Assembly: GCA_016291405.1 (NCBI GenBank)
Contig: JAEEXG010000001.1
Location: forward strand, 1 to 64,000
DNA from: Lachnospiraceae bacterium
GTDB taxonomy: Bacteria > Bacillota > Clostridia > Lachnospirales > Lachnospiraceae
Length of the DNA stretch: 64,000 nucleotides
Direction: 5' to 3'
How positions within the stretch are numbered: the first letter of the stretch is position 1; the number at the start of each line of letters is the position of its first letter. The notes beneath the pieces are model-generated. The model saw nothing but the letters and a program-made list of their open reading frames with translations. It ran no database searches and was not told where the DNA came from. Below are positions 1-64,000 of the stretch, one piece after another. The translations under genes and the position numbers were made by a program.

Positions 1-54
1 AAAGATGATAATTTTAAATCCGTTGCATACTCTATAGAAGGAATGGGTAAATGA
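1..54 (+). CDS. mreB: C-terminal end of a gene upstream of mreC, probably mreB (partial)
   Basis: Only the last 17 codons are in the window. Frame 1 is open from base 1 and ends at the TGA at 52-54, which overlaps the ATG of mreC. The tail (SVAYSIEGMGK) is too short to identify alone. The name rests on context: in Clostridia the gene directly before mreC-mreD is normally mreB, the actin-like scaffold of the elongation machinery. The overlap implies translational coupling with mreC. Confidence 0.5.
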   Translation, partial: KDDNFKSVAYSIEGMGK

Positions 55-950
55 GTCCTGTCATAAAGAAAAAAGGAGAAAAATTTACATTTCAAAGTAA
101 ATATCTCCTTTTTATTTTAACAATATTATGTTGCATATTGCTGGTAGTGACATACACAACAGATATTTTTGATAAGCCTCTTAATTATGCGGTTAATTAT
201 ATTATTGTTCCTTACCAAAAGGGTATTTCCGCAATCGGAAGCAGAATGTCTGCAAAGAAAGATGAGCTTGTAAATATTCGTGATCTTATAGAAGAGAATG
301 CGAATTTAAAACAAAAAATAGCTGATTTGGAAGACGAAAACACCAGATTATTGCAAGATAAGTACGAATTAAACAATTTAAGATCCCTTTTTGAACTGGA
401 CGCTTCTTATGAAGGCTATGAAAAAACCGGTGCAAGAGTTATCTACAAAGAAGCAGGAAACTGGTTCTCTGATTTTATTATAGATAAAGGCCAGAACGAC
501 GGCATTGAGTTAAACATGAACGTTGTTTGCGGTAATGGCCTTGTGGGATATGTGTCTATGGTAGGCCCTGACTGGAGCCGTGTTACAAGCATTATTTCTG
601 ATGGCACAAATGTTTCCGCAATGGTTATTTCTTCATCAGATAACCTTATTGTTTCAGGGTCACTTGATTTAATTAATGACGGTGTAATTTCTTTTTCTCA
701 ATTAATTGATGAAGAATCGGTTGTGGGAATCGGCGATAAAGTTGTTACAAGTAATATTAGCGACAGATATATGCCCGGTATTTTGGTTGGATACATCAGT
801 GAAATCAATCCCGATGCCAACAACTTAACAAAGTCAGGTCTTTTGTTACCTGTAGTTGACTTTGAAAATATCGAAGAAGTTTTGGTTATATTGGATCAAA
901 AGAAAAATATAACCGAAGAAGACCGAGAGAACGCATTAAAGCAAGAATAA
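51..950 (+). CDS. mreC: Rod shape-determining protein MreC
   Basis: MreC is a membrane-anchored extracellular scaffold that links the MreB filament to the RodA-PBP2 peptidoglycan synthase. The 299-residue product has a short basic cytoplasmic start, one membrane helix at about residues 18-40, a coiled coil at about 66-118 rich in E/K/L heptads, then the beta-rich MreC core with typical phrases such as NVVCGNGLVGYV and GDKVVTSNISDRYMPGILVG. Length and domain order are normal for the family. The ATG overlaps the previous stop codon, and mreD follows after 3 bases, so it is inside the mre operon. Confidence 0.95.
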   Translation: MSPVIKKKGEKFTFQSKYLLFILTILCCILLVVTYTTDIFDKPLNYAVNYIIVPYQKGISAIGSRMSAKKDELVNIRDLIEENANLKQKIADLEDENTRLLQDKYELNNLRSLFELDASYEGYEKTGARVIYKEAGNWFSDFIIDKGQNDGIELNMNVVCGNGLVGYVSMVGPDWSRVTSIISDGTNVSAMVISSSDNLIVSGSLDLINDGVISFSQLIDEESVVGIGDKVVTSNISDRYMPGILVGYISEINPDANNLTKSGLLLPVVDFENIEEVLVILDQKKNITEEDRENALKQE

Positions 951-953
951 TAT

Positions 954-1472
954 ATGAAAAGATTTATAATAACCTTTCTTTTGCTAATTACATCTTTTGT
1001 GTTGCAGGGAACCTTATTTAAGAGCTTGTCTTTTGGCGGAATATCTCCAAACATGACTCTTATTTTGGTTGTATCCCTGGGTCTTATGCGTGGAAAGAAA
1101 ACGGGTATGATTACCGGTTTCTTTGCAGGCCTTCTTTTCGATGTATTCTTTGGTGAGTATATCGGATTTTATTCTCTTTTGATGATGTATACAGGTTTCT
1201 TTGCGGGAAGCTTTAATAAAGTGTTCTTCCCTGAAGACGTTAAACTTCCCATGAGCATGATTGCTATAAGTGATTTAATTTATGGCTTTTTGTGCTATTG
1301 TTTTTTGTTCCTTTTAAGAGGAAAACTAAACGTAGGTTACTATTTTTTGCACGTTTGCGTGCCTGAATGTGTATATACACTTGTTGTAACAATTATTTTT
1401 TACCCCCTTATCCTGGGTATAAACAATTACCTTGAAAAGGGCGAAAGAAAGCAGGCAAGAAAGTTTGTTTAA
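954..1472 (+). CDS. mreD: Rod shape-determining protein MreD
   Basis: A 172-residue, almost wholly hydrophobic protein with about five membrane helices, the expected size for MreD, the integral membrane partner of MreC in the elongation complex. The N-terminal helix followed by GGISPNMTLILVVSLGLMRG and the glycine-rich GFFAGLLFDVFFGE stretch are characteristic. It starts 3 bases after mreC. Its last 41 bases overlap the longest version of the PBP2 reading frame, so the exact PBP2 start is uncertain, but mreD itself is intact. Confidence 0.93.
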   Translation: MKRFIITFLLLITSFVLQGTLFKSLSFGGISPNMTLILVVSLGLMRGKKTGMITGFFAGLLFDVFFGEYIGFYSLLMMYTGFFAGSFNKVFFPEDVKLPMSMIAISDLIYGFLCYCFLFLLRGKLNVGYYFLHVCVPECVYTLVVTIIFYPLILGINNYLEKGERKQARKFV

Positions 1473-4293
1473 TAAGCTTAAAGAGTATTTAATGAGCTTA
1501 ATATCGTCCAGAATCATTTACCTTCTGGTATTTTATTCTGTATTGTTTGGTATTTTAATATACCGTATTTTTGACATGCAGATAATCAGGGGCGAAGACT
1601 ACATCAATAACTTTGAAATGAAGCAAAAGAAGGAAAGGTTTATTGATGCTGCCAGAGGTAATATCTATGATTGCAACGGGGTTTTGCTTGCATATAATAA
1701 ACTGGCTTATTCCGTAACAATAGAAGACGTATATGAATCCGGCAGAAAGAAAAACGAGAATTTAAATAAGACTATATATAAAACCATCAATATTATCGAA
1801 GAAAACGGAGATACCATCGATATTGATTTTGGTATCGATCTTGATGAAGACAATAATTATAAATTCACTCTTTCAGGGGCAAAGCTTTCTCGTTTCAAGG
1901 CAGATATTTACGGCGAAGCATATGTAGACAACATGACTTATGCCCAGGCTTCTTCAACACCTGATGAAATCATCGATTATTTGGCAGGAGAAGATAAGTT
2001 TAATATTGTAGCTATGGACGTTTCAAAAGAAATGACCTTAAAAATGGCTGCAATCAGATATGCAATGAGTTTAAACGCATATCAAAAGTACATTTCCACA
2101 GTTATTTCCACTGATGTTTCCGATGAAACAGTAGCGGTTATATATGAAAACTCAAATGTTTTACGTGGTGTAAATATTTCTGAAGATACTATAAGAGTTT
2201 ATCCTAACGGAAAATATACAGCCCAGATTGTAGGTTATACAGGTAAAATTAACTCAGACGAACTTGCAACCTACTCTTTAAAAGACGATTCCTATTCATT
2301 AAATGATATTATCGGTAAAACCGGTATAGAAAGAAGCATGGAGTCTTGGCTAAGAGGTCAAAAGGGCTCTGAAACAATTTATGTAAATACTACAGGTAAA
2401 GTTATTTCTTCAGAAGATTATGTTGAAGCAACGGCAGGAAATGACGTATATCTTTCCATCGATTCAAAGCTTCAGGAAGCAACTTATAATATTTTGGAGC
2501 AAAAGCTTGCAGGTATACTGTTAAAAAAGATAACCAATTCAAAAGAATATATTCCCAGAGAAAATGCCGATGCATCGGATATTATGATTCCTATTTACGA
2601 TGTTTATTATTCTTTGTTTAATAACCAGGTCATAAACATCGATCACTTAAGCGCAGACGATGCTACAGATACGGAAAAAGAAATCTATGCGGCATTTTTA
2701 AATAAAAAAGCTGATGTAATAGAAAGAATAAAGTCAGAACTTACAGATAAAAAGACGCCTTACAATAAGCTTACAATAGAGTATAAGGTGTATGAAAACC
2801 ATGTGGAAGACCTTCTTTTAAATAATAATATTTTATTATCCGATAAGATTGTGTATTCCGATAAAACATACAAGGCATGGGCGGTTGATGAAACCATCAG
2901 TTTAAGTGATTACATTAATTATGCAATCTCTCAAAACTGGATAGATTCGGATTCTTTGAATCTTGATGAAGCCTATTCTCAGTCAAATGAGATATACGAA
3001 GAAATTGTTAATATAATAGTTGATAAGCTTTCTGTTGATAAAGAATTTGACAGAAAGGTTTATAAGTACATTATCAAAAATGATGCCATTAAAGCAAAAC
3101 AGATATGTAACTGCTTATTGGATCAGGGAATTATTACATTAAGTGAAGAAGAGAAGGCTGCCTGGGACGCAGGAAGAATTTCTCCTTTCCAGTTCATGAT
3201 TACAAGAATAGAAAACCTTGAAATAACTCCTGCACAATTGGCCCTTGAACCATACAGTGCTTCTTTGGTAATTACCAATGTTAATACAGGAAAAGTAATG
3301 GCTTTGGTTTCTTATCCTTCATACGATAACAATTTTCTGGCTAACGGTGCCGATGCAGCTTATCTTAAAAAGATTAATTCGGACCTTTCAAAACCTTTGA
3401 TTAATTATGCCACACAGCAACGTACAGCACCCGGTTCGACATATAAGATGGTGTCTGCAACCGCAGGGCTTTGTGAAGGCGTAATCAATACACATTCTTT
3501 GATAACATGTACCGGTTCTTTCGAAGTAACCACAGATACCCATAAGTGTTGGGTATGGCCCGGTTCTCACGGAGCATTAAATGTATCAGGAGCCATAAAT
3601 AAATCTTGTAACGTTTTCTTTTATAACGTAGGTTACAAGTTAAGTCTTGATGACAGAGGAATGTATAGTTCAGACCTTGGTGTAGAAAAGCTTAATAAAT
3701 ACGCTGACCTTTATGGATTAAGCGAAAAATCCGGTGTGGAAATTGAAGAATACAACCCAATATTGACTGAAGCCTTTTCAGTTCCTTCGGCTATTGGACA
3801 AGGTACCAACTCATTTACTACAGTAGGACTTGCAAGATATGTAACAAGCGTTGCAAACGGCGGAACTGTTTATAATTTGTCTTTACTTGATAAGATTACT
3901 GACAGAGAGGGTAATTTGATTAAGGAATGTACTGCCGAAGTTCGTAATACTATCGAAATGGATGATTCTTACTGGAATGCTATACATGATGGTATGAGAA
4001 GAGTTGTGACAGACATGTCATACTACTCAGAACTTCCCGTAACTGTTGCAGGTAAAACAGGTACTGCACAGCAGTCAAAAACCAGCCCCGACCATGGTTT
4101 GTTTGTATGCTATGCACCTTATGAAAATCCCGAAATTGCCATAGCATCAAGAATATCAAACGGTTATTCATCAAGCTATGTTGCTTTTACGGTAGAAGAT
4201 GTACTAAAGTATTACTTTAATGTTGATAAAGAAGATAATATTGTAACCGGTTCCGCAGAAGCCATCAGTATTTCTGCAGGACACGGAGACTAA
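1432..4293 (+). CDS. mrdA: Penicillin-binding protein 2 (class B transpeptidase) with a large insertion
   Basis: Class B PBP that cross-links peptidoglycan with RodA during elongation. One membrane helix (about residues 28-47) precedes a PBP dimerisation domain (PNGKYTAQIVGYTGKI). The transpeptidase motifs are SxxK with S669 (APGSTYK), SxN at 725-727 (SCN) and KTG at 875-877. At 953 residues it is well above the usual 600-750. The excess is a mainly helical block of about 240 residues (roughly 365-605) between the dimerisation domain and the catalytic phrase SLVITNVNTGKVMA. The start is uncertain: TTG 1432 overlaps mreD by 41 bases and lacks an obvious ribosome site, TTG 1465 follows AAGAAAG, and ATG 1492 also fits. 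Residue numbers are from 1432. Confidence 0.93.
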   Translation: MKRAKESRQESLFNKLKEYLMSLISSRIIYLLVFYSVLFGILIYRIFDMQIIRGEDYINNFEMKQKKERFIDAARGNIYDCNGVLLAYNKLAYSVTIEDVYESGRKKNENLNKTIYKTINIIEENGDTIDIDFGIDLDEDNNYKFTLSGAKLSRFKADIYGEAYVDNMTYAQASSTPDEIIDYLAGEDKFNIVAMDVSKEMTLKMAAIRYAMSLNAYQKYISTVISTDVSDETVAVIYENSNVLRGVNISEDTIRVYPNGKYTAQIVGYTGKINSDELATYSLKDDSYSLNDIIGKTGIERSMESWLRGQKGSETIYVNTTGKVISSEDYVEATAGNDVYLSIDSKLQEATYNILEQKLAGILLKKITNSKEYIPRENADASDIMIPIYDVYYSLFNNQVINIDHLSADDATDTEKEIYAAFLNKKADVIERIKSELTDKKTPYNKLTIEYKVYENHVEDLLLNNNILLSDKIVYSDKTYKAWAVDETISLSDYINYAISQNWIDSDSLNLDEAYSQSNEIYEEIVNIIVDKLSVDKEFDRKVYKYIIKNDAIKAKQICNCLLDQGIITLSEEEKAAWDAGRISPFQFMITRIENLEITPAQLALEPYSASLVITNVNTGKVMALVSYPSYDNNFLANGADAAYLKKINSDLSKPLINYATQQRTAPGSTYKMVSATAGLCEGVINTHSLITCTGSFEVTTDTHKCWVWPGSHGALNVSGAINKSCNVFFYNVGYKLSLDDRGMYSSDLGVEKLNKYADLYGLSEKSGVEIEEYNPILTEAFSVPSAIGQGTNSFTTVGLARYVTSVANGGTVYNLSLLDKITDREGNLIKECTAEVRNTIEMDDSYWNAIHDGMRRVVTDMSYYSELPVTVAGKTGTAQQSKTSPDHGLFVCYAPYENPEIAIASRISNGYSSSYVAFTVEDVLKYYFNVDKEDNIVTGSAEAISISAGHGD

Positions 4294-4303
4294 AGGGGAT
4301 TGT

Positions 4304-4996
4304 ATGAGCTCTTTTGTAACTATTAAAAGTTTTTCAAACGGTTTAAAGGTGTTTTTGGATGATACCTGCAGCTTTGAAGAGCTTGAAAGTGAAATAAAAG
4401 ATAAGTTTGAAAAATCACATGACTTTTTTAAAGGCGGTAAAATAGCCATTTCTTTTGAAGGAAGAACTCTTTCCGATATTGAAGAAAGACGTCTTACAAA
4501 AATAATGGAAGAGTCCGCCGATTTAACCATCCTTTATGTAATCGGTAAGGATGATAAGACAAATCAAAGCTTTGCAAAAGCTGTTGAACGACCTGTTTAT
4601 TCAAAAGAAAACGATGTTTTTGACGGAATATATTCAGGCTCCGTTAAACAGTTTGAAAGGCTTGAAACAAAGGGTAACATTGTTGTTTTGGGAGATGTTG
4701 AGCCCGGAGCTACCATAATTACCGACGGTAACATTATCATTCTTGGAGGCCTTTACGGAACTGCTATAATTAACGCTAAAAAAGATACGGACAAACTCTT
4801 TATAGCAGCAAATGACGTAAGTGCTGAGAAAATACAAATCGGAATAAACGAGTATTATTCAAAAGAAAAATCAAAATGGGTTGTAAGGCCTAAAATGGTT
4901 TCTAAAATCGCCTTTTTGTCACAGGGCAAAATTGTACTTGAAAACATCGGTAAGAGTTCATTAAGTCATTTATGCAATAATATAAACAACGAGTGA
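4304..4996 (+). CDS. minC: Septum site-determining protein MinC
   Basis: MinC blocks FtsZ polymerisation away from midcell and is normally placed by MinD. The 230-residue protein has an N-terminal FtsZ-inhibiting domain (about 1-105) and the right-handed beta-helix C-domain with the hallmark run VVLGDVEPGATIITDGN and IIILGGLYGTA (about 125-155). AAAGGGG lies before the ATG. It sits between PBP2 and rodA. The minD and minE genes that usually follow are absent: rodA starts 4 bases after the minC stop. Whether a MinD partner is encoded elsewhere cannot be seen here. Confidence 0.93.
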   Translation: MSSFVTIKSFSNGLKVFLDDTCSFEELESEIKDKFEKSHDFFKGGKIAISFEGRTLSDIEERRLTKIMEESADLTILYVIGKDDKTNQSFAKAVERPVYSKENDVFDGIYSGSVKQFERLETKGNIVVLGDVEPGATIITDGNIIILGGLYGTAIINAKKDTDKLFIAANDVSAEKIQIGINEYYSKEKSKWVVRPKMVSKIAFLSQGKIVLENIGKSSLSHLCNNINNE

Positions 4997-5000
4997 GAAA

Positions 5001-6143
5001 ATGTTTAAAAACCTAAAGATTAAGGATTATGATTTTAAGTTAATATTTTTCGTTTTATGTACCAATATTTTAGGTATTCTTATTATCGGAAGTGCGGCCC
5101 CTGAACTTCAGCAAAAGCAGCTTCTTGGATCCATTCTGGGAGTTTTCTTAATGGTGGTTGTTTCGCTTTTCGATTATAAGATTATTCTTAGGTTTTATTG
5201 GCTTTGGTACATTATTATGGTGGGATTGCTCTTGGCGGTAAGAATCGTCGGTCGTTCATCCCATGGTTCTGCAAGATGGTTTAGCATTGCCGGTATCACA
5301 TTTCAGCCTTCGGAAACTGCTAAAATAATATTGATTATTTTTTTTGCACAGTTTATCATGAAATATAAGGATAGAATTAACACAGTGAGATTTGTTGTAA
5401 GTTATATATTACTGTGTGGTGTGCCGTTGGGACTTACTCTTTTGCAACCGGATTTATCAACAAGTATTGTAATTGCTACAGTATTTGTTATTCTATTATT
5501 TATTGCAGGAATAAGTTGGAAATTTATTGTTGGCGCAATTGCTCTATTAGTGCCATCTGTAATCATTCTATTTAGTATGATTCTAAAAGAAGGGCAGAGC
5601 ATAATAGACGATTATCAAAGACAGCGTATTATGGCAAAGATTTATCCCGATAAATATGCCGATGATGCTTATCAGCAATTAAATTCTGAAATTGCCATAG
5701 GTTCCGGCAGGTTATTCGGAAAAGGCCTAAACAACAATCAAATTGATTCTTTAAAAAACGGAAATTATATTATCGAACCTCAGAATGACTTTGTATTTGC
5801 AGTTATTGGTGAAGAGCTTGGTTTCTTAGGTTCCTTACTTGTGATTTTACTTCTTTTTGCTATAGCAATTGAGTGTTTTATGATAGCAAGAAAGATTAAA
5901 GAGATAGACGGAAGAGTTATAGCAATCGGAATGGGCTCACTTGTTGGCATACAAGGATTCTTTAATATAGGTGTAGCCACAAACATTTTGCCTAATACAG
6001 GCCTTCCCCTTCCTTTTGTAAGTTATGGACTGACGTCTTTGGTAAGTTTGTATATAGGCATAGGTTTTGTTTTGAATGTGCGACTGCGAAACAAACCTGT
6101 ACGAGATAAAAAAGAGCTTTCATTTATGGGAAGCAGTATATAA
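5001..6143 (+). CDS. rodA: RodA, SEDS-family peptidoglycan polymerase
   Basis: Multi-pass SEDS glycosyltransferase that polymerises lipid II for side-wall growth, paired with the PBP2 encoded upstream. The 380 residues form about ten membrane helices. Family signatures are GSARWFSIAGITFQPSETAKI, IIEPQNDFVFAVIGEELGFLG containing the conserved acidic residue of SEDS proteins, and the C-terminal NTGLPLPFVSYGLTSL. It follows minC by 4 bases with a GAGTGAGAAA ribosome-site region overlapping the minC stop. Length is normal. RodA rather than FtsW is inferred from the mre/PBP2 neighbourhood. Confidence 0.93.
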   Translation: MFKNLKIKDYDFKLIFFVLCTNILGILIIGSAAPELQQKQLLGSILGVFLMVVVSLFDYKIILRFYWLWYIIMVGLLLAVRIVGRSSHGSARWFSIAGITFQPSETAKIILIIFFAQFIMKYKDRINTVRFVVSYILLCGVPLGLTLLQPDLSTSIVIATVFVILLFIAGISWKFIVGAIALLVPSVIILFSMILKEGQSIIDDYQRQRIMAKIYPDKYADDAYQQLNSEIAIGSGRLFGKGLNNNQIDSLKNGNYIIEPQNDFVFAVIGEELGFLGSLLVILLLFAIAIECFMIARKIKEIDGRVIAIGMGSLVGIQGFFNIGVATNILPNTGLPLPFVSYGLTSLVSLYIGIGFVLNVRLRNKPVRDKKELSFMGSSI

Positions 6144-6160
6144 AAATTGGAGGAGTTTAG

Positions 6161-6556
6161 ATGAATATCGCATTGATTGCTCATGATGCAAAGAAAAAGC
6201 TTATGCAGAATTTCTGCATAGCATATAGGGGAATTTTGAGCAAAAATGATTTATATGCTACCGGAACAACCGGAAGATTGATTGAAGAGGTTACAAATCT
6301 AAACGTTCACAAATACCTCGCCGGTCATCTTGGCGGCGAACAGCAGATAGGTGCACAGCTTGAACATAACCAGATCGACCTTGTTATTTTCTTAAGAGAT
6401 CCGCTTACACAAAAGACTCACGAGCCTGATGTAAGCAATCTTATGAGATTATGTGATATGCATAACATTCCACTTGCTACGAACCTTGCAAGCGCGGAAT
6501 TATTGATTAAATCATTGGATCGTGGAGATTTAGAGTGGCGTGAAATGTACAAATAA
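6161..6556 (+). CDS. mgsA: Methylglyoxal synthase
   Basis: Cytosolic enzyme converting dihydroxyacetone phosphate to methylglyoxal and phosphate, an overflow bypass of lower glycolysis. The 131 residues match the family from end to end: [12 protein letters not shown] at the start, [11 protein letters not shown] for phosphate binding, [27 protein letters not shown] with the catalytic aspartate, and [13 protein letters not shown] strong GGAGGAG precedes the ATG. It is the usual neighbour of rodA in Lachnospiraceae. The last 17 bases overlap the next gene in another frame. Confidence 0.96.
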
Positions 6557-7520
6557 ATTTGTTTTCATTCTAATAATGATTTTAGTGGCATCTTCACTTT
6601 CGGCTTGTTCAAAAGCCGAAATCAGGATGCCATTTTCTAGTTTTCAAATTGAGGAAGAAGGAAATACCGGCCTTGAGTTTTCGAAGAATAATGCTTTGTT
6701 AAACGGATATGCCTTTGATCTGGCTTCTTTTACCGAAGATTATACGGAAAAATATAATCTTGCAAATGCCGGCGCAGGTTTGCTTGTTGATATTAACAAC
6801 AAAAAAGTATTGTTTGCACAAAATGCATTTGAACAGAAGTATCCCGCAAGTATCACTAAGATATTTACTGCATTAATTGCTTTAAAACATTGTGATATCG
6901 ATGAAACTATAGTTTGTACGGATGCTTGCTCAAAGTTACCCGATGATGCCGTTAAATTAGGGTTAAGAACCGGCGATACACTGACTCTTGATCAGGCTCT
7001 TCATTTAGCTTTGATTTCATCTTATAACGATGCTGCAATTGCTATAGCATGTCATGTAAGCGGAACAGAAGAAGAGTTTGCTAAATTAATGAATGAGGAA
7101 GCAAGAAAACTTGGTGCTACCTCTTCAAACTTTACAGATGCCAGCGGACTTGGCGGAGAAAATCACTATACATCCGCATATGATTTATATTTAATATTCA
7201 ATGAATTTGTAAAGTATCCCGAGCTTCTTGAAATTATTCAATCAAACGAGTATTCAACAACCTATCATGATAAAAACGGAACCGATTTAACTGCAACAGG
7301 TAAGTCTACAAACCAGTTTTTCAGAGGTCTTTATTCGCTTCCTGAAAATGTAACCGTTGTAGGCGGCAAAACAGGCACTACATCTGAAGCGGGTTATTGT
7401 CTTTTGCTTTTGGTAAGAGACGCTTATTCAAATCCTTATATAGCTGTGGTACTAGGTTCTGATTCAAGAGATAATTTATATGAAGAAATGACGCAAATGT
7501 TGCGTACAATAATAAATTAA
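6540..7520 (+). CDS. D-alanyl-D-alanine carboxypeptidase, probable lipoprotein (DacF/PBP5-like)
   Basis: Low-molecular-weight PBP of the S11 family that trims the terminal D-Ala of peptidoglycan stems. Catalytic motifs are SxxK at S104-K107 (PASITKIF), SxN at 161-163 (SYN) and KTG at 277-279 (GGKTGTTSE). The N-terminus is a lipoprotein signal with lipobox LSAC (Cys23), so the enzyme should be lipid-anchored rather than held by the C-terminal amphipathic helix of classical PBP5. At 326 residues it is short, and the usual C-terminal beta domain is missing. Translation starts at GTG 6540, with TGGAG upstream, overlapping mgsA by 17 bases. Confidence 0.9.
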
Positions 7521-7522
7521 TG

Positions 7523-7551
7523 TTGTATTTTAAGAGGGCATAAACTATAAT
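7523..7551 (+). promoter_or_regulatory. Sigma-A type promoter for the small P-loop gene
   Basis: TTGTAT (7523-7528) and TATAAT (7546-7551) are separated by exactly 17 bases, 45 bases before the ATG at 7597. This separates the gene from the mre/rodA operon. Position and match are seen directly; activity is inferred. Confidence 0.65.
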
Positions 7552-7596
7552 AATATTATCATCCTTAAAGATGAAAAACAGGACGGAGGGTTTACA

Positions 7597-8016
7597 ATGG
7601 TACAGTTAATTGTTGGCGAAAAGGGCAAGGGTAAAACCAAACACCTGCTAGACAAAGTAAATACCGAAATAAAGAATGTATCGGGTAACATCGTTTATTT
7701 GGACAAGAGCGCAAAGAACATGTATGAGCTCAACAACAAAGTAAGATTAATTGATGTGTCCGATTATTTTATTGAAAATTTCAGTGAATTCCTAGGTTTT
7801 GTATGCGGAATAATTTCGCAGGATCACGATCTTGAACAGATGTATTTAGATAGTTTCTTCCCCATCTCAAAGGCAGAAAAAGATGATATGGATGCCTGCA
7901 TCGATAAACTTGAAAAAGTTGGTGAAAAGTTTGGGGTTGATTTTGTTGTAGCTGTTTCTTTAACAGAATCAGAGTTATCAGATAAGGCAAAGTCAAAAGT
8001 TATTATTTCGTTATAA
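7597..8016 (+). CDS. Small P-loop protein of unknown function
   Basis: A 139-residue cytosolic protein. Residues 7-14 read GEKGKGKT, a perfect Walker A (GxxxxGKT) immediately after the first beta strand (VQLIV), so nucleotide binding is likely. A later hydrophobic strand (VDFVVAVSLTES) could stand in for Walker B but has no clear acidic pair. I know similar short proteins from Lachnospiraceae, sometimes labelled 'twitching motility PilT-like', but there is no sign of a pilus here and I do not assign that role. It has its own promoter, an ACGGAGGG ribosome site and a terminator directly after it, so it is probably monocistronic with readthrough into the HlyD-like gene. Confidence 0.8.
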   Translation: MVQLIVGEKGKGKTKHLLDKVNTEIKNVSGNIVYLDKSAKNMYELNNKVRLIDVSDYFIENFSEFLGFVCGIISQDHDLEQMYLDSFFPISKAEKDDMDACIDKLEKVGEKFGVDFVVAVSLTESELSDKAKSKVIISL

Positions 8017-8031
8017 TTTATTTAAAGTATC

Positions 8032-8062
8032 AAGCCCCGGCGGTATGGTCGGGGCTTTTTTC
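8032..8062 (+). terminator. Rho-independent terminator after the P-loop gene
   Basis: Stem AAGCCCCG / CGGGGCTT with a 10-base loop, followed by a T run. It ends only 11 bases before the ATG of the next gene, whose ribosome site AAGGAG lies right behind it. Confidence 0.85.
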
Positions 8063-8073
8063 TAAGGAGTACA

Positions 8074-9483
8074 ATGGCTACAGGCAAAAACGACAGCAAA
8101 AATGAATATAATAAAGCAGGCGGCATAAAGATAGATCCCGGTATGTTTATTTTTGTTGCCATTTTTATTTACATTATTATCTGTATTGTAATGTCAATGA
8201 AAAGCACTTCCATTAAAGGTTATCAGGTTAAAGTAGGTTCTTTGTCCGAAAACAGAATTTACACCGGAATAGCCATAAGAGAAGAGATTCCTGTGGAATC
8301 TGAATACAGCGGATATATAAATCTTTTAATGCGTGAAGGCGAAAGAGCCGGATTTAACAACCTTTTGTTTTGTATTGATGAAACAGGTAAGCTTGCTGAT
8401 TTGATTGGCAAAGATCCTGCCAGAGACAATTCCCTTTCTGATTCGGAGCTTTTTTCTTTAAGACAGGAGATTCAATTATTCTCTAAGAATTTTGATGATA
8501 CTTCCTTTGCTCAGTCATTAACTTTTGAACAAAAAATCGGAAATGAATTATCTCAGATAGAAAACAGAAGAATTATCGGAGAAGTAAACGAGATATCAGA
8601 AGGTCATTCAAATGATATTATCGATTATGTCAGAGCAAAAGATTCAGGCATAGTCACTTTTTATAAAGATGACTATGAATTAAAGAAAGCAGATGACCTT
8701 ACGGCAGAAGATTTTGACGAAGAAAAGTATACTCGTGAAGAAGTGTTAAATGACGCGCTTGTCGCTTCCGGAGACTTTGTTTATAAATACGTTAAAAACG
8801 AAGTCTGGTCTATTGCCATACTGGTGCCAAATAAAGACGTTGAAGCAATTACAAATAACGATTATGTTGAAGTTAAATTTTCTAAAACCCTTGATTCTTC
8901 CTGGGGTAAAGTTCGTTTGGTAAAAGAACTTGAAAAAGAATCAATTATTGAATTAACCTTTACAAATTCAATGATTACTTTTTGTAAGGACCGTTTTGTA
9001 GATATTGAACTTATGCTTGATGTTGATAAGGGATTAAAGATTCCAAATTCTTCAATAGCTCAAAAAGATTTCTTTGTAGTTGATAAGAAATTCATCACTC
9101 ACGGAGGAAATTCTTCCGATTATACGGTTTTAAGAGAAGAAGATGCAGCCGGATCTGTAAAGGCAGTTTCGGTTAACATAATTAAAGAGGAAGAGGATTA
9201 TTACTTAATTGATTCCATTGCCCTAAAATACGGGGACAAACTTATAATGCCTAATGAAGCGGTATCAACCCTTGACAATAACACCTTGGTACTTGGAAAA
9301 ACCGAAAAAGTAATCGGTGTATTTAACATTAATAAAGGATATGCCGACTTTAACAGAATTGATATAAAGAATTCAAATGATGAGTATTCTATTATTGATG
9401 CCTATTCTGCTTATGGACTAAGAGCCTATGACTATATAGCTCTTGATGCTTCCATAGTCACGGATAAAGATTTTGTATATTAA
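8074..9483 (+). CDS. HlyD-like membrane-anchored protein of the yggS-sepF locus
   Basis: 469 residues: a short cytoplasmic N-terminus, a single membrane helix at about 24-44, and a large outside domain. After the helix, the strand-rich stretch YQVKVGSLSENRIYTGIAIREE resembles the start of HlyD/RND membrane-fusion adaptors. No ABC or MFS transporter gene is nearby, and a classical adaptor is not expected in a single-membrane cell. The gene stands just before yggS and sepF, which suggests an envelope or division role; that is inference. ATG 8074 has AAGGAG 5 bases upstream. The 3' end overlaps the longest yggS frame, but the better yggS start lies beyond it. Confidence 0.75.
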   Translation: MATGKNDSKNEYNKAGGIKIDPGMFIFVAIFIYIIICIVMSMKSTSIKGYQVKVGSLSENRIYTGIAIREEIPVESEYSGYINLLMREGERAGFNNLLFCIDETGKLADLIGKDPARDNSLSDSELFSLRQEIQLFSKNFDDTSFAQSLTFEQKIGNELSQIENRRIIGEVNEISEGHSNDIIDYVRAKDSGIVTFYKDDYELKKADDLTAEDFDEEKYTREEVLNDALVASGDFVYKYVKNEVWSIAILVPNKDVEAITNNDYVEVKFSKTLDSSWGKVRLVKELEKESIIELTFTNSMITFCKDRFVDIELMLDVDKGLKIPNSSIAQKDFFVVDKKFITHGGNSSDYTVLREEDAAGSVKAVSVNIIKEEEDYYLIDSIALKYGDKLIMPNEAVSTLDNNTLVLGKTEKVIGVFNINKGYADFNRIDIKNSNDEYSIIDAYSAYGLRAYDYIALDASIVTDKDFVY

Positions 9484-9496
9484 ACCGGAGATTAAA

Positions 9497-10192
9497 ATGA
9501 TTAAAGAAAATCTTGAAACAGTTAGAGCAAATGTTCATAAGGCAATTGAAAAATCAGGAAGAAATGATTCTGATGTATTATTGATTGCTGTAAGTAAGAC
9601 AAAGCCTGTTGAAGACCTTATGGAAGCTTATGACGCAGGTGTCAGAGATTTTGGAGAAAACAAAGTTCAGGAACTTGTGGATAAATACGAAGTGATGCCT
9701 AAAGATGCTCGCTTTCACATGATTGGTCATTTGCAAAAAAACAAGGTTAAATATTTAATCGGAAAAACTTGCCTTATTCATAGTGTCGACAGCTTTGAAC
9801 TTGCAAAAGTTATTCAAAAAGAATCAGAAAAAAACAATGTAATAACCGATGTCTTGATCGAAGTTAATGTGGCAAAAGAAGATACCAAATTTGGTGTGTT
9901 TAAGGAAGATTTGCTTAACCTTGTAAAAGAAGTTTCTACGCTAAAAAACGTGCGTATAAAGGGGCTTATGACCATTGCTCCATTTGTTGAAAACCCTGAA
10001 GATAACAGGCAGTATTTTAACGAGTTAAAGCGATTGGGCATTGACATAGAAAGTCAAAACATCGATAATGTTTCTATGGGGACTTATTCCATGGGAATGA
10101 CCGGAGACTATGAAGTAGCAATTGAGGAAGGGGCCACAATGGTCCGAGTTGGTACAGGGATTTTTGGAGTAAGAAATTATTCGTTAGTTTAA
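9497..10192 (+). CDS. yggS: YggS/PLPBP-family pyridoxal phosphate homeostasis protein
   Basis: PLP-binding protein that buffers pyridoxal phosphate and affects amino- and keto-acid balance; it has no firm catalytic activity. From ATG 9497 it is 231 residues. The PLP lysine is K34 in IAVSKTKP. Other family marks are DFGENKVQEL, FHMIGHLQKNKVK, GLMTIAPF and SMGMTGDYEVAIEEG. The ORF track starts at 9473, but GGAG at 9487-9490 fits ATG 9497, giving MIKENLETV as in the family. It is followed by sepF, the standard ylmE-sepF order of Firmicutes. Confidence 0.94.
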   Translation: MIKENLETVRANVHKAIEKSGRNDSDVLLIAVSKTKPVEDLMEAYDAGVRDFGENKVQELVDKYEVMPKDARFHMIGHLQKNKVKYLIGKTCLIHSVDSFELAKVIQKESEKNNVITDVLIEVNVAKEDTKFGVFKEDLLNLVKEVSTLKNVRIKGLMTIAPFVENPEDNRQYFNELKRLGIDIESQNIDNVSMGTYSMGMTGDYEVAIEEGATMVRVGTGIFGVRNYSLV

Positions 10193-10206
10193 GGAGAGAC
10201 TGCTAA

Positions 10207-10668
10207 ATGGGAGTAATGAATCGGTTAGCCGCTATGATGAATATCGGCAATGATAATGATGATGAATACGATTATGATGACGAAGACGATTATGTAGAAG
10301 AGCCCGAACCTTCAAAGAACACTGTTGAAGAGCCAAAGGCTAAGGTAAACGAAAAGAAGTCGCATGAAGTTCCGCGTAGGAGGATTCAAATGAACGATTC
10401 TTCAGTTTGTGTATTTAAACCCAAGGCTTTTGATGAAGCTAGGGAAATGGTTGAAACATTACTTGAGAACAAAACCGTTCTTATTAACTTTGAGGGTGTT
10501 GATATTTCAATTTCCCAAAGAGTATTGGATATAGTTACCGGTGCCTGCATTGCAGTAGGCGGAAATCTTCAAAAGATTTCAAACTTTATCTTTATTGCCA
10601 CTCCGGCAAGTGTTGATGTGTCCGGTGAATTTCAAGATGCTTTGACCGGTGCATTTGATGCTTTATAA
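10207..10668 (+). CDS. sepF: Cell division protein SepF
   Basis: SepF ties FtsZ filaments to the membrane and aligns the septum. The 153 residues show the standard layout: an N-terminal membrane-binding amphipathic segment (MGVMNRLAAMMNIG), a very acidic linker (DNDDEYDYDDEDDY), then the globular SepF domain from about residue 70 with FKPKAFDEAREMVETLL and ISQRVLDIVTGACIAVGG. AAGGAGAGAC precedes the ATG, 14 bases after yggS. The terminator after it closes the HlyD-like/yggS/sepF unit. Confidence 0.95.
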   Translation: MGVMNRLAAMMNIGNDNDDEYDYDDEDDYVEEPEPSKNTVEEPKAKVNEKKSHEVPRRRIQMNDSSVCVFKPKAFDEAREMVETLLENKTVLINFEGVDISISQRVLDIVTGACIAVGGNLQKISNFIFIATPASVDVSGEFQDALTGAFDAL

Positions 10669-10669
10669 A
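10642..10669 (+). promoter_or_regulatory. Possible aroB promoter inside the sepF 3' end
   Basis: TTGACC (10642-10647) and TATAAA (10664-10669) are 16 bases apart. The predicted start near 10676 would put the following hairpin at the very beginning of the aroB transcript. Seen only as a sequence match; it could be coincidental because it overlaps coding sequence. Confidence 0.35.
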
Positions 10670-10677
10670 AGCTGATT

Positions 10678-10713
10678 AATCCTGTCATGCAAATGGCAGG
10701 ATTTCTTATTTTT
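10678..10713 (+). terminator. Terminator between sepF and aroB
   Basis: An 11-bp stem AATCCTGTCAT / ATGGCAGGATT (one T-G pair) capped by GCAA and followed by TCTTATTTTT. It ends 21 bases before the aroB ATG. Confidence 0.85.
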
Positions 10714-10734
10714 ACCCGAAAGGATTATTACTAA

Positions 10735-11838
10735 ATGGATATTACAGTAACAAGCAAAAAAGTTAGCAGCTATAACATTGTGACAAAGGAATCCTTTGAT
10801 GAATTATCTTCTATGTTAAAGGACATTTTCCCTGACATAAAGTGTGTATGCCTGGTTTCTGATTCAAATGTTTTTCCTTTATATGAAAAGGAAGTTAAAG
10901 AAGAACTTAAAAAGATTGAAGGTTTAAAAGTACATGAATATGTATTTAAAGCAGGAGAAGCATCAAAGGATATGTCTGTTGTTGAAGACCTTGCAAAATA
11001 CCTTTTGTCCGTTAATTTTTCAAGATCCGATGTTGTTATAAGCATTGGCGGAGGAGTGGTTTCAGACCTTTCCGGATTTGTTTCTTCTATCTATAAGCGC
11101 GGTGTGGCTCATGTAAATTTACCCACCACCTTACTTGCAATGGCAGATGCATCAATCGGCGGTAAAACAGGGGTTGATTTTGAAGGAATCAAAAACACTA
11201 TCGGTGTCTTTGATATGCCTTCTTTAATTTATATGAACCTTTCGACATTGGATACATTGCCTGACAGAGAATACTACTCAGGCTTTGCAGAAATAATGAA
11301 ACATGGTCTTATCGCCGATCAGAAGTTTTATATGTGGCTTATTGAAAACATGTATGAAATCTGCGATAAGGATAAAGAAACCATTGCAAATATGCTTGAA
11401 ACATCAATAAACATTAAGAAAGCTGTTGTTGAAAGAGATCCTTTTGAAAAGGGCGACAGGGCTTTACTTAATTTTGGACACTCTATAGGCCATGCTGTTG
11501 AAAGCTATTTCGCAGGTGAATACCTTCACGGCGAAGCTCTTTCTTTAGGCTGTGTTGCAGAAGCATATATTTCATGGAAGAGCAATATGATTTCCATGGA
11601 AGACTATTATGAAATAAGAGATATGTTTGTTCCATTTAATCTTCCTATTTCAATTCAGGTAGACAAAAAAGCAGAAGAAGAGATTTTCAAAAGGCTTTTA
11701 AACGATAAAAAGAATGATATTAATTCAATTAATATTGTTTTACTTAATAAAATCGGAAAAGCTACACTTATAAAAGGTGTTGATCAAAAGCTTATCAAAG
11801 AAGCAATCAGTGAAATCAACTTTAAAGATGAGGATTAA
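10735..11838 (+). CDS. aroB: 3-Dehydroquinate synthase
   Basis: Second enzyme of the shikimate pathway, an NAD- and metal-dependent cyclisation of DAHP to 3-dehydroquinate. The 367 residues carry the nucleotide-binding SIGGGVVSDLSGFVSSIYKRG, the LPTTLLAMADASIGGKTGVD signature, GFAEIMKHGLI with a metal-ligand glutamate, and the metal-ligand histidines in NFGHSIGHAVE and LHGEALSLG. Length is normal. It is followed 2 bases later by lspA, so the two should be co-transcribed although the functions are unrelated. No other aro gene is in the window. Confidence 0.95.
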   Translation: MDITVTSKKVSSYNIVTKESFDELSSMLKDIFPDIKCVCLVSDSNVFPLYEKEVKEELKKIEGLKVHEYVFKAGEASKDMSVVEDLAKYLLSVNFSRSDVVISIGGGVVSDLSGFVSSIYKRGVAHVNLPTTLLAMADASIGGKTGVDFEGIKNTIGVFDMPSLIYMNLSTLDTLPDREYYSGFAEIMKHGLIADQKFYMWLIENMYEICDKDKETIANMLETSINIKKAVVERDPFEKGDRALLNFGHSIGHAVESYFAGEYLHGEALSLGCVAEAYISWKSNMISMEDYYEIRDMFVPFNLPISIQVDKKAEEEIFKRLLNDKKNDINSINIVLLNKIGKATLIKGVDQKLIKEAISEINFKDED

Positions 11839-11840
11839 AA

Positions 11841-12374
11841 GTGAATTCTAAAGCAATAAATAAAAAAACTTTATATATCATAGATGTTGCTTTATTTATA
11901 TTTGGCCTGGCAATTGACAGAGTAAGTAAATACTTTGCAATTATAAAGCTTAAGGACCATCCTTCCGTTTCAATTATCGATGGAATAATGGAGTTTAGGT
12001 ACTTAGAAAACACAGGTGCCGCATTTGGTCTATTAAAAAACCAGAAGTCTTTCTTTGTAATGGTTGCTATATTTGTGACTCTTGCTTCTTTATACGTTAT
12101 GGTAAAGACACCCGCAAAAAAGAGATATGTTTCGATTCATATTTATCTTTCTTTTATCCTTTGCGGAGCAATAGGTAATTTAATTGACAGGCTTATGTAT
12201 GGTTTTGTGGTTGACTTTATTTATATAAGCGTAATTAATTTCCCTATATTTAATGTGGCAGATATTTTTGTTACTATTTCAACGCTTTTAATTGCAATTT
12301 TACTCTTGTTTGTCTATAAAGAGGACGATTTAAACTTTTTAAGACTTGTAGAAAAGAAGTTAAGAGATATATAG
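11841..12374 (+). CDS. lspA: Lipoprotein signal peptidase (signal peptidase II)
   Basis: Membrane aspartyl protease that removes signal peptides from diacylglyceryl-prolipoproteins, such as the carboxypeptidase encoded at 6540. The 177 residues form four membrane helices. The catalytic aspartates are D116 in GNLIDRL and D141 in FNVADIF, and YLENTGAAFG is the expected conserved loop. Translation starts at GTG 11841, 2 bases after aroB, with GAGGA from the aroB end as ribosome site. rluD follows 7 bases later, the classic lspA-rluD pair. Confidence 0.95.
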   Translation: MNSKAINKKTLYIIDVALFIFGLAIDRVSKYFAIIKLKDHPSVSIIDGIMEFRYLENTGAAFGLLKNQKSFFVMVAIFVTLASLYVMVKTPAKKRYVSIHIYLSFILCGAIGNLIDRLMYGFVVDFIYISVINFPIFNVADIFVTISTLLIAILLLFVYKEDDLNFLRLVEKKLRDI

Positions 12375-12381
12375 GTGCTTA

Positions 12382-13299
12382 ATGAAAGAATATGTATTTA
12401 TTGTTTCAGAGGATGATGAAGGAGAAAGAGTCGATAAGTATTTGGCATTGATTCTTCCCTCATTTTCCCGTTCTTACATACAAAAACAAATAGATGACGG
12501 GTTACTTACCATTAATTCTGTAATTAAAAAGTCAAATTACAGATTAAAGGCTGATGATGAAATCAAATTGCAGGTTCCCGATTCTGTTGAGCCTGACATA
12601 AAGCCTCAAAACATTCCTCTTGATATAGTTTATGAAGATGAGGATGTATGTATAGTAAATAAGCCCCAGGGCATGGTGGTGCATCCAAGCGCAGGCCATT
12701 ATGAAGACACATTGGTAAATGCCCTGTTATTTCATTTAAGCGGTCGATTAAGTGGCATTAACGGCGTTTTAAGGCCGGGCATTGTCCATAGAATAGATAA
12801 AGATACATCGGGACTTTTAATAATATGTAAAAATGATTTTTCACATGGCAAAATTGCGGCTCAGTTAAAAGAACATTCCGCAAACAGAATTTATCACGCC
12901 ATAGTTCACGGTGTTTTAAAAGATGATGAAGGAACGATTGATACATATATAGAAAGAAACCCGATAGACAGAAAGAAAATGTGTGTATCAAATACAGGTA
13001 AAAGAGCAATAACTCATTATAAAGTGCTTGAACGCTTTAAAGAATATACATACATTGAATTAAAGCTTGAAACAGGAAGGACTCATCAGATAAGAGTCCA
13101 TATGTCGCATATCGGACATCCTTTAATGGGCGATCCTGTTTATATGCCAAGAAAAGAGCCTATACATTGTGAGGGGCAGATGCTTCATGCAAAGAGCATC
13201 GGTTTTATAAGTCCGTCAAAGAATGAATATATAGAATTTGATTCAGAGTTACCGGCTCACTTTAAAAAGGCCTTAGATTACTTGCGAAATAAAAAATAA
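12382..13299 (+). CDS. rluD: Pseudouridine synthase RluD (RluA family)
   Basis: Isomerises uridines to pseudouridine, in the RluD group mainly in helix 69 of 23S rRNA. The 305 residues have an N-terminal S4 RNA-binding domain (about 14-70) and the catalytic domain with HRIDKDTSGL, whose catalytic aspartate is D139, plus LETGRTHQIRVHMSHIGHP. The start follows lspA by 7 bases. RluD rather than another RluA member is inferred from length, the S4 domain and the lspA neighbour. Confidence 0.92.
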   Translation: MKEYVFIVSEDDEGERVDKYLALILPSFSRSYIQKQIDDGLLTINSVIKKSNYRLKADDEIKLQVPDSVEPDIKPQNIPLDIVYEDEDVCIVNKPQGMVVHPSAGHYEDTLVNALLFHLSGRLSGINGVLRPGIVHRIDKDTSGLLIICKNDFSHGKIAAQLKEHSANRIYHAIVHGVLKDDEGTIDTYIERNPIDRKKMCVSNTGKRAITHYKVLERFKEYTYIELKLETGRTHQIRVHMSHIGHPLMGDPVYMPRKEPIHCEGQMLHAKSIGFISPSKNEYIEFDSELPAHFKKALDYLRNKK

Positions 13300-13306
13300 A
13301 AAGTCA

Positions 13307-13335
13307 TTGACAAAGGATATTTACCTTGTTATTAT
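13307..13335 (+). promoter_or_regulatory. Sigma-A promoter of the rplU-prp-rpmA operon
   Basis: Consensus TTGACA (13307-13312), 17-base spacer, TATTAT (13330-13335). It lies just after the rluD stop and about 118 bases before rplU, leaving a long untranslated leader. Confidence 0.85.
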
Positions 13336-13339
13336 ATTT

Positions 13340-13448
13340 GAGTATGCCGCACAGTGAGGTATAAGTATGTACAATTGCATGTTTACATAATTGTATATCA
13401 CCGAAGCTGGCGAGTAAAACCTTAAAAGGTTTAGATATAGGAGGTACA
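13340..13448 (+). ncRNA. Ribosomal protein L21 leader (cis-regulatory RNA)
   Basis: The roughly 100-base leader before rplU can fold into a long hairpin, with GGTATA pairing to TATATCACC around an inner ACAATT / AATTGT stem, followed by a short stem AAACCT / AGGTTT just before the GGAGG ribosome site. Position, size and fold agree with the L21 leader known in Firmicutes, thought to give autogenous control of the L21-L27 operon. The assignment is by position and hand folding; a covariance-model search would decide it. Confidence 0.6.
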
Positions 13449-13452
13449 AACT

Positions 13453-13758
13453 ATGTACGCTATTATTGCTACCGGAGGAAAGCAGTATAAGGTTTCCGAG
13501 GGCGATGTGATTCGTGTTGAAAAGCTTGACGCAGAAGCAGGAGCATCTGTTACATTTGATAACGTAATCGCTGTTAGCGCTGATAAGCTTAAGGTTGGTA
13601 AGGACGTTGCTGATGCTAACGTTACTGCAACTGTATTAGATCAGGGCAAGGCTAAAAAGGTTATCGTTTACAAGTACAAGAGAAAAACAGGTTATCACAA
13701 GAAGAACGGTCATAGACAAGCATACACTCAGGTTAAGATTGAAAAGATTAACGCGTAA
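13453..13758 (+). CDS. rplU: 50S ribosomal protein L21
   Basis: 101-residue L21, a 23S rRNA-binding protein of the large subunit. It starts with the classic [18 protein letters not shown] and ends with [24 protein letters not shown] strong TAGGAGG lies before the ATG. It is the first gene of the rplU-prp-rpmA operon and is preceded by its own promoter and structured leader. Confidence 0.98.
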
Positions 13759-13769
13759 TACGGTGTAAT

Positions 13770-14099
13770 ATGACGGAAGTAACCATATATCGTAACAAAG
13801 ATAATAAATATGTTGGCTTTGAAAGCAAGGGACATTCTGATTTTGCAAATGCAGGAAAAGATATTGTATGTGCCGCGATTTCAATACTTACAATTAATTG
13901 TGCCAACTCAATTGATGAGATAGCTCATGTTAAGTGTGACGTATCTCAAAAAGATGGTTATCTTAAAGTTATGGTAAGAGATTTCGATAATGACAAAGTT
14001 CAGTTATTTATCGAATCTATGAAACTTGGATTGAATGAAATCCAAAATGATTATCCTAAGAATTTGAAACTGACAATAGGAGGTGTAGACCATGATTAA
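13770..14099 (+). CDS. prp: Ribosomal-processing cysteine protease Prp
   Basis: Prp removes the N-terminal extension of L27 in Firmicutes, which is required for an active ribosome. The 109-residue protein has the catalytic dyad in [20 protein letters not shown]: His22 and Cys34, at the same positions as described for the Staphylococcus aureus enzyme. The gene sits between rplU and rpmA, its universal place, and its last 8 bases overlap rpmA, so enzyme and substrate are translationally coupled. It was long annotated as YsxB or DUF464. Confidence 0.95.
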
Positions 14100-14376
14100 A
14101 TTGAACCTTCAATTATTCGCTCATAAAAAGGGTGTTGGTTCTACCAAGAACGGTAGAGACTCCGAATCTAAGAGATTAGGTGCGAAGAGAGCAGACGGAC
14201 AGTTCGTTAAAGCCGGCAACATTTTATATAGACAGCGTGGTACAAAGATTCATCCCGGTGTTAATGTTGGACGCGGTGGTGACGACACATTATTCGCGCT
14301 TGTTGATGGTGTTGTTCGCTTTGAAAGAGCAGGAAGAGACAAGAAGCAGGCTTCTGTTTATCCTGTAGAAAAGTAA
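14092..14376 (+). CDS. rpmA: 50S ribosomal protein L27 with cleavable N-terminal extension
   Basis: 94-residue L27, whose N-terminus reaches toward the peptidyl-transferase centre. It starts [21 protein letters not shown]: the LNLQLF motif is the Prp recognition sequence, and cleavage after the phenylalanine would expose AHKKG as the mature end. The body ([21 protein letters not shown], then [11 protein letters not shown]) is typical. The start overlaps prp by 8 bases, with AGGAGG inside prp as the ribosome site. An out-of-frame ORF at 14180-14368 is a shadow. Confidence 0.98.
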
Positions 14377-14395
14377 TTTTCGAACTTTCGCTTTT

Positions 14396-14428
14396 AAAAG
14401 GGTTTCGTACTTAACGAAGCCCTTTTTT
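14396..14428 (+). terminator. Terminator of the rplU-prp-rpmA operon
   Basis: Stem AAGGGTTTCGT / ACGAAGCCCTT with one T-G pair and a short loop, followed by seven Ts. Confidence 0.88.
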
Positions 14429-14450
14429 TGTAGTTACCAAACAAAGTTTA

Positions 14451-14459
14451 TGGTAGAAT
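14451..14459 (+). promoter_or_regulatory. Extended -10 promoter for obgE
   Basis: TGGTAGAAT is a TGn-extended -10 element 25 bases before the obgE ATG, just after the rpmA terminator. No good -35 is seen at the right distance, which is acceptable for extended -10 promoters. Confidence 0.5.
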
Positions 14460-14483
14460 TGTTTTAATAAAGTGAGGTAATCT

Positions 14484-15770
14484 ATGTTTGCAGACAGAGC
14501 AAAAATATATGTAAGAAGTGGAAAAGGCGGAGACGGACATGTTTCTTTCAGAAGAGAAAAATATGTTCCCGACGGCGGTCCTGACGGCGGAGACGGCGGA
14601 CACGGCGGCAGCGTTATTTTTCAAATCGATGAAGGAATGAATACTCTTACCGAATACCGTTTTAATAAACATTATCACGCTCAGGACGGTGAGCCCGGCG
14701 GTAAAAAGAACTGTCGTGGTAAAGACGGAGAAGATATCGTTTTAAAAGTTCCCGAAGGAACTGTAATAAAAGACGAAGCAAGTGGAAAGATTTTACTTGA
14801 TATGTCCGGCGACAACAGAAGAGTTGTATTTTTAGAAGGCGGAAGAGGCGGACTTGGTAACCAGCATTATGCAACAAGCACAATGCAGGCTCCTAAGTAT
14901 GCAAAGCCCGGTCAGCCAGCAAAAGAACTTACTATTTTAATGGAGCTTAAATCCATCGCGGATGTTGGATTGGTAGGTTTCCCCAATGTCGGTAAGTCGA
15001 CCCTTCTTTCTGTTATTTCTAACGCAAAGCCAAAGATTGCAAACTATCATTTCACCACACTTCAGCCTAACTTAGGTGTGGTTGATATGGAAGGTGTCGG
15101 CGGTTTTGTTGTTGCAGATATTCCGGGTCTTGTTGAAGGCGCAAGCGAAGGCGTAGGCTTAGGCCTTGATTTCCTTCGTCACATCGAAAGAACAAGAATA
15201 CTTGTCCATGTAATTGATGCAGCTTCAACAGAAGGCAGAGACCCTATAGCGGATATATATGCAATAAATGAAGAGTTAAAGAAATATGGCTCTGATGTAG
15301 CAAAGAAACCTCAGATAATTGCCGCAAACAAGATGGATGTTTGCGAAGATAAAGAAGCTATTATTTCAAAACTTAAAAAGGAATTTGAGCCGCAGGGATA
15401 TGAAGTGTTCCCCATAAGCGGAGCAACCAAAGAAGGCGTAAAGCCCTTACTTTTGCATATTTACGAGCTTCTTTCAAAGTATCCTAAAAAGTCCATTACA
15501 TTTGAACCTGAAATGGTTCCCGAATTTGGCGGGCTTTACTCAAATGAACCTTTTGAAGTATCATATGATGCCAAAGAGAAACAGTATGTCGTTGAAGGAC
15601 CAAGAATTGAAAAGATGCTTGGTTACACAAATCTTGATTCTGAAAAAGGATTTAAATTCTTCCAGGAATTCCTTAAAGATAACGGTATTCTTGACAGACT
15701 TGAAGAACTTGGAATTCAAGAAGGCGACACTGTAAAGATGTATGGTTTTTCTTTTGATTATTATAAATAA
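14484..15770 (+). CDS. obgE: Obg family GTPase (ObgE/CgtA)
   Basis: Essential GTPase acting in late 50S subunit assembly and stress signalling. The 428 residues have three domains: the glycine-rich Obg fold (1 to about 158; KIYVRSGKGGDGHVSFRREK), the G domain (G1 GFPNVGKST, G3 DIPG, G4 NKMD) and a C-terminal OCT domain (about 350-428). Length and order are standard for Firmicutes. The GTG-free start is ATG 14484 with AGTGAGG upstream. It heads the obgE-yhbY-nadD-yqeK-rsfS operon, and the L27-Obg order is conserved widely. Confidence 0.97.
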   Translation: MFADRAKIYVRSGKGGDGHVSFRREKYVPDGGPDGGDGGHGGSVIFQIDEGMNTLTEYRFNKHYHAQDGEPGGKKNCRGKDGEDIVLKVPEGTVIKDEASGKILLDMSGDNRRVVFLEGGRGGLGNQHYATSTMQAPKYAKPGQPAKELTILMELKSIADVGLVGFPNVGKSTLLSVISNAKPKIANYHFTTLQPNLGVVDMEGVGGFVVADIPGLVEGASEGVGLGLDFLRHIERTRILVHVIDAASTEGRDPIADIYAINEELKKYGSDVAKKPQIIAANKMDVCEDKEAIISKLKKEFEPQGYEVFPISGATKEGVKPLLLHIYELLSKYPKKSITFEPEMVPEFGGLYSNEPFEVSYDAKEKQYVVEGPRIEKMLGYTNLDSEKGFKFFQEFLKDNGILDRLEELGIQEGDTVKMYGFSFDYYK

Positions 15771-15782
15771 ACGGAGGATAAT

Positions 15783-16073
15783 ATGAATTCAAGACAAAGA
15801 GCTTATTTAAAGAGTCTTGCAAGCAATCTTTCCCCTGTATTTCAGATTGGTAAAAGTACGCTTACTCCGGAAATTACAGAAGCTGTAAGGGAATGTTTTA
15901 ATACTCATGAGCTTATTAAGATTACAGTATTAAACAATTGTACCGAGGATCCCAATGAAATTGCTCAGATTTTAGCTGAAAGAACAGGATCTTTGGTAGT
16001 TCAGGTTATCGGAAAAAAGATTGTTTTATACAAAGAAGATAAAAAGAACAAAAAGATTGAACTTCCCAAATAA
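15783..16073 (+). CDS. yhbY: YhbY family CRM-domain RNA-binding protein
   Basis: 96-residue single CRM domain linked to 50S subunit assembly. Seen: LTSKQR-like start (MNSRQRAYLKSLASNL), VFQIGKSTLTPE with the GxxG-type RNA-binding loop (QIGKST), and LVVQVIGKKIVLYKE at the end. It follows obgE by 12 bases with CGGAGG before the ATG, in the same order as in many Firmicutes (yqeI-nadD-yqeK-rsfS). Confidence 0.94.
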   Translation: MNSRQRAYLKSLASNLSPVFQIGKSTLTPEITEAVRECFNTHELIKITVLNNCTEDPNEIAQILAERTGSLVVQVIGKKIVLYKEDKKNKKIELPK

Positions 16074-16088
16074 CTATGTGAGGCAAAT

Positions 16089-16700
16089 ATGAAAATAGGA
16101 TTATTCGGGGGAACTTTTAATCCGATTCATAACGGACATTTATGGATTGCAAATAAAGCTATGGAAACATATAAGCTTAATAAGGTTATATTTATTCCAA
16201 GCGGAATTTCATACATGAAAACGGGCGTTTTGGACGTTAACCATAGGGTTAATATGGTTAATTTAGCTATTTCCGATTATCCTAATTTTTATTTATCTAC
16301 ATTTGAGAGTTCAAAAGAAAAAAACAGTTATTCATATGAAACAATATCCGAATATAAAGATAAAAACCCCAATGATGAAATATTTTTTATAATCGGATAT
16401 GACAGTTTGGAAAATATGATAAAATGGAAAAATCCCGATATCATATTTGAAAAATCAACTGTTTTGGTGGCATTAAGAGGAGATGCCGATGAAGATAAAG
16501 CAAAAATCCTCATTGCTTCATATGTTGAAAAGTTTGATGCTAAAATTTTGTTGATTAAATGCGATAAAATCGATGTTTCATCCACTCAGATAAGGCAAAA
16601 TATAAAAGACGGAATAGATGCGGGAAGTTTTCTTCCTGCAAAAGTATATGATTATATTTTAAGAAACGCACTTTATAAGGAGATGGAAAATGAGAGATAA
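16089..16700 (+). CDS. nadD: Nicotinate-nucleotide adenylyltransferase
   Basis: Makes deamido-NAD from nicotinate mononucleotide and ATP, a required step in NAD synthesis. The 203 residues carry the nucleotidyltransferase motif GGTFNPIHNGH at 7-17 and the second ATP-binding motif SSTQIRQ near the C-terminus. FIIGYDSLENMIKWK is the family's substrate region. GTGAGGC precedes ATG 16089. The end overlaps yqeK by 11 bases, so the two are translationally coupled. Confidence 0.96.
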   Translation: MKIGLFGGTFNPIHNGHLWIANKAMETYKLNKVIFIPSGISYMKTGVLDVNHRVNMVNLAISDYPNFYLSTFESSKEKNSYSYETISEYKDKNPNDEIFFIIGYDSLENMIKWKNPDIIFEKSTVLVALRGDADEDKAKILIASYVEKFDAKILLIKCDKIDVSSTQIRQNIKDGIDAGSFLPAKVYDYILRNALYKEMENER

Positions 16701-17268
16701 TGATTTAGACAGCATTAAAAAGAAACTTTCCAAAAAGCTAAAAAAAGACAGATATAATCATGTTGTTGCCGTTTCATACATTGCAGCGGCTTTAGCCATG
16801 AGATATGGCTATAACATAAAGAAAGCGGAAGCGGCAGGGCTTGTCCACGATTGCGCGAAGGCATATAAAACAAAAAAGTTTATTCCAATGGCAGAAAAAT
16901 ATGGAATAGAGTATAACGAGATTGAAAGAAGAAACCCTCAGTTACTTCACGCAAAACTCGGAGCATATTTTGCAACCAAAGATTTTGAGATAACAGATCC
17001 CGAAATTCTTGATTCAATAATATATCATACTACCGGTCGACCCAATATGACTTTGCTTGACAAAATTGTTTTTGTGGCCGATTATATCGAGCCCGGCAGA
17101 TATAAGCAAAAAAGATTACAGGAAATAAGAGAGATGGCATTTAATGATCTGGATGAATCTATCAGAATGATTTTATCCGATACATTAGAACATCTTCAAT
17201 CAAAAAAATATGCTATAAATCCGATTACGGAAGAAACATATAATTTCTATGTAGGAGAGAAACATTAA
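16690..17268 (+). CDS. yqeK: YqeK family HD-domain hydrolase, symmetrical Ap4A hydrolase type
   Basis: HD-superfamily metal enzyme; characterised YqeK proteins cleave diadenosine tetraphosphate symmetrically to ADP. In the 192 residues the HD pair is in LVHDCAKAYK, with an upstream metal histidine in RYNHVVAVSYIA and later ligands in LLHAKLGAYFA and YHTTGRPNMTLLDKIVFVADYIEPGR. It lies between nadD and rsfS, its conserved position, and abuts rsfS directly. The substrate assignment is from family knowledge only. Confidence 0.93.
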   Translation: MRDNDLDSIKKKLSKKLKKDRYNHVVAVSYIAAALAMRYGYNIKKAEAAGLVHDCAKAYKTKKFIPMAEKYGIEYNEIERRNPQLLHAKLGAYFATKDFEITDPEILDSIIYHTTGRPNMTLLDKIVFVADYIEPGRYKQKRLQEIREMAFNDLDESIRMILSDTLEHLQSKKYAINPITEETYNFYVGEKH

Positions 17269-17612
17269 TGGCAGAAATTAAAGATTATGTTTATAAAGCA
17301 GTTGACGCCATCTTGGAAAAGAAAGGTTATGATGTAAAGGTATTAAACATTGAAGGATTATCATCTATTGCCGATTATTTTATAATTGCAACAGGCTCAA
17401 ATCAGAACCAGCTTCATGCCATTTGCGATGAAATAGGAGAGACTCTTTCTAAGGAAGGCTTACATCCTAAGCAAACAGAAGGTTATCAGCTTGCAAATTG
17501 GATTTTGGTTGATTACGGCGATTTCATTATTCATTTATTTCAACCCGAATCCAGAGATTATTATAACCTTGAACGAATTTGGAAAGATGCAAAAACTGAA
17601 TCAGTTGAATAA
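17268..17612 (+). CDS. rsfS: Ribosomal silencing factor RsfS
   Basis: Binds ribosomal protein L14 and blocks joining of subunits when nutrients are scarce. The 114 residues match the family: DVKVLNIEGLSSIADYFIIATG, HAICDEIGETL and the end motif NWILVDYGDFIIHLFQPESRDYYNLERIW. Its ATG shares the last base of the yqeK stop codon. It is the last gene of the obgE operon and is followed by a strong terminator. Confidence 0.96.
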   Translation: MAEIKDYVYKAVDAILEKKGYDVKVLNIEGLSSIADYFIIATGSNQNQLHAICDEIGETLSKEGLHPKQTEGYQLANWILVDYGDFIIHLFQPESRDYYNLERIWKDAKTESVE

Positions 17613-17616
17613 AAAT

Positions 17617-17647
17617 AAGGCAGCCATGAAGGCTGCCTTTTCTTTTT
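17617..17647. terminator. Bidirectional terminator between rsfS and lexA
   Basis: Stem AAGGCAGCC / GGCTGCCTT with loop ATGAA. T-rich tracts occur on both sides, so it can stop both the rightward rsfS and the leftward lexA transcript. Confidence 0.88.
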
Positions 17648-17649
17648 AA

Positions 17650-18264
17650 TTACTTATAAAATCTATACACACCAAAGACTTTACCAAGAATAGCACAATC
17701 ATTAACAATGATGGGATCCATGGTATCGTTTTCGGGCTGAAGACGAATATGACCGTTTTCTTTATAAAAAGTCTTTACTGTAGCGGAATCATCTATCAAA
17801 GCTACAACAACATCGCCGTTTGAAGCGGTTTCAGTGGATTCAACCAAAACACAGTCACCGTTCATGATTCCAATATTGATCATTGAATCTCCCTTAACTT
17901 TTAAAATAAAAGCCTGATTTCTGGGAACACGTTCCATGGGAATAGGGAAGTAGTATTCAATGTTTTGTTCTGCCAAAATGGGCTGACCTGCAGCAACTGT
18001 TCCAACAACAGGAATACTTGCGGTTTCCGTTCTAACCATCTGAAATGAATCATCACATATTTCAATGGCACGGGGCTTTGTAGGGTCTTTCTTAATATAT
18101 CCTTTCTTCTCAAGTGCTTCCAAATGAGCAAAAACAGAAGATGTAGATTTTAAATTAACGCCTTCGCAAATTTCGCGAACTGACGGCGGATATCCTCTTT
18201 CCAAAATAACCTGTTTTAAAAATTCAAGAACTTCCTGTTGCTTTCCTGTAATTCCATTAGCCAT
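17650..18264 (-). CDS. lexA: LexA, SOS repressor
   Basis: Represses the SOS regulon and cuts itself when RecA is activated by DNA damage. From ATG 18264 it has 204 residues: an N-terminal winged HTH (about 1-66) and a C-terminal peptidase with the self-cleavage pair A92-G93 (TVAAGQP), catalytic S127 (KGDSMIN) and K164 (ATVKTF). The ORF track starts at 18318, but AGGAGG at the right distance selects MANGITGKQQ. Its promoter (TTGCAT, 17 bases, TATGAT) contains a LexA-like box, implying autoregulation. It diverges from the YneA-like gene. Confidence 0.96.
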   Translation of the reverse strand: MANGITGKQQEVLEFLKQVILERGYPPSVREICEGVNLKSTSSVFAHLEALEKKGYIKKDPTKPRAIEICDDSFQMVRTETASIPVVGTVAAGQPILAEQNIEYYFPIPMERVPRNQAFILKVKGDSMINIGIMNGDCVLVESTETASNGDVVVALIDDSATVKTFYKENGHIRLQPENDTMDPIIVNDCAILGKVFGVYRFYK

Positions 18265-18289
18265 AGGTATTCCTCCTTTATTTACATAA

Positions 18290-18318
18290 ATCATAACATA
18301 TGTTCGGCAAATATGCAA
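18290..18318 (-). promoter_or_regulatory. lexA promoter
   Basis: On the minus strand TTGCAT (18318-18313), 17 bases, TATGAT (18295-18290), 25 bases ahead of the lexA ATG. A LexA-like box covers the spacer and the start of the -10. Confidence 0.75.
18293..18306 (-). promoter_or_regulatory. LexA box 1 (lexA operator)
   Basis: Minus strand CGAAC-ATAT-GTTAT, against the Gram-positive consensus CGAAC-N4-GTTCG. The first half is perfect and the second has two mismatches. It overlaps the lexA -10 element, consistent with self-repression. Confidence 0.7.
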
Positions 18319-18329
18319 ACATATATTCA
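18316..18329. promoter_or_regulatory. Weak LexA-like site 2
   Basis: CAAAC-ATAT-ATTCA differs from the CGAAC-N4-GTTCG consensus at one base in the first half and two in the second. It overlaps the lexA -35 element. It could be an auxiliary site or chance in AT-rich DNA. Confidence 0.4.
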
Positions 18330-18351
18330 GAAAATTTGTTCGAGAAAAGTG

Positions 18352-18380
18352 TTGACAAGCGAATAAATGTTCTGTATTAT
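18352..18380 (+). promoter_or_regulatory. Promoter of the YneA-like gene
   Basis: Consensus TTGACA (18352-18357), 17 bases, TATTAT (18375-18380), about 53 bases before the ATG at 18433. A LexA box fills the spacer. Confidence 0.82.
18360..18373 (+). promoter_or_regulatory. LexA box 3 (operator of the YneA-like gene)
   Basis: CGAAT-AAAT-GTTCT, one mismatch in each half against CGAAC-N4-GTTCG. It sits between the -35 and -10 of the rightward promoter, the place where repressor binding would exclude polymerase. Confidence 0.7.
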
Positions 18381-18405
18381 ATAGGCATAAGGCAAACGGA
18401 TGTTC

Positions 18406-18419
18406 TGAACATCTTTTCG
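18406..18419 (+). promoter_or_regulatory. LexA-like site 4 downstream of the YneA-like promoter
   Basis: TGAAC-ATCT-TTTCG, one mismatch in each half. It lies in the untranslated leader just before the start codon, partly overlapping an inverted repeat GATGTTC / GAACATC. Confidence 0.5.
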
Positions 18420-18432
18420 ATAAGAGGTAAAT

Positions 18433-18810
18433 ATGAATACAATAGCTAACAGTCGAATCAGTTACAGTGAACAGAGAATCATTAATAACAGAACAAGAAG
18501 AGAACGAGAATTAAAGAGAAGAATCTTGATTTTCTCAATTTCATTAATTCTTTTTGTAATTGCAGCCGTTCTTACATTTTCCATTAAGAGTGTGGCTTCA
18601 GACGGTTCCGAAGCTCCTTTATATAAGCATTATGTAAGCGTTCAGATTTCAGCCGGCGATTCCGTTTATGATTTGGCAAAAGAATATTATACAGAAGGTT
18701 ATGATTCATATGACAGCCTTATTGATGAAATCATTTTTATAAATAATCTTTCAGATGAGTCGGTATTAAAAACAGGTAACTATTTGGTTATTCCGACTTA
18801 CAAGAATTAG
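18433..18810 (+). CDS. YneA-like SOS cell division suppressor (membrane anchor plus LysM)
   Basis: 125 residues: a basic cytoplasmic N-terminus, one membrane helix at about 31-51 and an extracellular LysM-like peptidoglycan-binding domain at about 66-122 (YVSVQISAGDSVYDLAKEYY then GNYLVIPTY). This layout and the divergent position beside lexA match YneA of Bacillus, which is made during the SOS response and delays septation until damage is repaired. The gene has a consensus promoter with an embedded LexA box. Function is by analogy; sequence identity to YneA outside LysM is probably low. Confidence 0.82.
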   Translation: MNTIANSRISYSEQRIINNRTRRERELKRRILIFSISLILFVIAAVLTFSIKSVASDGSEAPLYKHYVSVQISAGDSVYDLAKEYYTEGYDSYDSLIDEIIFINNLSDESVLKTGNYLVIPTYKN

Positions 18811-18827
18811 TTTTTATACGTTTCCAC

Positions 18828-18859
18828 ATTATATTAATTAACACATAGATTAATATAAT
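18828..18859. repeat. AT-only inverted repeat
   Basis: ATTATATTAAT (18828-18838) and ATTAATATAAT (18849-18859) form a perfect 11-bp inverted repeat with a 10-base spacer. It lies between the YneA-like gene and the shared terminator, where two genes converge. It may be only a 3' untranslated hairpin. Confidence 0.6.
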
Positions 18860-18883
18860 TAACCTCATCACAATTATCACCCC

Positions 18884-18914
18884 AAAAAACAGCCCGCATA
18901 TCGGGCTGTTTTTT
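18884..18914. terminator. Bidirectional terminator between the YneA-like gene and the histidine kinase
   Basis: Stem AAAACAGCCCG / CGGGCTGTTTT with loop CATAT, with an A tract before and a T tract after, so it can serve both converging genes. Confidence 0.9.
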
Positions 18915-18916
18915 AA

Positions 18917-21721
18917 TTACTTTATTATGTTTTGCATTATCTTATACAATTCTTTTACATCAATAGGTTTTGCAATGAAGGCATTCATGCCGGCTTCAAC
19001 ACATTCCATTCTGTCTTCGCTCATTGCATTGGCTGTCATTGCTATTATAGGAACTTGCTTTGCGTCTTCCCTATCTAATGCTCTTATAACCTTGGAAGCA
19101 TTTAAACCATCCATATTGGGCATTCTAATGTCCATAAAGATAGCAGAGTAGTGATTAATTGGACTCTCAGTAAATGCCCTTACACCAAGCTCTCCATCAT
19201 CTGCAACAGTAACAGAAGCACCAAGCTTTGTAAGTATTTCAATACCGATTTCCTGGTTAATAATATTGTCTTCACAAAGGAGGAAATTCTTTCCTTCATA
19301 ATTCATTGTTTCATTAGAGGAATTGGATTCTTGTTCGGAAGAAATAGGTTCAATTGATTCTTCACTTTCCTTTGTTTTTTCTTCTTCATCAAAATACTTA
19401 AAGGTTAATTGAACTGTAAATGTAGATCCCACACCGATTTCTGATTCAACAGATATTTCTCCACCCATTAGTTCAATTAAACTATGAGTTATAGCAAGGC
19501 CAAGACCTGTTCCTTCATTGTGGTTAAAGTTCATTCTGTTTTCCTGAGAGAAGGTTTCAAATAAATGCTCCTGGAATTCTTCACTCATTCCGATTCCGTC
19601 ATCTTTTACAATAAAGGTTCCTATACAGAGCTCATCACTGACACGTTCACAGTGAATTTTAAGTAAAATATGTCCGCCTTCATTTGTGTACTTACAGGAA
19701 TTAGAAAGTAAGTTAAATATAATCTGGTTAAAGCGAAGTTTATCTATTATGATGCAGTTTACAATGTCTTCAGGCTCTATTGTAAAGGTTAGATTCTTCT
19801 TCTGACAAAGCGGTAAGATAACAGAATTTAAATAATCTTTAAACTCGTCAAAGGTATATTTATCAGGCTTTAATTCCACTTTACCGGATTCAATTTTTGA
19901 CATATCAAGCAAATCATTTATTAAGCCAAGCAAGAAACTTGAAGACATTTCAGCCTTTTCAAGGTATTCTTTTACCTTTTCATTTACCTCTTCCTTTAAG
20001 GCAAGTTGAGTCATACCCATGATACCGTTTAATGGAGTACGTATATCGTGGCTTACCAAGGATAAAAAGTCAGATTTTGCTCTGTTTGCTTTTTCTGCCT
20101 CAAATAGGGCTTCCGATAATTTTTCTTTTTGCTTTAATTCCTCATTGTAAAGCTTTGTTGTATCTCTACAGGATATAGAAATAATGTCCCTTCGGCTGTT
20201 TAAGAAAGAAAAGCGAAGAATTCGGTGATGATTCTTTTCAGGATCATCACTTGAATTAAACTGAATAGTATATTCACCGTAAGTGTTTATTTTTTCAACC
20301 AGGTTTTCAATCTTAAATTCGGCATACAGTTTGTTTAGTTCACTTTCGCTTTGAATAAGATCAGCAAATAGAGCACGGAAATGCTCCATGAAATTAGGTG
20401 ATTCATCACTTAAGTCATGGTTGAATCTGTCAATAATAACGTATGAATCAGTTTTTAAATAGGCTAATGCTATAAAATCATATTCTCTTTGAACCGTACC
20501 GTTTATTAAAGAATCAATGGTTTTTTGATGTTGAATACTTACTATGTGTAATATAGCCTCTATATCGCTCGAGAAGGGGTTCTTAACGATATCAACGGTT
20601 GTTCTTACCCATTCATCTTTAGAGCTCTTACCGGGCAAATGATGCTCGTATTTAAGCTGGAATATTCCTGCGTTATATGCTGAAATCATTCCATCCCTTG
20701 AAAATGTATTGATAAAATGAATACCTTCATTTTTATCGGAAATTAGATTTACTATTTCTGAAATTAAATCGTCCAAAGAATCCAGTTTAGCCAATGAAGC
20801 CAGAGAAGATGTGGTAGTGGTGCTTTCATTACATAGATTCTTGGTAACGTTTAACTGAAATGTCGCCAAGGAATCGGGATTCATCCTTAAGAATCCGTTA
20901 GTACGCTGTTTAAAGTTAATTTCCGCATTCTTTTGTTCGGAAAGATCTATTCCCATTGCATGAGCGACAATAGGATTATTGTCTTTATCAAATTCAGTTG
21001 TATAAGAAACTCTTAAATACATTGGCTGCTTAGCTTCAGAATAAAAATGCCAGCATTCATAAGATACGCCGGGATAACCTTTACGTATCTTTTCTATATT
21101 GCTTAAAAACATGGCATAATCGCTTAAAGAAACTACGCCTTCATCAATCATTCTGTCAGGGAATTTCTTTGCAATAAGACTTTCATCATTAAAAGGGCAT
21201 AAGTTGTTACAATTAATTAACCTGCCGTTTATAATGTCATAATCCCAGGTCAAAACCTTTGCAAATTCAATGGCCTGCTTGTATCTTTTATCATAAGCTT
21301 CGTTCAATGTCTCAGTGTTCTTTTTGTCTACTTTACCTGATTCACCGGAAAGAACGCAAAGGAAGATATAAGAATCTTCATCTGATCCAATATAGGAAAA
21401 TGTTCCGTCAAAGAACACAAGACTTCCGTCAAAATGCCGCACCTGAACACTGACAGGGTATGGCGTATCATCCTCTATACACCTGTCTAAACCTTTAATA
21501 ATATATTGTGCATCGTAGTCTGAAACAAAAGAGAGAGCATCCTTTTTAATGTGCTCTATAAAAGAAGACTCATTATAACCATAAAGAGCCGGCACAGAAT
21601 CGCTGAAATAAACAATATTAAGATGATGGTCTTTGTATGAAAAGACGATAATCGGCTTACTGTAAAGCTTAGCCAATTCAATTGTTTTATCAAGCGTAAT
21701 TTGCAAAGTTTCTTCCCCCAA
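18917..21721 (-). CDS. Hybrid sensor histidine kinase with PAS-like sensor region and receiver domain
   Basis: 934 residues with no clear membrane helix, so probably a cytosolic sensor. About 1-530 is PAS-like sensory region (for example YFSDSVPALYGYNESSF near the start). Then come HisKA with phospho-acceptor H558 (LVSHDIRTPLNG), HATPase_c (N box NLLSNSCKYTNEGG, G boxes DDGIGMSEE and GTGLGLAI) and a C-terminal receiver with D864 (IFMDIRMPNMDG) and the AKP lysine motif. No output gene is adjacent, so the target is unknown. The reading frame begins at TTG; GGGGGAAG inside it would instead favour the TTG at 21706. It follows ttcA by 23 bases. Confidence 0.9.
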   Translation of the reverse strand: MGEETLQITLDKTIELAKLYSKPIIVFSYKDHHLNIVYFSDSVPALYGYNESSFIEHIKKDALSFVSDYDAQYIIKGLDRCIEDDTPYPVSVQVRHFDGSLVFFDGTFSYIGSDEDSYIFLCVLSGESGKVDKKNTETLNEAYDKRYKQAIEFAKVLTWDYDIINGRLINCNNLCPFNDESLIAKKFPDRMIDEGVVSLSDYAMFLSNIEKIRKGYPGVSYECWHFYSEAKQPMYLRVSYTTEFDKDNNPIVAHAMGIDLSEQKNAEINFKQRTNGFLRMNPDSLATFQLNVTKNLCNESTTTTSSLASLAKLDSLDDLISEIVNLISDKNEGIHFINTFSRDGMISAYNAGIFQLKYEHHLPGKSSKDEWVRTTVDIVKNPFSSDIEAILHIVSIQHQKTIDSLINGTVQREYDFIALAYLKTDSYVIIDRFNHDLSDESPNFMEHFRALFADLIQSESELNKLYAEFKIENLVEKINTYGEYTIQFNSSDDPEKNHHRILRFSFLNSRRDIISISCRDTTKLYNEELKQKEKLSEALFEAEKANRAKSDFLSLVSHDIRTPLNGIMGMTQLALKEEVNEKVKEYLEKAEMSSSFLLGLINDLLDMSKIESGKVELKPDKYTFDEFKDYLNSVILPLCQKKNLTFTIEPEDIVNCIIIDKLRFNQIIFNLLSNSCKYTNEGGHILLKIHCERVSDELCIGTFIVKDDGIGMSEEFQEHLFETFSQENRMNFNHNEGTGLGLAITHSLIELMGGEISVESEIGVGSTFTVQLTFKYFDEEEKTKESEESIEPISSEQESNSSNETMNYEGKNFLLCEDNIINQEIGIEILTKLGASVTVADDGELGVRAFTESPINHYSAIFMDIRMPNMDGLNASKVIRALDREDAKQVPIIAMTANAMSEDRMECVEAGMNAFIAKPIDVKELYKIMQNIIK

Positions 21722-21744
21722 AAAACTTAAAAATCACCCGATAC

Positions 21745-22461
21745 CTACAATGTCCATCCATTAATGTTACTGTCTTTAATGGCAGTAAACATTCTTTCTT
21801 TTACTCCCGGATTATCTCTGTTAATCTGTTTAACAAGATTCTTAACGTATTCACGCTTTGTGGTCTTATCAACAGGACAGGGACTTTTTACAACGGGAAT
21901 ATCATAATTATTAACAAAACCGATAACATCGGCTTCATTCATATAAATCAGGGGCCTTATCACATAAAGATCTGTTTTGTCTAAATATGTGACAGGAGAG
22001 AAGGTGTGAAATCTGCCTTCGTAAATAAGTGACATCATCATTGTATCGATTACATCATCTTTATGATGTGCATATGCCACTTTGTTAATGTTTCTTTCTT
22101 TTAAAGCGCTATTCAGAGCACCTTTTCTCATTTTGGCGCATAAAGAGCAAGGATTTGATTCCTTTCTTTCTTCAAAAACAATTTGAGCTATATCAGTTTT
22201 AACTATGATGTATTCAACATCTAATTCTTTACAAAAGACTTTGATTTTATCTAAGTTTAAATTATTAAAACCAAGATCCACAGTAACGGCAAACAAATCA
22301 AACTTCTTTGGATAAAATTTCTTTAAATGGGAGAGTGCTTTTAATAAAGTAAGAGAGTCCTTTCCGCCTGAAATTCCGACTGCAATTTTATCTCCGTCAT
22401 TAATCATTTCATAATCGTCTACGGCTTTTCTTACTAAACTTAAAACTCTTTGTAACTCCAT
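21745..22461 (-). CDS. ttcA: tRNA 2-thiocytidine biosynthesis protein TtcA-type ATPase
   Basis: Adenylates and thiolates C32 of certain tRNAs using an iron-sulfur centre. The 238 residues contain the PP-loop VGISGGKDSLTLL, the CxxC in NPCSLCAKMRKG, the typical AYAHHKDDVIDTMMMSLIYEGR, and a later cysteine in KSPCPVD. TTTGAGG precedes the ATG. TtcA-type rather than TilS is chosen because of the CxxC pair and length. It is upstream of, and probably co-transcribed with, the hybrid kinase. Confidence 0.88.
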   Translation of the reverse strand: MELQRVLSLVRKAVDDYEMINDGDKIAVGISGGKDSLTLLKALSHLKKFYPKKFDLFAVTVDLGFNNLNLDKIKVFCKELDVEYIIVKTDIAQIVFEERKESNPCSLCAKMRKGALNSALKERNINKVAYAHHKDDVIDTMMMSLIYEGRFHTFSPVTYLDKTDLYVIRPLIYMNEADVIGFVNNYDIPVVKSPCPVDKTTKREYVKNLVKQINRDNPGVKERMFTAIKDSNINGWTL

Positions 22462-22532
22462 AAATTCCTCAAAAATATTAATAAAAAATCTATATCAAGT
22501 ATAACACATATTAACAAAAAAATAATAATACA

Positions 22533-22541
22533 TGGTATACT
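22533..22541 (+). promoter_or_regulatory. Extended -10 promoter for the AI-2E-family gene
   Basis: TGGTATACT is a TGn-extended -10, 59 bases before the ATG at 22601. TTAACA at 22511-22516 could be a -35 but with a long 19-base spacer. Confidence 0.45.
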
Positions 22542-22600
22542 GATATATATGTGAGGATGTTTTTCCACACAAAATATTATCATACGGGGATTAATAAACA

Positions 22601-24031
22601 ATGAAACTAACTTCTGACAATAAGTATGTGAAAATAGGTCTTACAATATTCTTTACAGCTATTGCAATTATGCTAGCTTATTTCCTTTTCTTTAGACTGG
22701 ACTCCATTTTAAAGGGAATAAAAAACGTCAATCGTGTGCTTGCACCTATTTATTACGGTTTAATAATGGCATATTTAATGACCCCGTTACTTAATGTCAT
22801 TGAAAAGAAGTGGATTCTTCCCTGGTTTAATTCAAAGAATATTCTTGGTAAAGATAAAAAAAGAAGTAAACACATCCGTATGATTTGCGTTACTTTAACG
22901 CTTTTAATAGTTTTATTCTTAATTTACACCTTTTTTGCAACAGTTATTCCCCAATTATATTTAAGTTTACAAAGCCTGATTTCTCAGTTTTCAACATATA
23001 CAGAAAACATCAGCACCTGGCTTAACGATTTGTCAAAAAAGAACCCTGAAATAGCGGCATTTTTGATGAAATCCCTTGATAACTACACAACAGAAGCCGA
23101 TGACTTTTTAAGAGATATAGTGCTTCCAAGCCTTCAAAAGTTTTTACTTCCAAACATAAACAGTTTGCTTAATTCGGTTTCTGCAAGCTTAATGAAGATT
23201 CTACATTTTGTTTGGAACTTTATTATCGGACTTATTATTTCAATTTATGTATTATCGGGTAAAGAAAAGTTTGCAGCCGGAAGCATAAGACTCTGTTATG
23301 CGACACTTAGCAGAAAAAGCGCAAACAAGTTTATTGATGCCATCAGATTTACTCACAGAACATTTATTGGATTCTTAACCGGTAAAGTAATTGATTCTTT
23401 AATCATCGGTATAATTTGTTATGTATGCTGTTTGATTATGAAAATGCCTTATGCAGTGCTTATAAGCGTTGTTGTAGGCGTTACAAACATCGTGCCAATA
23501 TTTGGTCCATATATCGGAGCAATCCCTAGTATTTTGATTATTTTACTCGTAGATCCCATGAAAGCCCTTTATTTTGCAATTTTCATTATCATATTGCAGC
23601 AATTTGACGGAAACTACTTAGGACCAAAGATTTTATCTCAATCTACAGGCCTTACAAGCTTCTGGATTATCTTTTCAATCACGCTTTTTGGCGGATTTTT
23701 CCAGATTGTAGGTATGATTGTGGGTGTTCCCATTACAGCCGTTGTTGCATCGGGAATTCAAAAGATTACAGATAACAGACTTAAAAAGAAGAATCTTCCT
23801 ACCGAAGTTGAAGCCTACGAAAAGGTTGGATATATTTCTGAAGACGGTGAAATTACTCAATACGAATACAAAAAGCCCGAAAACAAAAAGAACCTATCGG
23901 ATAATTCAGCATACAAACTGTTTTCGGCAATAGGTTCGTTTTTAAAGAAACTTGTAATATTAATAATTGAATTTATCAAAGCATTATGTTCTAAGATTGC
24001 TATATTTATAAAGAAAAAGTTCCACAAATAA
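22601..24031 (+). CDS. AI-2E family transporter (PerM/YdbI-like permease)
   Basis: 476-residue integral membrane protein with about eight helices. Signature phrases are NRVLAPIYYGLIMAYLMTPLLN near the start and, in the second half, GVTNIVPIFGPYIGAIPSILIILLVDP and QQFDGNYLGPKILSQSTGLTSFWIIFSI, typical of the AI-2E transporter superfamily. Members export diverse solutes or ions, and the substrate here cannot be predicted. A charged tail of about 90 residues follows the core. It is the only rightward gene between 18.9 and 50 kb, and its stop lies 2 bases from the stop of the converging recombinase. Confidence 0.9.
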   Translation: MKLTSDNKYVKIGLTIFFTAIAIMLAYFLFFRLDSILKGIKNVNRVLAPIYYGLIMAYLMTPLLNVIEKKWILPWFNSKNILGKDKKRSKHIRMICVTLTLLIVLFLIYTFFATVIPQLYLSLQSLISQFSTYTENISTWLNDLSKKNPEIAAFLMKSLDNYTTEADDFLRDIVLPSLQKFLLPNINSLLNSVSASLMKILHFVWNFIIGLIISIYVLSGKEKFAAGSIRLCYATLSRKSANKFIDAIRFTHRTFIGFLTGKVIDSLIIGIICYVCCLIMKMPYAVLISVVVGVTNIVPIFGPYIGAIPSILIILLVDPMKALYFAIFIIILQQFDGNYLGPKILSQSTGLTSFWIIFSITLFGGFFQIVGMIVGVPITAVVASGIQKITDNRLKKKNLPTEVEAYEKVGYISEDGEITQYEYKKPENKKNLSDNSAYKLFSAIGSFLKKLVILIIEFIKALCSKIAIFIKKKFHK

Positions 24032-24033
24032 AA

Positions 24034-25095
24034 TCATTCGGAATACGGATCAATCTTTGCGGCCTGGCGTCTGTGGGCGTCTTCAGAGGCCGCATAATGC
24101 TTTGCAGTGGTATTTATATCAGAATGCCCCAAAACGTCCGCTACAAGCCTTATATCACCTGTTTTGTTGTATAATGCGGTACCGTAAGTGGAACGCATTT
24201 TATGGGGCGATATTTTTTTGTTAGAAACGGCAACTTTAGCGTATTTTTCAACCATTTCCTGAATACTTCTTACGGCCATTCGTTTCTTTCTTAAAGACAT
24301 GAATAAGGCTTTTTCCTCAGTACTTTCAATATAATGGGGCCTTTCAACCTCTATATAATTTAACAAAGCCTCTTTTGTGACTTCATCAAAGTATAAAATA
24401 TGCTCTTTATGACCTTTTCTTACCACACACATTGAATTTTCATTGAAATTTAAGTCTGCAATGTCCAAAGAAACACATTCGGAAACACGAATACCTGTTC
24501 TGAGCAGGAGAGTAAGTATTGCAAAGTCGCGATATTTTGTGTTATATAGGAGTTTTCTTTGACGTTCAGAACCAACAGCCGAATTTTCGATGGTTTCTAA
24601 GAATGTATCAACTTCAGACGGCGTTAAGCGAATAATTACGTGATCATCGAGTTTTCTTGATTGTTTGTTTGCGCCAACGGTTGGATCGTTTTTAAGAAAT
24701 TGATGTTCACATTGGTATTTATAAAACGACCTTAATGCAGACATTTTACGGGCAATTCCGGAAATATCGTTTTGAAGATCGTTTTTACCGATTATAGTTA
24801 CATCTTTAGCGCTAAGATATTTTTGATATTCATTTATGTCCTGGAAGGATAAATTATCAAGGATATCGGAAGAGATGTCATTTAATTCTAAATTCTTTGC
24901 AGGCGGGCAAAACTCCTTTAGATACTCTAAAAAAGTAATTAAATCATACGCATATGAAATTGCTGTATTAGGATTTCTTTGAGCTCTGGAATCTAAGAAC
25001 TCATAAGTATATACCGGCAGAAGTTTTTTAAGTGATTCTAATTTAATTCGATAATTTCTGTCTTTGTTTTTGTTAAATTCGGAATCACGGCCCAT
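24034..25095 (-). CDS. XerC/XerD-like tyrosine recombinase
   Basis: 353 residues from ATG 25095, chosen because GGGAGG lies 10 bases before it; the ORF-track start at 25113 is a TTG overlapping that site. The N-terminal SAM-like core-binding domain (about 15-150) is followed by the catalytic domain with R203 in LRTGIRVSE, the lysine hairpin VRKGHKEH, HxxR in ISPHKMRSTYG, LGHSDINTT and nucleophile Y334 (AKHYA). This may be the chromosome-dimer recombinase or a site-specific invertase. No excisionase, att repeats or phage genes are nearby, and it has its own promoter with a perfect inverted repeat behind it. Confidence 0.9.
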   Translation of the reverse strand: MGRDSEFNKNKDRNYRIKLESLKKLLPVYTYEFLDSRAQRNPNTAISYAYDLITFLEYLKEFCPPAKNLELNDISSDILDNLSFQDINEYQKYLSAKDVTIIGKNDLQNDISGIARKMSALRSFYKYQCEHQFLKNDPTVGANKQSRKLDDHVIIRLTPSEVDTFLETIENSAVGSERQRKLLYNTKYRDFAILTLLLRTGIRVSECVSLDIADLNFNENSMCVVRKGHKEHILYFDEVTKEALLNYIEVERPHYIESTEEKALFMSLRKKRMAVRSIQEMVEKYAKVAVSNKKISPHKMRSTYGTALYNKTGDIRLVADVLGHSDINTTAKHYAASEDAHRRQAAKIDPYSE

Positions 25096-25145
25096 AACGA
25101 TAAAACCTCCCAATATGCTCTAAACTTGATGTTTCCGTACCTTTT

Positions 25146-25171
25146 TAGCGTTAAATTGAGATTTAACGCTA
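25146..25171. repeat. Perfect 11-bp inverted repeat at the recombinase promoter
   Basis: TAGCGTTAAAT and ATTTAACGCTA separated by TGAG. On the minus strand it begins about 8 bases after the predicted transcription start, suitable for an operator or a 5' untranslated hairpin. It is not followed by a T run on either strand, so it is not a terminator. Confidence 0.75.
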
Positions 25172-25185
25172 TGATATATATCTAT

Positions 25186-25214
25186 AGTCTACCACTATTT
25201 GGACTTATTTACAA
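25186..25214 (-). promoter_or_regulatory. Promoter of the tyrosine recombinase gene
   Basis: Minus strand TTGTAA (25214-25209), 17 bases, TAGACT (25191-25186), with TG one base before the -10 (extended -10). The leader to ATG 25095 is about 85 bases and contains the inverted repeat. Confidence 0.7.
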
Positions 25215-25248
25215 GAAAAATGCCCGAGATTTTTAGCTCCCGGGCATT
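25214..25248 (-). terminator. Terminator of the long his/radical-SAM/cmk-like operon
   Basis: Minus strand stem AATGCCCG / CGGGCATT, with the loop side partly paired (GGAG/CTC), followed by TTTTTCTT. It lies 28 bases after the stop of the cytidylate-kinase-like gene. Confidence 0.85.
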
Positions 25249-25276
25249 AATTATTTTAAATTAAAATCAAATTATT

Positions 25277-25912
25277 TTATTGATGATGGAACTTTTCGTA
25301 GTCTTCAACATATTGAGTAATGAATTTAACGGTTCCGTCAATTCCAAGTTTAGCTGAATTGATACATAAATCGTAGCTTTCGGCGCGTCCCCATTTTTTT
25401 GAAGAATAATAATTGTAGTAAGATTGGCGCTGCTTATCCTTTTTATTAAACAAGTCTCTCGCTTCTGCTTCGTTCTTTACATCTTTATCATGCTCAATTA
25501 AGTATTTGCATTTAAAATCATCATCGGCATAAATAAATAAGTTAATTACATTATCAAAGTCAGCCAATGCATAATCGGCGCAACGACCAACTATAACACA
25601 GGGACCTTCTTTGGCAAATGATTTAATTGCATCAAATTGTGCCAGGAAAACCTTGTGGCTGATTGGCATATCAACAAATGATGATGAATTATAGCCAAAT
25701 GAATAAGTATCCATTACCAAATTATATAAGAATGAATTTGTGGGTCTTTCGTCATGATTTTGAATCATTTCTTCGCAAAAACCACTATCTTTTGCGGCTC
25801 TTGTAAGGATTGATTTGTCATAAAAAGGAATATTAAAATAATTAGCCACCTTTTCTCCTATTTCGTGGCCGGCCGATCCATATTGTCTTCCGATGGTAAT
25901 AACAGTCTTCAT
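25277..25912 (-). CDS. Cytidylate kinase-like family protein
   Basis: 211-residue P-loop kinase-like protein. The start MKTVITIGRQYGSAGHEIG is the diagnostic variant of the nucleotide-binding loop in this family, in which GRxxGSGG replaces the true Cmk loop. CVIVGRCADYAL and the CINSAKLGID tail also fit. These proteins resemble Cmk but are distinct from it, and their substrate is not established. AAAGGAGG is 9 bases before the ATG. It is the last gene of the presumed operon that starts at hisZ. Confidence 0.88.
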   Translation of the reverse strand: MKTVITIGRQYGSAGHEIGEKVANYFNIPFYDKSILTRAAKDSGFCEEMIQNHDERPTNSFLYNLVMDTYSFGYNSSSFVDMPISHKVFLAQFDAIKSFAKEGPCVIVGRCADYALADFDNVINLFIYADDDFKCKYLIEHDKDVKNEAEARDLFNKKDKQRQSYYNYYSSKKWGRAESYDLCINSAKLGIDGTVKFITQYVEDYEKFHHQ

Positions 25913-25943
25913 GTCGGCATACCTCCTTTTATTAGTAAATTAA

Positions 25944-26819
25944 TTATAACATATAGAAAGAAATTTTTATAGATTCATCAAAAACTCCGCCCACATCTAA
26001 ATGTTGCTCTTCATTTCTCTCTGTAATGTCTCCGGTAAAACTATCTTTATCAGCTATTCCGTACCAAGGTTCAATACATACAAAGGGGTTATCTCTTCCT
26101 ATAGGGCTCCAAATTCCTACTATGGGAGCATTAAAATCAACCTTTACAAATGACTTATCTTCTTCAAATAATGTAACGCTTTTTACCTGATTGTTTTCAA
26201 ATACATATGCATCATTATCAAATGTATGATATTTAATTTCCACACAACCTGAATCATCGCATTCTAAATCGGTCTTTGAATCCTTAAAACAGCCGGTATC
26301 AAGATTTACATCAGATAAAACAAGCTTAGAGCCTGCATTAAAGCCCATCTTCTCTCCTGTTAAGGATTCGTTTTTACCCATAAATGCAGGATGAGCGCCA
26401 AGGGCAAAGTAAATTGTTTTATCATCCTCATTTTTAATTACATAATTTAGAGTAAGTGCGTTTCCATTAAGAATATATGTAAGGGTTAAGTCAAACTTAA
26501 ATGGGTAATTTACATAGCTTTCATTATCCCAGGTAAGGTTAAAAGAAATCTTTGCTTTTTCCTTATTTACAACTTTAAATTCCCTGTTTTTTGCAAATCC
26601 GTGCTTTTCGCCGGTATATTCTTTGCCATTATATGTAAATTTTCCGTTCTTTAAAGCACCGATATTAGGAAACAATATTGGCGAACTTTTATTCCAGGCA
26701 TCGGTATGTCTGTCCCAGATATATTCTCTGTTTGTTTCTTTGTTTTTTACTGATAAAAGTTCAGCTCCAAGAGTATCTATTTTAACTGTAAGTAAGTCAT
26801 TTTCTATTGTCTCAATCAT
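25944..26819 (-). CDS. Aldose 1-epimerase family protein (LacX-like)
   Basis: 291 residues with the galactose-mutarotase beta-sandwich pattern: TLGAELLSVKNKETNREYIWD, SPILFPNIGALKNG, EKHGFAKNREF with a conserved histidine, ALGAHPAF with the second catalytic-type histidine, and CIEPWYGIAD with an acidic residue. The family interconverts anomers of sugars; the exact sugar here is unknown. Its start overlaps the end of the RNase G gene by 8 bases. No sugar-uptake genes are nearby. Confidence 0.9.
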   Translation of the reverse strand: MIETIENDLLTVKIDTLGAELLSVKNKETNREYIWDRHTDAWNKSSPILFPNIGALKNGKFTYNGKEYTGEKHGFAKNREFKVVNKEKAKISFNLTWDNESYVNYPFKFDLTLTYILNGNALTLNYVIKNEDDKTIYFALGAHPAFMGKNESLTGEKMGFNAGSKLVLSDVNLDTGCFKDSKTDLECDDSGCVEIKYHTFDNDAYVFENNQVKSVTLFEEDKSFVKVDFNAPIVGIWSPIGRDNPFVCIEPWYGIADKDSFTGDITERNEEQHLDVGGVFDESIKISFYML

Positions 26820-27978
26820 TTAAAGAATCCTTCTTTCTAATAAGATCGTAAATAGAAGCATATTTTTTCTCTCTTGTAATTTCCATTAAGCCAAGACTTG
26901 TAAAATCAACAACAGTTGTTTTTAAGTTATCCTGCTTAATTTCTTTCTTCATTAAGGAAATTAATGCGTCCTCATCTTCTCTTCTTTCTATATTGATAAA
27001 ATCAACAAGAATAATCCCGGAAAGATTTCGTAGCCTAAGCTGTCTTGCAATTTCTATGCAGGCTTCTTCGTTAACGTTTTTAATATAATCGTCTTTAGAG
27101 AGCCTTTTATCGAATTTACCGCTGTTAACATCAATAACAGTAAGTGCTTCTGTGGGCTCTATAATCAAGAACGCGCCGTTTCGTAAGTTAATTTTCTTAG
27201 AAGTGGCCGTTAAATATGCTTTGTCAAAAGAAAACAGAGCATTTAAAGGAAAAGAATCATTATAGAATCTTACATTATCAAGAGTTTTAAGCTCTTCATA
27301 CATTTCCTCATCATCTGTGATAATCTCTTCGTATTTTCTTTTATCAAGAGAATTAATTCTTTCGTAAAGGGAAGAATGTCCGGAATAAAGCTTTGAATAT
27401 AGCTTTCTTGTTTTCATGTTATCAATTATTTTAGATAACACATCACAATTTGACTTAAGTTCTGAAATAATCAAATCAGAATTTTCGGGCTCTGCGTTTG
27501 TACGAAGGATGAAGCCATACTCAAACGAAGTTTCTTTTAGCTTATCCGTTAAAGCCTTGGCTTTCGATTTCTCTATCTTTGAAGAAATATGGATATCTTT
27601 ATCATCGGTAATTACAACCGTATACTTTCCCGTTAAAGAAAGATTCATTGATAAAGAGGCTCCTTTGGTCTTTAAGGGCTCTTTGGTAATTTGAACGCAA
27701 ACTATATCCCCTTGTTTTAGCCTACCGTCATAGGGCCTGTTTATAAGCATATTTTCGTTAATTTCATCAAATGAAAGAAATCCGTTTTGTTTTTCACTAA
27801 ACTCAACAAAACATGCCTTTATATCTTCTTTTACATTCGATACTCTACCTACGTAAATATCCCCAACATTAAAAGTCTTTGATGAATCAAGAAAAAGCTC
27901 TTCTATGCGGTTGTCTTTAAAAAGGAAGGCTGCATTATAGTTTTTATATTTGCTTACAACCAATTTAGAATTTTGCAT
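26812..27978 (-). CDS. rng: Ribonuclease E/G family endoribonuclease
   Basis: 388 residues, similar to the catalytic core of RNase G. Seen: an N-terminal S1-like region (VGDIYVGRVSNVKEDIKACFVEF, with the insert around residues 35-105), the catalytic aspartates in ALTVIDVNSGKFDKR and ILVDFINIE, and GLMEITREKKYASIY at the end. It stops just after this motif, so the zinc-link and small domain of the Escherichia coli protein are missing, as in many Clostridia. It is 12 bases after the TIGR03936 gene, the usual Clostridial grouping. Confidence 0.92.
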   Translation of the reverse strand: MQNSKLVVSKYKNYNAAFLFKDNRIEELFLDSSKTFNVGDIYVGRVSNVKEDIKACFVEFSEKQNGFLSFDEINENMLINRPYDGRLKQGDIVCVQITKEPLKTKGASLSMNLSLTGKYTVVITDDKDIHISSKIEKSKAKALTDKLKETSFEYGFILRTNAEPENSDLIISELKSNCDVLSKIIDNMKTRKLYSKLYSGHSSLYERINSLDKRKYEEIITDDEEMYEELKTLDNVRFYNDSFPLNALFSFDKAYLTATSKKINLRNGAFLIIEPTEALTVIDVNSGKFDKRLSKDDYIKNVNEEACIEIARQLRLRNLSGIILVDFINIERREDEDALISLMKKEIKQDNLKTTVVDFTSLGLMEITREKKYASIYDLIRKKDSLND

Positions 27979-27990
27979 TATTGCTCCGGA

Positions 27991-28665
27991 TTAAAACTTA
28001 TTCAAAGGAACAAGCTCTGAATTTTCGTTTCTTTTATAGGTATCCTTTCTTGTGACGTGAAAAGGATAATCTTCAATGTTTTTATTATCAAGTTTTAAAA
28101 GCGCATCACATAATGTGGCAGGCTTTAAATTGCCGCCTGATGAAGCATCAACGCAAATATACATGCATCTCATGCTTAAATATCTTATATCAAACACAAA
28201 ATCCTTTATGTTGATGGTACGCTCTCCGGTTTTTGTTTTCTTTACATATTCAACCGTAGGACTATCAATAAACTGTTTAATTAGTTTTTCTGTTAAAGGA
28301 GCATCCTTATAAAATTCTATTTCATATGCTGCAGCAGCTACGCTTGCCATGGCATTTTCTGCTTTTTCAGGTAACACTATGGCTTCAAGTACCTCTACTC
28401 CTTCTGCCATCTGCTCGTTTAACTTTTGAACAAACAAATCAACGTTTTCATTATCGTTTACTTCAACGTCAAAGTATTCGCCGTCACTTTCAACGCCTAC
28501 ACCAAGAGGCTGGGCAAAAGAAATAATCATATGAGGGCTAAAGCCTTTCGAATAAACGACATCAATGTCGGTTCTTCTGAAGGCTTTTTGGAAATATCTC
28601 ATAAAATCAAGGTGTCCTACATACTTTAAAACACCATGCTTTGAAAATTTAATACGTACTTTCAT
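27991..28665 (-). CDS. TIGR03936/DUF2344 radical SAM-associated protein
   Basis: 224 residues from ATG 28665, chosen because TTGGAGAT precedes it; the ORF-track start at 28707 would overlap the upstream gene. The start MKVRIKFSKHGVLKYVGHLDFMRYFQKA and GFSPHMIISFAQPLGVGVESDGEY are characteristic. In most Clostridia this protein is encoded next to, or fused with, the TIGR03960 radical SAM protein, as here. Its role is not established; a link to RNA modification is often supposed because RNase G and ribosomal genes are neighbours. Confidence 0.9.
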   Translation of the reverse strand: MKVRIKFSKHGVLKYVGHLDFMRYFQKAFRRTDIDVVYSKGFSPHMIISFAQPLGVGVESDGEYFDVEVNDNENVDLFVQKLNEQMAEGVEVLEAIVLPEKAENAMASVAAAAYEIEFYKDAPLTEKLIKQFIDSPTVEYVKKTKTGERTINIKDFVFDIRYLSMRCMYICVDASSGGNLKPATLCDALLKLDNKNIEDYPFHVTRKDTYKRNENSELVPLNKF

Positions 28666-28678
28666 TTTATCTCCAATA

Positions 28679-30547
28679 TTATCTGTTAATACATAATCCG
28701 CAGTCAAATTTAGCGGTTCCGCAACCTACGCAGCGTTTCTTACAATTGTCTGTAACTATAGCTGCCTGGGCTTTCTTCCATTCTCTTAAAAGATGAGCCT
28801 TTGAAACACCGCAATCAAGGAAGTCCCAAGGGAAAAGCTCATCGTCTTTTCTTTCTCTTGTGGTATAGAAGAAAGGATCTATGCCGCATTCTTCAAAGCA
28901 TTCAAGCCAGACATCATGCTTATAATATTCGCTCCATGCATCATAAATACAGCCCTTTTTATAAGCCATCAAAATAACTTTACTTAATCTTCTGTCGCCT
29001 CTTGCCATAACGCCTTCAAGCATGCTGACATCGGCTTCATGCCAAATATAACGAATAACCTTTTGATTAAGCTGAGACATAATATAGTGCTTGGTATGTT
29101 CCGCTTTATCGATAAAGTCTTCCTTTGTATTCATCTTTGCCCACTGGAATGGGGTAAAGGGCTTTGGAATAAAGAAAGAAGTACTTGCGGTAATAGAAAC
29201 CTTACCGTTAACTCTCTTTTCCTTAGGAATTGCTTCATAAAAAGCAGCGGCTATATTGTTACATAGCTTTGCAATGCCCTCTATGTCCTCTTCTTCCTCG
29301 AAAGGAAGTCCAAGCATAAAATATAGCTTAACCTTTGTCCAACCGCCTTTAAAGGCAAGCACGGCGCCGTTAATAATGTCTTCTTCCGTAAGACCCTTGT
29401 TTATAATATCACGCATTCGTTGAGAGCCTGCTTCCGGAGCAAATGTAAGGCTTGATTTTTTGATATCCTGAACCTTTTCCATTACATCAACGGAGAACTG
29501 GTCAATTCTTAAACTGGGAAGCGCAATATTTACCTTTTTCTTTGTACAATCCTCAATAAGGAAGTTTACAAGTTCTTCTATATGTGAATAGTCGGAAGAA
29601 CTTAAAGAGCTTAAAGAAATTTCTTCATGACCCGTATTTTTAAGTAAGGTCTCAGCTCTTTGCTTTAAAAACTCGATACTTCTTTCTCTGACAGGCTTAT
29701 AAATCTGACCTGCCTGACAGAATCTGCAGCCTCTTATGCATCCTCTCATGATTTCAAGCACAACTCTGTCTTGAGTAACCTTCATATAAGGCACAATAGG
29801 CTTTTCGGGATAATAAGTCTCATCCAAATCGGTAACAAGTTCTTTTACGATTGTTGCCGGAATATCATCCTTTAAGCGTCTAAACTCTTTTAAAGTAAAA
29901 TCTTCATTATAGACAGGCTCATAGAATCTTGGCACATACATACCGGGAATCTTTGCTGCCTTATAAAGAAAATCTTCTCTTGATTCATTGTTCTTTCTTG
30001 ATTCTTTATAAATATCAAGAAGCTCTCTGTATCTTGTTTCACCTTCGCCTATATAGAAAATATCAAAGAAATCCGCAATAGGTTCAGGGTTATAAGAACA
30101 AGGACCTCCACCGATTACGATAGGGTCTTCCCATGTTCTCTCTGTTGCAATAAGGGGAATGTTAGATAAATCTAGAATCTGCAATATGTTTGTGTAGCAC
30201 ATTTCATACTGCAATGTTATGCCGAGAAAATCCATTTCTCTTACAGGGTCTTGAGATTCCCACGTAAATAAAGAAAGATTCTTTTCACGCATAATCTTAT
30301 CAAGATCCACCCAGGGAGAATAAACTCTTTCACACCAGGTGTCTTCGAATTTATTGAACATATCATAAAGGATCTGGATGCCAAGATGCGACATGCCGAT
30401 TTCATAAACATCAGGAAAGCACATGGCAAACCTGATGTCTATTTTGTCCTTATCTTTAAAGACTGCATTAATCTCATGGCCGATATAACGTTCCGGCTTT
30501 TCAATTGACATTAACACATCTTCGGGTAAAGCTAATTTTTGATTCAT
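28679..30547 (-). CDS. TIGR03960 family B12-binding radical SAM protein
   Basis: 622 residues. The N-terminal 200 or so form a B12-binding-like region (FPDVYEIGMSHLGIQILYDMFN). The radical SAM core has CxxxCxxC in RGCIRGCRFCQAGQ, which should bind the 4Fe-4S cluster that cleaves S-adenosylmethionine. The C-terminus holds further cysteines (NCKKRCVGCGTAKFDCGLC), possibly for a second metal cluster. Substrate and product are unknown. It sits 15 bases after hisIE and 13 bases before its DUF2344 partner. Confidence 0.92.
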   Translation of the reverse strand: MNQKLALPEDVLMSIEKPERYIGHEINAVFKDKDKIDIRFAMCFPDVYEIGMSHLGIQILYDMFNKFEDTWCERVYSPWVDLDKIMREKNLSLFTWESQDPVREMDFLGITLQYEMCYTNILQILDLSNIPLIATERTWEDPIVIGGGPCSYNPEPIADFFDIFYIGEGETRYRELLDIYKESRKNNESREDFLYKAAKIPGMYVPRFYEPVYNEDFTLKEFRRLKDDIPATIVKELVTDLDETYYPEKPIVPYMKVTQDRVVLEIMRGCIRGCRFCQAGQIYKPVRERSIEFLKQRAETLLKNTGHEEISLSSLSSSDYSHIEELVNFLIEDCTKKKVNIALPSLRIDQFSVDVMEKVQDIKKSSLTFAPEAGSQRMRDIINKGLTEEDIINGAVLAFKGGWTKVKLYFMLGLPFEEEEDIEGIAKLCNNIAAAFYEAIPKEKRVNGKVSITASTSFFIPKPFTPFQWAKMNTKEDFIDKAEHTKHYIMSQLNQKVIRYIWHEADVSMLEGVMARGDRRLSKVILMAYKKGCIYDAWSEYYKHDVWLECFEECGIDPFFYTTRERKDDELFPWDFLDCGVSKAHLLREWKKAQAAIVTDNCKKRCVGCGTAKFDCGLCINR

Positions 30548-30562
30548 AAATAATGACCTTTC

Positions 30563-31819
30563 CTACCTGTTTGCAAGTTCGGTCATAATCTCATCCCAAG
30601 TGACTCCTTTCTCAGCCATTAAAACCATCACATGATAAAGGAAATCTGATATTTCATACTTGATTTCATTGGGATTGGGATTCTTGGCAGCAATCACAAT
30701 TTCGGTTGCTTCCTCACCGACCTTCTTTAATATTTTATCAATTCCTTTGTCAAAAAGATAGTTGGTATATGAACCTTCTTTAGGATTTTTTTTGCGATCC
30801 ATGATTACATCATATACATCTGTCAAAACAGAAAGAGGACTCTTCTCTTCATAATCGTATGTAATGATGTCATTAAAGAAACAAGAATAAGCGCCTGTGT
30901 GGCAAGCAGCCCCGATTTGCTCTACTTTAGCTAAAAGCGTATCGCTGTCACAATCATAGCTTAAAGATTTTACATACTGAAAATGTCCGCTTGTTTCGCC
31001 TTTAAGCCATAATGACTGTCTGCTTCTTGAAAAATAAGTCATTGTTCCGCTTCTTAAAGTCTTTTCATAGGCTTCTTTATTCATGTAAGCAAGCATAAGA
31101 ACCTGATTTGTCTTATAATCCTGCACAATTACGGGGATAAGGCCGTCACTGTTTAACTTAAATGTGTCAAAAGAAACCATACTCTGATATACAAGTTCCT
31201 TGATTTCATCTAAGTTACCCACATTATCATTAATAACAGCACCGGTTATTCCTTCAATGTCTTCATCGTTAATATATTCAAGCAATTTATCAAGTAATAC
31301 GTTAGGAAGACAAACAATGCTGTTTTTCTTAAAGCCTTCAGCTTTAGCTTCTTTGTATGTATGTCTGTCAAGGAATAAAACAGTTTGAATGTTTTTTTCA
31401 AGTAATGTAAGGTTATCGCTTAAATCTTCTTTGGACTTAACGCAAGCAATAATCTTTTCCTTACCGAATTTGTCGCATACTTCCTTTGTAAGCTCTACAT
31501 TTGAAGCAAGGGAATAGTTTAAGCAAGCTCTTTTACATCCTGCGTATAAAAGCTTTTTAACATCCTCCATTCTTTTAACGTTTCCGGCAGCAGTCACGCA
31601 AAGGGATACGTTTTCGCATAATTCGTGAATAAAATCGATATTATCCTCATGCTCCTTATCTTCTTTTGATAAGTCAAAAATAAGAAGTTCATCGGCATTT
31701 GCTTCGCTAAACTTCTTCGCAAGTCTTATGGGATCTGTTTCAATGACGGTTAAGTCATTAAAATCCTTAACCGCCATCTGATTTTTCAAAAATATACAAG
31801 GTATTAACTTGGTTTTCAT
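30563..31819 (-). CDS. hisIE: HisF/HisA-like domain fused to HisIE (phosphoribosyl-AMP cyclohydrolase / phosphoribosyl-ATP diphosphatase)
   Basis: 418 residues against about 200 for normal HisIE. Residues about 1-212 read as a degenerate HisF/HisA barrel: [16 protein letters not shown] aligns with the HisF start PCLDVKDGRVVKG, and [35 protein letters not shown] and SLASN follow in order. The catalytic Asp of CLD is Phe here, and the second one (AVVVAID in HisF) falls at IIACVKS. HisI follows (about 213-320; [28 protein letters not shown], and the metal-binding Cys in YDCDSDTLL and GAACHTG), then HisE (about 325-418; [16 protein letters not shown]). It catalyses steps 2 and 3 of histidine synthesis. 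The barrel is probably non-catalytic. Confidence 0.92.
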
Positions 31820-31822
31820 ATA

Positions 31823-32410
31823 TTATAGGGTTCCTTTCGTGGATAAAACACCGTTTGAACGAGGTTCAAATGATGATGCCTCATCTAAGGCTTTGGCAAA
31901 AGCCTTAAATATAGCCTCTATCTTGTGGTGGTCGTTTTCTCCGTTTAAAACTTTAATATGAAGATTCATACCGGCACTGTAAGATATGGCATAAAAGAAT
32001 TCTCTGATATTCTGTGTTTCCAAATATCCCACTCTTTCATTTGAAAAAGTGCACTCATAATTAAAATAAGGTCTTCCGCAAAGATCGATTGCACAAAGCA
32101 CCAAAGCGTCATCCATTGGCAAAATCATGCTTCCGTATCTCTTTATGCCGGCTTTATTGCCGATGGTTTCTTTAATTGCTATACCAAGCACAATACCAAG
32201 ATCTTCAACAGTATGATGACCATCTACATTTAAATCGCCTTTAGCTTTAACCTTTAAGTCAAAGAAACCATGCTTTGCAAATCCCTCAAGCATATGGTCC
32301 ATAAAACCTATGCCTGTATCTATGCTTGCTTCACCTTTACCGTCTAAATCAAGCTGCAAGGAGATGCTTGTTTCTTTGGTTTCTCTCTCGATTAATTTAC
32401 ATCTGGCCAT
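31823..32410 (-). CDS. hisB: Imidazoleglycerol-phosphate dehydratase
   Basis: Catalyses the sixth step of histidine synthesis. The 195-residue monofunctional form carries the manganese-binding histidine motifs: GIGFMDHMLEGFAKHG, DGHHTVEDLGIVLG, and later LHIKVLNGENDHHKIEAIFKAFAKAL. It has no phosphatase domain, so histidinol phosphatase must be supplied elsewhere. It begins 14 bases after hisD and is followed 3 bases later by the HisIE fusion gene, inside the same operon. Confidence 0.97.
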   Translation of the reverse strand: MARCKLIERETKETSISLQLDLDGKGEASIDTGIGFMDHMLEGFAKHGFFDLKVKAKGDLNVDGHHTVEDLGIVLGIAIKETIGNKAGIKRYGSMILPMDDALVLCAIDLCGRPYFNYECTFSNERVGYLETQNIREFFYAISYSAGMNLHIKVLNGENDHHKIEAIFKAFAKALDEASSFEPRSNGVLSTKGTL

Positions 32411-32424
32411 ATGAATCCTCCAAA

Positions 32425-33714
32425 TTATTCAAATCTGACTTTTATTGAATTTTCGTGAGCTGTAAGTCCCTCGTTTCTTGCAAATAATTCAATGTCTTTG
32501 TGAACTTTAGAAAGCCCCTCTTTAGAATAACAGATTATGCTGGATTTTTTAATAAAATCATCAACAGAAAGTGGTGAAAAGAATCTGCTGGTGGAATTGG
32601 TGGGAAGTGTGTGGTTAGGACCCGCAAAATAATCTCCCAAAGGTTCCGAAGAGTACTCTCCAAGGAAAATCGCACCTGCATTCTTTATTTTTGTCATTAC
32701 ATTAAAAGGATCTTTAGTTAAGATTTCAAGGTGTTCGGGAGCAATATCGTTTACAGTGGATACAGCTTCTTCCAAATCGGATGCAACCAATATGTATCCA
32801 AAATTATCAAGAGATTTTTGGATAATGTCTTTTCTTTCCAAAACTTTTACAAAGTTATCAACTTCCAAAGAAACCTTTTTTGCCAGTTCTTCACTGGTTG
32901 TAACCAAAATCGCGGAAGCAAGTTCATCGTGTTCAGCCTGAGACAATAAATCAGCGGCTACAAATCTTGGATTAGCGGTTTCATCAGCCAAAACAAGAAT
33001 TTCGCTGGGGCCTGCAATTGAATCGATGCCGACGTTACCATATACTGCCTTTTTGGCTAAAGCCACGAATATGTTTCCGGGGCCTGTGATTTTATCAACT
33101 CTCGGAACGGATTCGGTTCCAAAAGCCAGGGCTGCAATTGCCTGAGCTCCGCCAATTTTATATATTTCAGTTACTCCCGCAATATCGGCAGCAACCAAAG
33201 TTCCGGGATTTACTTTTCCGTCTTTCGAAGGAGGAGTAACCATTAAAATTCTTTTAACACCTGCAACCAATGCAGGGCAAACATTCATAAGAACGCTTGA
33301 AGGATAAGCAGCCTTACCGCCCGGAACATATACGCCTGCACTTTCAACGGGTATAATTCTTTGACCCAATATAGAACCGTCTTCCTTAGTGGTAATGAAA
33401 GTCTGTCTAACCTGTTTTTCGTGATAGGAAACTATATTTTCTTTTGCTTTTTTAAGAACTTCAATAAATTCAGTATCAAGTTCTTTGTAAGCTTCTTTAA
33501 TCTCCTCTTTTGTTACTTTGATATTATCTTTGTTCAAAGAAAACTTATCAAATTTAAGAGTGTAATCAAATAATGCTTTATCTTTGTTTGCCTTTACATT
33601 TTCAATAATTTCGGCAACAATTTTTTCGTACTCAGGATAAGAATTTGTGCTTCTTTTTAAAAGATTTTCCTGTATATTTTTCTTATTTTCGCTGTTTAGT
33701 TTAAGTATTTTCAT
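32425..33714 (-). CDS. hisD: Histidinol dehydrogenase
   Basis: Zinc- and NAD-dependent oxidation of histidinol to histidine in two steps. The 429 residues show PVESAGVYVPGGKAAYPSSVLM, KIGGAQAIAALAFGTE, KITGPGNIFVALAKK, GIDSIAGPSEILV, the zinc-ligand region LLSQAEHDELASA, and the C-terminal GPNHTLPTNSTSRF with further ligand histidines. Length is normal. It lies between hisG and hisB in the usual order. Confidence 0.97.
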   Translation of the reverse strand: MKILKLNSENKKNIQENLLKRSTNSYPEYEKIVAEIIENVKANKDKALFDYTLKFDKFSLNKDNIKVTKEEIKEAYKELDTEFIEVLKKAKENIVSYHEKQVRQTFITTKEDGSILGQRIIPVESAGVYVPGGKAAYPSSVLMNVCPALVAGVKRILMVTPPSKDGKVNPGTLVAADIAGVTEIYKIGGAQAIAALAFGTESVPRVDKITGPGNIFVALAKKAVYGNVGIDSIAGPSEILVLADETANPRFVAADLLSQAEHDELASAILVTTSEELAKKVSLEVDNFVKVLERKDIIQKSLDNFGYILVASDLEEAVSTVNDIAPEHLEILTKDPFNVMTKIKNAGAIFLGEYSSEPLGDYFAGPNHTLPTNSTSRFFSPLSVDDFIKKSSIICYSKEGLSKVHKDIELFARNEGLTAHENSIKVRFE

Positions 33715-33736
33715 TTTTCCTCCAAGGACCTAATCC

Positions 33737-34384
33737 TTAATTAATCACAGCCTTAAGCTTAGAAATAATCTCATTAATACGCTTTGATTCCATCTGCATA
33801 CTTACCTGATTTACTATCATTCTTGCAGATAAAGGACAAATCTCTTCCAATATTTCAAGGCCGTTTGCTTTTAAAGTTGAACCTGTTTCAACAATATCAA
33901 CAATCACATCCGAAAGACCTACAATAGGACCAAGCTCAACGCTTCCGTTAAGTTTAATGATATTAACGGTTTGATGCTTTTTGTTATAAAAATAGTCTTT
34001 TGCGATAACAGGATATTTTGTGGCAACTCTGATCATCTCATGATGGTTTAAAAGCTCTTTTGCATCATGAGGTCCGCAAACGCACATTTTACAATTACCG
34101 AATTTTAAATCAAGAACTTCATAGGCTCTTCTTTCTTCTTCAAGCAAAGTATCTTTACCCACAACGCCTATATCAGCGGCACCGTATTCTACGTAAGTGG
34201 GAACATCGGGACCCTTTGCCAAGAAGAACTTAAGCTTAAGATCTTCATTTACAAAAATAAGCTTTCTTGTATCTTTACTTTGAATTTCAGAGCAGGTAAT
34301 ACCGATTTGCTCCATAAGCTGTAATGTTTTATCAGCAAGTCTTCCTTTGCCAAGTGCAAAGGTTAAATATTTTTCTTCACTCAT
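33737..34384 (-). CDS. hisG: ATP phosphoribosyltransferase catalytic subunit, short form
   Basis: First committed step of histidine synthesis, joining ATP and PRPP. At 215 residues it is the short HisG that lacks the histidine-sensing C-terminal domain and needs HisZ; hisZ is directly upstream, 2 bases away. Seen: FALGKGRLADKTLQLMEQIGI, GAADIGVVGKDTLLE, GSVELGPIVGLSDVIVDIVETGSTLKANGL with the PRPP-binding loop. Feedback control would act through HisZ. Confidence 0.96.
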   Translation of the reverse strand: MSEEKYLTFALGKGRLADKTLQLMEQIGITCSEIQSKDTRKLIFVNEDLKLKFFLAKGPDVPTYVEYGAADIGVVGKDTLLEEERRAYEVLDLKFGNCKMCVCGPHDAKELLNHHEMIRVATKYPVIAKDYFYNKKHQTVNIIKLNGSVELGPIVGLSDVIVDIVETGSTLKANGLEILEEICPLSARMIVNQVSMQMESKRINEIISKLKAVIN

Positions 34385-34386
34385 CT

Positions 34387-35502
34387 TTAATTCTCCTCTG
34401 CAACAAGGCTTACAGCCTTACCTTCTTTTCTTAATTTGATAGCTTTTAAAATCTGTTCATCAAGATTCTTTGCATTATAAGAAACAATTTGAGGTTGTTC
34501 TTTTTCTTTAACACTAATGTTTTGGCTTCTTAAAGCAAGCATTAAGTCATCAACTACAATAACAAAACCAACTGCGGGTTTTGAGCTTCCGAAGGCTTCC
34601 ACAAGATTGTCATATCTACCGCCTTTAACCAAGGCTTCACCAAGTCCGTAAGTATAAGCGTTAAATATGATTCCTGTATAGTAGTTGTATTTAGAAAGCA
34701 TTCCAAGGTCAAAAGAAACATATTTCTCGTTTCCGAATACTTTCAAAAGTTCATAAACCTTTTCAAGTCTTAAAAGAGCGTTTTTGCTTCTGACATTGTT
34801 GATCTTTTCTTTAATAGACTTTAAGGTGAGGGCATCTCCAATGTACTCACCTGTCATCATAAGTAATTCTTTATGCTTTTTATCAACCTTTAATGAATCA
34901 ATCAATTCTTCAGCAAGAGCATAGTTCTTTGATGAAATGAAATCTTTTAATGTAAACTCATCTTCTGCTGAGATTCCGGCGCTTTCACAAATGCCCTTAA
35001 AGTATTCCATATTTCCAAGAACAAGCTGGAAATCTTTAAGGCCTGTGCTCTTTAATGATTCAATTACAAGGTTAATAGTTTCCGCATCTGCAACGGCGCT
35101 GTCATCATTAAAAAGTTCTACGCCGATTTCAGTGGTTTCTTTTAACTTACCCTGCAAATTTGAATTGTTAACAAAGGTATTTCCAAGGTATGTAAGCTTA
35201 ATAGGGGTTGTGATATCAGAAAAGTACTTTGCCACACATCTTGCCACAGAAGGTGTAAAGTCAGGTCTTAAGCAAAGTGTATCTCCGTCCTTATCAAAGA
35301 ATTTATAAAGCTCCTTAGATGAGGTCGTTCCTATTTCTTTTGAAAATACATCAAAGTATTCAAAGGTGGGTGTCTGGATATCTTCATATCCGTAAGAATA
35401 AATTACATTCTTAATGCAGTCTTCCAAATAAAGCTTTCTTTGCTGCTCTTTTCCGTATATATCCCTTACTCCGTCGGGTGTATGAATAATCTTTTTTAAC
35501 AT
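34387..35502 (-). CDS. hisZ: ATP phosphoribosyltransferase regulatory subunit HisZ
   Basis: 371-residue HisRS-like protein without tRNA-charging function; it forms a complex with short HisG and carries the histidine-feedback site. Typical parts are TPDGVRDIYGKEQQRK, IQTPTFEYFDVFSKEIG, LRPDFTPSVARCVAKYF and YYTGIIFNAYTYGLGEALVKGGRYDNL. HisZ rather than HisS is assigned by short length, absence of the anticodon-binding domain and the adjoining short hisG. It is the first gene of a ten-gene leftward run down to 25277. Confidence 0.93.
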   Translation of the reverse strand: MLKKIIHTPDGVRDIYGKEQQRKLYLEDCIKNVIYSYGYEDIQTPTFEYFDVFSKEIGTTSSKELYKFFDKDGDTLCLRPDFTPSVARCVAKYFSDITTPIKLTYLGNTFVNNSNLQGKLKETTEIGVELFNDDSAVADAETINLVIESLKSTGLKDFQLVLGNMEYFKGICESAGISAEDEFTLKDFISSKNYALAEELIDSLKVDKKHKELLMMTGEYIGDALTLKSIKEKINNVRSKNALLRLEKVYELLKVFGNEKYVSFDLGMLSKYNYYTGIIFNAYTYGLGEALVKGGRYDNLVEAFGSSKPAVGFVIVVDDLMLALRSQNISVKEKEQPQIVSYNAKNLDEQILKAIKLRKEGKAVSLVAEEN

Positions 35503-35530
35503 CTACTTCTCCTTATATCCACTTTAGCGT

Positions 35531-35544
35531 GGTAGCGTGCTACC
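35531..35544. promoter_or_regulatory. Palindromic putative operator at the his operon start
   Basis: GGTAGC-GT-GCTACC lies immediately after the -10 element, covering the predicted transcription start. The half-site also recurs as TAGCGTG in an 8-base direct repeat (35525-35531 and 35533-35539) and as GTAGC at 35556. A repressor of the YerC/HisR type is one candidate, but no regulator gene is adjacent. Confidence 0.6.
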
Positions 35545-35549
35545 TAATT

Positions 35550-35578
35550 ATCATAGTAGCAAAGTAAACTTTTGTCAA
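35550..35578 (-). promoter_or_regulatory. Promoter of the hisZGDB-IE operon
   Basis: Minus strand TTGACA (35578-35573), 17 bases, TATGAT (35555-35550), about 48 bases before the hisZ ATG. The -35 lies just past the recU stop codon. No T-box specifier stem or AGGGTGG-type antiterminator was recognised in the short leader. Confidence 0.82.
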
Positions 35579-35581
35579 CAA

Positions 35582-36112
35582 TTATTCATTTTCCAGTTCT
35601 TTTGCTATCATATCCAAATAAGGAACAAGTAAACCGCTCTTTTTAGGGATAAAATGTTCAGGCTTAAGCTCATCAAATCTAAAGCTCTTTCTGCCACCTT
35701 CTTTTGCACGGTTAACAAAAACAGCCATTTCATCCACAGGCATGTAATATATTAAATCTTTATGGGTATAGTAGATTAAAAAGAAAGCAATTCCCTTTTG
35801 AGCCTTAAACTTAGTCATGAAATCCATCTGGTGTTCATGAATATTTTGAAGGTTAAAGGTATCGCTTTGAGATTCTTTTGCGTCAAAACATACCGGAATG
35901 CCTTGAACGGCTCCGATATAGTCGACGGTACTTTTTTTATCAAAGTAAGCAAGGGTAATATGCCTGCTTTTTTGATCGATTTCAATTGGTGTAATCGGGG
36001 TGGGGATTTTTTGAATCAAAGCCAAACCGCACTCTTCGTATTTTTCATTTGTTCGGTTCACCATTTCTTCAAATGCTGATCCCCTAAGACCTCTTGATTT
36101 CCACGTAGGCAT
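35582..36112 (-). CDS. recU: Holliday junction resolvase RecU
   Basis: Cuts four-way DNA junctions in recombination and chromosome segregation, the Firmicute counterpart of RuvC; RuvAB is encoded at 58.6-60.2 kb. The 176 residues match RecU: N-terminal GLRGSAFEEMVNRTNEKYEE, the nuclease region STVDYIGAVQGIPVCFDAKES with the metal-binding D and K residues, and HEHQMDFMTKFKAQKGIAFFLIYY. It is 9 bases after the pseudouridine synthase gene. RecU genes often neighbour ponA, but none is here. Confidence 0.94.
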   Translation of the reverse strand: MPTWKSRGLRGSAFEEMVNRTNEKYEECGLALIQKIPTPITPIEIDQKSRHITLAYFDKKSTVDYIGAVQGIPVCFDAKESQSDTFNLQNIHEHQMDFMTKFKAQKGIAFFLIYYTHKDLIYYMPVDEMAVFVNRAKEGGRKSFRFDELKPEHFIPKKSGLLVPYLDMIAKELENE

Positions 36113-36121
36113 ATTTTACCT

Positions 36122-37081
36122 CTAAAAATATTTATTAAAGATATCATCAAAGGATTTTGTTATAGTTTTTGATGAAATTTCAGGATAATCATCATATTTT
36201 GGAAATACCACTTTATATGCATATAAAAGCTGATGATTTAAATTACTTACTTCATCTTTCTTTCCGTATTTTGTATCTCCGATAATAGGATGATTAATAG
36301 ATGCTAAATGCGCTCTTATTTGATGAGGCTTTCCTGTTATAAGTTCAATTTCAAGCTCTGTTATGTTTTTATCCTTATTAAATCTGATAGGCTTATAAGA
36401 CGTTTCTATATATACACTATCATCAGTCTTTTCTTTGGAAATAAAAACCTTATTTAGCTTTTCATCTTTATTTAAATAGCCTGAAATTCTCTCTTCTTTT
36501 GTTATTTCACCGGTTACTATTGTTTTATAGTACTTATGAATGGTTCTTTCTTTTAGCCCAAGACTTATTTTGCTTGTACCAAATAGCGTCTTTCCAAAAA
36601 GAAGCAATCCGCCTGTATTTCTGTCCAAGCGATTGCAAACGGAAGGAGTAAATTCCTTTAAAGAAGCTGCTGTAACGGAGCCTTCTTTAATTAAAAAACC
36701 TATGAGCCATTCATTTGCCGATAAGTCATCAGGCTTACTCTTTTGACTTAAAACCCCAACCGGCTTATTTAAAACAATAATATGTTCATCTTCGTAAACT
36801 ATATCCGGTTCTTTATATTTATCATAAGCCTTAAGGTATTCGGATAAATCGGCATTAATGGCACCTTTAAACTTATCTATAGTTTCATCAGACATAAAAA
36901 TACTTAATTCATCGCCCTCTGAAAGCTTTTCGTTACCGCTTATCTTCTTTTTGTTTAAAACAATATTCTTTTTTCTGATTTGCTTGTATAAAAGACTTTG
37001 GGGTGCATCTTTTAAAAGTCTTGTTAGAAACTTAATAACAGTCTGACCCGAATCTTTTTTCTCAATTACATATTTTTGCAT
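36122..37081 (-). CDS. RluA-family pseudouridine synthase
   Basis: 319 residues. An N-terminal S4-like RNA-binding segment (about 12-60) is followed by the catalytic domain with CNRLDRNTGGLLLFGKT, where Asp is the catalytic residue (the usual HRLDxxTSG is varied to NRLDRNTGG), and the end motif LITGKPHQIRAHLASINHPIIGD. It is related to RluC/YjbO types; the target RNA position cannot be told. It belongs to a leftward cluster with recU, an SDR gene and an RsuA-type synthase. Confidence 0.9.
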   Translation of the reverse strand: MQKYVIEKKDSGQTVIKFLTRLLKDAPQSLLYKQIRKKNIVLNKKKISGNEKLSEGDELSIFMSDETIDKFKGAINADLSEYLKAYDKYKEPDIVYEDEHIIVLNKPVGVLSQKSKPDDLSANEWLIGFLIKEGSVTAASLKEFTPSVCNRLDRNTGGLLLFGKTLFGTSKISLGLKERTIHKYYKTIVTGEITKEERISGYLNKDEKLNKVFISKEKTDDSVYIETSYKPIRFNKDKNITELEIELITGKPHQIRAHLASINHPIIGDTKYGKKDEVSNLNHQLLYAYKVVFPKYDDYPEISSKTITKSFDDIFNKYF

Positions 37082-37086
37082 AAACT

Positions 37087-37647
37087 CTAAATCGAAACAC
37101 TTAATAAATTGTCTTTTAATACAGTTAAATCTTTTTCATCATCTTCAAGCTTTGATAATTCAGATAATCTATCCGCAAACTTATTCTTGTCATCAAAGAC
37201 CTTTACAGTAATGTTTTCAAATCCGCAATTCTTTGTAACGGTTTCTAAGTGCTCAACACAAGAAGCGGTATCAATTTTTGTATCTTCTGTAAGTACAATA
37301 AGGTTTTTCTTTTTATAATAAAGTGCACTTACCTGGAAATTCTTTTTAAGTGTTGTAAAGTATAAGTCATAAAACCAGGGCTTTTCGGCATTTCCTGATA
37401 AAAACGAAAAGACTTCTTCAGAACAGCCCTTTGCCCTTGTAAATAAAGTAGCGTTAACAGCAAATTTAGCCATGGGAAGGCAACCTAAAACGGCAACCAA
37501 CGTTAAGTAGTTCTTATTAGAACCTGTGGAATAGATTCCGATTCTATATAATGCAAAACTTAAAGCAAGCATAAATATAGTTTTGATAATTTCAATGTTT
37601 CTTTGGTGCTTTATATAACCATAATCACCTTTTTTAATCTTCTTCAT
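37087..37647 (-). CDS. Conserved membrane protein of unknown function
   Basis: 186 residues. A basic start (MKKIKKGDYGYIKHQRNIE) leads to two membrane helices at about 20-41 and 47-69, then a soluble C-terminal domain of about 115 residues with alternating beta and helix pattern and a short acidic stretch (KLEDDEKDL). I do not recognise the family or a catalytic motif. It lies between the SDR gene (18 bases) and the RluA-family gene (5 bases), so it is very likely in the same transcript. Confidence 0.75.
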   Translation of the reverse strand: MKKIKKGDYGYIKHQRNIEIIKTIFMLALSFALYRIGIYSTGSNKNYLTLVAVLGCLPMAKFAVNATLFTRAKGCSEEVFSFLSGNAEKPWFYDLYFTTLKKNFQVSALYYKKKNLIVLTEDTKIDTASCVEHLETVTKNCGFENITVKVFDDKNKFADRLSELSKLEDDEKDLTVLKDNLLSVSI

Positions 37648-37665
37648 TTAAAAACCTTTTTCTTT

Positions 37666-38430
37666 CTATTTTAGTAATGCCATGATTTTAAGTAAGAATT
37701 CATGGGGTATCATTTTTGCAAGGATATAAAACAACTGCATGGGAAGAGAATAAATCGATACGCTCTTTCTGTGATATGAATCTACCATAGCCTTTTTTAC
37801 TACATTCTTTGTTTTGGACATAAAGTATTTCTTTATTGCCAAGCTGTTATTATCCTTTTCCGCAATATCAAAGAACTCTGTATCAACAGGTCCCGGGCAC
37901 ACTGCGGTAACAGTGATATTATACTTTTTAAGCTCTTGATTAAGGGCTCTTGAAAAGCTTAATACATATGCTTTTGATGCTGCATATACAGCAAATCCGC
38001 TTTGAGGCATAAATGCTGCGGATGAAGCAAACTGAATTATTCTTGAATCGGGAACCATGTAATTTAATACGATATGAGTAACCTTTGTAAGGGCTTCACA
38101 ATTAAGCCTAACCATTCCGGATTGGCCTGTGTACTTAGAATCAATAAAGTCTCCGATAATTCCAAAGCCTGCAGCATTAACAAGCATTTTAACATTGGGA
38201 TCGTGCTCGTTTAATGCAAGCTTTAATTCATTAAAAGAACTGTCTCTGGTTAAGTCCAAAGAAAAAACTCTGGATTTATGCTTTAAACACATTGAAAGAT
38301 TTTCAAGTCTGGAAGTTCTTCTTGCAATAAGCCAGATTTCATCTATTCCGTCTGTATAGATATTGTCAATTTGCTTTGCGGCTTCTTTGCCCATTCCGCT
38401 TGATGCACCTGTAATAATCGCTATATTCAT
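37666..38430 (-). CDS. Short-chain dehydrogenase/reductase
   Basis: 254-residue Rossmann-fold oxidoreductase. Seen: cofactor loop ITGASSGMGKEAA (TGxxxGxG), NAAGFG, and the catalytic YxxxK in YAASKAYVLSFS with an upstream serine in FASSAAF. PVDTEFF marks the usual PGPVxT region. Its arginine-containing loop (LIARRTSRLENL) suggests NADP. The substrate is unknown; similarity is to the DltE/YqjQ-like group. The ATG overlaps the stop codon of the upstream RsuA-type gene by 4 bases. Confidence 0.9.
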   Translation of the reverse strand: MNIAIITGASSGMGKEAAKQIDNIYTDGIDEIWLIARRTSRLENLSMCLKHKSRVFSLDLTRDSSFNELKLALNEHDPNVKMLVNAAGFGIIGDFIDSKYTGQSGMVRLNCEALTKVTHIVLNYMVPDSRIIQFASSAAFMPQSGFAVYAASKAYVLSFSRALNQELKKYNITVTAVCPGPVDTEFFDIAEKDNNSLAIKKYFMSKTKNVVKKAMVDSYHRKSVSIYSLPMQLFYILAKMIPHEFLLKIMALLK

Positions 38431-39134
38431 GTTTTTCCTCCCTCTCTTGTAAGTATTTGTAATTCTTTATCCGTTAGTTTCCTATATTTTCCTTCATGTA
38501 ATTTTTCATCAAGCTTTAAGTCTCCGATAGAAACTCTTTTTAGAAATAATACTTCGTTATTTACAGCCTTTAGCATTCGTTTTACTTGATGAAACATTCC
38601 TTCAAAAATAGTAAGTAAGATTTCTTTATCAGATAAGACATTAACTATAGCAGGCTTACATACATCATCTCCTATTTTAATTCCTGATTCCAAAGCCTTA
38701 ATGTCTTCATCAGATAAAGGATTTGATATTTTCACAAAATATGTTTTTTCTATATGATGTTTAGGAGATGTCAAATGATGTGATAAATCACCGTCATTTG
38801 TAACTATCAGTAATCCGACTGTATCTTTATCAAGCCTTCCTACCGGAAATAGGTCGTCTCTTCCCTCTTCTTTAAATAAATCAATTACCGTCTTATCGAT
38901 ATTATCTTTAGTGGCACTGACAACACCGGCAGGCTTATTTAGCATGTAATAAACAAACTTTTCGTATTTAACTTGATTTGAATCAAGCAGTACAGTATCT
39001 TTTGATTCATCTATTGAAAAAGAAGGGTCAGTAATTTTATTATCATTAACTATGACTCTTCCTTTCTTTATTATTTCCTTTGATTCTTTTCTTGAAAGAT
39101 TCTTAGAATCACATAAGAACTTATCCAATCTCAT
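38427..39134 (-). CDS. RsuA-family pseudouridine synthase
   Basis: 235 residues, normal for RsuA/RluB types. An N-terminal S4 domain (MRLDKFLCDSKNLSRKESK) precedes the catalytic motif PVGRLDKDTVGLLIVTNDG with its aspartate, and EGMFHQVKRML near the end. It modifies a rRNA uridine that cannot be specified here. No ribosome binding site is visible before ATG 39134, while TATACT lies only 7 bases upstream, so the message may be leaderless. The protein begins exactly as its family does, so the start is believable. Confidence 0.9.
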   Translation of the reverse strand: MRLDKFLCDSKNLSRKESKEIIKKGRVIVNDNKITDPSFSIDESKDTVLLDSNQVKYEKFVYYMLNKPAGVVSATKDNIDKTVIDLFKEEGRDDLFPVGRLDKDTVGLLIVTNDGDLSHHLTSPKHHIEKTYFVKISNPLSDEDIKALESGIKIGDDVCKPAIVNVLSDKEILLTIFEGMFHQVKRMLKAVNNEVLFLKRVSIGDLKLDEKLHEGKYRKLTDKELQILTREGGKT

Positions 39135-39140
39135 AGAAAC

Positions 39141-39146
39141 AGTATA
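39141..39146 (-). promoter_or_regulatory. -10 element immediately upstream of the RsuA-type gene
   Basis: Minus strand TATACT at 39146-39141 with a weak -35 TTTATT 17 bases upstream. The predicted transcription start falls at or one base before the ATG at 39134. Confidence 0.5.
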
Positions 39147-39182
39147 CTACAATTTATATTGGGAATAAATAAAGCTTTAATT

Positions 39183-39217
39183 AAAAATATCCCACACTTC
39201 TTTAAAGTGTGGGATAT
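39183..39217. terminator. Strong terminator after the coiled-coil gene
   Basis: A 13-bp stem ATATCCCACACTT / AAGTGTGGGATAT. On the minus strand it is followed by TTTTTAATTAA, closing the parE-parC-rsmD-coaD-coiled-coil group. Confidence 0.88.
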
Positions 39218-39220
39218 AAA

Positions 39221-39826
39221 TTACATTATTTCAGGTTCGTCCATTCCGGAATCATTTGAAAGAGTTATGTTTTCAAAATCATCTTCATCTGAAGGATGAA
39301 GCTCTGTTCTGTTTTCTTTGACTATACCGTTACAACTGTTAAGGTTACTGATTAATTCATTGTAATTTGCAACAGTTGTCTGAGTTGTATGAGTAATAAT
39401 CTTTTCAAGATTAGCAAGCAAATCATCCGTATATTGCATAGCAGCTGCTTTTACAGCATTGGCTTCAATTGTAGCTTTATCTAAGATTTCCTGAGCCTGA
39501 TTTGTTGCCATTGTAACAACTTCGTTAGCCTTTGAATAAGCTTGCTGCATAATCTCATGCTCATTAACCAATTGATTTGTCTGGATTGTAGCCTCATTGA
39601 TTAAAGCTTCAGCTTTTTTCTTTGCGTCATCCAAAATCGCATCACGATTACTAATCATCTTCTGATAACGTTTTATTTCATCGGGTGTGCTCATTCTTAA
39701 TTCTCTGAGCAAACCATCGATTTCATCTTTATTAACAATAATTCTTGTGGTGGAAAGTGTCTGGAACTTACAGCTGTTAATAAACTCTTCAATTTCATCA
39801 ATCAAAGCTTCTATTTTACTTGTCAT
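39221..39826 (-). CDS. DivIVA/V-ATPase subunit H-like coiled-coil protein
   Basis: 201 residues, mostly helical and charged, with a long coiled coil at about 55-150 rich in A/E/K heptads (DAKKKAEALINEATIQTNQLVNE, then ANEVVTMATNQAQEILDKA). The C-terminal 30 residues are acidic and probably disordered. Similar proteins are often auto-annotated as ATPase, but no nucleotide-binding motif is present. A DivIVA-like or scaffold role is plausible but unproven. It is the last gene of the parE-parC-rsmD-coaD run. Confidence 0.75.
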   Translation of the reverse strand: MTSKIEALIDEIEEFINSCKFQTLSTTRIIVNKDEIDGLLRELRMSTPDEIKRYQKMISNRDAILDDAKKKAEALINEATIQTNQLVNEHEIMQQAYSKANEVVTMATNQAQEILDKATIEANAVKAAAMQYTDDLLANLEKIITHTTQTTVANYNELISNLNSCNGIVKENRTELHPSDEDDFENITLSNDSGMDEPEIM

Positions 39827-39847
39827 ACGCTAGTTTCTCCCCAAATA

Positions 39848-40330
39848 TTAATGTCCGTATCTTTCGTACAAAAGTTTTGCCACATAATCAGGAACAAATG
39901 GAGTTAAATCTCCTCCAAACTGAGCTATCTGCTTCACAGCAGAAGAACTTAAATAGGAATACTTTAAAGTAGTATTAAAATATACAGTTTCAACTCTATG
40001 GTTAGAAAGCTTTCTGTTCATTTGAGACATCTGAAGTTCGTACTCAAAATCCGTAACTGCTCTTAAGCCTCTTACCACAACATTAATTCCGATTTCTTTT
40101 GTGTAATCCGTAAGCAGACCTTCAAAAGACTCAACTCGTACATTTTTAATATCTTTTGTGGCTTCTTTTAGTATATTAACACGTTCGCTGACAGAAAACA
40201 ACGGACTTTTTTCTTTGTTATCAAGTACTGCAACAACCAATTCATCAAAAATATTGGCTGCTCTTTTAATAATATCCAAATGACCGAAAGTCATTGGATC
40301 GAATGTACCCGGATAAATTGCTGATTTCAT
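39848..40330 (-). CDS. coaD: Phosphopantetheine adenylyltransferase
   Basis: Fourth step of coenzyme A synthesis: 4'-phosphopantetheine plus ATP to dephospho-CoA. The 160 residues have the nucleotidyltransferase motif YPGTFDPMTFGHLDII and the second motif SYLSSSAVKQIAQFGGDLTPFVP; VVRGLRAVTDFEYELQMSQMNR is the substrate region. Length is standard. It follows rsmD by 11 bases, a pairing conserved across many bacteria. Confidence 0.97.
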   Translation of the reverse strand: MKSAIYPGTFDPMTFGHLDIIKRAANIFDELVVAVLDNKEKSPLFSVSERVNILKEATKDIKNVRVESFEGLLTDYTKEIGINVVVRGLRAVTDFEYELQMSQMNRKLSNHRVETVYFNTTLKYSYLSSSAVKQIAQFGGDLTPFVPDYVAKLLYERYGH

Positions 40331-40341
40331 ATTTGACTCCT

Positions 40342-40893
40342 TTATTTTACCTTAACAAACATATGCTTATTTGTCTTGTACTTTTTTTCCTTAATAAGCT
40401 CAAATCCAAGTTCATCAAGATAAGAAAAGTCGGTTTTAATATCTGCTTCAATAATAAATAATGTATCTTCGTTAATATACGGCTGATCGTGTAAAACCGA
40501 AAGAAGCTCTTTTTCAAGACCGTTTTCATAGGGCGGATCCATAAAAACTATATCAACGCTTGATTCATGAATCTGCATTGCACCTCTGATGGCATCACAG
40601 TTAAATATAGTTGCCTTATCTTCAAAATGCGTATGTTTTACGTTTTCACAAATGCACTTATTTGCTTCGCTTGAATTATCAATAAAATACGCCTTTTTAG
40701 CTCCTCTTGAAAGGCTTTCGATACCGATTGAACCGCTTCCTGCGAAGAAATCGATTACAACACTATCATAAATATCTCCCTGAAGCATGTTGAATAATGT
40801 TTCTTTTATTCTGTCGGTTGTGGGCCTTGTGTTCTTTCCTTCAGGCGTTTTAAGTAACAAATTACGGGCACTACCCGAAATAACTCTAAGCAT
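40342..40893 (-). CDS. rsmD: 16S rRNA (guanine966-N2)-methyltransferase RsmD
   Basis: SAM-dependent methyltransferase acting on G966 of 16S rRNA during 30S assembly. The 183 residues carry RPTTDRIKETLFNML, the SAM-binding VIDFFAGSGSIGIESLSRGAKKAYFID, and the amino-methyltransferase motif FMDPPYENG. It begins 4 bases after the topoisomerase subunit A gene and precedes coaD, its normal partner. Confidence 0.96.
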   Translation of the reverse strand: MLRVISGSARNLLLKTPEGKNTRPTTDRIKETLFNMLQGDIYDSVVIDFFAGSGSIGIESLSRGAKKAYFIDNSSEANKCICENVKHTHFEDKATIFNCDAIRGAMQIHESSVDIVFMDPPYENGLEKELLSVLHDQPYINEDTLFIIEADIKTDFSYLDELGFELIKEKKYKTNKHMFVKVK

Positions 40894-40897
40894 TTAT

Positions 40898-43168
40898 CTA
40901 TCCTCTTATTTTTGTTCCCTTTGTATCACGGTGACCGGGCTTAACTTTAGCATGTAAATCAAAAGGTCTTCCGTTATAAGTTATGGTATTGTCGCCGGCA
41001 TTTTGTGTAAGGTAAGCCGCTTCGACAAAGTCTCCCTTGTTAAGCTTCATTCCTCTTACGCCTACAGCTGCTTTCTTCTTTTCGGGAACTTCTTCAATAC
41101 CGAATCTTAAGAATACACCATCCTGGGTCTGAAGAACAACATTTTTTTGCTCTTCCAAAACAAATACTGCAACTAATTCATCGCCGTCATTAAGCTTTGT
41201 TGCCGCAATGGAACGTTTTGAAACATCAAATTCACTTCCGTCTACGACTTTAATCATGGCAGACTTAGTGATAAATACAAGACGTTTAAACTTAAGATCG
41301 TCTACATTAGCAAGAAGCAATGCCTGCTCATTTGATGAATTAAAGTTACTGATATTATCAATAGGCATACCCTTGTCTCTGAATTTACCAAAGGGCAAAT
41401 CCTTAGCCTTAATGGTATGCATTATACCTTTATCTGAGAAAATGCAAATCTTACCGTCACTCTTTAAGGGGAATACAAATTTATGCTCTGCATCGGCAGC
41501 TTCTTTGTTTCTTTCATAAACCACCATATCAACGCTCTTTGCGTAACCAAAGCGGTCCATAAGAAACATAATGTCGATTACTTCAGGCTTTACTTCTTCA
41601 AGTACGATTTCTTCAGCATCCTCGATTTGAGTGCGTCTTTCTTTACCAAATTCTCGTCTTAATTTTTCCATGTCATCGATTATTACCTTAGCCATGGAAT
41701 CTCTGTTTCCCAAAATATCTTTGTATCTGTCGATATTGGCAAGAGTTTCTTCGTTTTCATTAAACAAAGCTTCAAGCTCTAAGCCAATTAACTTATACAA
41801 GCGCATATCCAGAATTGCATTGGCCTGCTTTTCGGTAAAATCAAGAGTTGAAGCCATGATTTTGGATTCTTTTGACTTAAACTTGATTCCTTCGGTTTTA
41901 CCTTCAGTCATACAAGCCTTAGCCATGTTTCTGTCTTTAGATCCGCGAAGAATTTCAATAATTAAGTCAATAACATTTACAGCGCGAATCAAACCTTCTT
42001 GAATTTCTTTCTTTTCAAGTTCTTTTTCAAGAAGCTTTTGGTACTTTCTTGTACATATTTCAAACTGGAATTTAACGTTTTCTTCAATTACTCTCTTTAA
42101 GCTGAGAGTTTCGGGACGTCCGTCTACAATTGCAAGATTGTTAAATCCAAAGGTATCCTCTAAACGGGTCTTTTTATACAAAAGATTTATAAAGTTCTGA
42201 GGATTAGCGTCTTTTCTAAGTTCAAATACTATTCTGATACCGTCTTTATTCGACTGGTTTGTAATATCAATTACATCGTTTGTTTTCTTTGTATCAATCA
42301 AAGTAGCAACATCGTTTAAGAATTTAGCGATGTTAGCGCCAATCATTGTATAAGGAATCTCGGTAACAACTACATTTGTTTTACCACCCTTTAATTCCTC
42401 GATTTCAACCTTACCGCGAACCTTTATTTTACCCATTCCGGTTTCATAGATTTCGGCAAGTTCCGACTGGTTTACAACAATACCGCCGGTAGGAAAATCA
42501 GGCCCCTTAATATACTTCATAAGTTCTTTTGAAGTAATATCATTATTCTTCATGTAGGCCTTACATGCTTCAACCACTTCTCCGAAGTTATGAGGAGGAA
42601 TGTTTGTAGCCATACCTACGGCAATACCTTCGGAACCGTTTACCAGTAGATTAGGGAATCTGCAAGGTAAAACAGTAGGTTCTTTTTCCGTTGCATCAAA
42701 GTTATCCGTAAAGTCTACAACGTCTTTATCAAGGTCAGCTAAGATTGCTTCCTGAGTAATCTTTTCAAGTCTTGCTTCCGTATAACGCATTGCAGCGGCG
42801 CCGTCGCCTTCAACGGTACCAAAGTTTCCATGGCCGTCCACCAAAGGCATACCCTTTTTAAAGCTCTGTGTCATTACAACCAAAGCTTCATAGATTGAGC
42901 TGTCACCATGAGGATGATATTTACCCATGGTATCGCCGACGATACGGGCACTCTTTCTGTGGGGCTTATCATATTTAAGGCCAAGCTCGTTCATGTCATA
43001 TAAAACACGTCTTTGAACCGGCTTAAGACCGTCTCTTACATCCGGAAGTGCTCTTGCTATGATAACGCTCATGGCATAATCCACAAAGGATTTTTTCATC
43101 ACATCCGAGTATTCGGTTTGTATAATTCTGTCTTCTTCGTTTAAGACTTCTATCTTTTCTTTTTTCAT
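40898..43168 (-). CDS. parC: Topoisomerase IV-type subunit A (ParC/GyrA family)
   Basis: Breaks and rejoins the DNA gate of a type IIA topoisomerase. The 756 residues contain the quinolone-resistance region ([17 protein letters not shown]), catalytic Tyr129 in [11 protein letters not shown], and a C-terminal beta-pinwheel. I see no GyrA box (QRRGGKG) in the pinwheel, which favours a decatenating topoisomerase IV over gyrase. It lies 3 bases after the subunit B gene. Automated tools may call it GyrA; a gyrAB pair elsewhere in the genome would settle the name. Confidence 0.88.
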
Positions 43169-43171
43169 AAC

Positions 43172-45091
43172 TTATACATCAAGCTCCGCTTCGTTTGCAT
43201 TTTCATAAATAAATGTTCGTCTGGGTGGAACCTCAAGTCCCATAAGCAATTCGGTGGTTTCTGATGCATGCTTTGCATCTTCTATTCCCACTCTCTTTAA
43301 AAGTCTTCTTGCAGGGTCCAAAGTCGTTTCCCAAAGCTGTTCGGGATCCATTTCACCAAGACCTTTGTATCTTTGCAATTTATAAGATACATTATGAGTC
43401 TTTTTATACTTTTCAAGGGCTTCGTCATTGTAAAGATACTCTTCCTCACCCTTTTGAGGAATGACTTTATAAAGCGGAGGCATTGCGATATATACATGTC
43501 CTTCGTAAATAAGCTCAGGCATAAATCTAAAGAACAATGTTAAAAGAAGTGTTGAAATATGAGCTCCGTCCACATCGGCATCGGCCATAATAATAATTTT
43601 ATCGTAACGTAATTTGGTTATATCAAAATCATTACCGTAGCCTTCCGAGAATCCGCATCCGAAGGCATAGATCATTGTTTTAATTTCGGCATTGGCCAAA
43701 ACCTTATCGATACTTGCCTTTTCAACGTTTAAGATTTTACCTCTTATAGGAAGAATGGCTTGATACATTCTGTTTCTTGCCATCTTAGCACTGCCACCGG
43801 CGGAATCACCTTCGACGATGAAGATTTCACACTTCTTGGCATCTTTAGATTCGCAATTTGAAAGCTTTCCGTTTGAATCAAAGGAATACTTTTGCTTGGA
43901 AAGCATGTTTGTGCGGGCTTTTTCTTCAGTCTTACGAAGCTTAGCAGCTTTTTCGGCACATCCGATAACACTTTTAAGTGTTTCTAAGTTTCTGTCAAAG
44001 AAACGAACAAGTTCATCGTTAGTAATCTTAGATACAGCCTTTGCTGCATCCTGGTTATCAAGCTTAGTCTTTGTCTGGCCTTCAAATCTGGGATCTGTAT
44101 GCTTAATTGAAACAACCGCAGTTAAACCGTTTCTTACATCGGTACCTGTAAAGTTTTGATCCTTTTCTTTAAGTATGCCAAGCTCTCTTGCGTAGCTGTT
44201 AATAATATTTGTAAAGGCTGACTTAAAACCTGTTATATGAGTACCGCCTTCAAGAGTATAAATATTATTAACAAAGCCCATTACATTTTCATGGAATTCA
44301 TTAATGTATTGGAAAGCGACTTCGATTTCGATATTATCGCTCATTCCCTTAAAATAGATAACATCATGAATGGTCTCGGCAGTTTTATTCATGTCTTTAA
44401 TGTAACCGATTATGCCGTCAGGTTCATGAAAGGTAAGAGCCTCTACTTCTTCTTTTCTTCTGTCTTCATAGAAAATTGTAAGACCCGGATTAAGATAAGC
44501 TGTTTCGTGAAGACGATTCTTTATATCATCTTCTTTAAAACGGGTTTTTTCAAATATTTCATCATCCGGAAGGAAATTTACACAAGTTCCTGTTTCTTTT
44601 GACTTACCGATAACAGGAAGCAATCCCTTTTCAAGTTCAATAATGGGATTACCTCTTTCATATTTATCTTCGTAAACAAAACCGCCTGTTTTTACGGTAA
44701 CGCTTAAATGCTTTGAAAGTGCGTTAACAACCGATGAACCTACACCATGAAGACCACCGCTTGTTTTATATGAAGAATTGTCAAATTTACCGCCTGCATG
44801 AAGAGTAGTGAAAACCAATCTTTCGGCACTGATTCCCTTTTTATGCATACCGACGGGAATACCACGTCCGTTATCGCTGACGGTAGCTGAACCGTCTGCT
44901 TCCAAAATAACTTTGATTTCCGTACAAAAACCTGCCAGATGTTCATCTACGGAGTTATCAAGGATTTCATATATCAAATGATTGAGACCACGTGTAGAAA
45001 CACTTCCGATATACATACCGGGACGTTTTCTTACCGCTTCGAGTCCTTCTAAGACCGTTATACTCTCTGCATCATAAGTATTCTTACCCAT
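43172..45091 (-). CDS. parE: Topoisomerase IV-type subunit B (ParE/GyrB family)
   Basis: ATPase subunit of a type IIA topoisomerase. From ATG 45091, 639 residues; the ORF-track start at 45124 is rejected because GAGAGGAAG fits the later ATG and MGKNTYDAESITVLEGLEAV is the family start. GHKL ATPase motifs are EILDNSVDEHLAGF, DNGRGIPVGMH and GGLHGVGSSVVNALS; the Toprim motifs are IVEGDSAGGSAKMAR, PIRGKILNVEKA and IIMADADVDGAHI. ParE rather than GyrB follows from the partner's missing GyrA box. Confidence 0.9.
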   Translation of the reverse strand: MGKNTYDAESITVLEGLEAVRKRPGMYIGSVSTRGLNHLIYEILDNSVDEHLAGFCTEIKVILEADGSATVSDNGRGIPVGMHKKGISAERLVFTTLHAGGKFDNSSYKTSGGLHGVGSSVVNALSKHLSVTVKTGGFVYEDKYERGNPIIELEKGLLPVIGKSKETGTCVNFLPDDEIFEKTRFKEDDIKNRLHETAYLNPGLTIFYEDRRKEEVEALTFHEPDGIIGYIKDMNKTAETIHDVIYFKGMSDNIEIEVAFQYINEFHENVMGFVNNIYTLEGGTHITGFKSAFTNIINSYARELGILKEKDQNFTGTDVRNGLTAVVSIKHTDPRFEGQTKTKLDNQDAAKAVSKITNDELVRFFDRNLETLKSVIGCAEKAAKLRKTEEKARTNMLSKQKYSFDSNGKLSNCESKDAKKCEIFIVEGDSAGGSAKMARNRMYQAILPIRGKILNVEKASIDKVLANAEIKTMIYAFGCGFSEGYGNDFDITKLRYDKIIIMADADVDGAHISTLLLTLFFRFMPELIYEGHVYIAMPPLYKVIPQKGEEEYLYNDEALEKYKKTHNVSYKLQRYKGLGEMDPEQLWETTLDPARRLLKRVGIEDAKHASETTELLMGLEVPPRRTFIYENANEAELDV

Positions 45092-45138
45092 AGTACTTCC
45101 TCTCAAAATACAATCTTTTGTCATATTTAGACTAATTT

Positions 45139-45147
45139 AGTATATCA
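45139..45147 (-). promoter_or_regulatory. Extended -10 promoter for parE-parC
   Basis: Minus strand TGATATACT, a TGn-extended -10 about 48 bases before the parE ATG. The -35 region (TTTATT) is weak. Confidence 0.5.
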
Positions 45148-45164
45148 CATAAAATGCTATAAAT

Positions 45165-45219
45165 AAACAAAAAAACACACGATGTAGTGTAAGTCTTGTA
45201 ACTTTAAACTACATCGTGT
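45165..45219 (-). terminator. Terminator after degV
   Basis: A 12-bp stem ACACGATGTAGT / ACTACATCGTGT with a 19-base loop that can itself form AAGT/ACTT pairing; on the minus strand it is followed by GTTTTTTTG. Confidence 0.88.
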
Positions 45220-45224
45220 AAATT

Positions 45225-46091
45225 CTACAAGTTCTTCGTAATGGCAATTGCCAAAGCCCCCGGACCTATATGACAGCTTACTGATAAAGATAATTTATCC
45301 AAATAAACTTCGGCTTTAGGGAATCTTTCTTTAACTTCTTCGAAGAAAGGAAGTGCATTTTCATCGGTGTGTGAATATACCACAAAGATTCTTACGCCTG
45401 TTCCGTCATCACCGCATTTATATCTCTCAACCACATCTTTAATAGCCTGATTAAGCATTGTGGTCTTAGCTTGACCTATGGTCCTTACCTTTGCAAAAGC
45501 ATCAAGCTTTTCGCCTTGAATCTGTAAAACAGGTTTAATCTTTAAAAGCTGTCCGATCATCGCAGCAGCGGGAGTAAGTCTTCCGCCCCTTGATAAATAC
45601 TTTAAAGTATCAACCATTATATAAATACTTGAATTAAACTTATCTTCTTCAAGGATTCTGTGTATCTCTTTACCGCTTTTTCCTTCGTCTGCAAGTTTTA
45701 GGGCATCTAACACAGACTGTTTCATGGTAACGGAGATTCTTTGATTGTTTACAACAAAAACTTTATCTTCGTAATCTTCCGCCAGCATTCTTGCTGTCTG
45801 GAAAGAACCGCTAAGGCCGCTGCTCATGGGAATATGAACAATTTCATCATACTCTGTCAAAAGCTTATCCCATAACTTCATTACGTCATCGGGAGAAGGC
45901 TGACTGGTGGAAATTGTGCAGTCATTTAAGAGCATTTCAAAGAACTGCTCCTGAGTTAAATTTATATCTTCATAATAGTCGTAACCATCAATCATAAAAG
46001 GCATCGGAAGCACATATACGCCCAATTCCTTTGCCATATTTTGAGTGATTCCACTGTTGGAATCTGTTACTATCGCAACTTTATTTGCCAA
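45225..46091 (-). CDS. DegV family fatty acid-binding protein
   Basis: DegV/FakB-type proteins bind a fatty acid and present it to the kinase FakA for phosphorylation. The 288 residues contain the family pattern IVTDSNSGI at the start, STSQPSPDD, IPMSSGLSGSFQTA, and DTLKYLSRGGRLTPAAAMIG. The start is TTG 46091 with GAGGG 7 bases upstream. The FakA-like gene lies 3.8 kb upstream in the same direction, with recG between, so kinase and binding partner share a region. Confidence 0.92.
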   Translation of the reverse strand: MANKVAIVTDSNSGITQNMAKELGVYVLPMPFMIDGYDYYEDINLTQEQFFEMLLNDCTISTSQPSPDDVMKLWDKLLTEYDEIVHIPMSSGLSGSFQTARMLAEDYEDKVFVVNNQRISVTMKQSVLDALKLADEGKSGKEIHRILEEDKFNSSIYIMVDTLKYLSRGGRLTPAAAMIGQLLKIKPVLQIQGEKLDAFAKVRTIGQAKTTMLNQAIKDVVERYKCGDDGTGVRIFVVYSHTDENALPFFEEVKERFPKAEVYLDKLSLSVSCHIGPGALAIAITKNL

Positions 46092-46136
46092 AATTTTTCC
46101 CTCATTTTTTAGTATTCAAACAAACTAATTTTAATG

Positions 46137-48155
46137 TCAGATAGTCCTAAAGTCAATTGTTTTTATTTGTTGCTTGGGAATACGTTCCTTTAATGAATCA
46201 TACTTATTCGCGGCAAGCATCAGGATATCTGAGTCTTCATAAATATCCCCTAAGCCAAATTGAAGTTCACCGCTTTGCCTTATTCCGTTTAATTCACCGG
46301 GGCCTCTTAACTTCATATCTTCTTCCGCGATCACAAAACCGTCATTTGACTTATTTAAGACATCCAAACGCTTCTTTGTAAGTTCGTTTTTAGAGTCAGA
46401 TAAAAGCATGCAAAAAGAAGGATATTCGCCTCTTCCTACTCTTCCTCTTAACTGATGAAGCTGCGATAAACCGAATCGTTCTGCATTTTCAATCAAAATA
46501 ACGGAAGCGTTGGGAACATCGATACCTACTTCTATAACGGTAGTTGCAACGAGTATATCGATATTACCTTCCTTAAAGGATTCCATAATTCTTGTCTTTT
46601 CATCAGGTTTCATCTTACCTGTAAGAATACCTACATTAACTTTTTCGCCAAAATATTCCTTTATTTCTTTTGAATGGGTTTCTACACTCTTAAGTAATAG
46701 CTCATCCTCGTCATTATCTTCAACCATAGGACAAATAACATATGCCTGACGCCCTTTATCAAGTTCGCTTTGAATCTTTTTATATGCCTTTTCTCTGAAA
46801 GAAGAATCTATAACGCAATTTGAAATCGGAATTCTGTTCTTTGGAAGCTCATCAATAACGGATACAGATAAGCCTGCAAACATAATCATGGCAAGGGTTC
46901 TTGGAATGGGTGTTGCACTCATAACAAGCAAATGAGGCTCAAGCCCTTTATTCTTTAAAGCTTCTCTTTGTCTAACACCAAATCTGTGCTGTTCATCCGT
47001 AATAACTAAAGCAAGATTGTTAAATTCTACATTATCCTGAATCAAAGCCTGAGTACCTATAACTAAATTGCTTTCCCCCAAAGAAATTGCTCTCAATGCT
47101 TCTTTCTTATCCTTAGAAGACATTTTACCGGTAAGTAAAACCGGTTTTAAGCACAAAGAATACTTATCGGTTAAGCTCTTTACATTTTCATAATGTTGTC
47201 TTGCAAGGACTTCTGTAGGAGCCATCATAGCGCCCTGATAACCATTTGAAGCACACATAAGTAAAGCCAGTATCGCAACTATTGTTTTACCGGAACCCAC
47301 GTCACCCTGTACAAGCCTGTTCATCAAAAAATCTGACGACATATCATTTGATATATCTTCAAATGTCTTCTTTTGCGCATTGGTAAGTTCATAGGGAAGT
47401 GCATCACAAAGACGTTTACAATCAGCGGTTTCAATCATTTTAAAGTTGTTTTGAAGCTTCACATTTTCTAAATTCTTATTCTTTGTTGCATTAATAAAAA
47501 GCAAAAACTCATCAAAAATGATTCTTCTTTTGGCCTTATATAAATCTTCTTCGTCTTTTGGAAAATGAATGCTTGATTTAGCCAAAGGCATGGGAAGCAT
47601 TGACATTTCTTTACATTCATCATTAGAAATATAGTCTTTATCAAAGGCCGCTTGAGATAAGGCTAGCGAAACTGTTTTTGATATTTTTAAATTAGATAAA
47701 TCTTTGGTTAGCGCATAAATCGGAGTAATTACATCCTGAAGTTTATAGTATTCATCATAATCATAGGTTTTTGGCTGCTCTAAAATAAGAGTATTTCTAA
47801 ATAGCTTTAAATACCCCCTAAACACCTTTTTATCGCCTACTTTGAATGCCTTTAACATATAAGGAGCATTAAAGTAACGCACTTCAAAAGTGCCGTATTC
47901 ATCATATATAAAAAATGAAATAATGGATTTACCCGAAAAACGGGTAAGCTTAGGGTTGCTTTTTACGGTGGCAAAAACAGCGTTACGTGAATTTGCCAAC
48001 GAATCCTTTGTAGATGTTATTCTTTCATACTTATCATAAGTACGGGGATAATAATTTAATATATCATCCACCGTAAATAAGCCTATTCTATTAAATAGTT
48101 CGAATGTTTTTCCGCCAACGCCTTTTATAGAACTTAAAGATTGATTATTGTTCAT
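46137..48155 (-). CDS. recG: ATP-dependent DNA helicase RecG
   Basis: Branch-migrating helicase that remodels stalled replication forks. The 672 residues have an N-terminal wedge/OB domain (LSSIKGVGGKTFELFNRIGLFTVDDILNYYPRTYD), Walker A GDVGSGKTIVA, the DEQH box DEQHRFGVRQREAL, SATPIPRTLAM and the C-terminal GRVGRGEYPSFC with the LRGPGELNGIRQSG hook. Length is normal. The start follows a terminator by about 10 bases, with AGGGG as ribosome site. degV follows 45 bases later. Confidence 0.96.
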   Translation of the reverse strand: MNNNQSLSSIKGVGGKTFELFNRIGLFTVDDILNYYPRTYDKYERITSTKDSLANSRNAVFATVKSNPKLTRFSGKSIISFFIYDEYGTFEVRYFNAPYMLKAFKVGDKKVFRGYLKLFRNTLILEQPKTYDYDEYYKLQDVITPIYALTKDLSNLKISKTVSLALSQAAFDKDYISNDECKEMSMLPMPLAKSSIHFPKDEEDLYKAKRRIIFDEFLLFINATKNKNLENVKLQNNFKMIETADCKRLCDALPYELTNAQKKTFEDISNDMSSDFLMNRLVQGDVGSGKTIVAILALLMCASNGYQGAMMAPTEVLARQHYENVKSLTDKYSLCLKPVLLTGKMSSKDKKEALRAISLGESNLVIGTQALIQDNVEFNNLALVITDEQHRFGVRQREALKNKGLEPHLLVMSATPIPRTLAMIMFAGLSVSVIDELPKNRIPISNCVIDSSFREKAYKKIQSELDKGRQAYVICPMVEDNDEDELLLKSVETHSKEIKEYFGEKVNVGILTGKMKPDEKTRIMESFKEGNIDILVATTVIEVGIDVPNASVILIENAERFGLSQLHQLRGRVGRGEYPSFCMLLSDSKNELTKKRLDVLNKSNDGFVIAEEDMKLRGPGELNGIRQSGELQFGLGDIYEDSDILMLAANKYDSLKERIPKQQIKTIDFRTI

Positions 48156-48163
48156 AATACCCC

Positions 48164-48198
48164 TAAAAAAATACCCCGAAGCAAAAACTTCGGGGTAT
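48164..48198 (-). terminator. Terminator between fakA-like gene and recG
   Basis: An 11-bp stem ATACCCCGAAG / CTTCGGGGTAT with six-base loop, followed on the minus strand by seven Ts. It occupies almost all of the 47-base gap before recG. Confidence 0.9.
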
Positions 48199-48202
48199 GT
48201 GC

Positions 48203-49846
48203 TTATTCAGCAGAAATAATGTAATAGTAAATCGGCTGACCGCCTGAATTGATTTCTACATCACATTTAGAATACTTCTCGTTAATGTACTCTTCGATCT
48301 TCTTAACCTGATCTTCTGTGACTTCACGGCCGTAATAAATGCTGAAAAGTTCAACGTCTGAATCTTTTGCCATTTCATCTATCATTTCAAAAACTGCTGT
48401 ATTCATGTCGGAACTAACGCTTAACAATCCGCTGTCTCCGATTCCCATGAAATCGCCTTCTTTGATTTCTTTATCATCAATCTGAGTGTCTCTGACAGCG
48501 TATGTAACCTGACCTGTCTTAACATTCTTGATTTCTTCAACCATGGTTTCTTCGTTTTCTTTGGAAGAAAGGTCGGGAGCAAAGTTAATCATTGCTGTAA
48601 TTCCCTGAGGAATGGTCTTTGTGGGAATTACGATAACTTCTTTTCCTTCAACAAGATACTGAGCCTGGTTGGCAGCCATGATGATGTTTTTATTGTTAGG
48701 AAGAATGAAAATAGTCTTAGCATTGATTTTGCCGATTGCATCAACAAAATCTTCTGTTGAAGGGTTCATGGTCTGACCGCCTTCAATAACATAATCAACG
48801 CCAAGGCCTTTGAATATTTCACTCAAACCTTCACCTGCTGAAACGGAAATAAATCCATAATCCTTTGCAGGTTCTTCTTTCTTTATAGCATTTGCCTTAA
48901 TGCCTTCACGCTCAAGTCTCATATTATCAATCTTGATATCGGAAAGAGCGCCAAACTTAATACCTCTTTGAATAGCAAGACCGGGATCGTTGGTATTAAA
49001 ATGAACTTTTACAACATTTTCATCTACAACCAATGCAATTGAATCACCGATTGTTTCAAGGAAAGTCTTAAAATCAAGTTCATGTTTAATATTAAATGTC
49101 TTATCTAAAATAATGTTAAACTCTGTATCGTAATCATACTTAATGCTTGAAGCTTCTTCGGATACTTCATCTTTATTATCGCCTGACTGCTTGTTAAGTG
49201 CGCTAAAGTCGATTTCTTTACCGAGGAAAGCATCAAAAGCTCCGTGCATTACTTCCACCAAGCCCTGTCCGCCTGAGTCCACAACGCCGGCCTGCTTTAA
49301 TACAGGAAGCATTTCGGGAGTCTGACTTAAAACATACTCGGCATGCTCGATAATTTCTTTAATATAAGCTTCCATATCGCTCGCACCTGAATTTGCAAGC
49401 TCATTAGCCTTTTCACAAGCGCCCTTTGCAACGGTAAGGATTGTACCTTCCTTAGGCTTCATAACAGCCTTGTAAGCCGTTTCAACAGCTTTTGTGAAAG
49501 CTTCTGCAATAACAGGAATATCGATTACTTCTTTTGTCTTAACAATGCTTGAAAAACCTCTTAAAAGCTGAGAAAGAATAACACCTGAGTTACCTCTTGC
49601 TCCTTTAAGAGAACCTGAAGAAATCGCTTTACAAAGAGCGGGCATTGTAATGTCATTTGTTGACTGTAATGCCAATACTTCCTTTGCAGCAGACATAATA
49701 GTCATTGTCATGTTTGTACCTGTATCACCGTCGGGTACAGGGAACACGTTTAATTCATTAATCCATTCTTTTTTTGATTCAAGATTATTAGCGCCTGCTA
49801 AGAACATCTTTGCAAGCAATTCAGCATTTATCGTATTTGTTGCCAA
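48203..49846 (-). CDS. fakA: DAK2-domain fatty acid kinase (FakA/YloV-like)
   Basis: 547 residues. The N-terminal DAK2 (DhaL-like) domain has the ADP/Mg motif NVFPVPDGDTGTNMTMT and GSLKGARGNSGVILSQLLRG; GVVDSGGQGLVEVMHGAF follows, then the DegV-like/DUF1949-type C-terminal half (IFILPNNKNIIMAANQA). FakA phosphorylates fatty acids held by DegV/FakB proteins to feed phospholipid synthesis. TTG 49846 is the start, with GGAGG 8 bases upstream. The Asp23-family gene directly upstream is the conserved yloU-yloV pair. Confidence 0.93.
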   Translation of the reverse strand: MATNTINAELLAKMFLAGANNLESKKEWINELNVFPVPDGDTGTNMTMTIMSAAKEVLALQSTNDITMPALCKAISSGSLKGARGNSGVILSQLLRGFSSIVKTKEVIDIPVIAEAFTKAVETAYKAVMKPKEGTILTVAKGACEKANELANSGASDMEAYIKEIIEHAEYVLSQTPEMLPVLKQAGVVDSGGQGLVEVMHGAFDAFLGKEIDFSALNKQSGDNKDEVSEEASSIKYDYDTEFNIILDKTFNIKHELDFKTFLETIGDSIALVVDENVVKVHFNTNDPGLAIQRGIKFGALSDIKIDNMRLEREGIKANAIKKEEPAKDYGFISVSAGEGLSEIFKGLGVDYVIEGGQTMNPSTEDFVDAIGKINAKTIFILPNNKNIIMAANQAQYLVEGKEVIVIPTKTIPQGITAMINFAPDLSSKENEETMVEEIKNVKTGQVTYAVRDTQIDDKEIKEGDFMGIGDSGLLSVSSDMNTAVFEMIDEMAKDSDVELFSIYYGREVTEDQVKKIEEYINEKYSKCDVEINSGGQPIYYYIISAE

Positions 49847-49858
49847 ATCAACATCCTC

Positions 49859-50227
49859 CTAGTCAATCACTTTAACGTCTTCCACGAAAACGTTGATTTT
49901 ACCGATTTCAAGACCGGTGAATTCTTCTACTTTATATTTAACATTATTAATAAGATTTTCTACAACAGCGTGAATACTAACACCATAAGAAACTATTATA
50001 TGAAAATCAAGGGCAAGTTTACGGGATTCGGTCAAAGAAACATTGATACCTCTGCAAATATCTGCAGAATTAATCTTAAGCAATCTAACCAAACCGTCTT
50101 TAACGTTAACATTTGCCATTCCAACAATTCCGAAGCATTCTACTGCTACCGAACCGGCGTACTGCATAATTACACTGGGATCTATAACCACATTACCCAA
50201 ATGAGTATCCATGGAAGAACCTTTCAT
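49859..50227 (-). CDS. Asp23/Gls24 family protein (YloU)
   Basis: 122 residues from ATG 50227, preferred because GGAGG lies 8 bases upstream; the ORF-track start at 50236 is a GTG overlapping that site. Asp23-domain features: GNVVIDPSVIMQYAGSVAVECFGIVGM, then LALDFHIIVSYGVSIHAVVENL and the end EFTGLEIGKINVFVEDVKV. Members are cell-envelope-associated or stress-linked proteins; a partner role for the DAK2 kinase is often suggested by the constant gene pair. No catalytic residues are apparent. Confidence 0.93.
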   Translation of the reverse strand: MKGSSMDTHLGNVVIDPSVIMQYAGSVAVECFGIVGMANVNVKDGLVRLLKINSADICRGINVSLTESRKLALDFHIIVSYGVSIHAVVENLINNVKYKVEEFTGLEIGKINVFVEDVKVID

Positions 50228-50278
50228 ATATGCCACCTCCGTTTGATTTTTTACCTACTTAACTGTATGCCTTAGATA

Positions 50279-50284
50279 TTATAA
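50279..50284 (-). promoter_or_regulatory. -10 element for the yloU-fakA operon
   Basis: Minus strand consensus TATAAT, about 52 bases before the yloU ATG. The -35 (TTTCTT) is poor at 17-base spacing. Confidence 0.5.
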
Positions 50285-50345
50285 CCGCTTTAAAGGAAAA
50301 AAGAAACTACATTTTTACCTATTTTACTCTATTTTAATTTTTCAC

Positions 50346-50374
50346 TTGCAATTTAAAACTTTATCTGATAATAT
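50346..50374 (+). promoter_or_regulatory. Promoter of rpmB
   Basis: TTGCAA (50346-50351), 17 bases, TAATAT (50369-50374), with TG one base before the -10. A small hairpin TTGCGA / TCGCAA (50382-50396) lies at the start of the leader, then AAGGAGGTG before the ATG. Confidence 0.75.
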
Positions 50375-50426
50375 CTTTATGTTGCGAGTTTCGCAAAGAT
50401 TCAAGGCTTTAAGGAGGTGCTAAGAT

Positions 50427-50612
50427 ATGGCAAAATGTGCAGTTTGCGGTAAAGGTATTCATTTTGGAAATAATGTAAGCCATTCTAATAGAAAATCCAG
50501 CAGAATGTGGGGCTCGAACATCCAGTCTGTTACCTGCAAGGTTAACGGAACCACAAAGAAGCTTCATGTTTGTACCAGATGTTTAAGATCCGGTAAAGTA
50601 GAAAGAGCTTAA
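50427..50612 (+). CDS. rpmB: 50S ribosomal protein L28
   Basis: 61-residue L28. It has the zinc-binding form with CxxC pairs (MAKCAVCGKG and VCTRCLRSGK) and the core SHSNRKSSRMWGSNIQS. A perfect AAGGAGGTG lies 7 bases before the ATG. It is monocistronic, between its own promoter and a bidirectional terminator, and divergent from yloU-fakA, an arrangement shared with Bacillus. Confidence 0.98.
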   Translation: MAKCAVCGKGIHFGNNVSHSNRKSSRMWGSNIQSVTCKVNGTTKKLHVCTRCLRSGKVERA

Positions 50613-50630
50613 TTCAAAATTGATATCATA

Positions 50631-50663
50631 AAAAAAGAGAACCGATTGGTTCTCTTATTTTTT
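50631..50663. terminator. Bidirectional terminator between rpmB and the J-domain gene
   Basis: Stem AAGAGAACC / GGTTCTCTT with loop GATT, flanked by A-rich and T-rich tracts on either side, serving both converging transcripts. Confidence 0.9.
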
Positions 50664-50665
50664 TG

Positions 50666-51217
50666 TTATTTTGCAGATCTGAAAGGATAATCAATCTCGT
50701 TTTTAAGCTTTTCATACTGCTTATTGATTATCGTTACCATATTGGTATCTCCGCATAAATTGTCGGGATGGAAAATTTTAAGCAAATCTCTGTATCTTTT
50801 CTTTAATGCCAAAGGATTTGTTACCCCTGCAAATAAAGAACCTGACAGATTCATGTTAAACTCTTCTTCATAGTAATCGGAGCGTACTTTTCTCTCCGCT
50901 TCATATGCAAGTTTTTCTTTTGCAAACTTCCTACGGTCTGCTTCCAATGCAGCAAACCCGCTTTGCAAAATTTCCATCTTTTTATCAAAGAACTTCTCTT
51001 CGTCCTTTAATCTTTTTCTTTCTTTAACATTCCGAAGATTAATTTGCTTCATTTCCTCAACAAACTGTACTCGCTCATCAAGGAATTTCTTATGAAGATC
51101 GTTAATTTCTTTCTGCCTTAATTCAAGTCTGATATTCTCTTCGAAAAGCCAGCGTTTTAATTCATTCAGTTTTTCAACATCATTACTTAAAAGTACCTCT
51201 TCGAAAGATTCAGCCAT
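50666..51217 (-). CDS. Coiled-coil protein with C-terminal J domain
   Basis: 183 residues. About 5-118 is a nearly continuous charged coiled coil (ENIRLELRQKEINDLHKKFLD onwards). The last 50 residues resemble a J domain: LALKKRYRDLLKIFHPDNLCG has the HPD tripeptide at 150-152 after the basic helix II, followed by a helix-III-like INKQYEKLKNEID. J domains stimulate DnaK ATPase, so this may be a specialised co-chaperone; the client is unknown. The ATG overlaps the GerW-like stop codon (TGATG). It ends the nudix-YtfJ run. Confidence 0.8.
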   Translation of the reverse strand: MAESFEEVLLSNDVEKLNELKRWLFEENIRLELRQKEINDLHKKFLDERVQFVEEMKQINLRNVKERKRLKDEEKFFDKKMEILQSGFAALEADRRKFAKEKLAYEAERKVRSDYYEEEFNMNLSGSLFAGVTNPLALKKRYRDLLKIFHPDNLCGDTNMVTIINKQYEKLKNEIDYPFRSAK

Positions 51218-51615
51218 CAGGTGTCCTCCTTTGGAAATGCTTTGTCGATTGCTTCTTCATTTGAAGGCATGTTCTTTTTGTTTGACATGTCAGCAATCTT
51301 ATCAATTACATCGGGCACCAAATCAAGAGCCTTTGATAAAGCATCCTGATTCTTAACATTAACAAGTTTTGTGGTTCCGTTTTTAATAATCAAAACAGCG
51401 CTGGGAGTTACCTTACCGGTAATACCGCCACCGTCTCCTGCTTTCTTTGTATTCTCGCATGTTCCCGCAGCCATTCCGAATGAAACGTCAACAAGCGGAA
51501 GAATAATTGTGTCGTCAATCTTTGTGGGATCTCCGATAACGGTTTTTGTAGATATTATTGTATCCATTCCCTTTAACAAAGATTCGATAATATTCTCTGA
51601 TTTCTTTTCAGACAT
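51217..51615 (-). CDS. GerW/YtfJ family spore-associated protein
   Basis: 132 residues with the family pattern ENIIESLLKGMDTIISTKTVIGDP, a glycine-rich centre (FGMAAGTCENTKKAGDGGGITGKVTPSAVLII) and VPDVIDKI near the end. In Bacillus GerW is needed for spore germination, but homologues also occur in Clostridia that rarely sporulate, so sporulation cannot be concluded from it alone. GGGAGG precedes the ATG. It is paired with DUF2953, as usual for the family. Confidence 0.9.
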   Translation of the reverse strand: MSEKKSENIIESLLKGMDTIISTKTVIGDPTKIDDTIILPLVDVSFGMAAGTCENTKKAGDGGGITGKVTPSAVLIIKNGTTKLVNVKNQDALSKALDLVPDVIDKIADMSNKKNMPSNEEAIDKAFPKEDT

Positions 51616-51618
51616 GAA

Positions 51619-52389
51619 TTATACCTCCCTTAGTAACTTAATAACCCTTTTAATATCTTTATTAAAATATGCCGACAGTAAAACTGTAAGTAATACTATC
51701 AGAGTAATTCTTCCTTTAGCATCAAGCTTCACATCCGTAACCACATTTTCAAAGTCGCCTTTAACATGTACATGGGAAGCTATAAACGGAATCAAAGCAC
51801 TGTAATACACAAGAATCTGTCCTGTTACGGAAGGATCTTCAAAACCGACGATGGCATCTAAGTTCCATTTTCTTGGTAAAATATGCTTTAGCAATCGAAC
51901 AAGCGAATCTTTTGCCTTATCAAAGGCTCTTTCAAACAAATCCGACTTAATGAGTTCAATATACTTTTTAATTTTATCATACTTTCCGTTTTTAGTTAAA
52001 CCATTATTATCCGATTTATCATCGGCCTCAACCTTTTCAGGGTTAAAATCATCCTCGATTTTTTCAGATTCTTTTTCACTTTCGCCTGTCGGCTTCTCTT
52101 TTATCTTTATTTCCTTCTCATCATCAGGCTTCTCTTTTTTCTTTAATTTTATACCTAAAATTCTAAGTATAAATTTTTCATCCCGATTAATGTCAAAAGA
52201 AAAATGAAGCAAGTGAAAAAGCCATCCTCCGGTAGCTATAAAGGAATAATCATCACCGGATTTATAATAAGCTTTAACTTTATATCCGATAGGAAAGAAT
52301 AATACTAAAGCTAAAACTAATAAAACTAACCCAAGTATCCCTAAAAGAACATATGCAATTATTGAAAGTATATGCAAAAATGCCGCCAT
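51619..52389 (-). CDS. DUF2953 domain protein
   Basis: 256 residues: one strong membrane helix at about 7-33, a highly charged linker (KKKEKPDDEKEIKIKEKP onwards, about 85-130), and a C-terminal domain with DAIVGFEDPSVTGQILVYYSALIPF, the core of DUF2953, ending in a hydrophobic segment. Its constant neighbour is ytfJ/gerW, directly downstream here by 3 bases, so the two probably act together, but the function is unknown. Confidence 0.87.
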   Translation of the reverse strand: MAAFLHILSIIAYVLLGILGLVLLVLALVLFFPIGYKVKAYYKSGDDYSFIATGGWLFHLLHFSFDINRDEKFILRILGIKLKKKEKPDDEKEIKIKEKPTGESEKESEKIEDDFNPEKVEADDKSDNNGLTKNGKYDKIKKYIELIKSDLFERAFDKAKDSLVRLLKHILPRKWNLDAIVGFEDPSVTGQILVYYSALIPFIASHVHVKGDFENVVTDVKLDAKGRITLIVLLTVLLSAYFNKDIKRVIKLLREV

Positions 52390-52790
52390 TAAAGGTTTTC
52401 CTCGTTATAAAACAAATTACTTACATCTGAAGGATCAAAGGTATTTATTGTTTCTCTAAACTTAAGTTCATTAAACTTTCTAAAAGATAAAGAAACTATG
52501 CAACGGATATATTCATAGGCATCATCTTCAGATTTAAACAATCCCGCAAGTTCTATTCTTTTATCTTGATAATGCTTGTTTTTAAGCATGTTTGAGCCAA
52601 ATATAACAGGTTTTTCTTCGTCTTCTAAGAAACAAACAAGATAATACTTTTTAGTAACTGAATTACTTGTAAACTTTTTTAAAAGTTCCTCTATCTTATC
52701 CTTGTTTCCGTCAAAATAGAGATTATCTAAAAGGATAATATTATTTGTCGTTCCATTGTCCGTTTTGTTTAATCTTTTTATATTCATCAT
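52389..52790 (-). CDS. Hypothetical protein overlapping the nudix gene
   Basis: 133 residues from ATG 52790, with AAAAGG just upstream; the longer ORF-track start at 52823 would overlap the nudix gene by 83 bases, and even the chosen start overlaps it by 50. The protein is soluble and mixed alpha/beta, with many lysines and phenylalanines; no domain is recognised. Its stop shares a base with the DUF2953 ATG. The deep overlap means either coupling to nudix translation or a still later true start. Confidence 0.65.
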   Translation of the reverse strand: MMNIKRLNKTDNGTTNNIILLDNLYFDGNKDKIEELLKKFTSNSVTKKYYLVCFLEDEEKPVIFGSNMLKNKHYQDKRIELAGLFKSEDDAYEYIRCIVSLSFRKFNELKFRETINTFDPSDVSNLFYNEENL

Positions 52791-53184
52791 ATGCCTTTTC
52801 AAGAATGTCTCTCTCGTTGTCATATTTTAATAAATGGTATGCTTCGTGAAGCTTGTAAAACCCGGAGTCCAAAAAGAACTCTTCTCTTTGGGGTTTTGAA
52901 TAAAAAGAATCCGTCTGCATCAAAAACCAGTGAACATACTTGGTTATTTCTTCATTACCGACTTTAAATTTATAACTTGTTTCACCTATATATTTAATTA
53001 TTTCAGCAGTAGATCCTGTTTCTTCTTTTACTTCTCTTACGGCTGTCATTTCTTTTGTCTCCCCTTCTTCCATGGTTCCCTTGGGAAGCACCCAGCCTTT
53101 ATATCTTTCTCCTGTGTTTTTATATAAACAAAGTATTTTTCCACGGTATATGACAATACCGCCGCAGCTGATTGATTCTTTCAT
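52741..53184 (-). CDS. NUDIX hydrolase
   Basis: 147 residues with a complete Nudix box (GX5EX7REUXEEXGU) in GTMEEGETKEMTAVREVKEETGS, preceded by GWVLPK. It should hydrolyse a nucleoside diphosphate linked to another moiety. The closest general type is the diadenosine polyphosphate/MutT-like group with SCGGIVIYRGKILCLY at the start, but the substrate is open. It is 19 bases after the SEDS-PBP gene and begins the nudix-DUF2953-YtfJ section. Confidence 0.92.
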   Translation of the reverse strand: MKESISCGGIVIYRGKILCLYKNTGERYKGWVLPKGTMEEGETKEMTAVREVKEETGSTAEIIKYIGETSYKFKVGNEEITKYVHWFLMQTDSFYSKPQREEFFLDSGFYKLHEAYHLLKYDNERDILEKAYDEYKKIKQNGQWNDK

Positions 53185-53203
53185 TTCAATCCCTCCTGAC
53201 TAA

Positions 53204-55978
53204 CTATTCTTCCACATATTCGGAAGTATCAAACCTTCTAAAGTATTCATCAAATATTTTCTTTGCCATAGGAACGGCGTAAAGATTACCGGAGCCCGCA
53301 TTTTCCAGAATAATTGTTACGCATATTTCAGGATCGTCCATGGGTGCAAATCCTGTAAACCATGAGTGAGTGGATTTGCTGAAATCACTGAATTCCGCCG
53401 AACCTGTTTTACCGCATACAGTGTATTTATCGTTATTAAGCTTCTTACCTGTACCGCTTGTAATAACGGCACGCATCATTTCTTTTACGGCATCGCTTTC
53501 TTCCTTTGTAAAGACGGTCTTATATTCAGAAGGTGCAAATTCTTTAACGGTATTCATATTTGAATTTACAACACTTGAAATTAGATAGGGCTTCATGATT
53601 TTACCTTCATTTGCGATTGCTGAAGTAATCATGTTCAAATGCATGGGCGTCATAAGGGTATCGCCCTGACCAAATGCCGTTCTTACCATGGTAATGTCAT
53701 CAAAATCATTTGAAACCTTTGCCGTACTCTCCGCATAGTTCATGGAAAGAGGAAGTTCATTGTTAAACAAAAGGTCATCAAGTGTATTCTGGAATTTATC
53801 TCTGTCAAGTTTAAGACCGATATTACCAAAGGATGAGTTACAAGAAATCGCAAAGGATTTCTTTAAATCCACATATCCGTGAGCCTGATGGTTGTAACAG
53901 ATTATCTTACCCTCATCTACTCTTAATTCACCGTTACAATTAAAGGAATAATCATTATAAGTTTCAGGGTTCTCTCTTATATATTCAAGAAGTGTAATAA
54001 TCTTAAATGTTGAACCGGGAGGATATAAACCTTGCGTTGCTCTGTTTAAAAGCACACTGCTGTCTTTATCATTAATAAGATCATCCCAAATTGCATCAAT
54101 TTCATTAGGGTCAAAGTCAGGCTTTGATACACAGGCTAAGATTTCTCCTGTTTTGGGATTTGATACTATAACAGCTCCGTTGTAAGTTCCGATTGCTGTA
54201 TATGCAGCTTTTTGGATTCCTACATCAAGAGTTGTTATAACTCCGTCCGCAAGATATTTATCTCCTGTAAAATCGGCCGTCATTCTCTCACCCAATGGCT
54301 GATTAGAATTTATAAGATAGTAATTTGCCTGGCCCTCAATACCTGCTTTACCGTTTGATGCATAGCCGACTACATGAGAAAAAATGTTATAGAATGGATA
54401 AAATCTATATTCATCCTTTCCCTTTTCATTTATTGTTTCGGCTAAGATTTCATTATCTCTTGAATAAATCTTTCCTCGTATATTCTGAGTAATAAGCACT
54501 TCCTGTCTGGGATTATAGGAATTGTTTATAAGTTCTTCTTCATGAGTTGCGGAATAAATGCAAAGGTAAGTACAAAGGGCAAAGAAAACAGCAATAAATA
54601 AATAAGTGATTGCAAGCACTAAATTTGACTGTTTCTTCATGTTCCCCGGAACTTTTTGGTCTTCATTTAATTCATAACCTTCTTTTCCCCGAATGATATA
54701 CATTGATTCAATTATAAAAATTGAAAAAATCGTAGCCATTACGGAGCTTCCGCCGTAACTTACCAAAGGAAGGGTCACACCTGTTAAGGGAATGAATTTT
54801 GTACCGCCTCCGATAGTTAAGAAAACCTGGAATATGTATGAAATGCCAAGTCCGATGGAGCAAAGCTTATAAAAGTTATTTTCAAACTTAAAGGATATGT
54901 TTATAAACATGATATAGCAGCTTAAGCAAATCAATATCATGCAAATAGAGAACACAATTCCAAGTTCCTGAGTAATTGCCGAAAAGATAAAGTCGGTTTC
55001 AACGTAAGGTATAGTTTCGGGAGTTCCACCGAATAATCCAAGTCCAAACCATGAACCGCTTCCTATTGCAAACAAAGACTGAGTAATCTGGTATCCTTCG
55101 TTATCAATTACGGAAAAAGGATCAATAAAGGCGGCTACTCTTACCTGTACATGTCTTAAAATCTTAAAGGCAATAAATGATGCTATGCCTCCCATTAGCG
55201 TACCCAAGCCTAAATACCAGAAGTTTCTTGTGGCAATAAAGACCATTAGAACATATACAACATAAAGGATTAAGCCTGCACCAAGGTCGTTAGACAAAAT
55301 CAAGATGCAAACATGTATTGCCGCAAATAAAGTGGTTATAACCAGGCTTTTAAAGCTTGTGTCGTTATACAAAGCTCCTGCCACAAACAAAACAAAAAGG
55401 ATTTTAACAAACTCGGATGGCATAAAAGAAACGCCGAATAAAGAAATGGATAGTTTTGAACCATTTGTCAAAGTTCCAAGTAAGTTAACTATAGCAAGTA
55501 AAGTAATACCCGTAAGGCCGTATAAATAAGGCATATTGGGTATTTTTTCAAATTTGATTAAAAGTAACGGAATAAGCCCACCGATTAAAAATGAAAGGGC
55601 TATAATAATCATTTGTTTTAAGGCCTCATTAAAATCAATTCTTGTAAGCATAATGAGTCCTATGCTTATAAGGAGGCAGGAATTATTAATCAAAAGCCTG
55701 TTTATCCTTGGATAAATCATGGGAACAGCTTCAATGATTAATAACATAAGAATCTGAAAAACAGCGTAAAAAATCAGATATTTTAAGTTACCTGTTTTTA
55801 AGCAGATTGATAAAAATCCCGAAAAGTGAATTAAAATAATCAAAACCACCTGACGGGTATAGATTGCCCTTCTTGCCTTCTCCTCTTTATACTTAAAGAC
55901 CATAAAGCACTCGAGGGTATATACCATTATGAAAATAGTTATAAAATACTTCGATAATGTCGTTATATACTGAACCAA
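53204..55978 (-). CDS. SEDS glycosyltransferase fused to class B PBP transpeptidase
   Basis: 924 residues combining both peptidoglycan synthase halves. Residues about 1-430 are a FtsW/RodA/SpoVE-type polytopic SEDS domain (FGVSFMPSEFVKI, YVETDFIFSAITQELG with the conserved acidic residue, TGVTLPLVSYGGSSV). After a short linker and another helix (about 452-475), residues 476-924 are a class B PBP: RGKIYSRDNEILAET, SxxK S656-K659 (PPGSTFKI), SxN in ISCNSSFG and KTG at 857 (VCGKTGSAEF). Both active sites look intact. TTG 55978 is the start, supported by GAGGAG 8 bases upstream, directly after the U32 stop codon. Confidence 0.93.
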   Translation of the reverse strand: MVQYITTLSKYFITIFIMVYTLECFMVFKYKEEKARRAIYTRQVVLIILIHFSGFLSICLKTGNLKYLIFYAVFQILMLLIIEAVPMIYPRINRLLINNSCLLISIGLIMLTRIDFNEALKQMIIIALSFLIGGLIPLLLIKFEKIPNMPYLYGLTGITLLAIVNLLGTLTNGSKLSISLFGVSFMPSEFVKILFVLFVAGALYNDTSFKSLVITTLFAAIHVCILILSNDLGAGLILYVVYVLMVFIATRNFWYLGLGTLMGGIASFIAFKILRHVQVRVAAFIDPFSVIDNEGYQITQSLFAIGSGSWFGLGLFGGTPETIPYVETDFIFSAITQELGIVFSICMILICLSCYIMFINISFKFENNFYKLCSIGLGISYIFQVFLTIGGGTKFIPLTGVTLPLVSYGGSSVMATIFSIFIIESMYIIRGKEGYELNEDQKVPGNMKKQSNLVLAITYLFIAVFFALCTYLCIYSATHEEELINNSYNPRQEVLITQNIRGKIYSRDNEILAETINEKGKDEYRFYPFYNIFSHVVGYASNGKAGIEGQANYYLINSNQPLGERMTADFTGDKYLADGVITTLDVGIQKAAYTAIGTYNGAVIVSNPKTGEILACVSKPDFDPNEIDAIWDDLINDKDSSVLLNRATQGLYPPGSTFKIITLLEYIRENPETYNDYSFNCNGELRVDEGKIICYNHQAHGYVDLKKSFAISCNSSFGNIGLKLDRDKFQNTLDDLLFNNELPLSMNYAESTAKVSNDFDDITMVRTAFGQGDTLMTPMHLNMITSAIANEGKIMKPYLISSVVNSNMNTVKEFAPSEYKTVFTKEESDAVKEMMRAVITSGTGKKLNNDKYTVCGKTGSAEFSDFSKSTHSWFTGFAPMDDPEICVTIILENAGSGNLYAVPMAKKIFDEYFRRFDTSEYVEE

Positions 55979-58087
55979 TTATTCTACTCCTCTGTTCCAG
56001 TAAGCCTTGGTGTATTCTTTAGGAAAATCATTGGTGTTTTTAAAAAGCAAATCACAAATATTTTCTGTTTCTTTTTCATTTTCATCAACAAAGGAAAGAA
56101 AAGCCTTGTAATTATCAATACCTTTTTCATTAATTAAACATGTGGGAACGCTGTTAAAAATAGTGTTGTAACAAAGATTACAATTTCTGTATACACAAAA
56201 CTTAGCATTTGTGCGATCCACAATATAAGAAAAGTCAGCTCCCTTATCTTTAAGGCATCCCACATTGGTCTTAGCCACGCAATTTGCACTTTGCATTAAA
56301 GGAAGCTTACCATATACGCAAACGTATTCTCCCTTTGCATCAAGATCAGATATTTCATGACGTGACAATTCATAGGGCGCAATAAAAGAATCGGCCTTTT
56401 CTAACACCAAATCTTTTGATGCTTTATTAAATGCATAGATTCCGGGACCGTAAATAACAAATCCCTTAAAATCGCTTTCTTCCACAGCACTTATTTCTTC
56501 AAAATTTTGAACCATAATACCGGAAACGTTATTTGAGACAGCAAAAGAAACCGCTTCCTTTAAATAGGCTCTGTCTTTGTTTCTTGCAATAAAAGGTAAG
56601 CACATAATCACCTTCTTTGAAGGGACTTTAAGTGCTTTTAAATTTTCGTATTCCAAAGCTAAATAGAAATCTTCTTGTCTCTTATTTAAAACACCAATCT
56701 GGCCCTTAGTATAAGCCATGATTATGGGTAATTTTTTAAAAGAAACAGGTTTTCTTTTCTTAATATCTGTAACAGAAGATTTAAATCTGTTCTCTAAAAC
56801 GGTATGTCTGTAATTATCAAGCATTTCTTCTTCAAGCAAAGAAACAGCTTCTCTTCTAAGCTCATTTAAGGCTTTTACAGGGACAAAAGATTCATTATCC
56901 GTTTCACAGAATATTTCATTTATTTCAAAGCAGGTATCCCCAAGCTTAGAAATCTGTTTTGAAATATCTTCTTTTGATAAAGACTTTGTAATGGCCTCCG
57001 AAGGCATATCTCCCATAGCAGTTACACTTATATCACCATAGGTCAAAGTAAGAGAAATGTTTTGACCCATTAAAACGCTGATGAAAGCATCTATCTTTAT
57101 CTTTTTTAAAGAATCAACATATTCTTTAGTAATTTGGGTCATGAGGTTTTCATCATTACCCATATATCCGGGAGTCTTTTCGCAAATCATTTCTTTACCG
57201 TTTTGCATATAGTAATATCCCGTACCAATTTCGCTGCGTAAATAAATGTGCTTAAGCGCATCCAGATCTTTTTTATCAACCTTAAAAGATTTAGGGTCGC
57301 TTAAATAACGGTCAATGTATTTTCTGTACATAGCCGTAACAAAAGCGGTGTATTCAGGCTTCTTCATTCTTCCTTCAATCTTTAAAGAATCAATTTTGGC
57401 TTCAACCAGGTCAGGAATAGACTCAATCGTGCACTGATCCTTCATTGATAAAAAGTAAGATTCATTACTAAGTTTCCCCTTAGGAAGTACGTATTTATAA
57501 GGAAGCCTGCAAGGGCCCGCACATCTTCCTCTGTTTCCGCTTCTTCCTCCAAGGCATGAAGAAAAGAGACATGCTCCCGAATATGAATAACACATTGCCC
57601 CGTGAATAAAGGTTTCTATTTCGATATCTTCATTTTCTTTAATGTTTCTTATTTCTTTTAAAGAAAGCTCTCTTGCAAGCACAACTCTTGAAGCCCCAAG
57701 CTTTTTATACTCTCTTACCGACTCTAAACCTGTAGCAAGGGCCTGTGTACTTACATGACATTCCATATCGGGAAAAAGCTTATTAAACACGCTAATAAGT
57801 CCTAAATCCTGCACAATACAAGCATCTAGGCCAGCTTTATAGAAGGGCTTAATGTATTCACATACATCACTAAATTCTTTTTCTTTAATAAGGGTGTTAA
57901 CGGTTAAATAGACCTTTTTACCGTAAAGATGAGCAATTTTAATAGCTTTAACTATTTCTTCGTCAGTAAAATTATCGGCGTAAGCTCTTGCGCCATATTT
58001 TGACCCACCTAAATAAACGGCATCACAGCCGGCATTGATTGCGCCTATAAAAGATTTGTAATTACCTGCGGGGGCCAATATTTCCAT
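55979..58087 (-). CDS. U32 family peptidase-like protein (RlhA/PrtC type)
   Basis: 702 residues. The N-terminal half is the U32 signature (MEILAPAGNYKSFIGAINAGCDAVYLGG, FIHGAMCYSYSGACLFSSCLGGRSGNRGRCAGPCR with the cluster of cysteines), and the C-terminal part fits DUF3656. In Escherichia coli, relatives RlhA and TrhP hydroxylate 23S rRNA or tRNA rather than cutting proteins, so an RNA-hydroxylation role is likely. The stop codon is contiguous with the SEDS-PBP start. A terminator precedes the start by 20 bases. Confidence 0.9.
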   Translation of the reverse strand: MEILAPAGNYKSFIGAINAGCDAVYLGGSKYGARAYADNFTDEEIVKAIKIAHLYGKKVYLTVNTLIKEKEFSDVCEYIKPFYKAGLDACIVQDLGLISVFNKLFPDMECHVSTQALATGLESVREYKKLGASRVVLARELSLKEIRNIKENEDIEIETFIHGAMCYSYSGACLFSSCLGGRSGNRGRCAGPCRLPYKYVLPKGKLSNESYFLSMKDQCTIESIPDLVEAKIDSLKIEGRMKKPEYTAFVTAMYRKYIDRYLSDPKSFKVDKKDLDALKHIYLRSEIGTGYYYMQNGKEMICEKTPGYMGNDENLMTQITKEYVDSLKKIKIDAFISVLMGQNISLTLTYGDISVTAMGDMPSEAITKSLSKEDISKQISKLGDTCFEINEIFCETDNESFVPVKALNELRREAVSLLEEEMLDNYRHTVLENRFKSSVTDIKKRKPVSFKKLPIIMAYTKGQIGVLNKRQEDFYLALEYENLKALKVPSKKVIMCLPFIARNKDRAYLKEAVSFAVSNNVSGIMVQNFEEISAVEESDFKGFVIYGPGIYAFNKASKDLVLEKADSFIAPYELSRHEISDLDAKGEYVCVYGKLPLMQSANCVAKTNVGCLKDKGADFSYIVDRTNAKFCVYRNCNLCYNTIFNSVPTCLINEKGIDNYKAFLSFVDENEKETENICDLLFKNTNDFPKEYTKAYWNRGVE

Positions 58088-58106
58088 AAATGCTCCTTAT
58101 GTATAA

Positions 58107-58137
58107 AAGAAAAAAGGCTGAAATAAACAGCCTTTTT
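58107..58137 (-). terminator. Terminator between zapA and the U32 gene
   Basis: Minus strand stem AAAAAGGCTG / CAGCCTTTTT with a seven-base loop, followed by TTTCTTTT. It fills most of the 54-base gap, leaving only the U32 ribosome site (GGAG). Confidence 0.87.
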
Positions 58138-58141
58138 GTCA

Positions 58142-58543
58142 TCAATTCATCTTAAGTTCGGTTTCCAGACGGATGAGCTTTCTCGAGCTTTCTTCTAACT
58201 CGTTCTTGAGACTCTTCATGTTCTTTTCATTATTATCAAGTTTTATTTGAGAAGCAATCAATTCATGCTTTAAATCGTAAAGCTCTTTTTCCTTTGCACT
58301 GATTTCTTCTTCAAGAAGTGAAATCTGCTTCTTAGCCTTGAAATAATCGTCGGCAATATTTAATTGCAACAAAACATTTTGCGTGTCCACCGGGGAACGT
58401 CTGAAGCTTTCTATTCTGTTATACTCGGTCACTTTTCCGTTAATGTAGGCAGCTACTTTTTGAACGTATTCTTCGCTTTCGTAACCGCTTACCGTAAGGA
58501 CTTTACCGCCTATGATAACCTGAGTATCTGTCTTGGCCGCCAT
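58142..58543 (-). CDS. zapA: Cell division protein ZapA
   Basis: Stabilises FtsZ bundles at the Z-ring. From ATG 58543 it has 133 residues; the ATG two codons earlier is too close to the GGGGAG ribosome site. The N-terminal domain (TQVIIGGKVLTVSGYESEEYVQKVAAYINGKV) is the ZapA fold, followed by a long coiled coil (about 70-133) for tetramer formation. It has its own promoter reaching into ruvB and a terminator after it. ZapA-U32 is a conserved Firmicute neighbourhood. Confidence 0.92.
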   Translation of the reverse strand: MAAKTDTQVIIGGKVLTVSGYESEEYVQKVAAYINGKVTEYNRIESFRRSPVDTQNVLLQLNIADDYFKAKKQISLLEEEISAKEKELYDLKHELIASQIKLDNNEKNMKSLKNELEESSRKLIRLETELKMN

Positions 58544-58564
58544 TAACATTCTCCCCTAATTGAT

Positions 58565-58579
58565 ATGTGCATAGCACAT
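58565..58579. repeat. Small inverted repeat in the zapA leader
   Basis: ATGTGC-ATA-GCACAT, a 6-bp hairpin or dyad about 12 bases into the predicted zapA transcript. It could be an operator or be incidental. Confidence 0.45.
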
Positions 58580-58597
58580 CCGAATATATATATCTAA

Positions 58598-58626
58598 ATT
58601 ATAATAGTGTTACCCCTCAATTTCAA
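58598..58626 (-). promoter_or_regulatory. Promoter of zapA
   Basis: Minus strand TTGAAA (58626-58621), 17 bases, TATAAT (58603-58598). The -35 lies within the last codons of ruvB. Confidence 0.7.
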
Positions 58627-59605
58627 TACCTAAATGCTTATATGCAAGTTCCGTAACGGCACGTCCTCTTGGTGTTCTAACTAAGAATCCGTTCATGATA
58701 AGATAAGGCTCATACACGTCTTCTATGGTGCCGGGATCCTCTCCTATAGTGGCTGCTAAAGTATCAAGCCCAACAGGTCCTCCCTGATAAAACTCAATCA
58801 TGGTTTTTAAAATATTTCTATCCACATGATCAAGGCCCATCTTATCAACATCCATTAAATCAAGAGCGGTTTTAGCAACATCAAGAGTAATTTCTCCGTC
58901 AAACTTAACTTCCGCAAAATCCCTTACTCTTTTTAACATTCTGTTTGCAAGTCTCGGAGTTCCTCTGCTTCTTTTTGCAAGCTCAACAGCACCCTTTTCA
59001 TCGATTTTAACGCCTAAAATCTTTGCGGAATGCTTGATTATGGTAGATAAATCTTCAATAGAATAAAACTCAAGTTTTTGAACAACCCCGAATCTGTCTC
59101 TTAGGGGTGCGGATAAAAGACCTGCTCTTGTGGTAGCGCCAACAAGTGTAAAGGGAGGAAGTTCAAGCCTTACAGACTTTGCGCTAGGGCCCTTACCAAT
59201 CATTATATCCAAAGAAAAATCTTCCATTGCAGGATATAAAACTTCCTCAACCTGCTTATTTAATCTGTGAATTTCATCAACAAAAAGAATATCGCCTTTT
59301 TGAAGGCTGCTTAATATAGCCGCCATATCGCCGGGCTTTTCAATTGCAGGACCGCTGGTAATCTTTATATTTACGCCCATTTCATTTGCAATAATCTGAG
59401 CCAAAGTTGTCTTACCAAGTCCGGGAGGTCCGTATAAAAGCACATGATCCAAAGAATCTTCACGTTTCTTTGCGGCATCAATGTATACTTTCATTATTTC
59501 TTTGACCTTCTTTTGGCCTATATAATCAGACAGAAACTGTGGCCTTAAAGAGCCTTCAAGTTTAACGTCTTCTTCGGTTATATTGGTTTCGATCATTCTT
59601 TTCAA
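58610..59605 (-). CDS. ruvB: Holliday junction branch-migration helicase RuvB
   Basis: AAA+ motor that works with RuvA on four-way junctions. The 331 residues show [16 protein letters not shown], Walker [15 protein letters not shown], Walker [12 protein letters not shown], sensor region [20 protein letters not shown], and a C-terminal winged helix ([27 protein letters not shown]). Start TTG 59605 is supported by AGGAG 6 bases upstream; an ATG three codons later is possible. It follows ruvA by 9 bases. Confidence 0.97.
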
Positions 59606-59614
59606 AATAAACTC

Positions 59615-60217
59615 CTACATAAAAATATATTGAAGTGCATTTTTTAAAATAACATCAGAACTTAATGTATCGTAATTTTCTACTTTTAATACAGCAGCCT
59701 TAGCAGCCTTCATATCGTATCCAAGGGCTACCAAAGCATCGCATGCATCCTTGGCTTCTCCCTGTAAGTCCTTACTCTTTTCGGAAGAAGAAACATCAGA
59801 TAAGGTAATATCGCTTTGATCAATTTTATCTTTTAAATCAATGATGATTCTTTCAGCGGTCTTTTTGCCGATTCCCGGGGCCTTTGAAAGCAAAGAAGCT
59901 TCTTCGGAAACAATATAATATTTAACCATTGATGCTCCAAAAGCTCCGATTAAAGCCTGAGCACCTTTGGGGCCCACGCCGCTTACTCCGATTAATTGAT
60001 TGAATAAAGAAAGGGCTTCTTTTGACAAGAAACCATAAAGAGTCATGGCGTCTTCTCTTACGCTTAAGTAGGTATAAAGCTTTACTTCATTTCCTTCTAT
60101 GGGAAGTTCAGCCCTGTCAGCATCGCAAACAATTACATTTATACCGATACCGTTTACATCAATAACCACTTTTCCCGGAACGGAATATTCCAAAATGCCT
60201 TTAACAAATGCTATCAT
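59615..60217 (-). CDS. ruvA: Holliday junction-binding protein RuvA
   Basis: Tetrameric junction-binding subunit that loads RuvB. From ATG 60217 the protein has 200 residues starting MIAFVKGILEYSVPGKVVID, as in the family, with GGAGATAAT before it; the ORF-track start 31 codons earlier overlaps the phosphatase gene and is rejected. OB-fold domain (about 1-65), two helix-hairpin-helix motifs (GVSGVGPKGAQALIGAFG and APGIGKKTAERIIIDLKDKI), and the C-terminal RuvB-binding domain. Confidence 0.96.
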   Translation of the reverse strand: MIAFVKGILEYSVPGKVVIDVNGIGINVIVCDADRAELPIEGNEVKLYTYLSVREDAMTLYGFLSKEALSLFNQLIGVSGVGPKGAQALIGAFGASMVKYYIVSEEASLLSKAPGIGKKTAERIIIDLKDKIDQSDITLSDVSSSEKSKDLQGEAKDACDALVALGYDMKAAKAAVLKVENYDTLSSDVILKNALQYIFM

Positions 60218-60227
60218 ATTATCTCCT

Positions 60228-60947
60228 TTAACCCTGGAAGCAATCGGTATAATAACCTGATTTGGAAATAGGCTCGTTACAATCTGAAAGATGTCTTGTA
60301 TCTCCCACAACCTGGGCTCTAAAATGCGCTAAGCCCGGAGTCCTTTCTTCAGTGCCTAAAATTGTGACTGAAGTGGGCGCCACAAAAAAAGTATGCCAAA
60401 GCTGGAAAGGCGACATATTAAGTAAGTAGCCTAATATCAATAAAGAAACTCCCAAGTGGCAAAAGAAAACAATGGTCTCATCCTTTTCTTCTGTTGTGCG
60501 AACATATATATTGTCTTTTCTTTCATATCCATGCTTTTTTAAGATTTCATCTATACCCGCACATACTTCCCTGTATGCAGGCTCCACATCGGGATTGTTA
60601 AGCAAAGGATTTTTAAACCAGTTATCCTTATCAAAAGCATATTCAGAAGAAGACCATGTTTCAGGATAAAAATCCCATAATCCTGTTTGAACAGGGTTTT
60701 CTTTATGGGTATCAACCTGGTAATAAAACTCTCTTAACCAGGGCTTTTCAATAGCTGTTCTATTTAACGCTTTTAAAGAAAGGGATGCTGTATCTTTTGC
60801 TCTTCCAAGAGGTGAAACATAGATTTCGGAAATGTTGTCCCATTTAGCGACTCTTTTAGAAAGACACTCGGCTTCTCTCCAGCCTTTTTCAGTAAGTGAA
60901 TCTATAGAATAATCGGGATCGCCGTGTCTTATAAAGATTAATTTCAT
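60228..60947 (-). CDS. Histidine phosphatase family protein
   Basis: 239 residues of the phosphoglycerate-mutase-like fold. The catalytic FIRHGDPDYSIDSLTEKGWREAE contains RHG, and a second histidine lies in IVFFCHLGVSLLI; SPLGRAKDTASL is the usual phosphate-pocket phrase. Alpha-ribazole phosphatase or a small-molecule phosphatase are both possible; nothing nearby decides. It starts the phosphatase-ruvA-ruvB group, ruvA following 10 bases later. Confidence 0.92.
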   Translation of the reverse strand: MKLIFIRHGDPDYSIDSLTEKGWREAECLSKRVAKWDNISEIYVSPLGRAKDTASLSLKALNRTAIEKPWLREFYYQVDTHKENPVQTGLWDFYPETWSSSEYAFDKDNWFKNPLLNNPDVEPAYREVCAGIDEILKKHGYERKDNIYVRTTEEKDETIVFFCHLGVSLLILGYLLNMSPFQLWHTFFVAPTSVTILGTEERTPGLAHFRAQVVGDTRHLSDCNEPISKSGYYTDCFQG

Positions 60948-60985
60948 GATATAATTTCTCTCTTTTATTTGTTTTTTCTTATTAG

Positions 60986-61014
60986 ATTATAGCAAAAGTA
61001 AATGTATGTTTAAA
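60986..61014 (-). promoter_or_regulatory. Promoter of the phosphatase-ruvAB group
   Basis: Minus strand TTTAAA (61014-61009), 17 bases, TATAAT (60991-60986), about 38 bases before the phosphatase ATG. The -35 is weak, the -10 is consensus. Confidence 0.55.
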
Positions 61015-61049
61015 GAAAAAACTTGGCTTGAAATAATCAAACCAAGTTT
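61013..61049 (-). terminator. Terminator after leuD
   Basis: Minus strand stem AAACTTGG / CCAAGTTT with inner TTGA/TCAA pairing, followed by TTTTTTC. It closes the ilv-leu operon. Confidence 0.88.
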
Positions 61050-61053
61050 AATG

Positions 61054-61539
61054 TTATCTAGACTGTATATAGTTTAAAAGTCCCTCTGCTTTTATGATTT
61101 TTTGCATAAATTCAGGGAAAGGCTGACCCTTAAATTCAAGGCCTTTTGTGATGTCTTTAATAATACCAGTATCAAAATCTACGCTTACTTCATCACCTGC
61201 TTCAATAGCAATGCTTGCTTCCTTACATTCCATAATGGGAAGGCCAATGTTTATTGCATTTCTGTAAAAAATTCTTGCAAAGGTTTCTGCAATAACGCAG
61301 CTTACACCGCTTGCCTTAATGGCTATTGGCGCATGCTCTCTTGAAGAACCGCAGCCAAAGTTTTTGGTGGCTACAATAATATCACCTTTGTTTACTTTAC
61401 TTACAAAGGACTTATCAATATCTTCCATACAATGGGTTGCAAGTTCATTAGAATCTGAAGAATTAAGATATCTTGCAGGAATTATTACGTCGGTATCTAC
61501 ATTATCTCCGTATTTAAATACTTTACCTTTAGCATTCAT
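61054..61539 (-). CDS. leuD: 3-Isopropylmalate dehydratase small subunit
   Basis: With LeuC isomerises 2- to 3-isopropylmalate in leucine synthesis. The 161 residues have the small-subunit pattern [63 protein letters not shown] and MECKEA. It follows leuC by 2 bases and is the last gene of the operon. Confidence 0.97.
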
Positions 61540-61541
61540 AT

Positions 61542-62801
61542 TTACACCTCCGGAGCGGCAATATAGCCTTTAATTGCGCTCATGGCTGCAACCGCAGGGC
61601 TTGCCAAATAAATTTCGCTGGTGATGTGTCCCATTCTTCCAACAAAGTTTCTGTTAGTGGTTGATACACATCTTTCATTTTCTGCCAAAACACCCATGTA
61701 ACCACCAAGGCAAGGTCCGCATGTAGGAGTGCTTACAACACCGCCTGCTTCTATAAAGGTCCTGATAAGACCTTCTTCCATTGCCTGAAGGTATATTTTC
61801 TGAGTGGCGGGAAGAACGATTAGTCTCATTCCCTTAGAAACCTTCTGTCCCTTTAAGATTTCGGCAGCAGTTCTTAAGTCTTCAATTCTTCCGTTAGTAC
61901 ATGACCCGATAACAACCTGATCGATTGAAATCTTTTCTTTGATTTCATCAATTGTCTTGGTGTTTTCAGGTAGATGAGGGAAGGCTATTGTAGGTCTTAA
62001 TGTAGATAAATCTACCGTTATTTCTTTATCATAAACTGCATCAGCATCGGCTTCATAAATCTTTGGAGTTCTTTTTGAGTGCTCTTTAATGTAATCCAAA
62101 GCCTTATCATCAACGGGGAATATACCGTTCTTTGCACCTGCTTCAATAGCCATATTGGCAATTGTAAAACGATCGTCCATGGAAAGGTACTTTATACCAT
62201 CTCCCGTAAACTCCATAGATTCGTATAAAGCTCCGTCAACACCGATTTCACCGATAATATGTAAAATAACATCCTTACCGCTTATCCATTTATTTGGCTT
62301 TCCTGTAATATTAAACTTAATGGCACCGGGAACTTTAAACCATGCTTTACCTGTTGCCATTCCTGCAGCCATGTCAGTGCTTCCTACGCCTGTAGAAAAG
62401 GCTCCCAAAGCTCCGTATGTACATGTATGAGAATCGGCACCTATAATTACGTCTCCTGCCACTGTAAGGCCTTGTTCAGGCAAAAGAGCATGTTCAATAC
62501 CCATTTGTCCTACTTCAAAGTAATTTGTAATCTCGTTTTTTAACGCAAATTCTCTTACGCACTTACAATGCTGAGCGGATTTAATGTCTTTATTGGGAGC
62601 AAAATGGTCGGGAACCAAAGCAATTTTGTCTTTATCAAAGACAGAATTTAAGTTCATCTTTTCCATTTCTTTTATTGCAACGGGACTTGTAATGTCGTTT
62701 CCCAAAACAAGATCTAAATCAGCTTCTATTAATTGACCCGCACATACTTCTTTAAGACCGGCATGTGCAGCCAATATTTTTTGAGTCATTGTCATTCCCA
62801 T
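61542..62801 (-). CDS. leuC: 3-Isopropylmalate dehydratase large subunit
   Basis: Iron-sulfur subunit of isopropylmalate isomerase. The 419-residue form, shorter than the enterobacterial 466, is the type common in Clostridia. Cluster cysteines are in [12 protein letters not shown] and [40 protein letters not shown] is the active-site signature. It is 72 bases after ilvC, a gap holding paired hairpins. Confidence 0.96.
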
Positions 62802-62832
62802 GGGAACAATCTCCTTAAAAAATATTAAAAAA

Positions 62833-62866
62833 CCTTATAAGATAAGGGAGCCCTAAGACTCCCTTA
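62833..62866 (-). terminator. Overlapping hairpins between ilvC and leuC
   Basis: On the minus strand TAAGGGAG / CTCCCTTA (62866-62843) and CCTTAT / ATAAGG (62846-62833) share the CCTTA segment, so only one can form at a time. The second hairpin is followed directly by TTTTTT, a terminator form; the first would block it. This may be a partial terminator that lowers leuCD relative to ilvC. Confidence 0.55.
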
Positions 62867-62873
62867 AAAATGC

Positions 62874-63905
<1,032 letters not shown>

Positions 63906-63921
63906 TTATAATAAAAAAATA

Positions 63922-64000
63922 TTAATCAAGATAAGTAACGTCTTTTATACCGCGGCTAAGTCCCGCAATACCTGTTCTTGCAAGCTCCAATACTTCATAA
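63922..64000 (-). CDS. ilvN: Acetolactate synthase small subunit, C-terminal end (partial)
   Basis: The last 25 codons before the TAA at 63924-63922 read YEVLELARTGIAGLSRGIKDVTYLD, the conserved end of the valine-sensing regulatory subunit IlvN/IlvH. The rest lies beyond the window. It is directly upstream of ilvC, the standard order, and the short gap indicates one transcript. Confidence 0.8.
   Translation of the reverse strand, partial: YEVLELARTGIAGLSRGIKDVTYLD

Follow-up and report, generated by a model that had tools for sequence, protein, structure and literature searches.

A minus-strand gene in the 64,000-nucleotide stretch of Lachnospiraceae DNA analysed here (the window) probably encodes, judging from its sequence, a bifunctional SEDS-PbpA peptidoglycan synthase; this degree of confidence applies to the enzyme and excludes its placement at the division site. 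SEDS polymerisation and PBP cross-linking are usually carried out by two partner proteins. In the window, one uninterrupted minus-strand frame (53204-55978) was found to run from a SEDS polymerase through a cytosolic linker into a class B PBP. The original prediction of a single 924-residue SEDS-class B PBP frame, which left the strand unstated, was borne out by the open reading frame and its Pfam domains. The features of the gene were as follows.

53204..55978, minus strand: fused SEDS-class B PBP gene, 924 aa, 924 codons, TTG start
55987..55992, minus strand: Shine-Dalgarno sequence GAGGAG, 8 nt before the TTG and within the end of the U32 gene (from sequence)
54692..55978, minus strand: SEDS polymerase part, residues 1-429, 13 predicted membrane helices (hydropathy, AlphaFold)
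55715..55975, minus strand: three extra N-terminal membrane helices, residues 2-88, preceding the ten-helix SEDS core
54992..54994, minus strand: predicted catalytic Asp329 of the SEDS part, aligned with E. coli RodA Asp262 (8tj3_B)
54620..54691, minus strand: cytosolic linker, residues 430-453 (about 20 residues), poorly conserved and variable in length
54545..54646, minus strand: helix with the single membrane span of the PBP part, residues 445-478 (hydropathy, AlphaFold)
54257..54478, minus strand: PbpA-type dimerisation/pedestal domain PF21922, residues 501-574 (Pfam)
53252..54178, minus strand: transpeptidase domain PF00905, residues 601-909 (Pfam)
54002..54013, minus strand: motif S656-x-x-K659, with the catalytic serine (alignment)
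53837..53845, minus strand: motif S712-C-N714 (alignment)
53402..53410, minus strand: motif K857-T-G859 (alignment)
53840..53938, minus strand: candidate zinc site C681/C694/H700/C713, beside the transpeptidase active site (spacing, conservation)

Pfam matches to the fused protein were found for SEDS (residues 107-425, 1.9e-53), PbpA dimerisation (501-574, 6.4e-8) and Transpeptidase (601-909, 2.8e-51), all three exceeding the curated cut-offs. The scores were 182 bits for PF01098 in the SEDS part and 33.2 bits for PF21922, compared to cut-offs of 26.4 and 27, respectively. The AlphaFold model of the fusion had a mean pLDDT of 79.6 and a pTM of 0.61. A SEDS core has ten helices as a rule, and the fusion has three more; these were modelled at residues 2-29, 33-62 and 65-88 in agreement with hydropathy, and the Pfam SEDS match started only at residue 107. 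P324 and D329 of the SEDS part, which align with E. coli RodA P257 and D262, respectively, were invariant in 22 fused proteins, and mutation of Asp262 or Pro257 in E. coli RodA abolishes polymerisation (PMC10449877). Model confidence was low in the extracellular loop 287-338, which carries Asp329.

In the PBP half, S656, K659, S712, N714, K857 and G859 were invariant in the 22 fused proteins, and the KTG motif showed one T to S change. The expectation that all recognisable catalytic motifs are kept thus held, with no loss on alignment. The predicted PBP part matched the PbpA structures of Eggerthella lenta (4mnr, TM 0.89) and M. tuberculosis (3upp, TM 0.85) and likewise PDB 3un7, and PbpA proteins also ranked among its best sequence matches. 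By domain, sequence and predicted fold, the PBP half is of the PbpA subfamily. C681, C694, H700 and C713, a set that includes the Cys of the SxN motif, were invariant in the 22 aligned fused relatives, and their spacing is 13-6-13 compared to 15-6-13 for D350/D365/H371/C384 of A. baumannii PBP2; zinc binding by these residues is predicted.

Relatives carry the two parts as separate neighbouring genes that mostly overlap in different frames, so that a single indel would be enough to join them, and a sequencing or assembly error might have done so in this contig. The probability of such an error is negligible. Sixteen of 17 other same-genus assemblies contained the fusion as one stop-free frame of 923-950 aa, with 66-69% identity and nearly the whole query covered, and in the 17th the end of a contig cut the gene short, leaving 222 aa. 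Moreover, linker lengths within the genus differed by whole codons only, and another fused clade includes a single-contig genome (G159). The genus-wide uninterrupted frame rules out chance or a frameshift artefact as the source of the fusion. The start site of the fusion was common to genus relatives, with a similar Shine-Dalgarno arrangement.

The linker had pLDDT values below 50 at residues 433-444. Among genus relatives, the linker showed no internal start that was both conserved and accompanied by a Shine-Dalgarno-like sequence. Production of a separate PBP from Met446, which follows GGGG in the window, was considered and rejected, as relatives lack a Met there. Provided that translation does not begin internally, the two activities would be present in a fixed 1:1 ratio.

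In other genera of the family in the same sample of relatives, the halves were separate frames, adjacent wherever both were listed on one contig. Fusions were also found in further Lachnospiraceae genera and elsewhere in the order, in families other than this one. Outside the genus of the window, most genera had SEDS and PBP genes that were neighbouring and usually overlapping. Of 68 separate pairs, 59 had the PBP frame shifted by +1 from that of SEDS, and in 58 of these 59 the PBP frame extended back into the SEDS 3' end, an overlap that mechanical ORF starts may overstate. With such an arrangement, one indel within the overlap would be expected to fuse the pair. A tree built from 95 pairs required 12 changes between the fused and separate states, at least 10 of them forced by well-supported branches; when most long-branch rows were removed, 10 changes were required and 9 forced. 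These counts, which do not tell gain from re-splitting, reject a single change of state for all fusions and indicate that fusion recurs, the state having changed at least 9-10 times. The genus of the window formed one fused clade (support 100).

Fusions were over-represented in the set of 80 named loci, which was ranked by similarity to a fused query; a broader search at the level of the order gave 8 fused of approximately 150 among the matches listed, own genome included. A strong PbpA-type match was present in 250 of 294 genomes of the order, showing that the pair is widespread and that its fusion is the unusual part. In five loci (L063, L066, L067, L081 and L050), SEDS and PBP lay in the same frame with one stop and 3-6 nt between them; these are possible pre-fusion, re-split or readthrough candidates. 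In genome G038, from another family of the order (L025/L047), a fused SEDS-PBP frame ended at approximately 734 aa and the rest of the PBP lay in a different 151-aa frame, which by sequence is a broken or frameshifted fusion.

The genome was found to encode three SEDS proteins and four transpeptidase proteins. The separate RodA and PBP2 expected in the window were found in an elongation cluster, mreC-mreD-pbp2-minC-rodA, and serve as comparison genes.

1432..4293, plus strand: separate pbp2 of the elongation cluster
5001..6143, plus strand: separate rodA of the elongation cluster

The minC-like gene between them (4304-4996) was assigned by eye. This PBP2 is unusually long (953 aa) and its family matches were split into three segments, a pattern that a long insertion ahead of the transpeptidase would produce; a clostridial-type PBP in the PDB (7rcw, 927 aa) is of comparable length.

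A search for separate division genes found ftsI (669 aa) and ftsW (429 aa) in a dcw cluster on contig C89. The dcw SEDS scored best as ftsW (301 bits, just under the 337.5 cut-off), and the best score of the dcw PBP was with spoVD, below cut-off. The fourth transpeptidase protein (894 aa) is probably a class A PBP. The fusion lies outside the dcw cluster and is not mre-linked, and its scores were 172 bits for NCBIfam ftsW, 158.6 for rodA_shape and 276 for pbp2_mrdA, compared to cut-offs of 337.5, 336.7 and 455, respectively. From these scores and its locus, the fusion is of the actinobacterial RodA-PbpA type and is neither FtsW-FtsI nor RodA-PBP2. Since both of those pairs are present as separate proteins, it constitutes a third synthase and not the second one that had been proposed.

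The following genes flank the fusion, which was found downstream of zapA and the U32 gene as originally described.

52741..53184, minus strand: Nudix hydrolase gene, downstream, often conserved as a neighbour
55979..58087, minus strand: U32 peptidase-family gene, directly upstream, conserved neighbour
58142..58549, minus strand: zapA, upstream, conserved neighbour
58610..59605, minus strand: ruvB, upstream, conserved neighbour

A GerW/YtfJ-like gene, belonging to a sporulation family but scoring under its cut-off, was also seen at 51217-51615. In related loci, zapA lay upstream of the SEDS-PbpA locus in 62 of 63 cases, and ruvB, zapA and the U32 gene were upstream in nearly all, whether fused or separate. 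As ruvB and the U32 gene share the linkage, that of zapA may be plain housekeeping synteny.

The protein would have originated when a 13-helix SEDS polymerase became joined end to end with the PbpA-type class B PBP encoded beside it in the operon. We infer that the SEDS part polymerises Lipid II via Asp329 and that the transpeptidase domain cross-links the strand through Ser656. The two parts would dock like RodA-PBP2, and the polymerase may be activated by the membrane helix and pedestal of the PBP. A short cytosolic linker fits this arrangement, as the SEDS part ends and the PBP part begins on the cytosolic side. Fusion would guarantee pairing and equal amounts; it is not thought to alter the chemistry, because the same two parts are separate in close relatives. 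The product would serve in vegetative growth beside RodA-PBP2 and FtsW-FtsI.

From its neighbours and homology, action of the fusion at or near the division site is somewhat favoured, and a dedicated division role, as first proposed, is hypothesised. In mycobacteria, PbpA acts at the septum and has an important part in division (PMC3989709). Other roles have a precedent too, given that C. glutamicum RodA-PBP2b acts in polar growth as well as cell separation (PMC8262863). The fusion might accordingly be neutral and the enzyme a general envelope synthase for elongation, polar growth, antibiotic tolerance or other stress, with zapA retained by housekeeping synteny. This has a substantial chance of being correct, if somewhat below even: besides the C. 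glutamicum precedent, M. tuberculosis cells are altered in length and wall thickness when rodA or pbpA is knocked down, and a close PbpA-type match was missing in 5 of approximately 90 family genomes, so the pair may be dispensable. In contrast, the genome already has an mreCD-linked RodA-PBP2 pair, and zapA is kept upstream in all but one of the related loci.

It is improbable that the fusion is instead the real vegetative septal synthase, replacing dcw ftsW and ftsI as spoVE and spoVD remnants. The dcw SEDS and class B PBP are often sporulation-specific in sporulating Firmicutes (PMC10693644), and the best score of the dcw PBP was indeed with spoVD; however, the dcw pair is intact and retained in a genome in which Spo0A and SpoIVA were not found, and its SEDS scored best as ftsW. 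The suggestion that the fusion could make the sporulation septum failed on similar grounds, and a sporulation function, in septum or cortex, is highly improbable. The gerW/ytfJ-like gene nearby and the sporulation-specific SEDS-bPBP pairs in many Firmicutes dcw clusters (PMC10693644) would fit it, but Spo0A and SpoIVA were not found in this 99.45%-complete genome and SpoIVA was absent from all six own-genus genomes tested. SpoIVA was tested for in 55 family genomes carrying the pair, and was present in 32 and absent in 23.

Septal action of the fusion, somewhat favoured here, can be extended to the family. The RodA-PbpA-type third synthase encoded beside zapA across Lachnospiraceae could be an unrecognised septal synthase working with or beside FtsW-FtsI, its repeated fusion reflecting selection for obligate pairing in cells that contain three proteins of each kind, SEDS and class B PBP; this is doubtful as it stands.

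Partner choice and activation of SEDS and PBP proteins are central questions in cell-wall synthesis. Recurrent natural fusions of neighbouring genes independently reveal the partnership, here of PbpA type, and indicate that the proteins tolerate being tethered. Such fusions draw attention to a third synthase in Lachnospiraceae and, as natural single chains, lend themselves to cryo-EM and activity assays with no need to engineer a linker. In the literature searched, which covered few subscription journals, no description of the Lachnospiraceae PbpA-type fusion or of its recurrence was found.

That such fusions had been noted before was confirmed. In the literature searched, the existence of natural single-ORF SEDS-PBP fusions was stated explicitly in one paper, with reference to the Rhodococcus RHA1 genome (Nygaard et al. 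2023, PMC10449877), and Rhodococcus plasmid pRWAY03 was found to carry a 941-aa SEDS-PBP fusion, WP_159929546.1 (locus L141, 2779-5604), homologous to the RHA1 case and annotated only as an FtsW/RodA/SpoVE family protein. A natural SEDS-PBP fusion is therefore already a known kind, and the points of interest here are its recurrence and the PbpA-type, 13-helix architecture. The Rhodococcus protein is also one ORF with SEDS preceding PBP, but it shares only approximately 23% identity with the window fusion, is plasmid-borne, lacks the long N-terminal SEDS extension and has a longer PBP region ahead of the transpeptidase. On sequence comparison it is a different pair, independently fused.

The actinobacterial RodA-PbpA system, exemplified by M. 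tuberculosis rodA-pbpA in the pstP-pknAB locus, has the same PBP subfamily and paired SEDS and PBP genes. These genes are separate, whereas the window encodes one polypeptide, and no FHA, kinase or phosphatase gene was seen adjoining the fusion. In Monoglobus (Clostridia), a separate pair is preceded by an FHA gene, as in Actinobacteria. Engineered E. coli RodA-PBP2 (8tj3) and B. subtilis SpoVE-SpoVD fusions share the SEDS-linker-PBP order, the catalytic Asp and the PBP motifs, but they are artificial, of PBP2 or SpoVD type and built on a ten-helix SEDS, in contrast to the PbpA type of the window. Both Lipid II polymerisation and penicillin binding have been shown for the engineered RodA-PBP2 construct, and a synthetic SEDS-PBP fusion made earlier substituted for both genes (PMC10449877). 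The T. thermophilus RodA-PBP2 complex (6pl5) has a homologous SEDS core, and similar docking would be expected, although it is an elongation pair of two polypeptides with low sequence similarity to the fusion. Class A PBPs, like the fusion, combine polymerase and transpeptidase in one chain; their polymerase belongs to family GT51, whereas that of the fusion is a SEDS protein.
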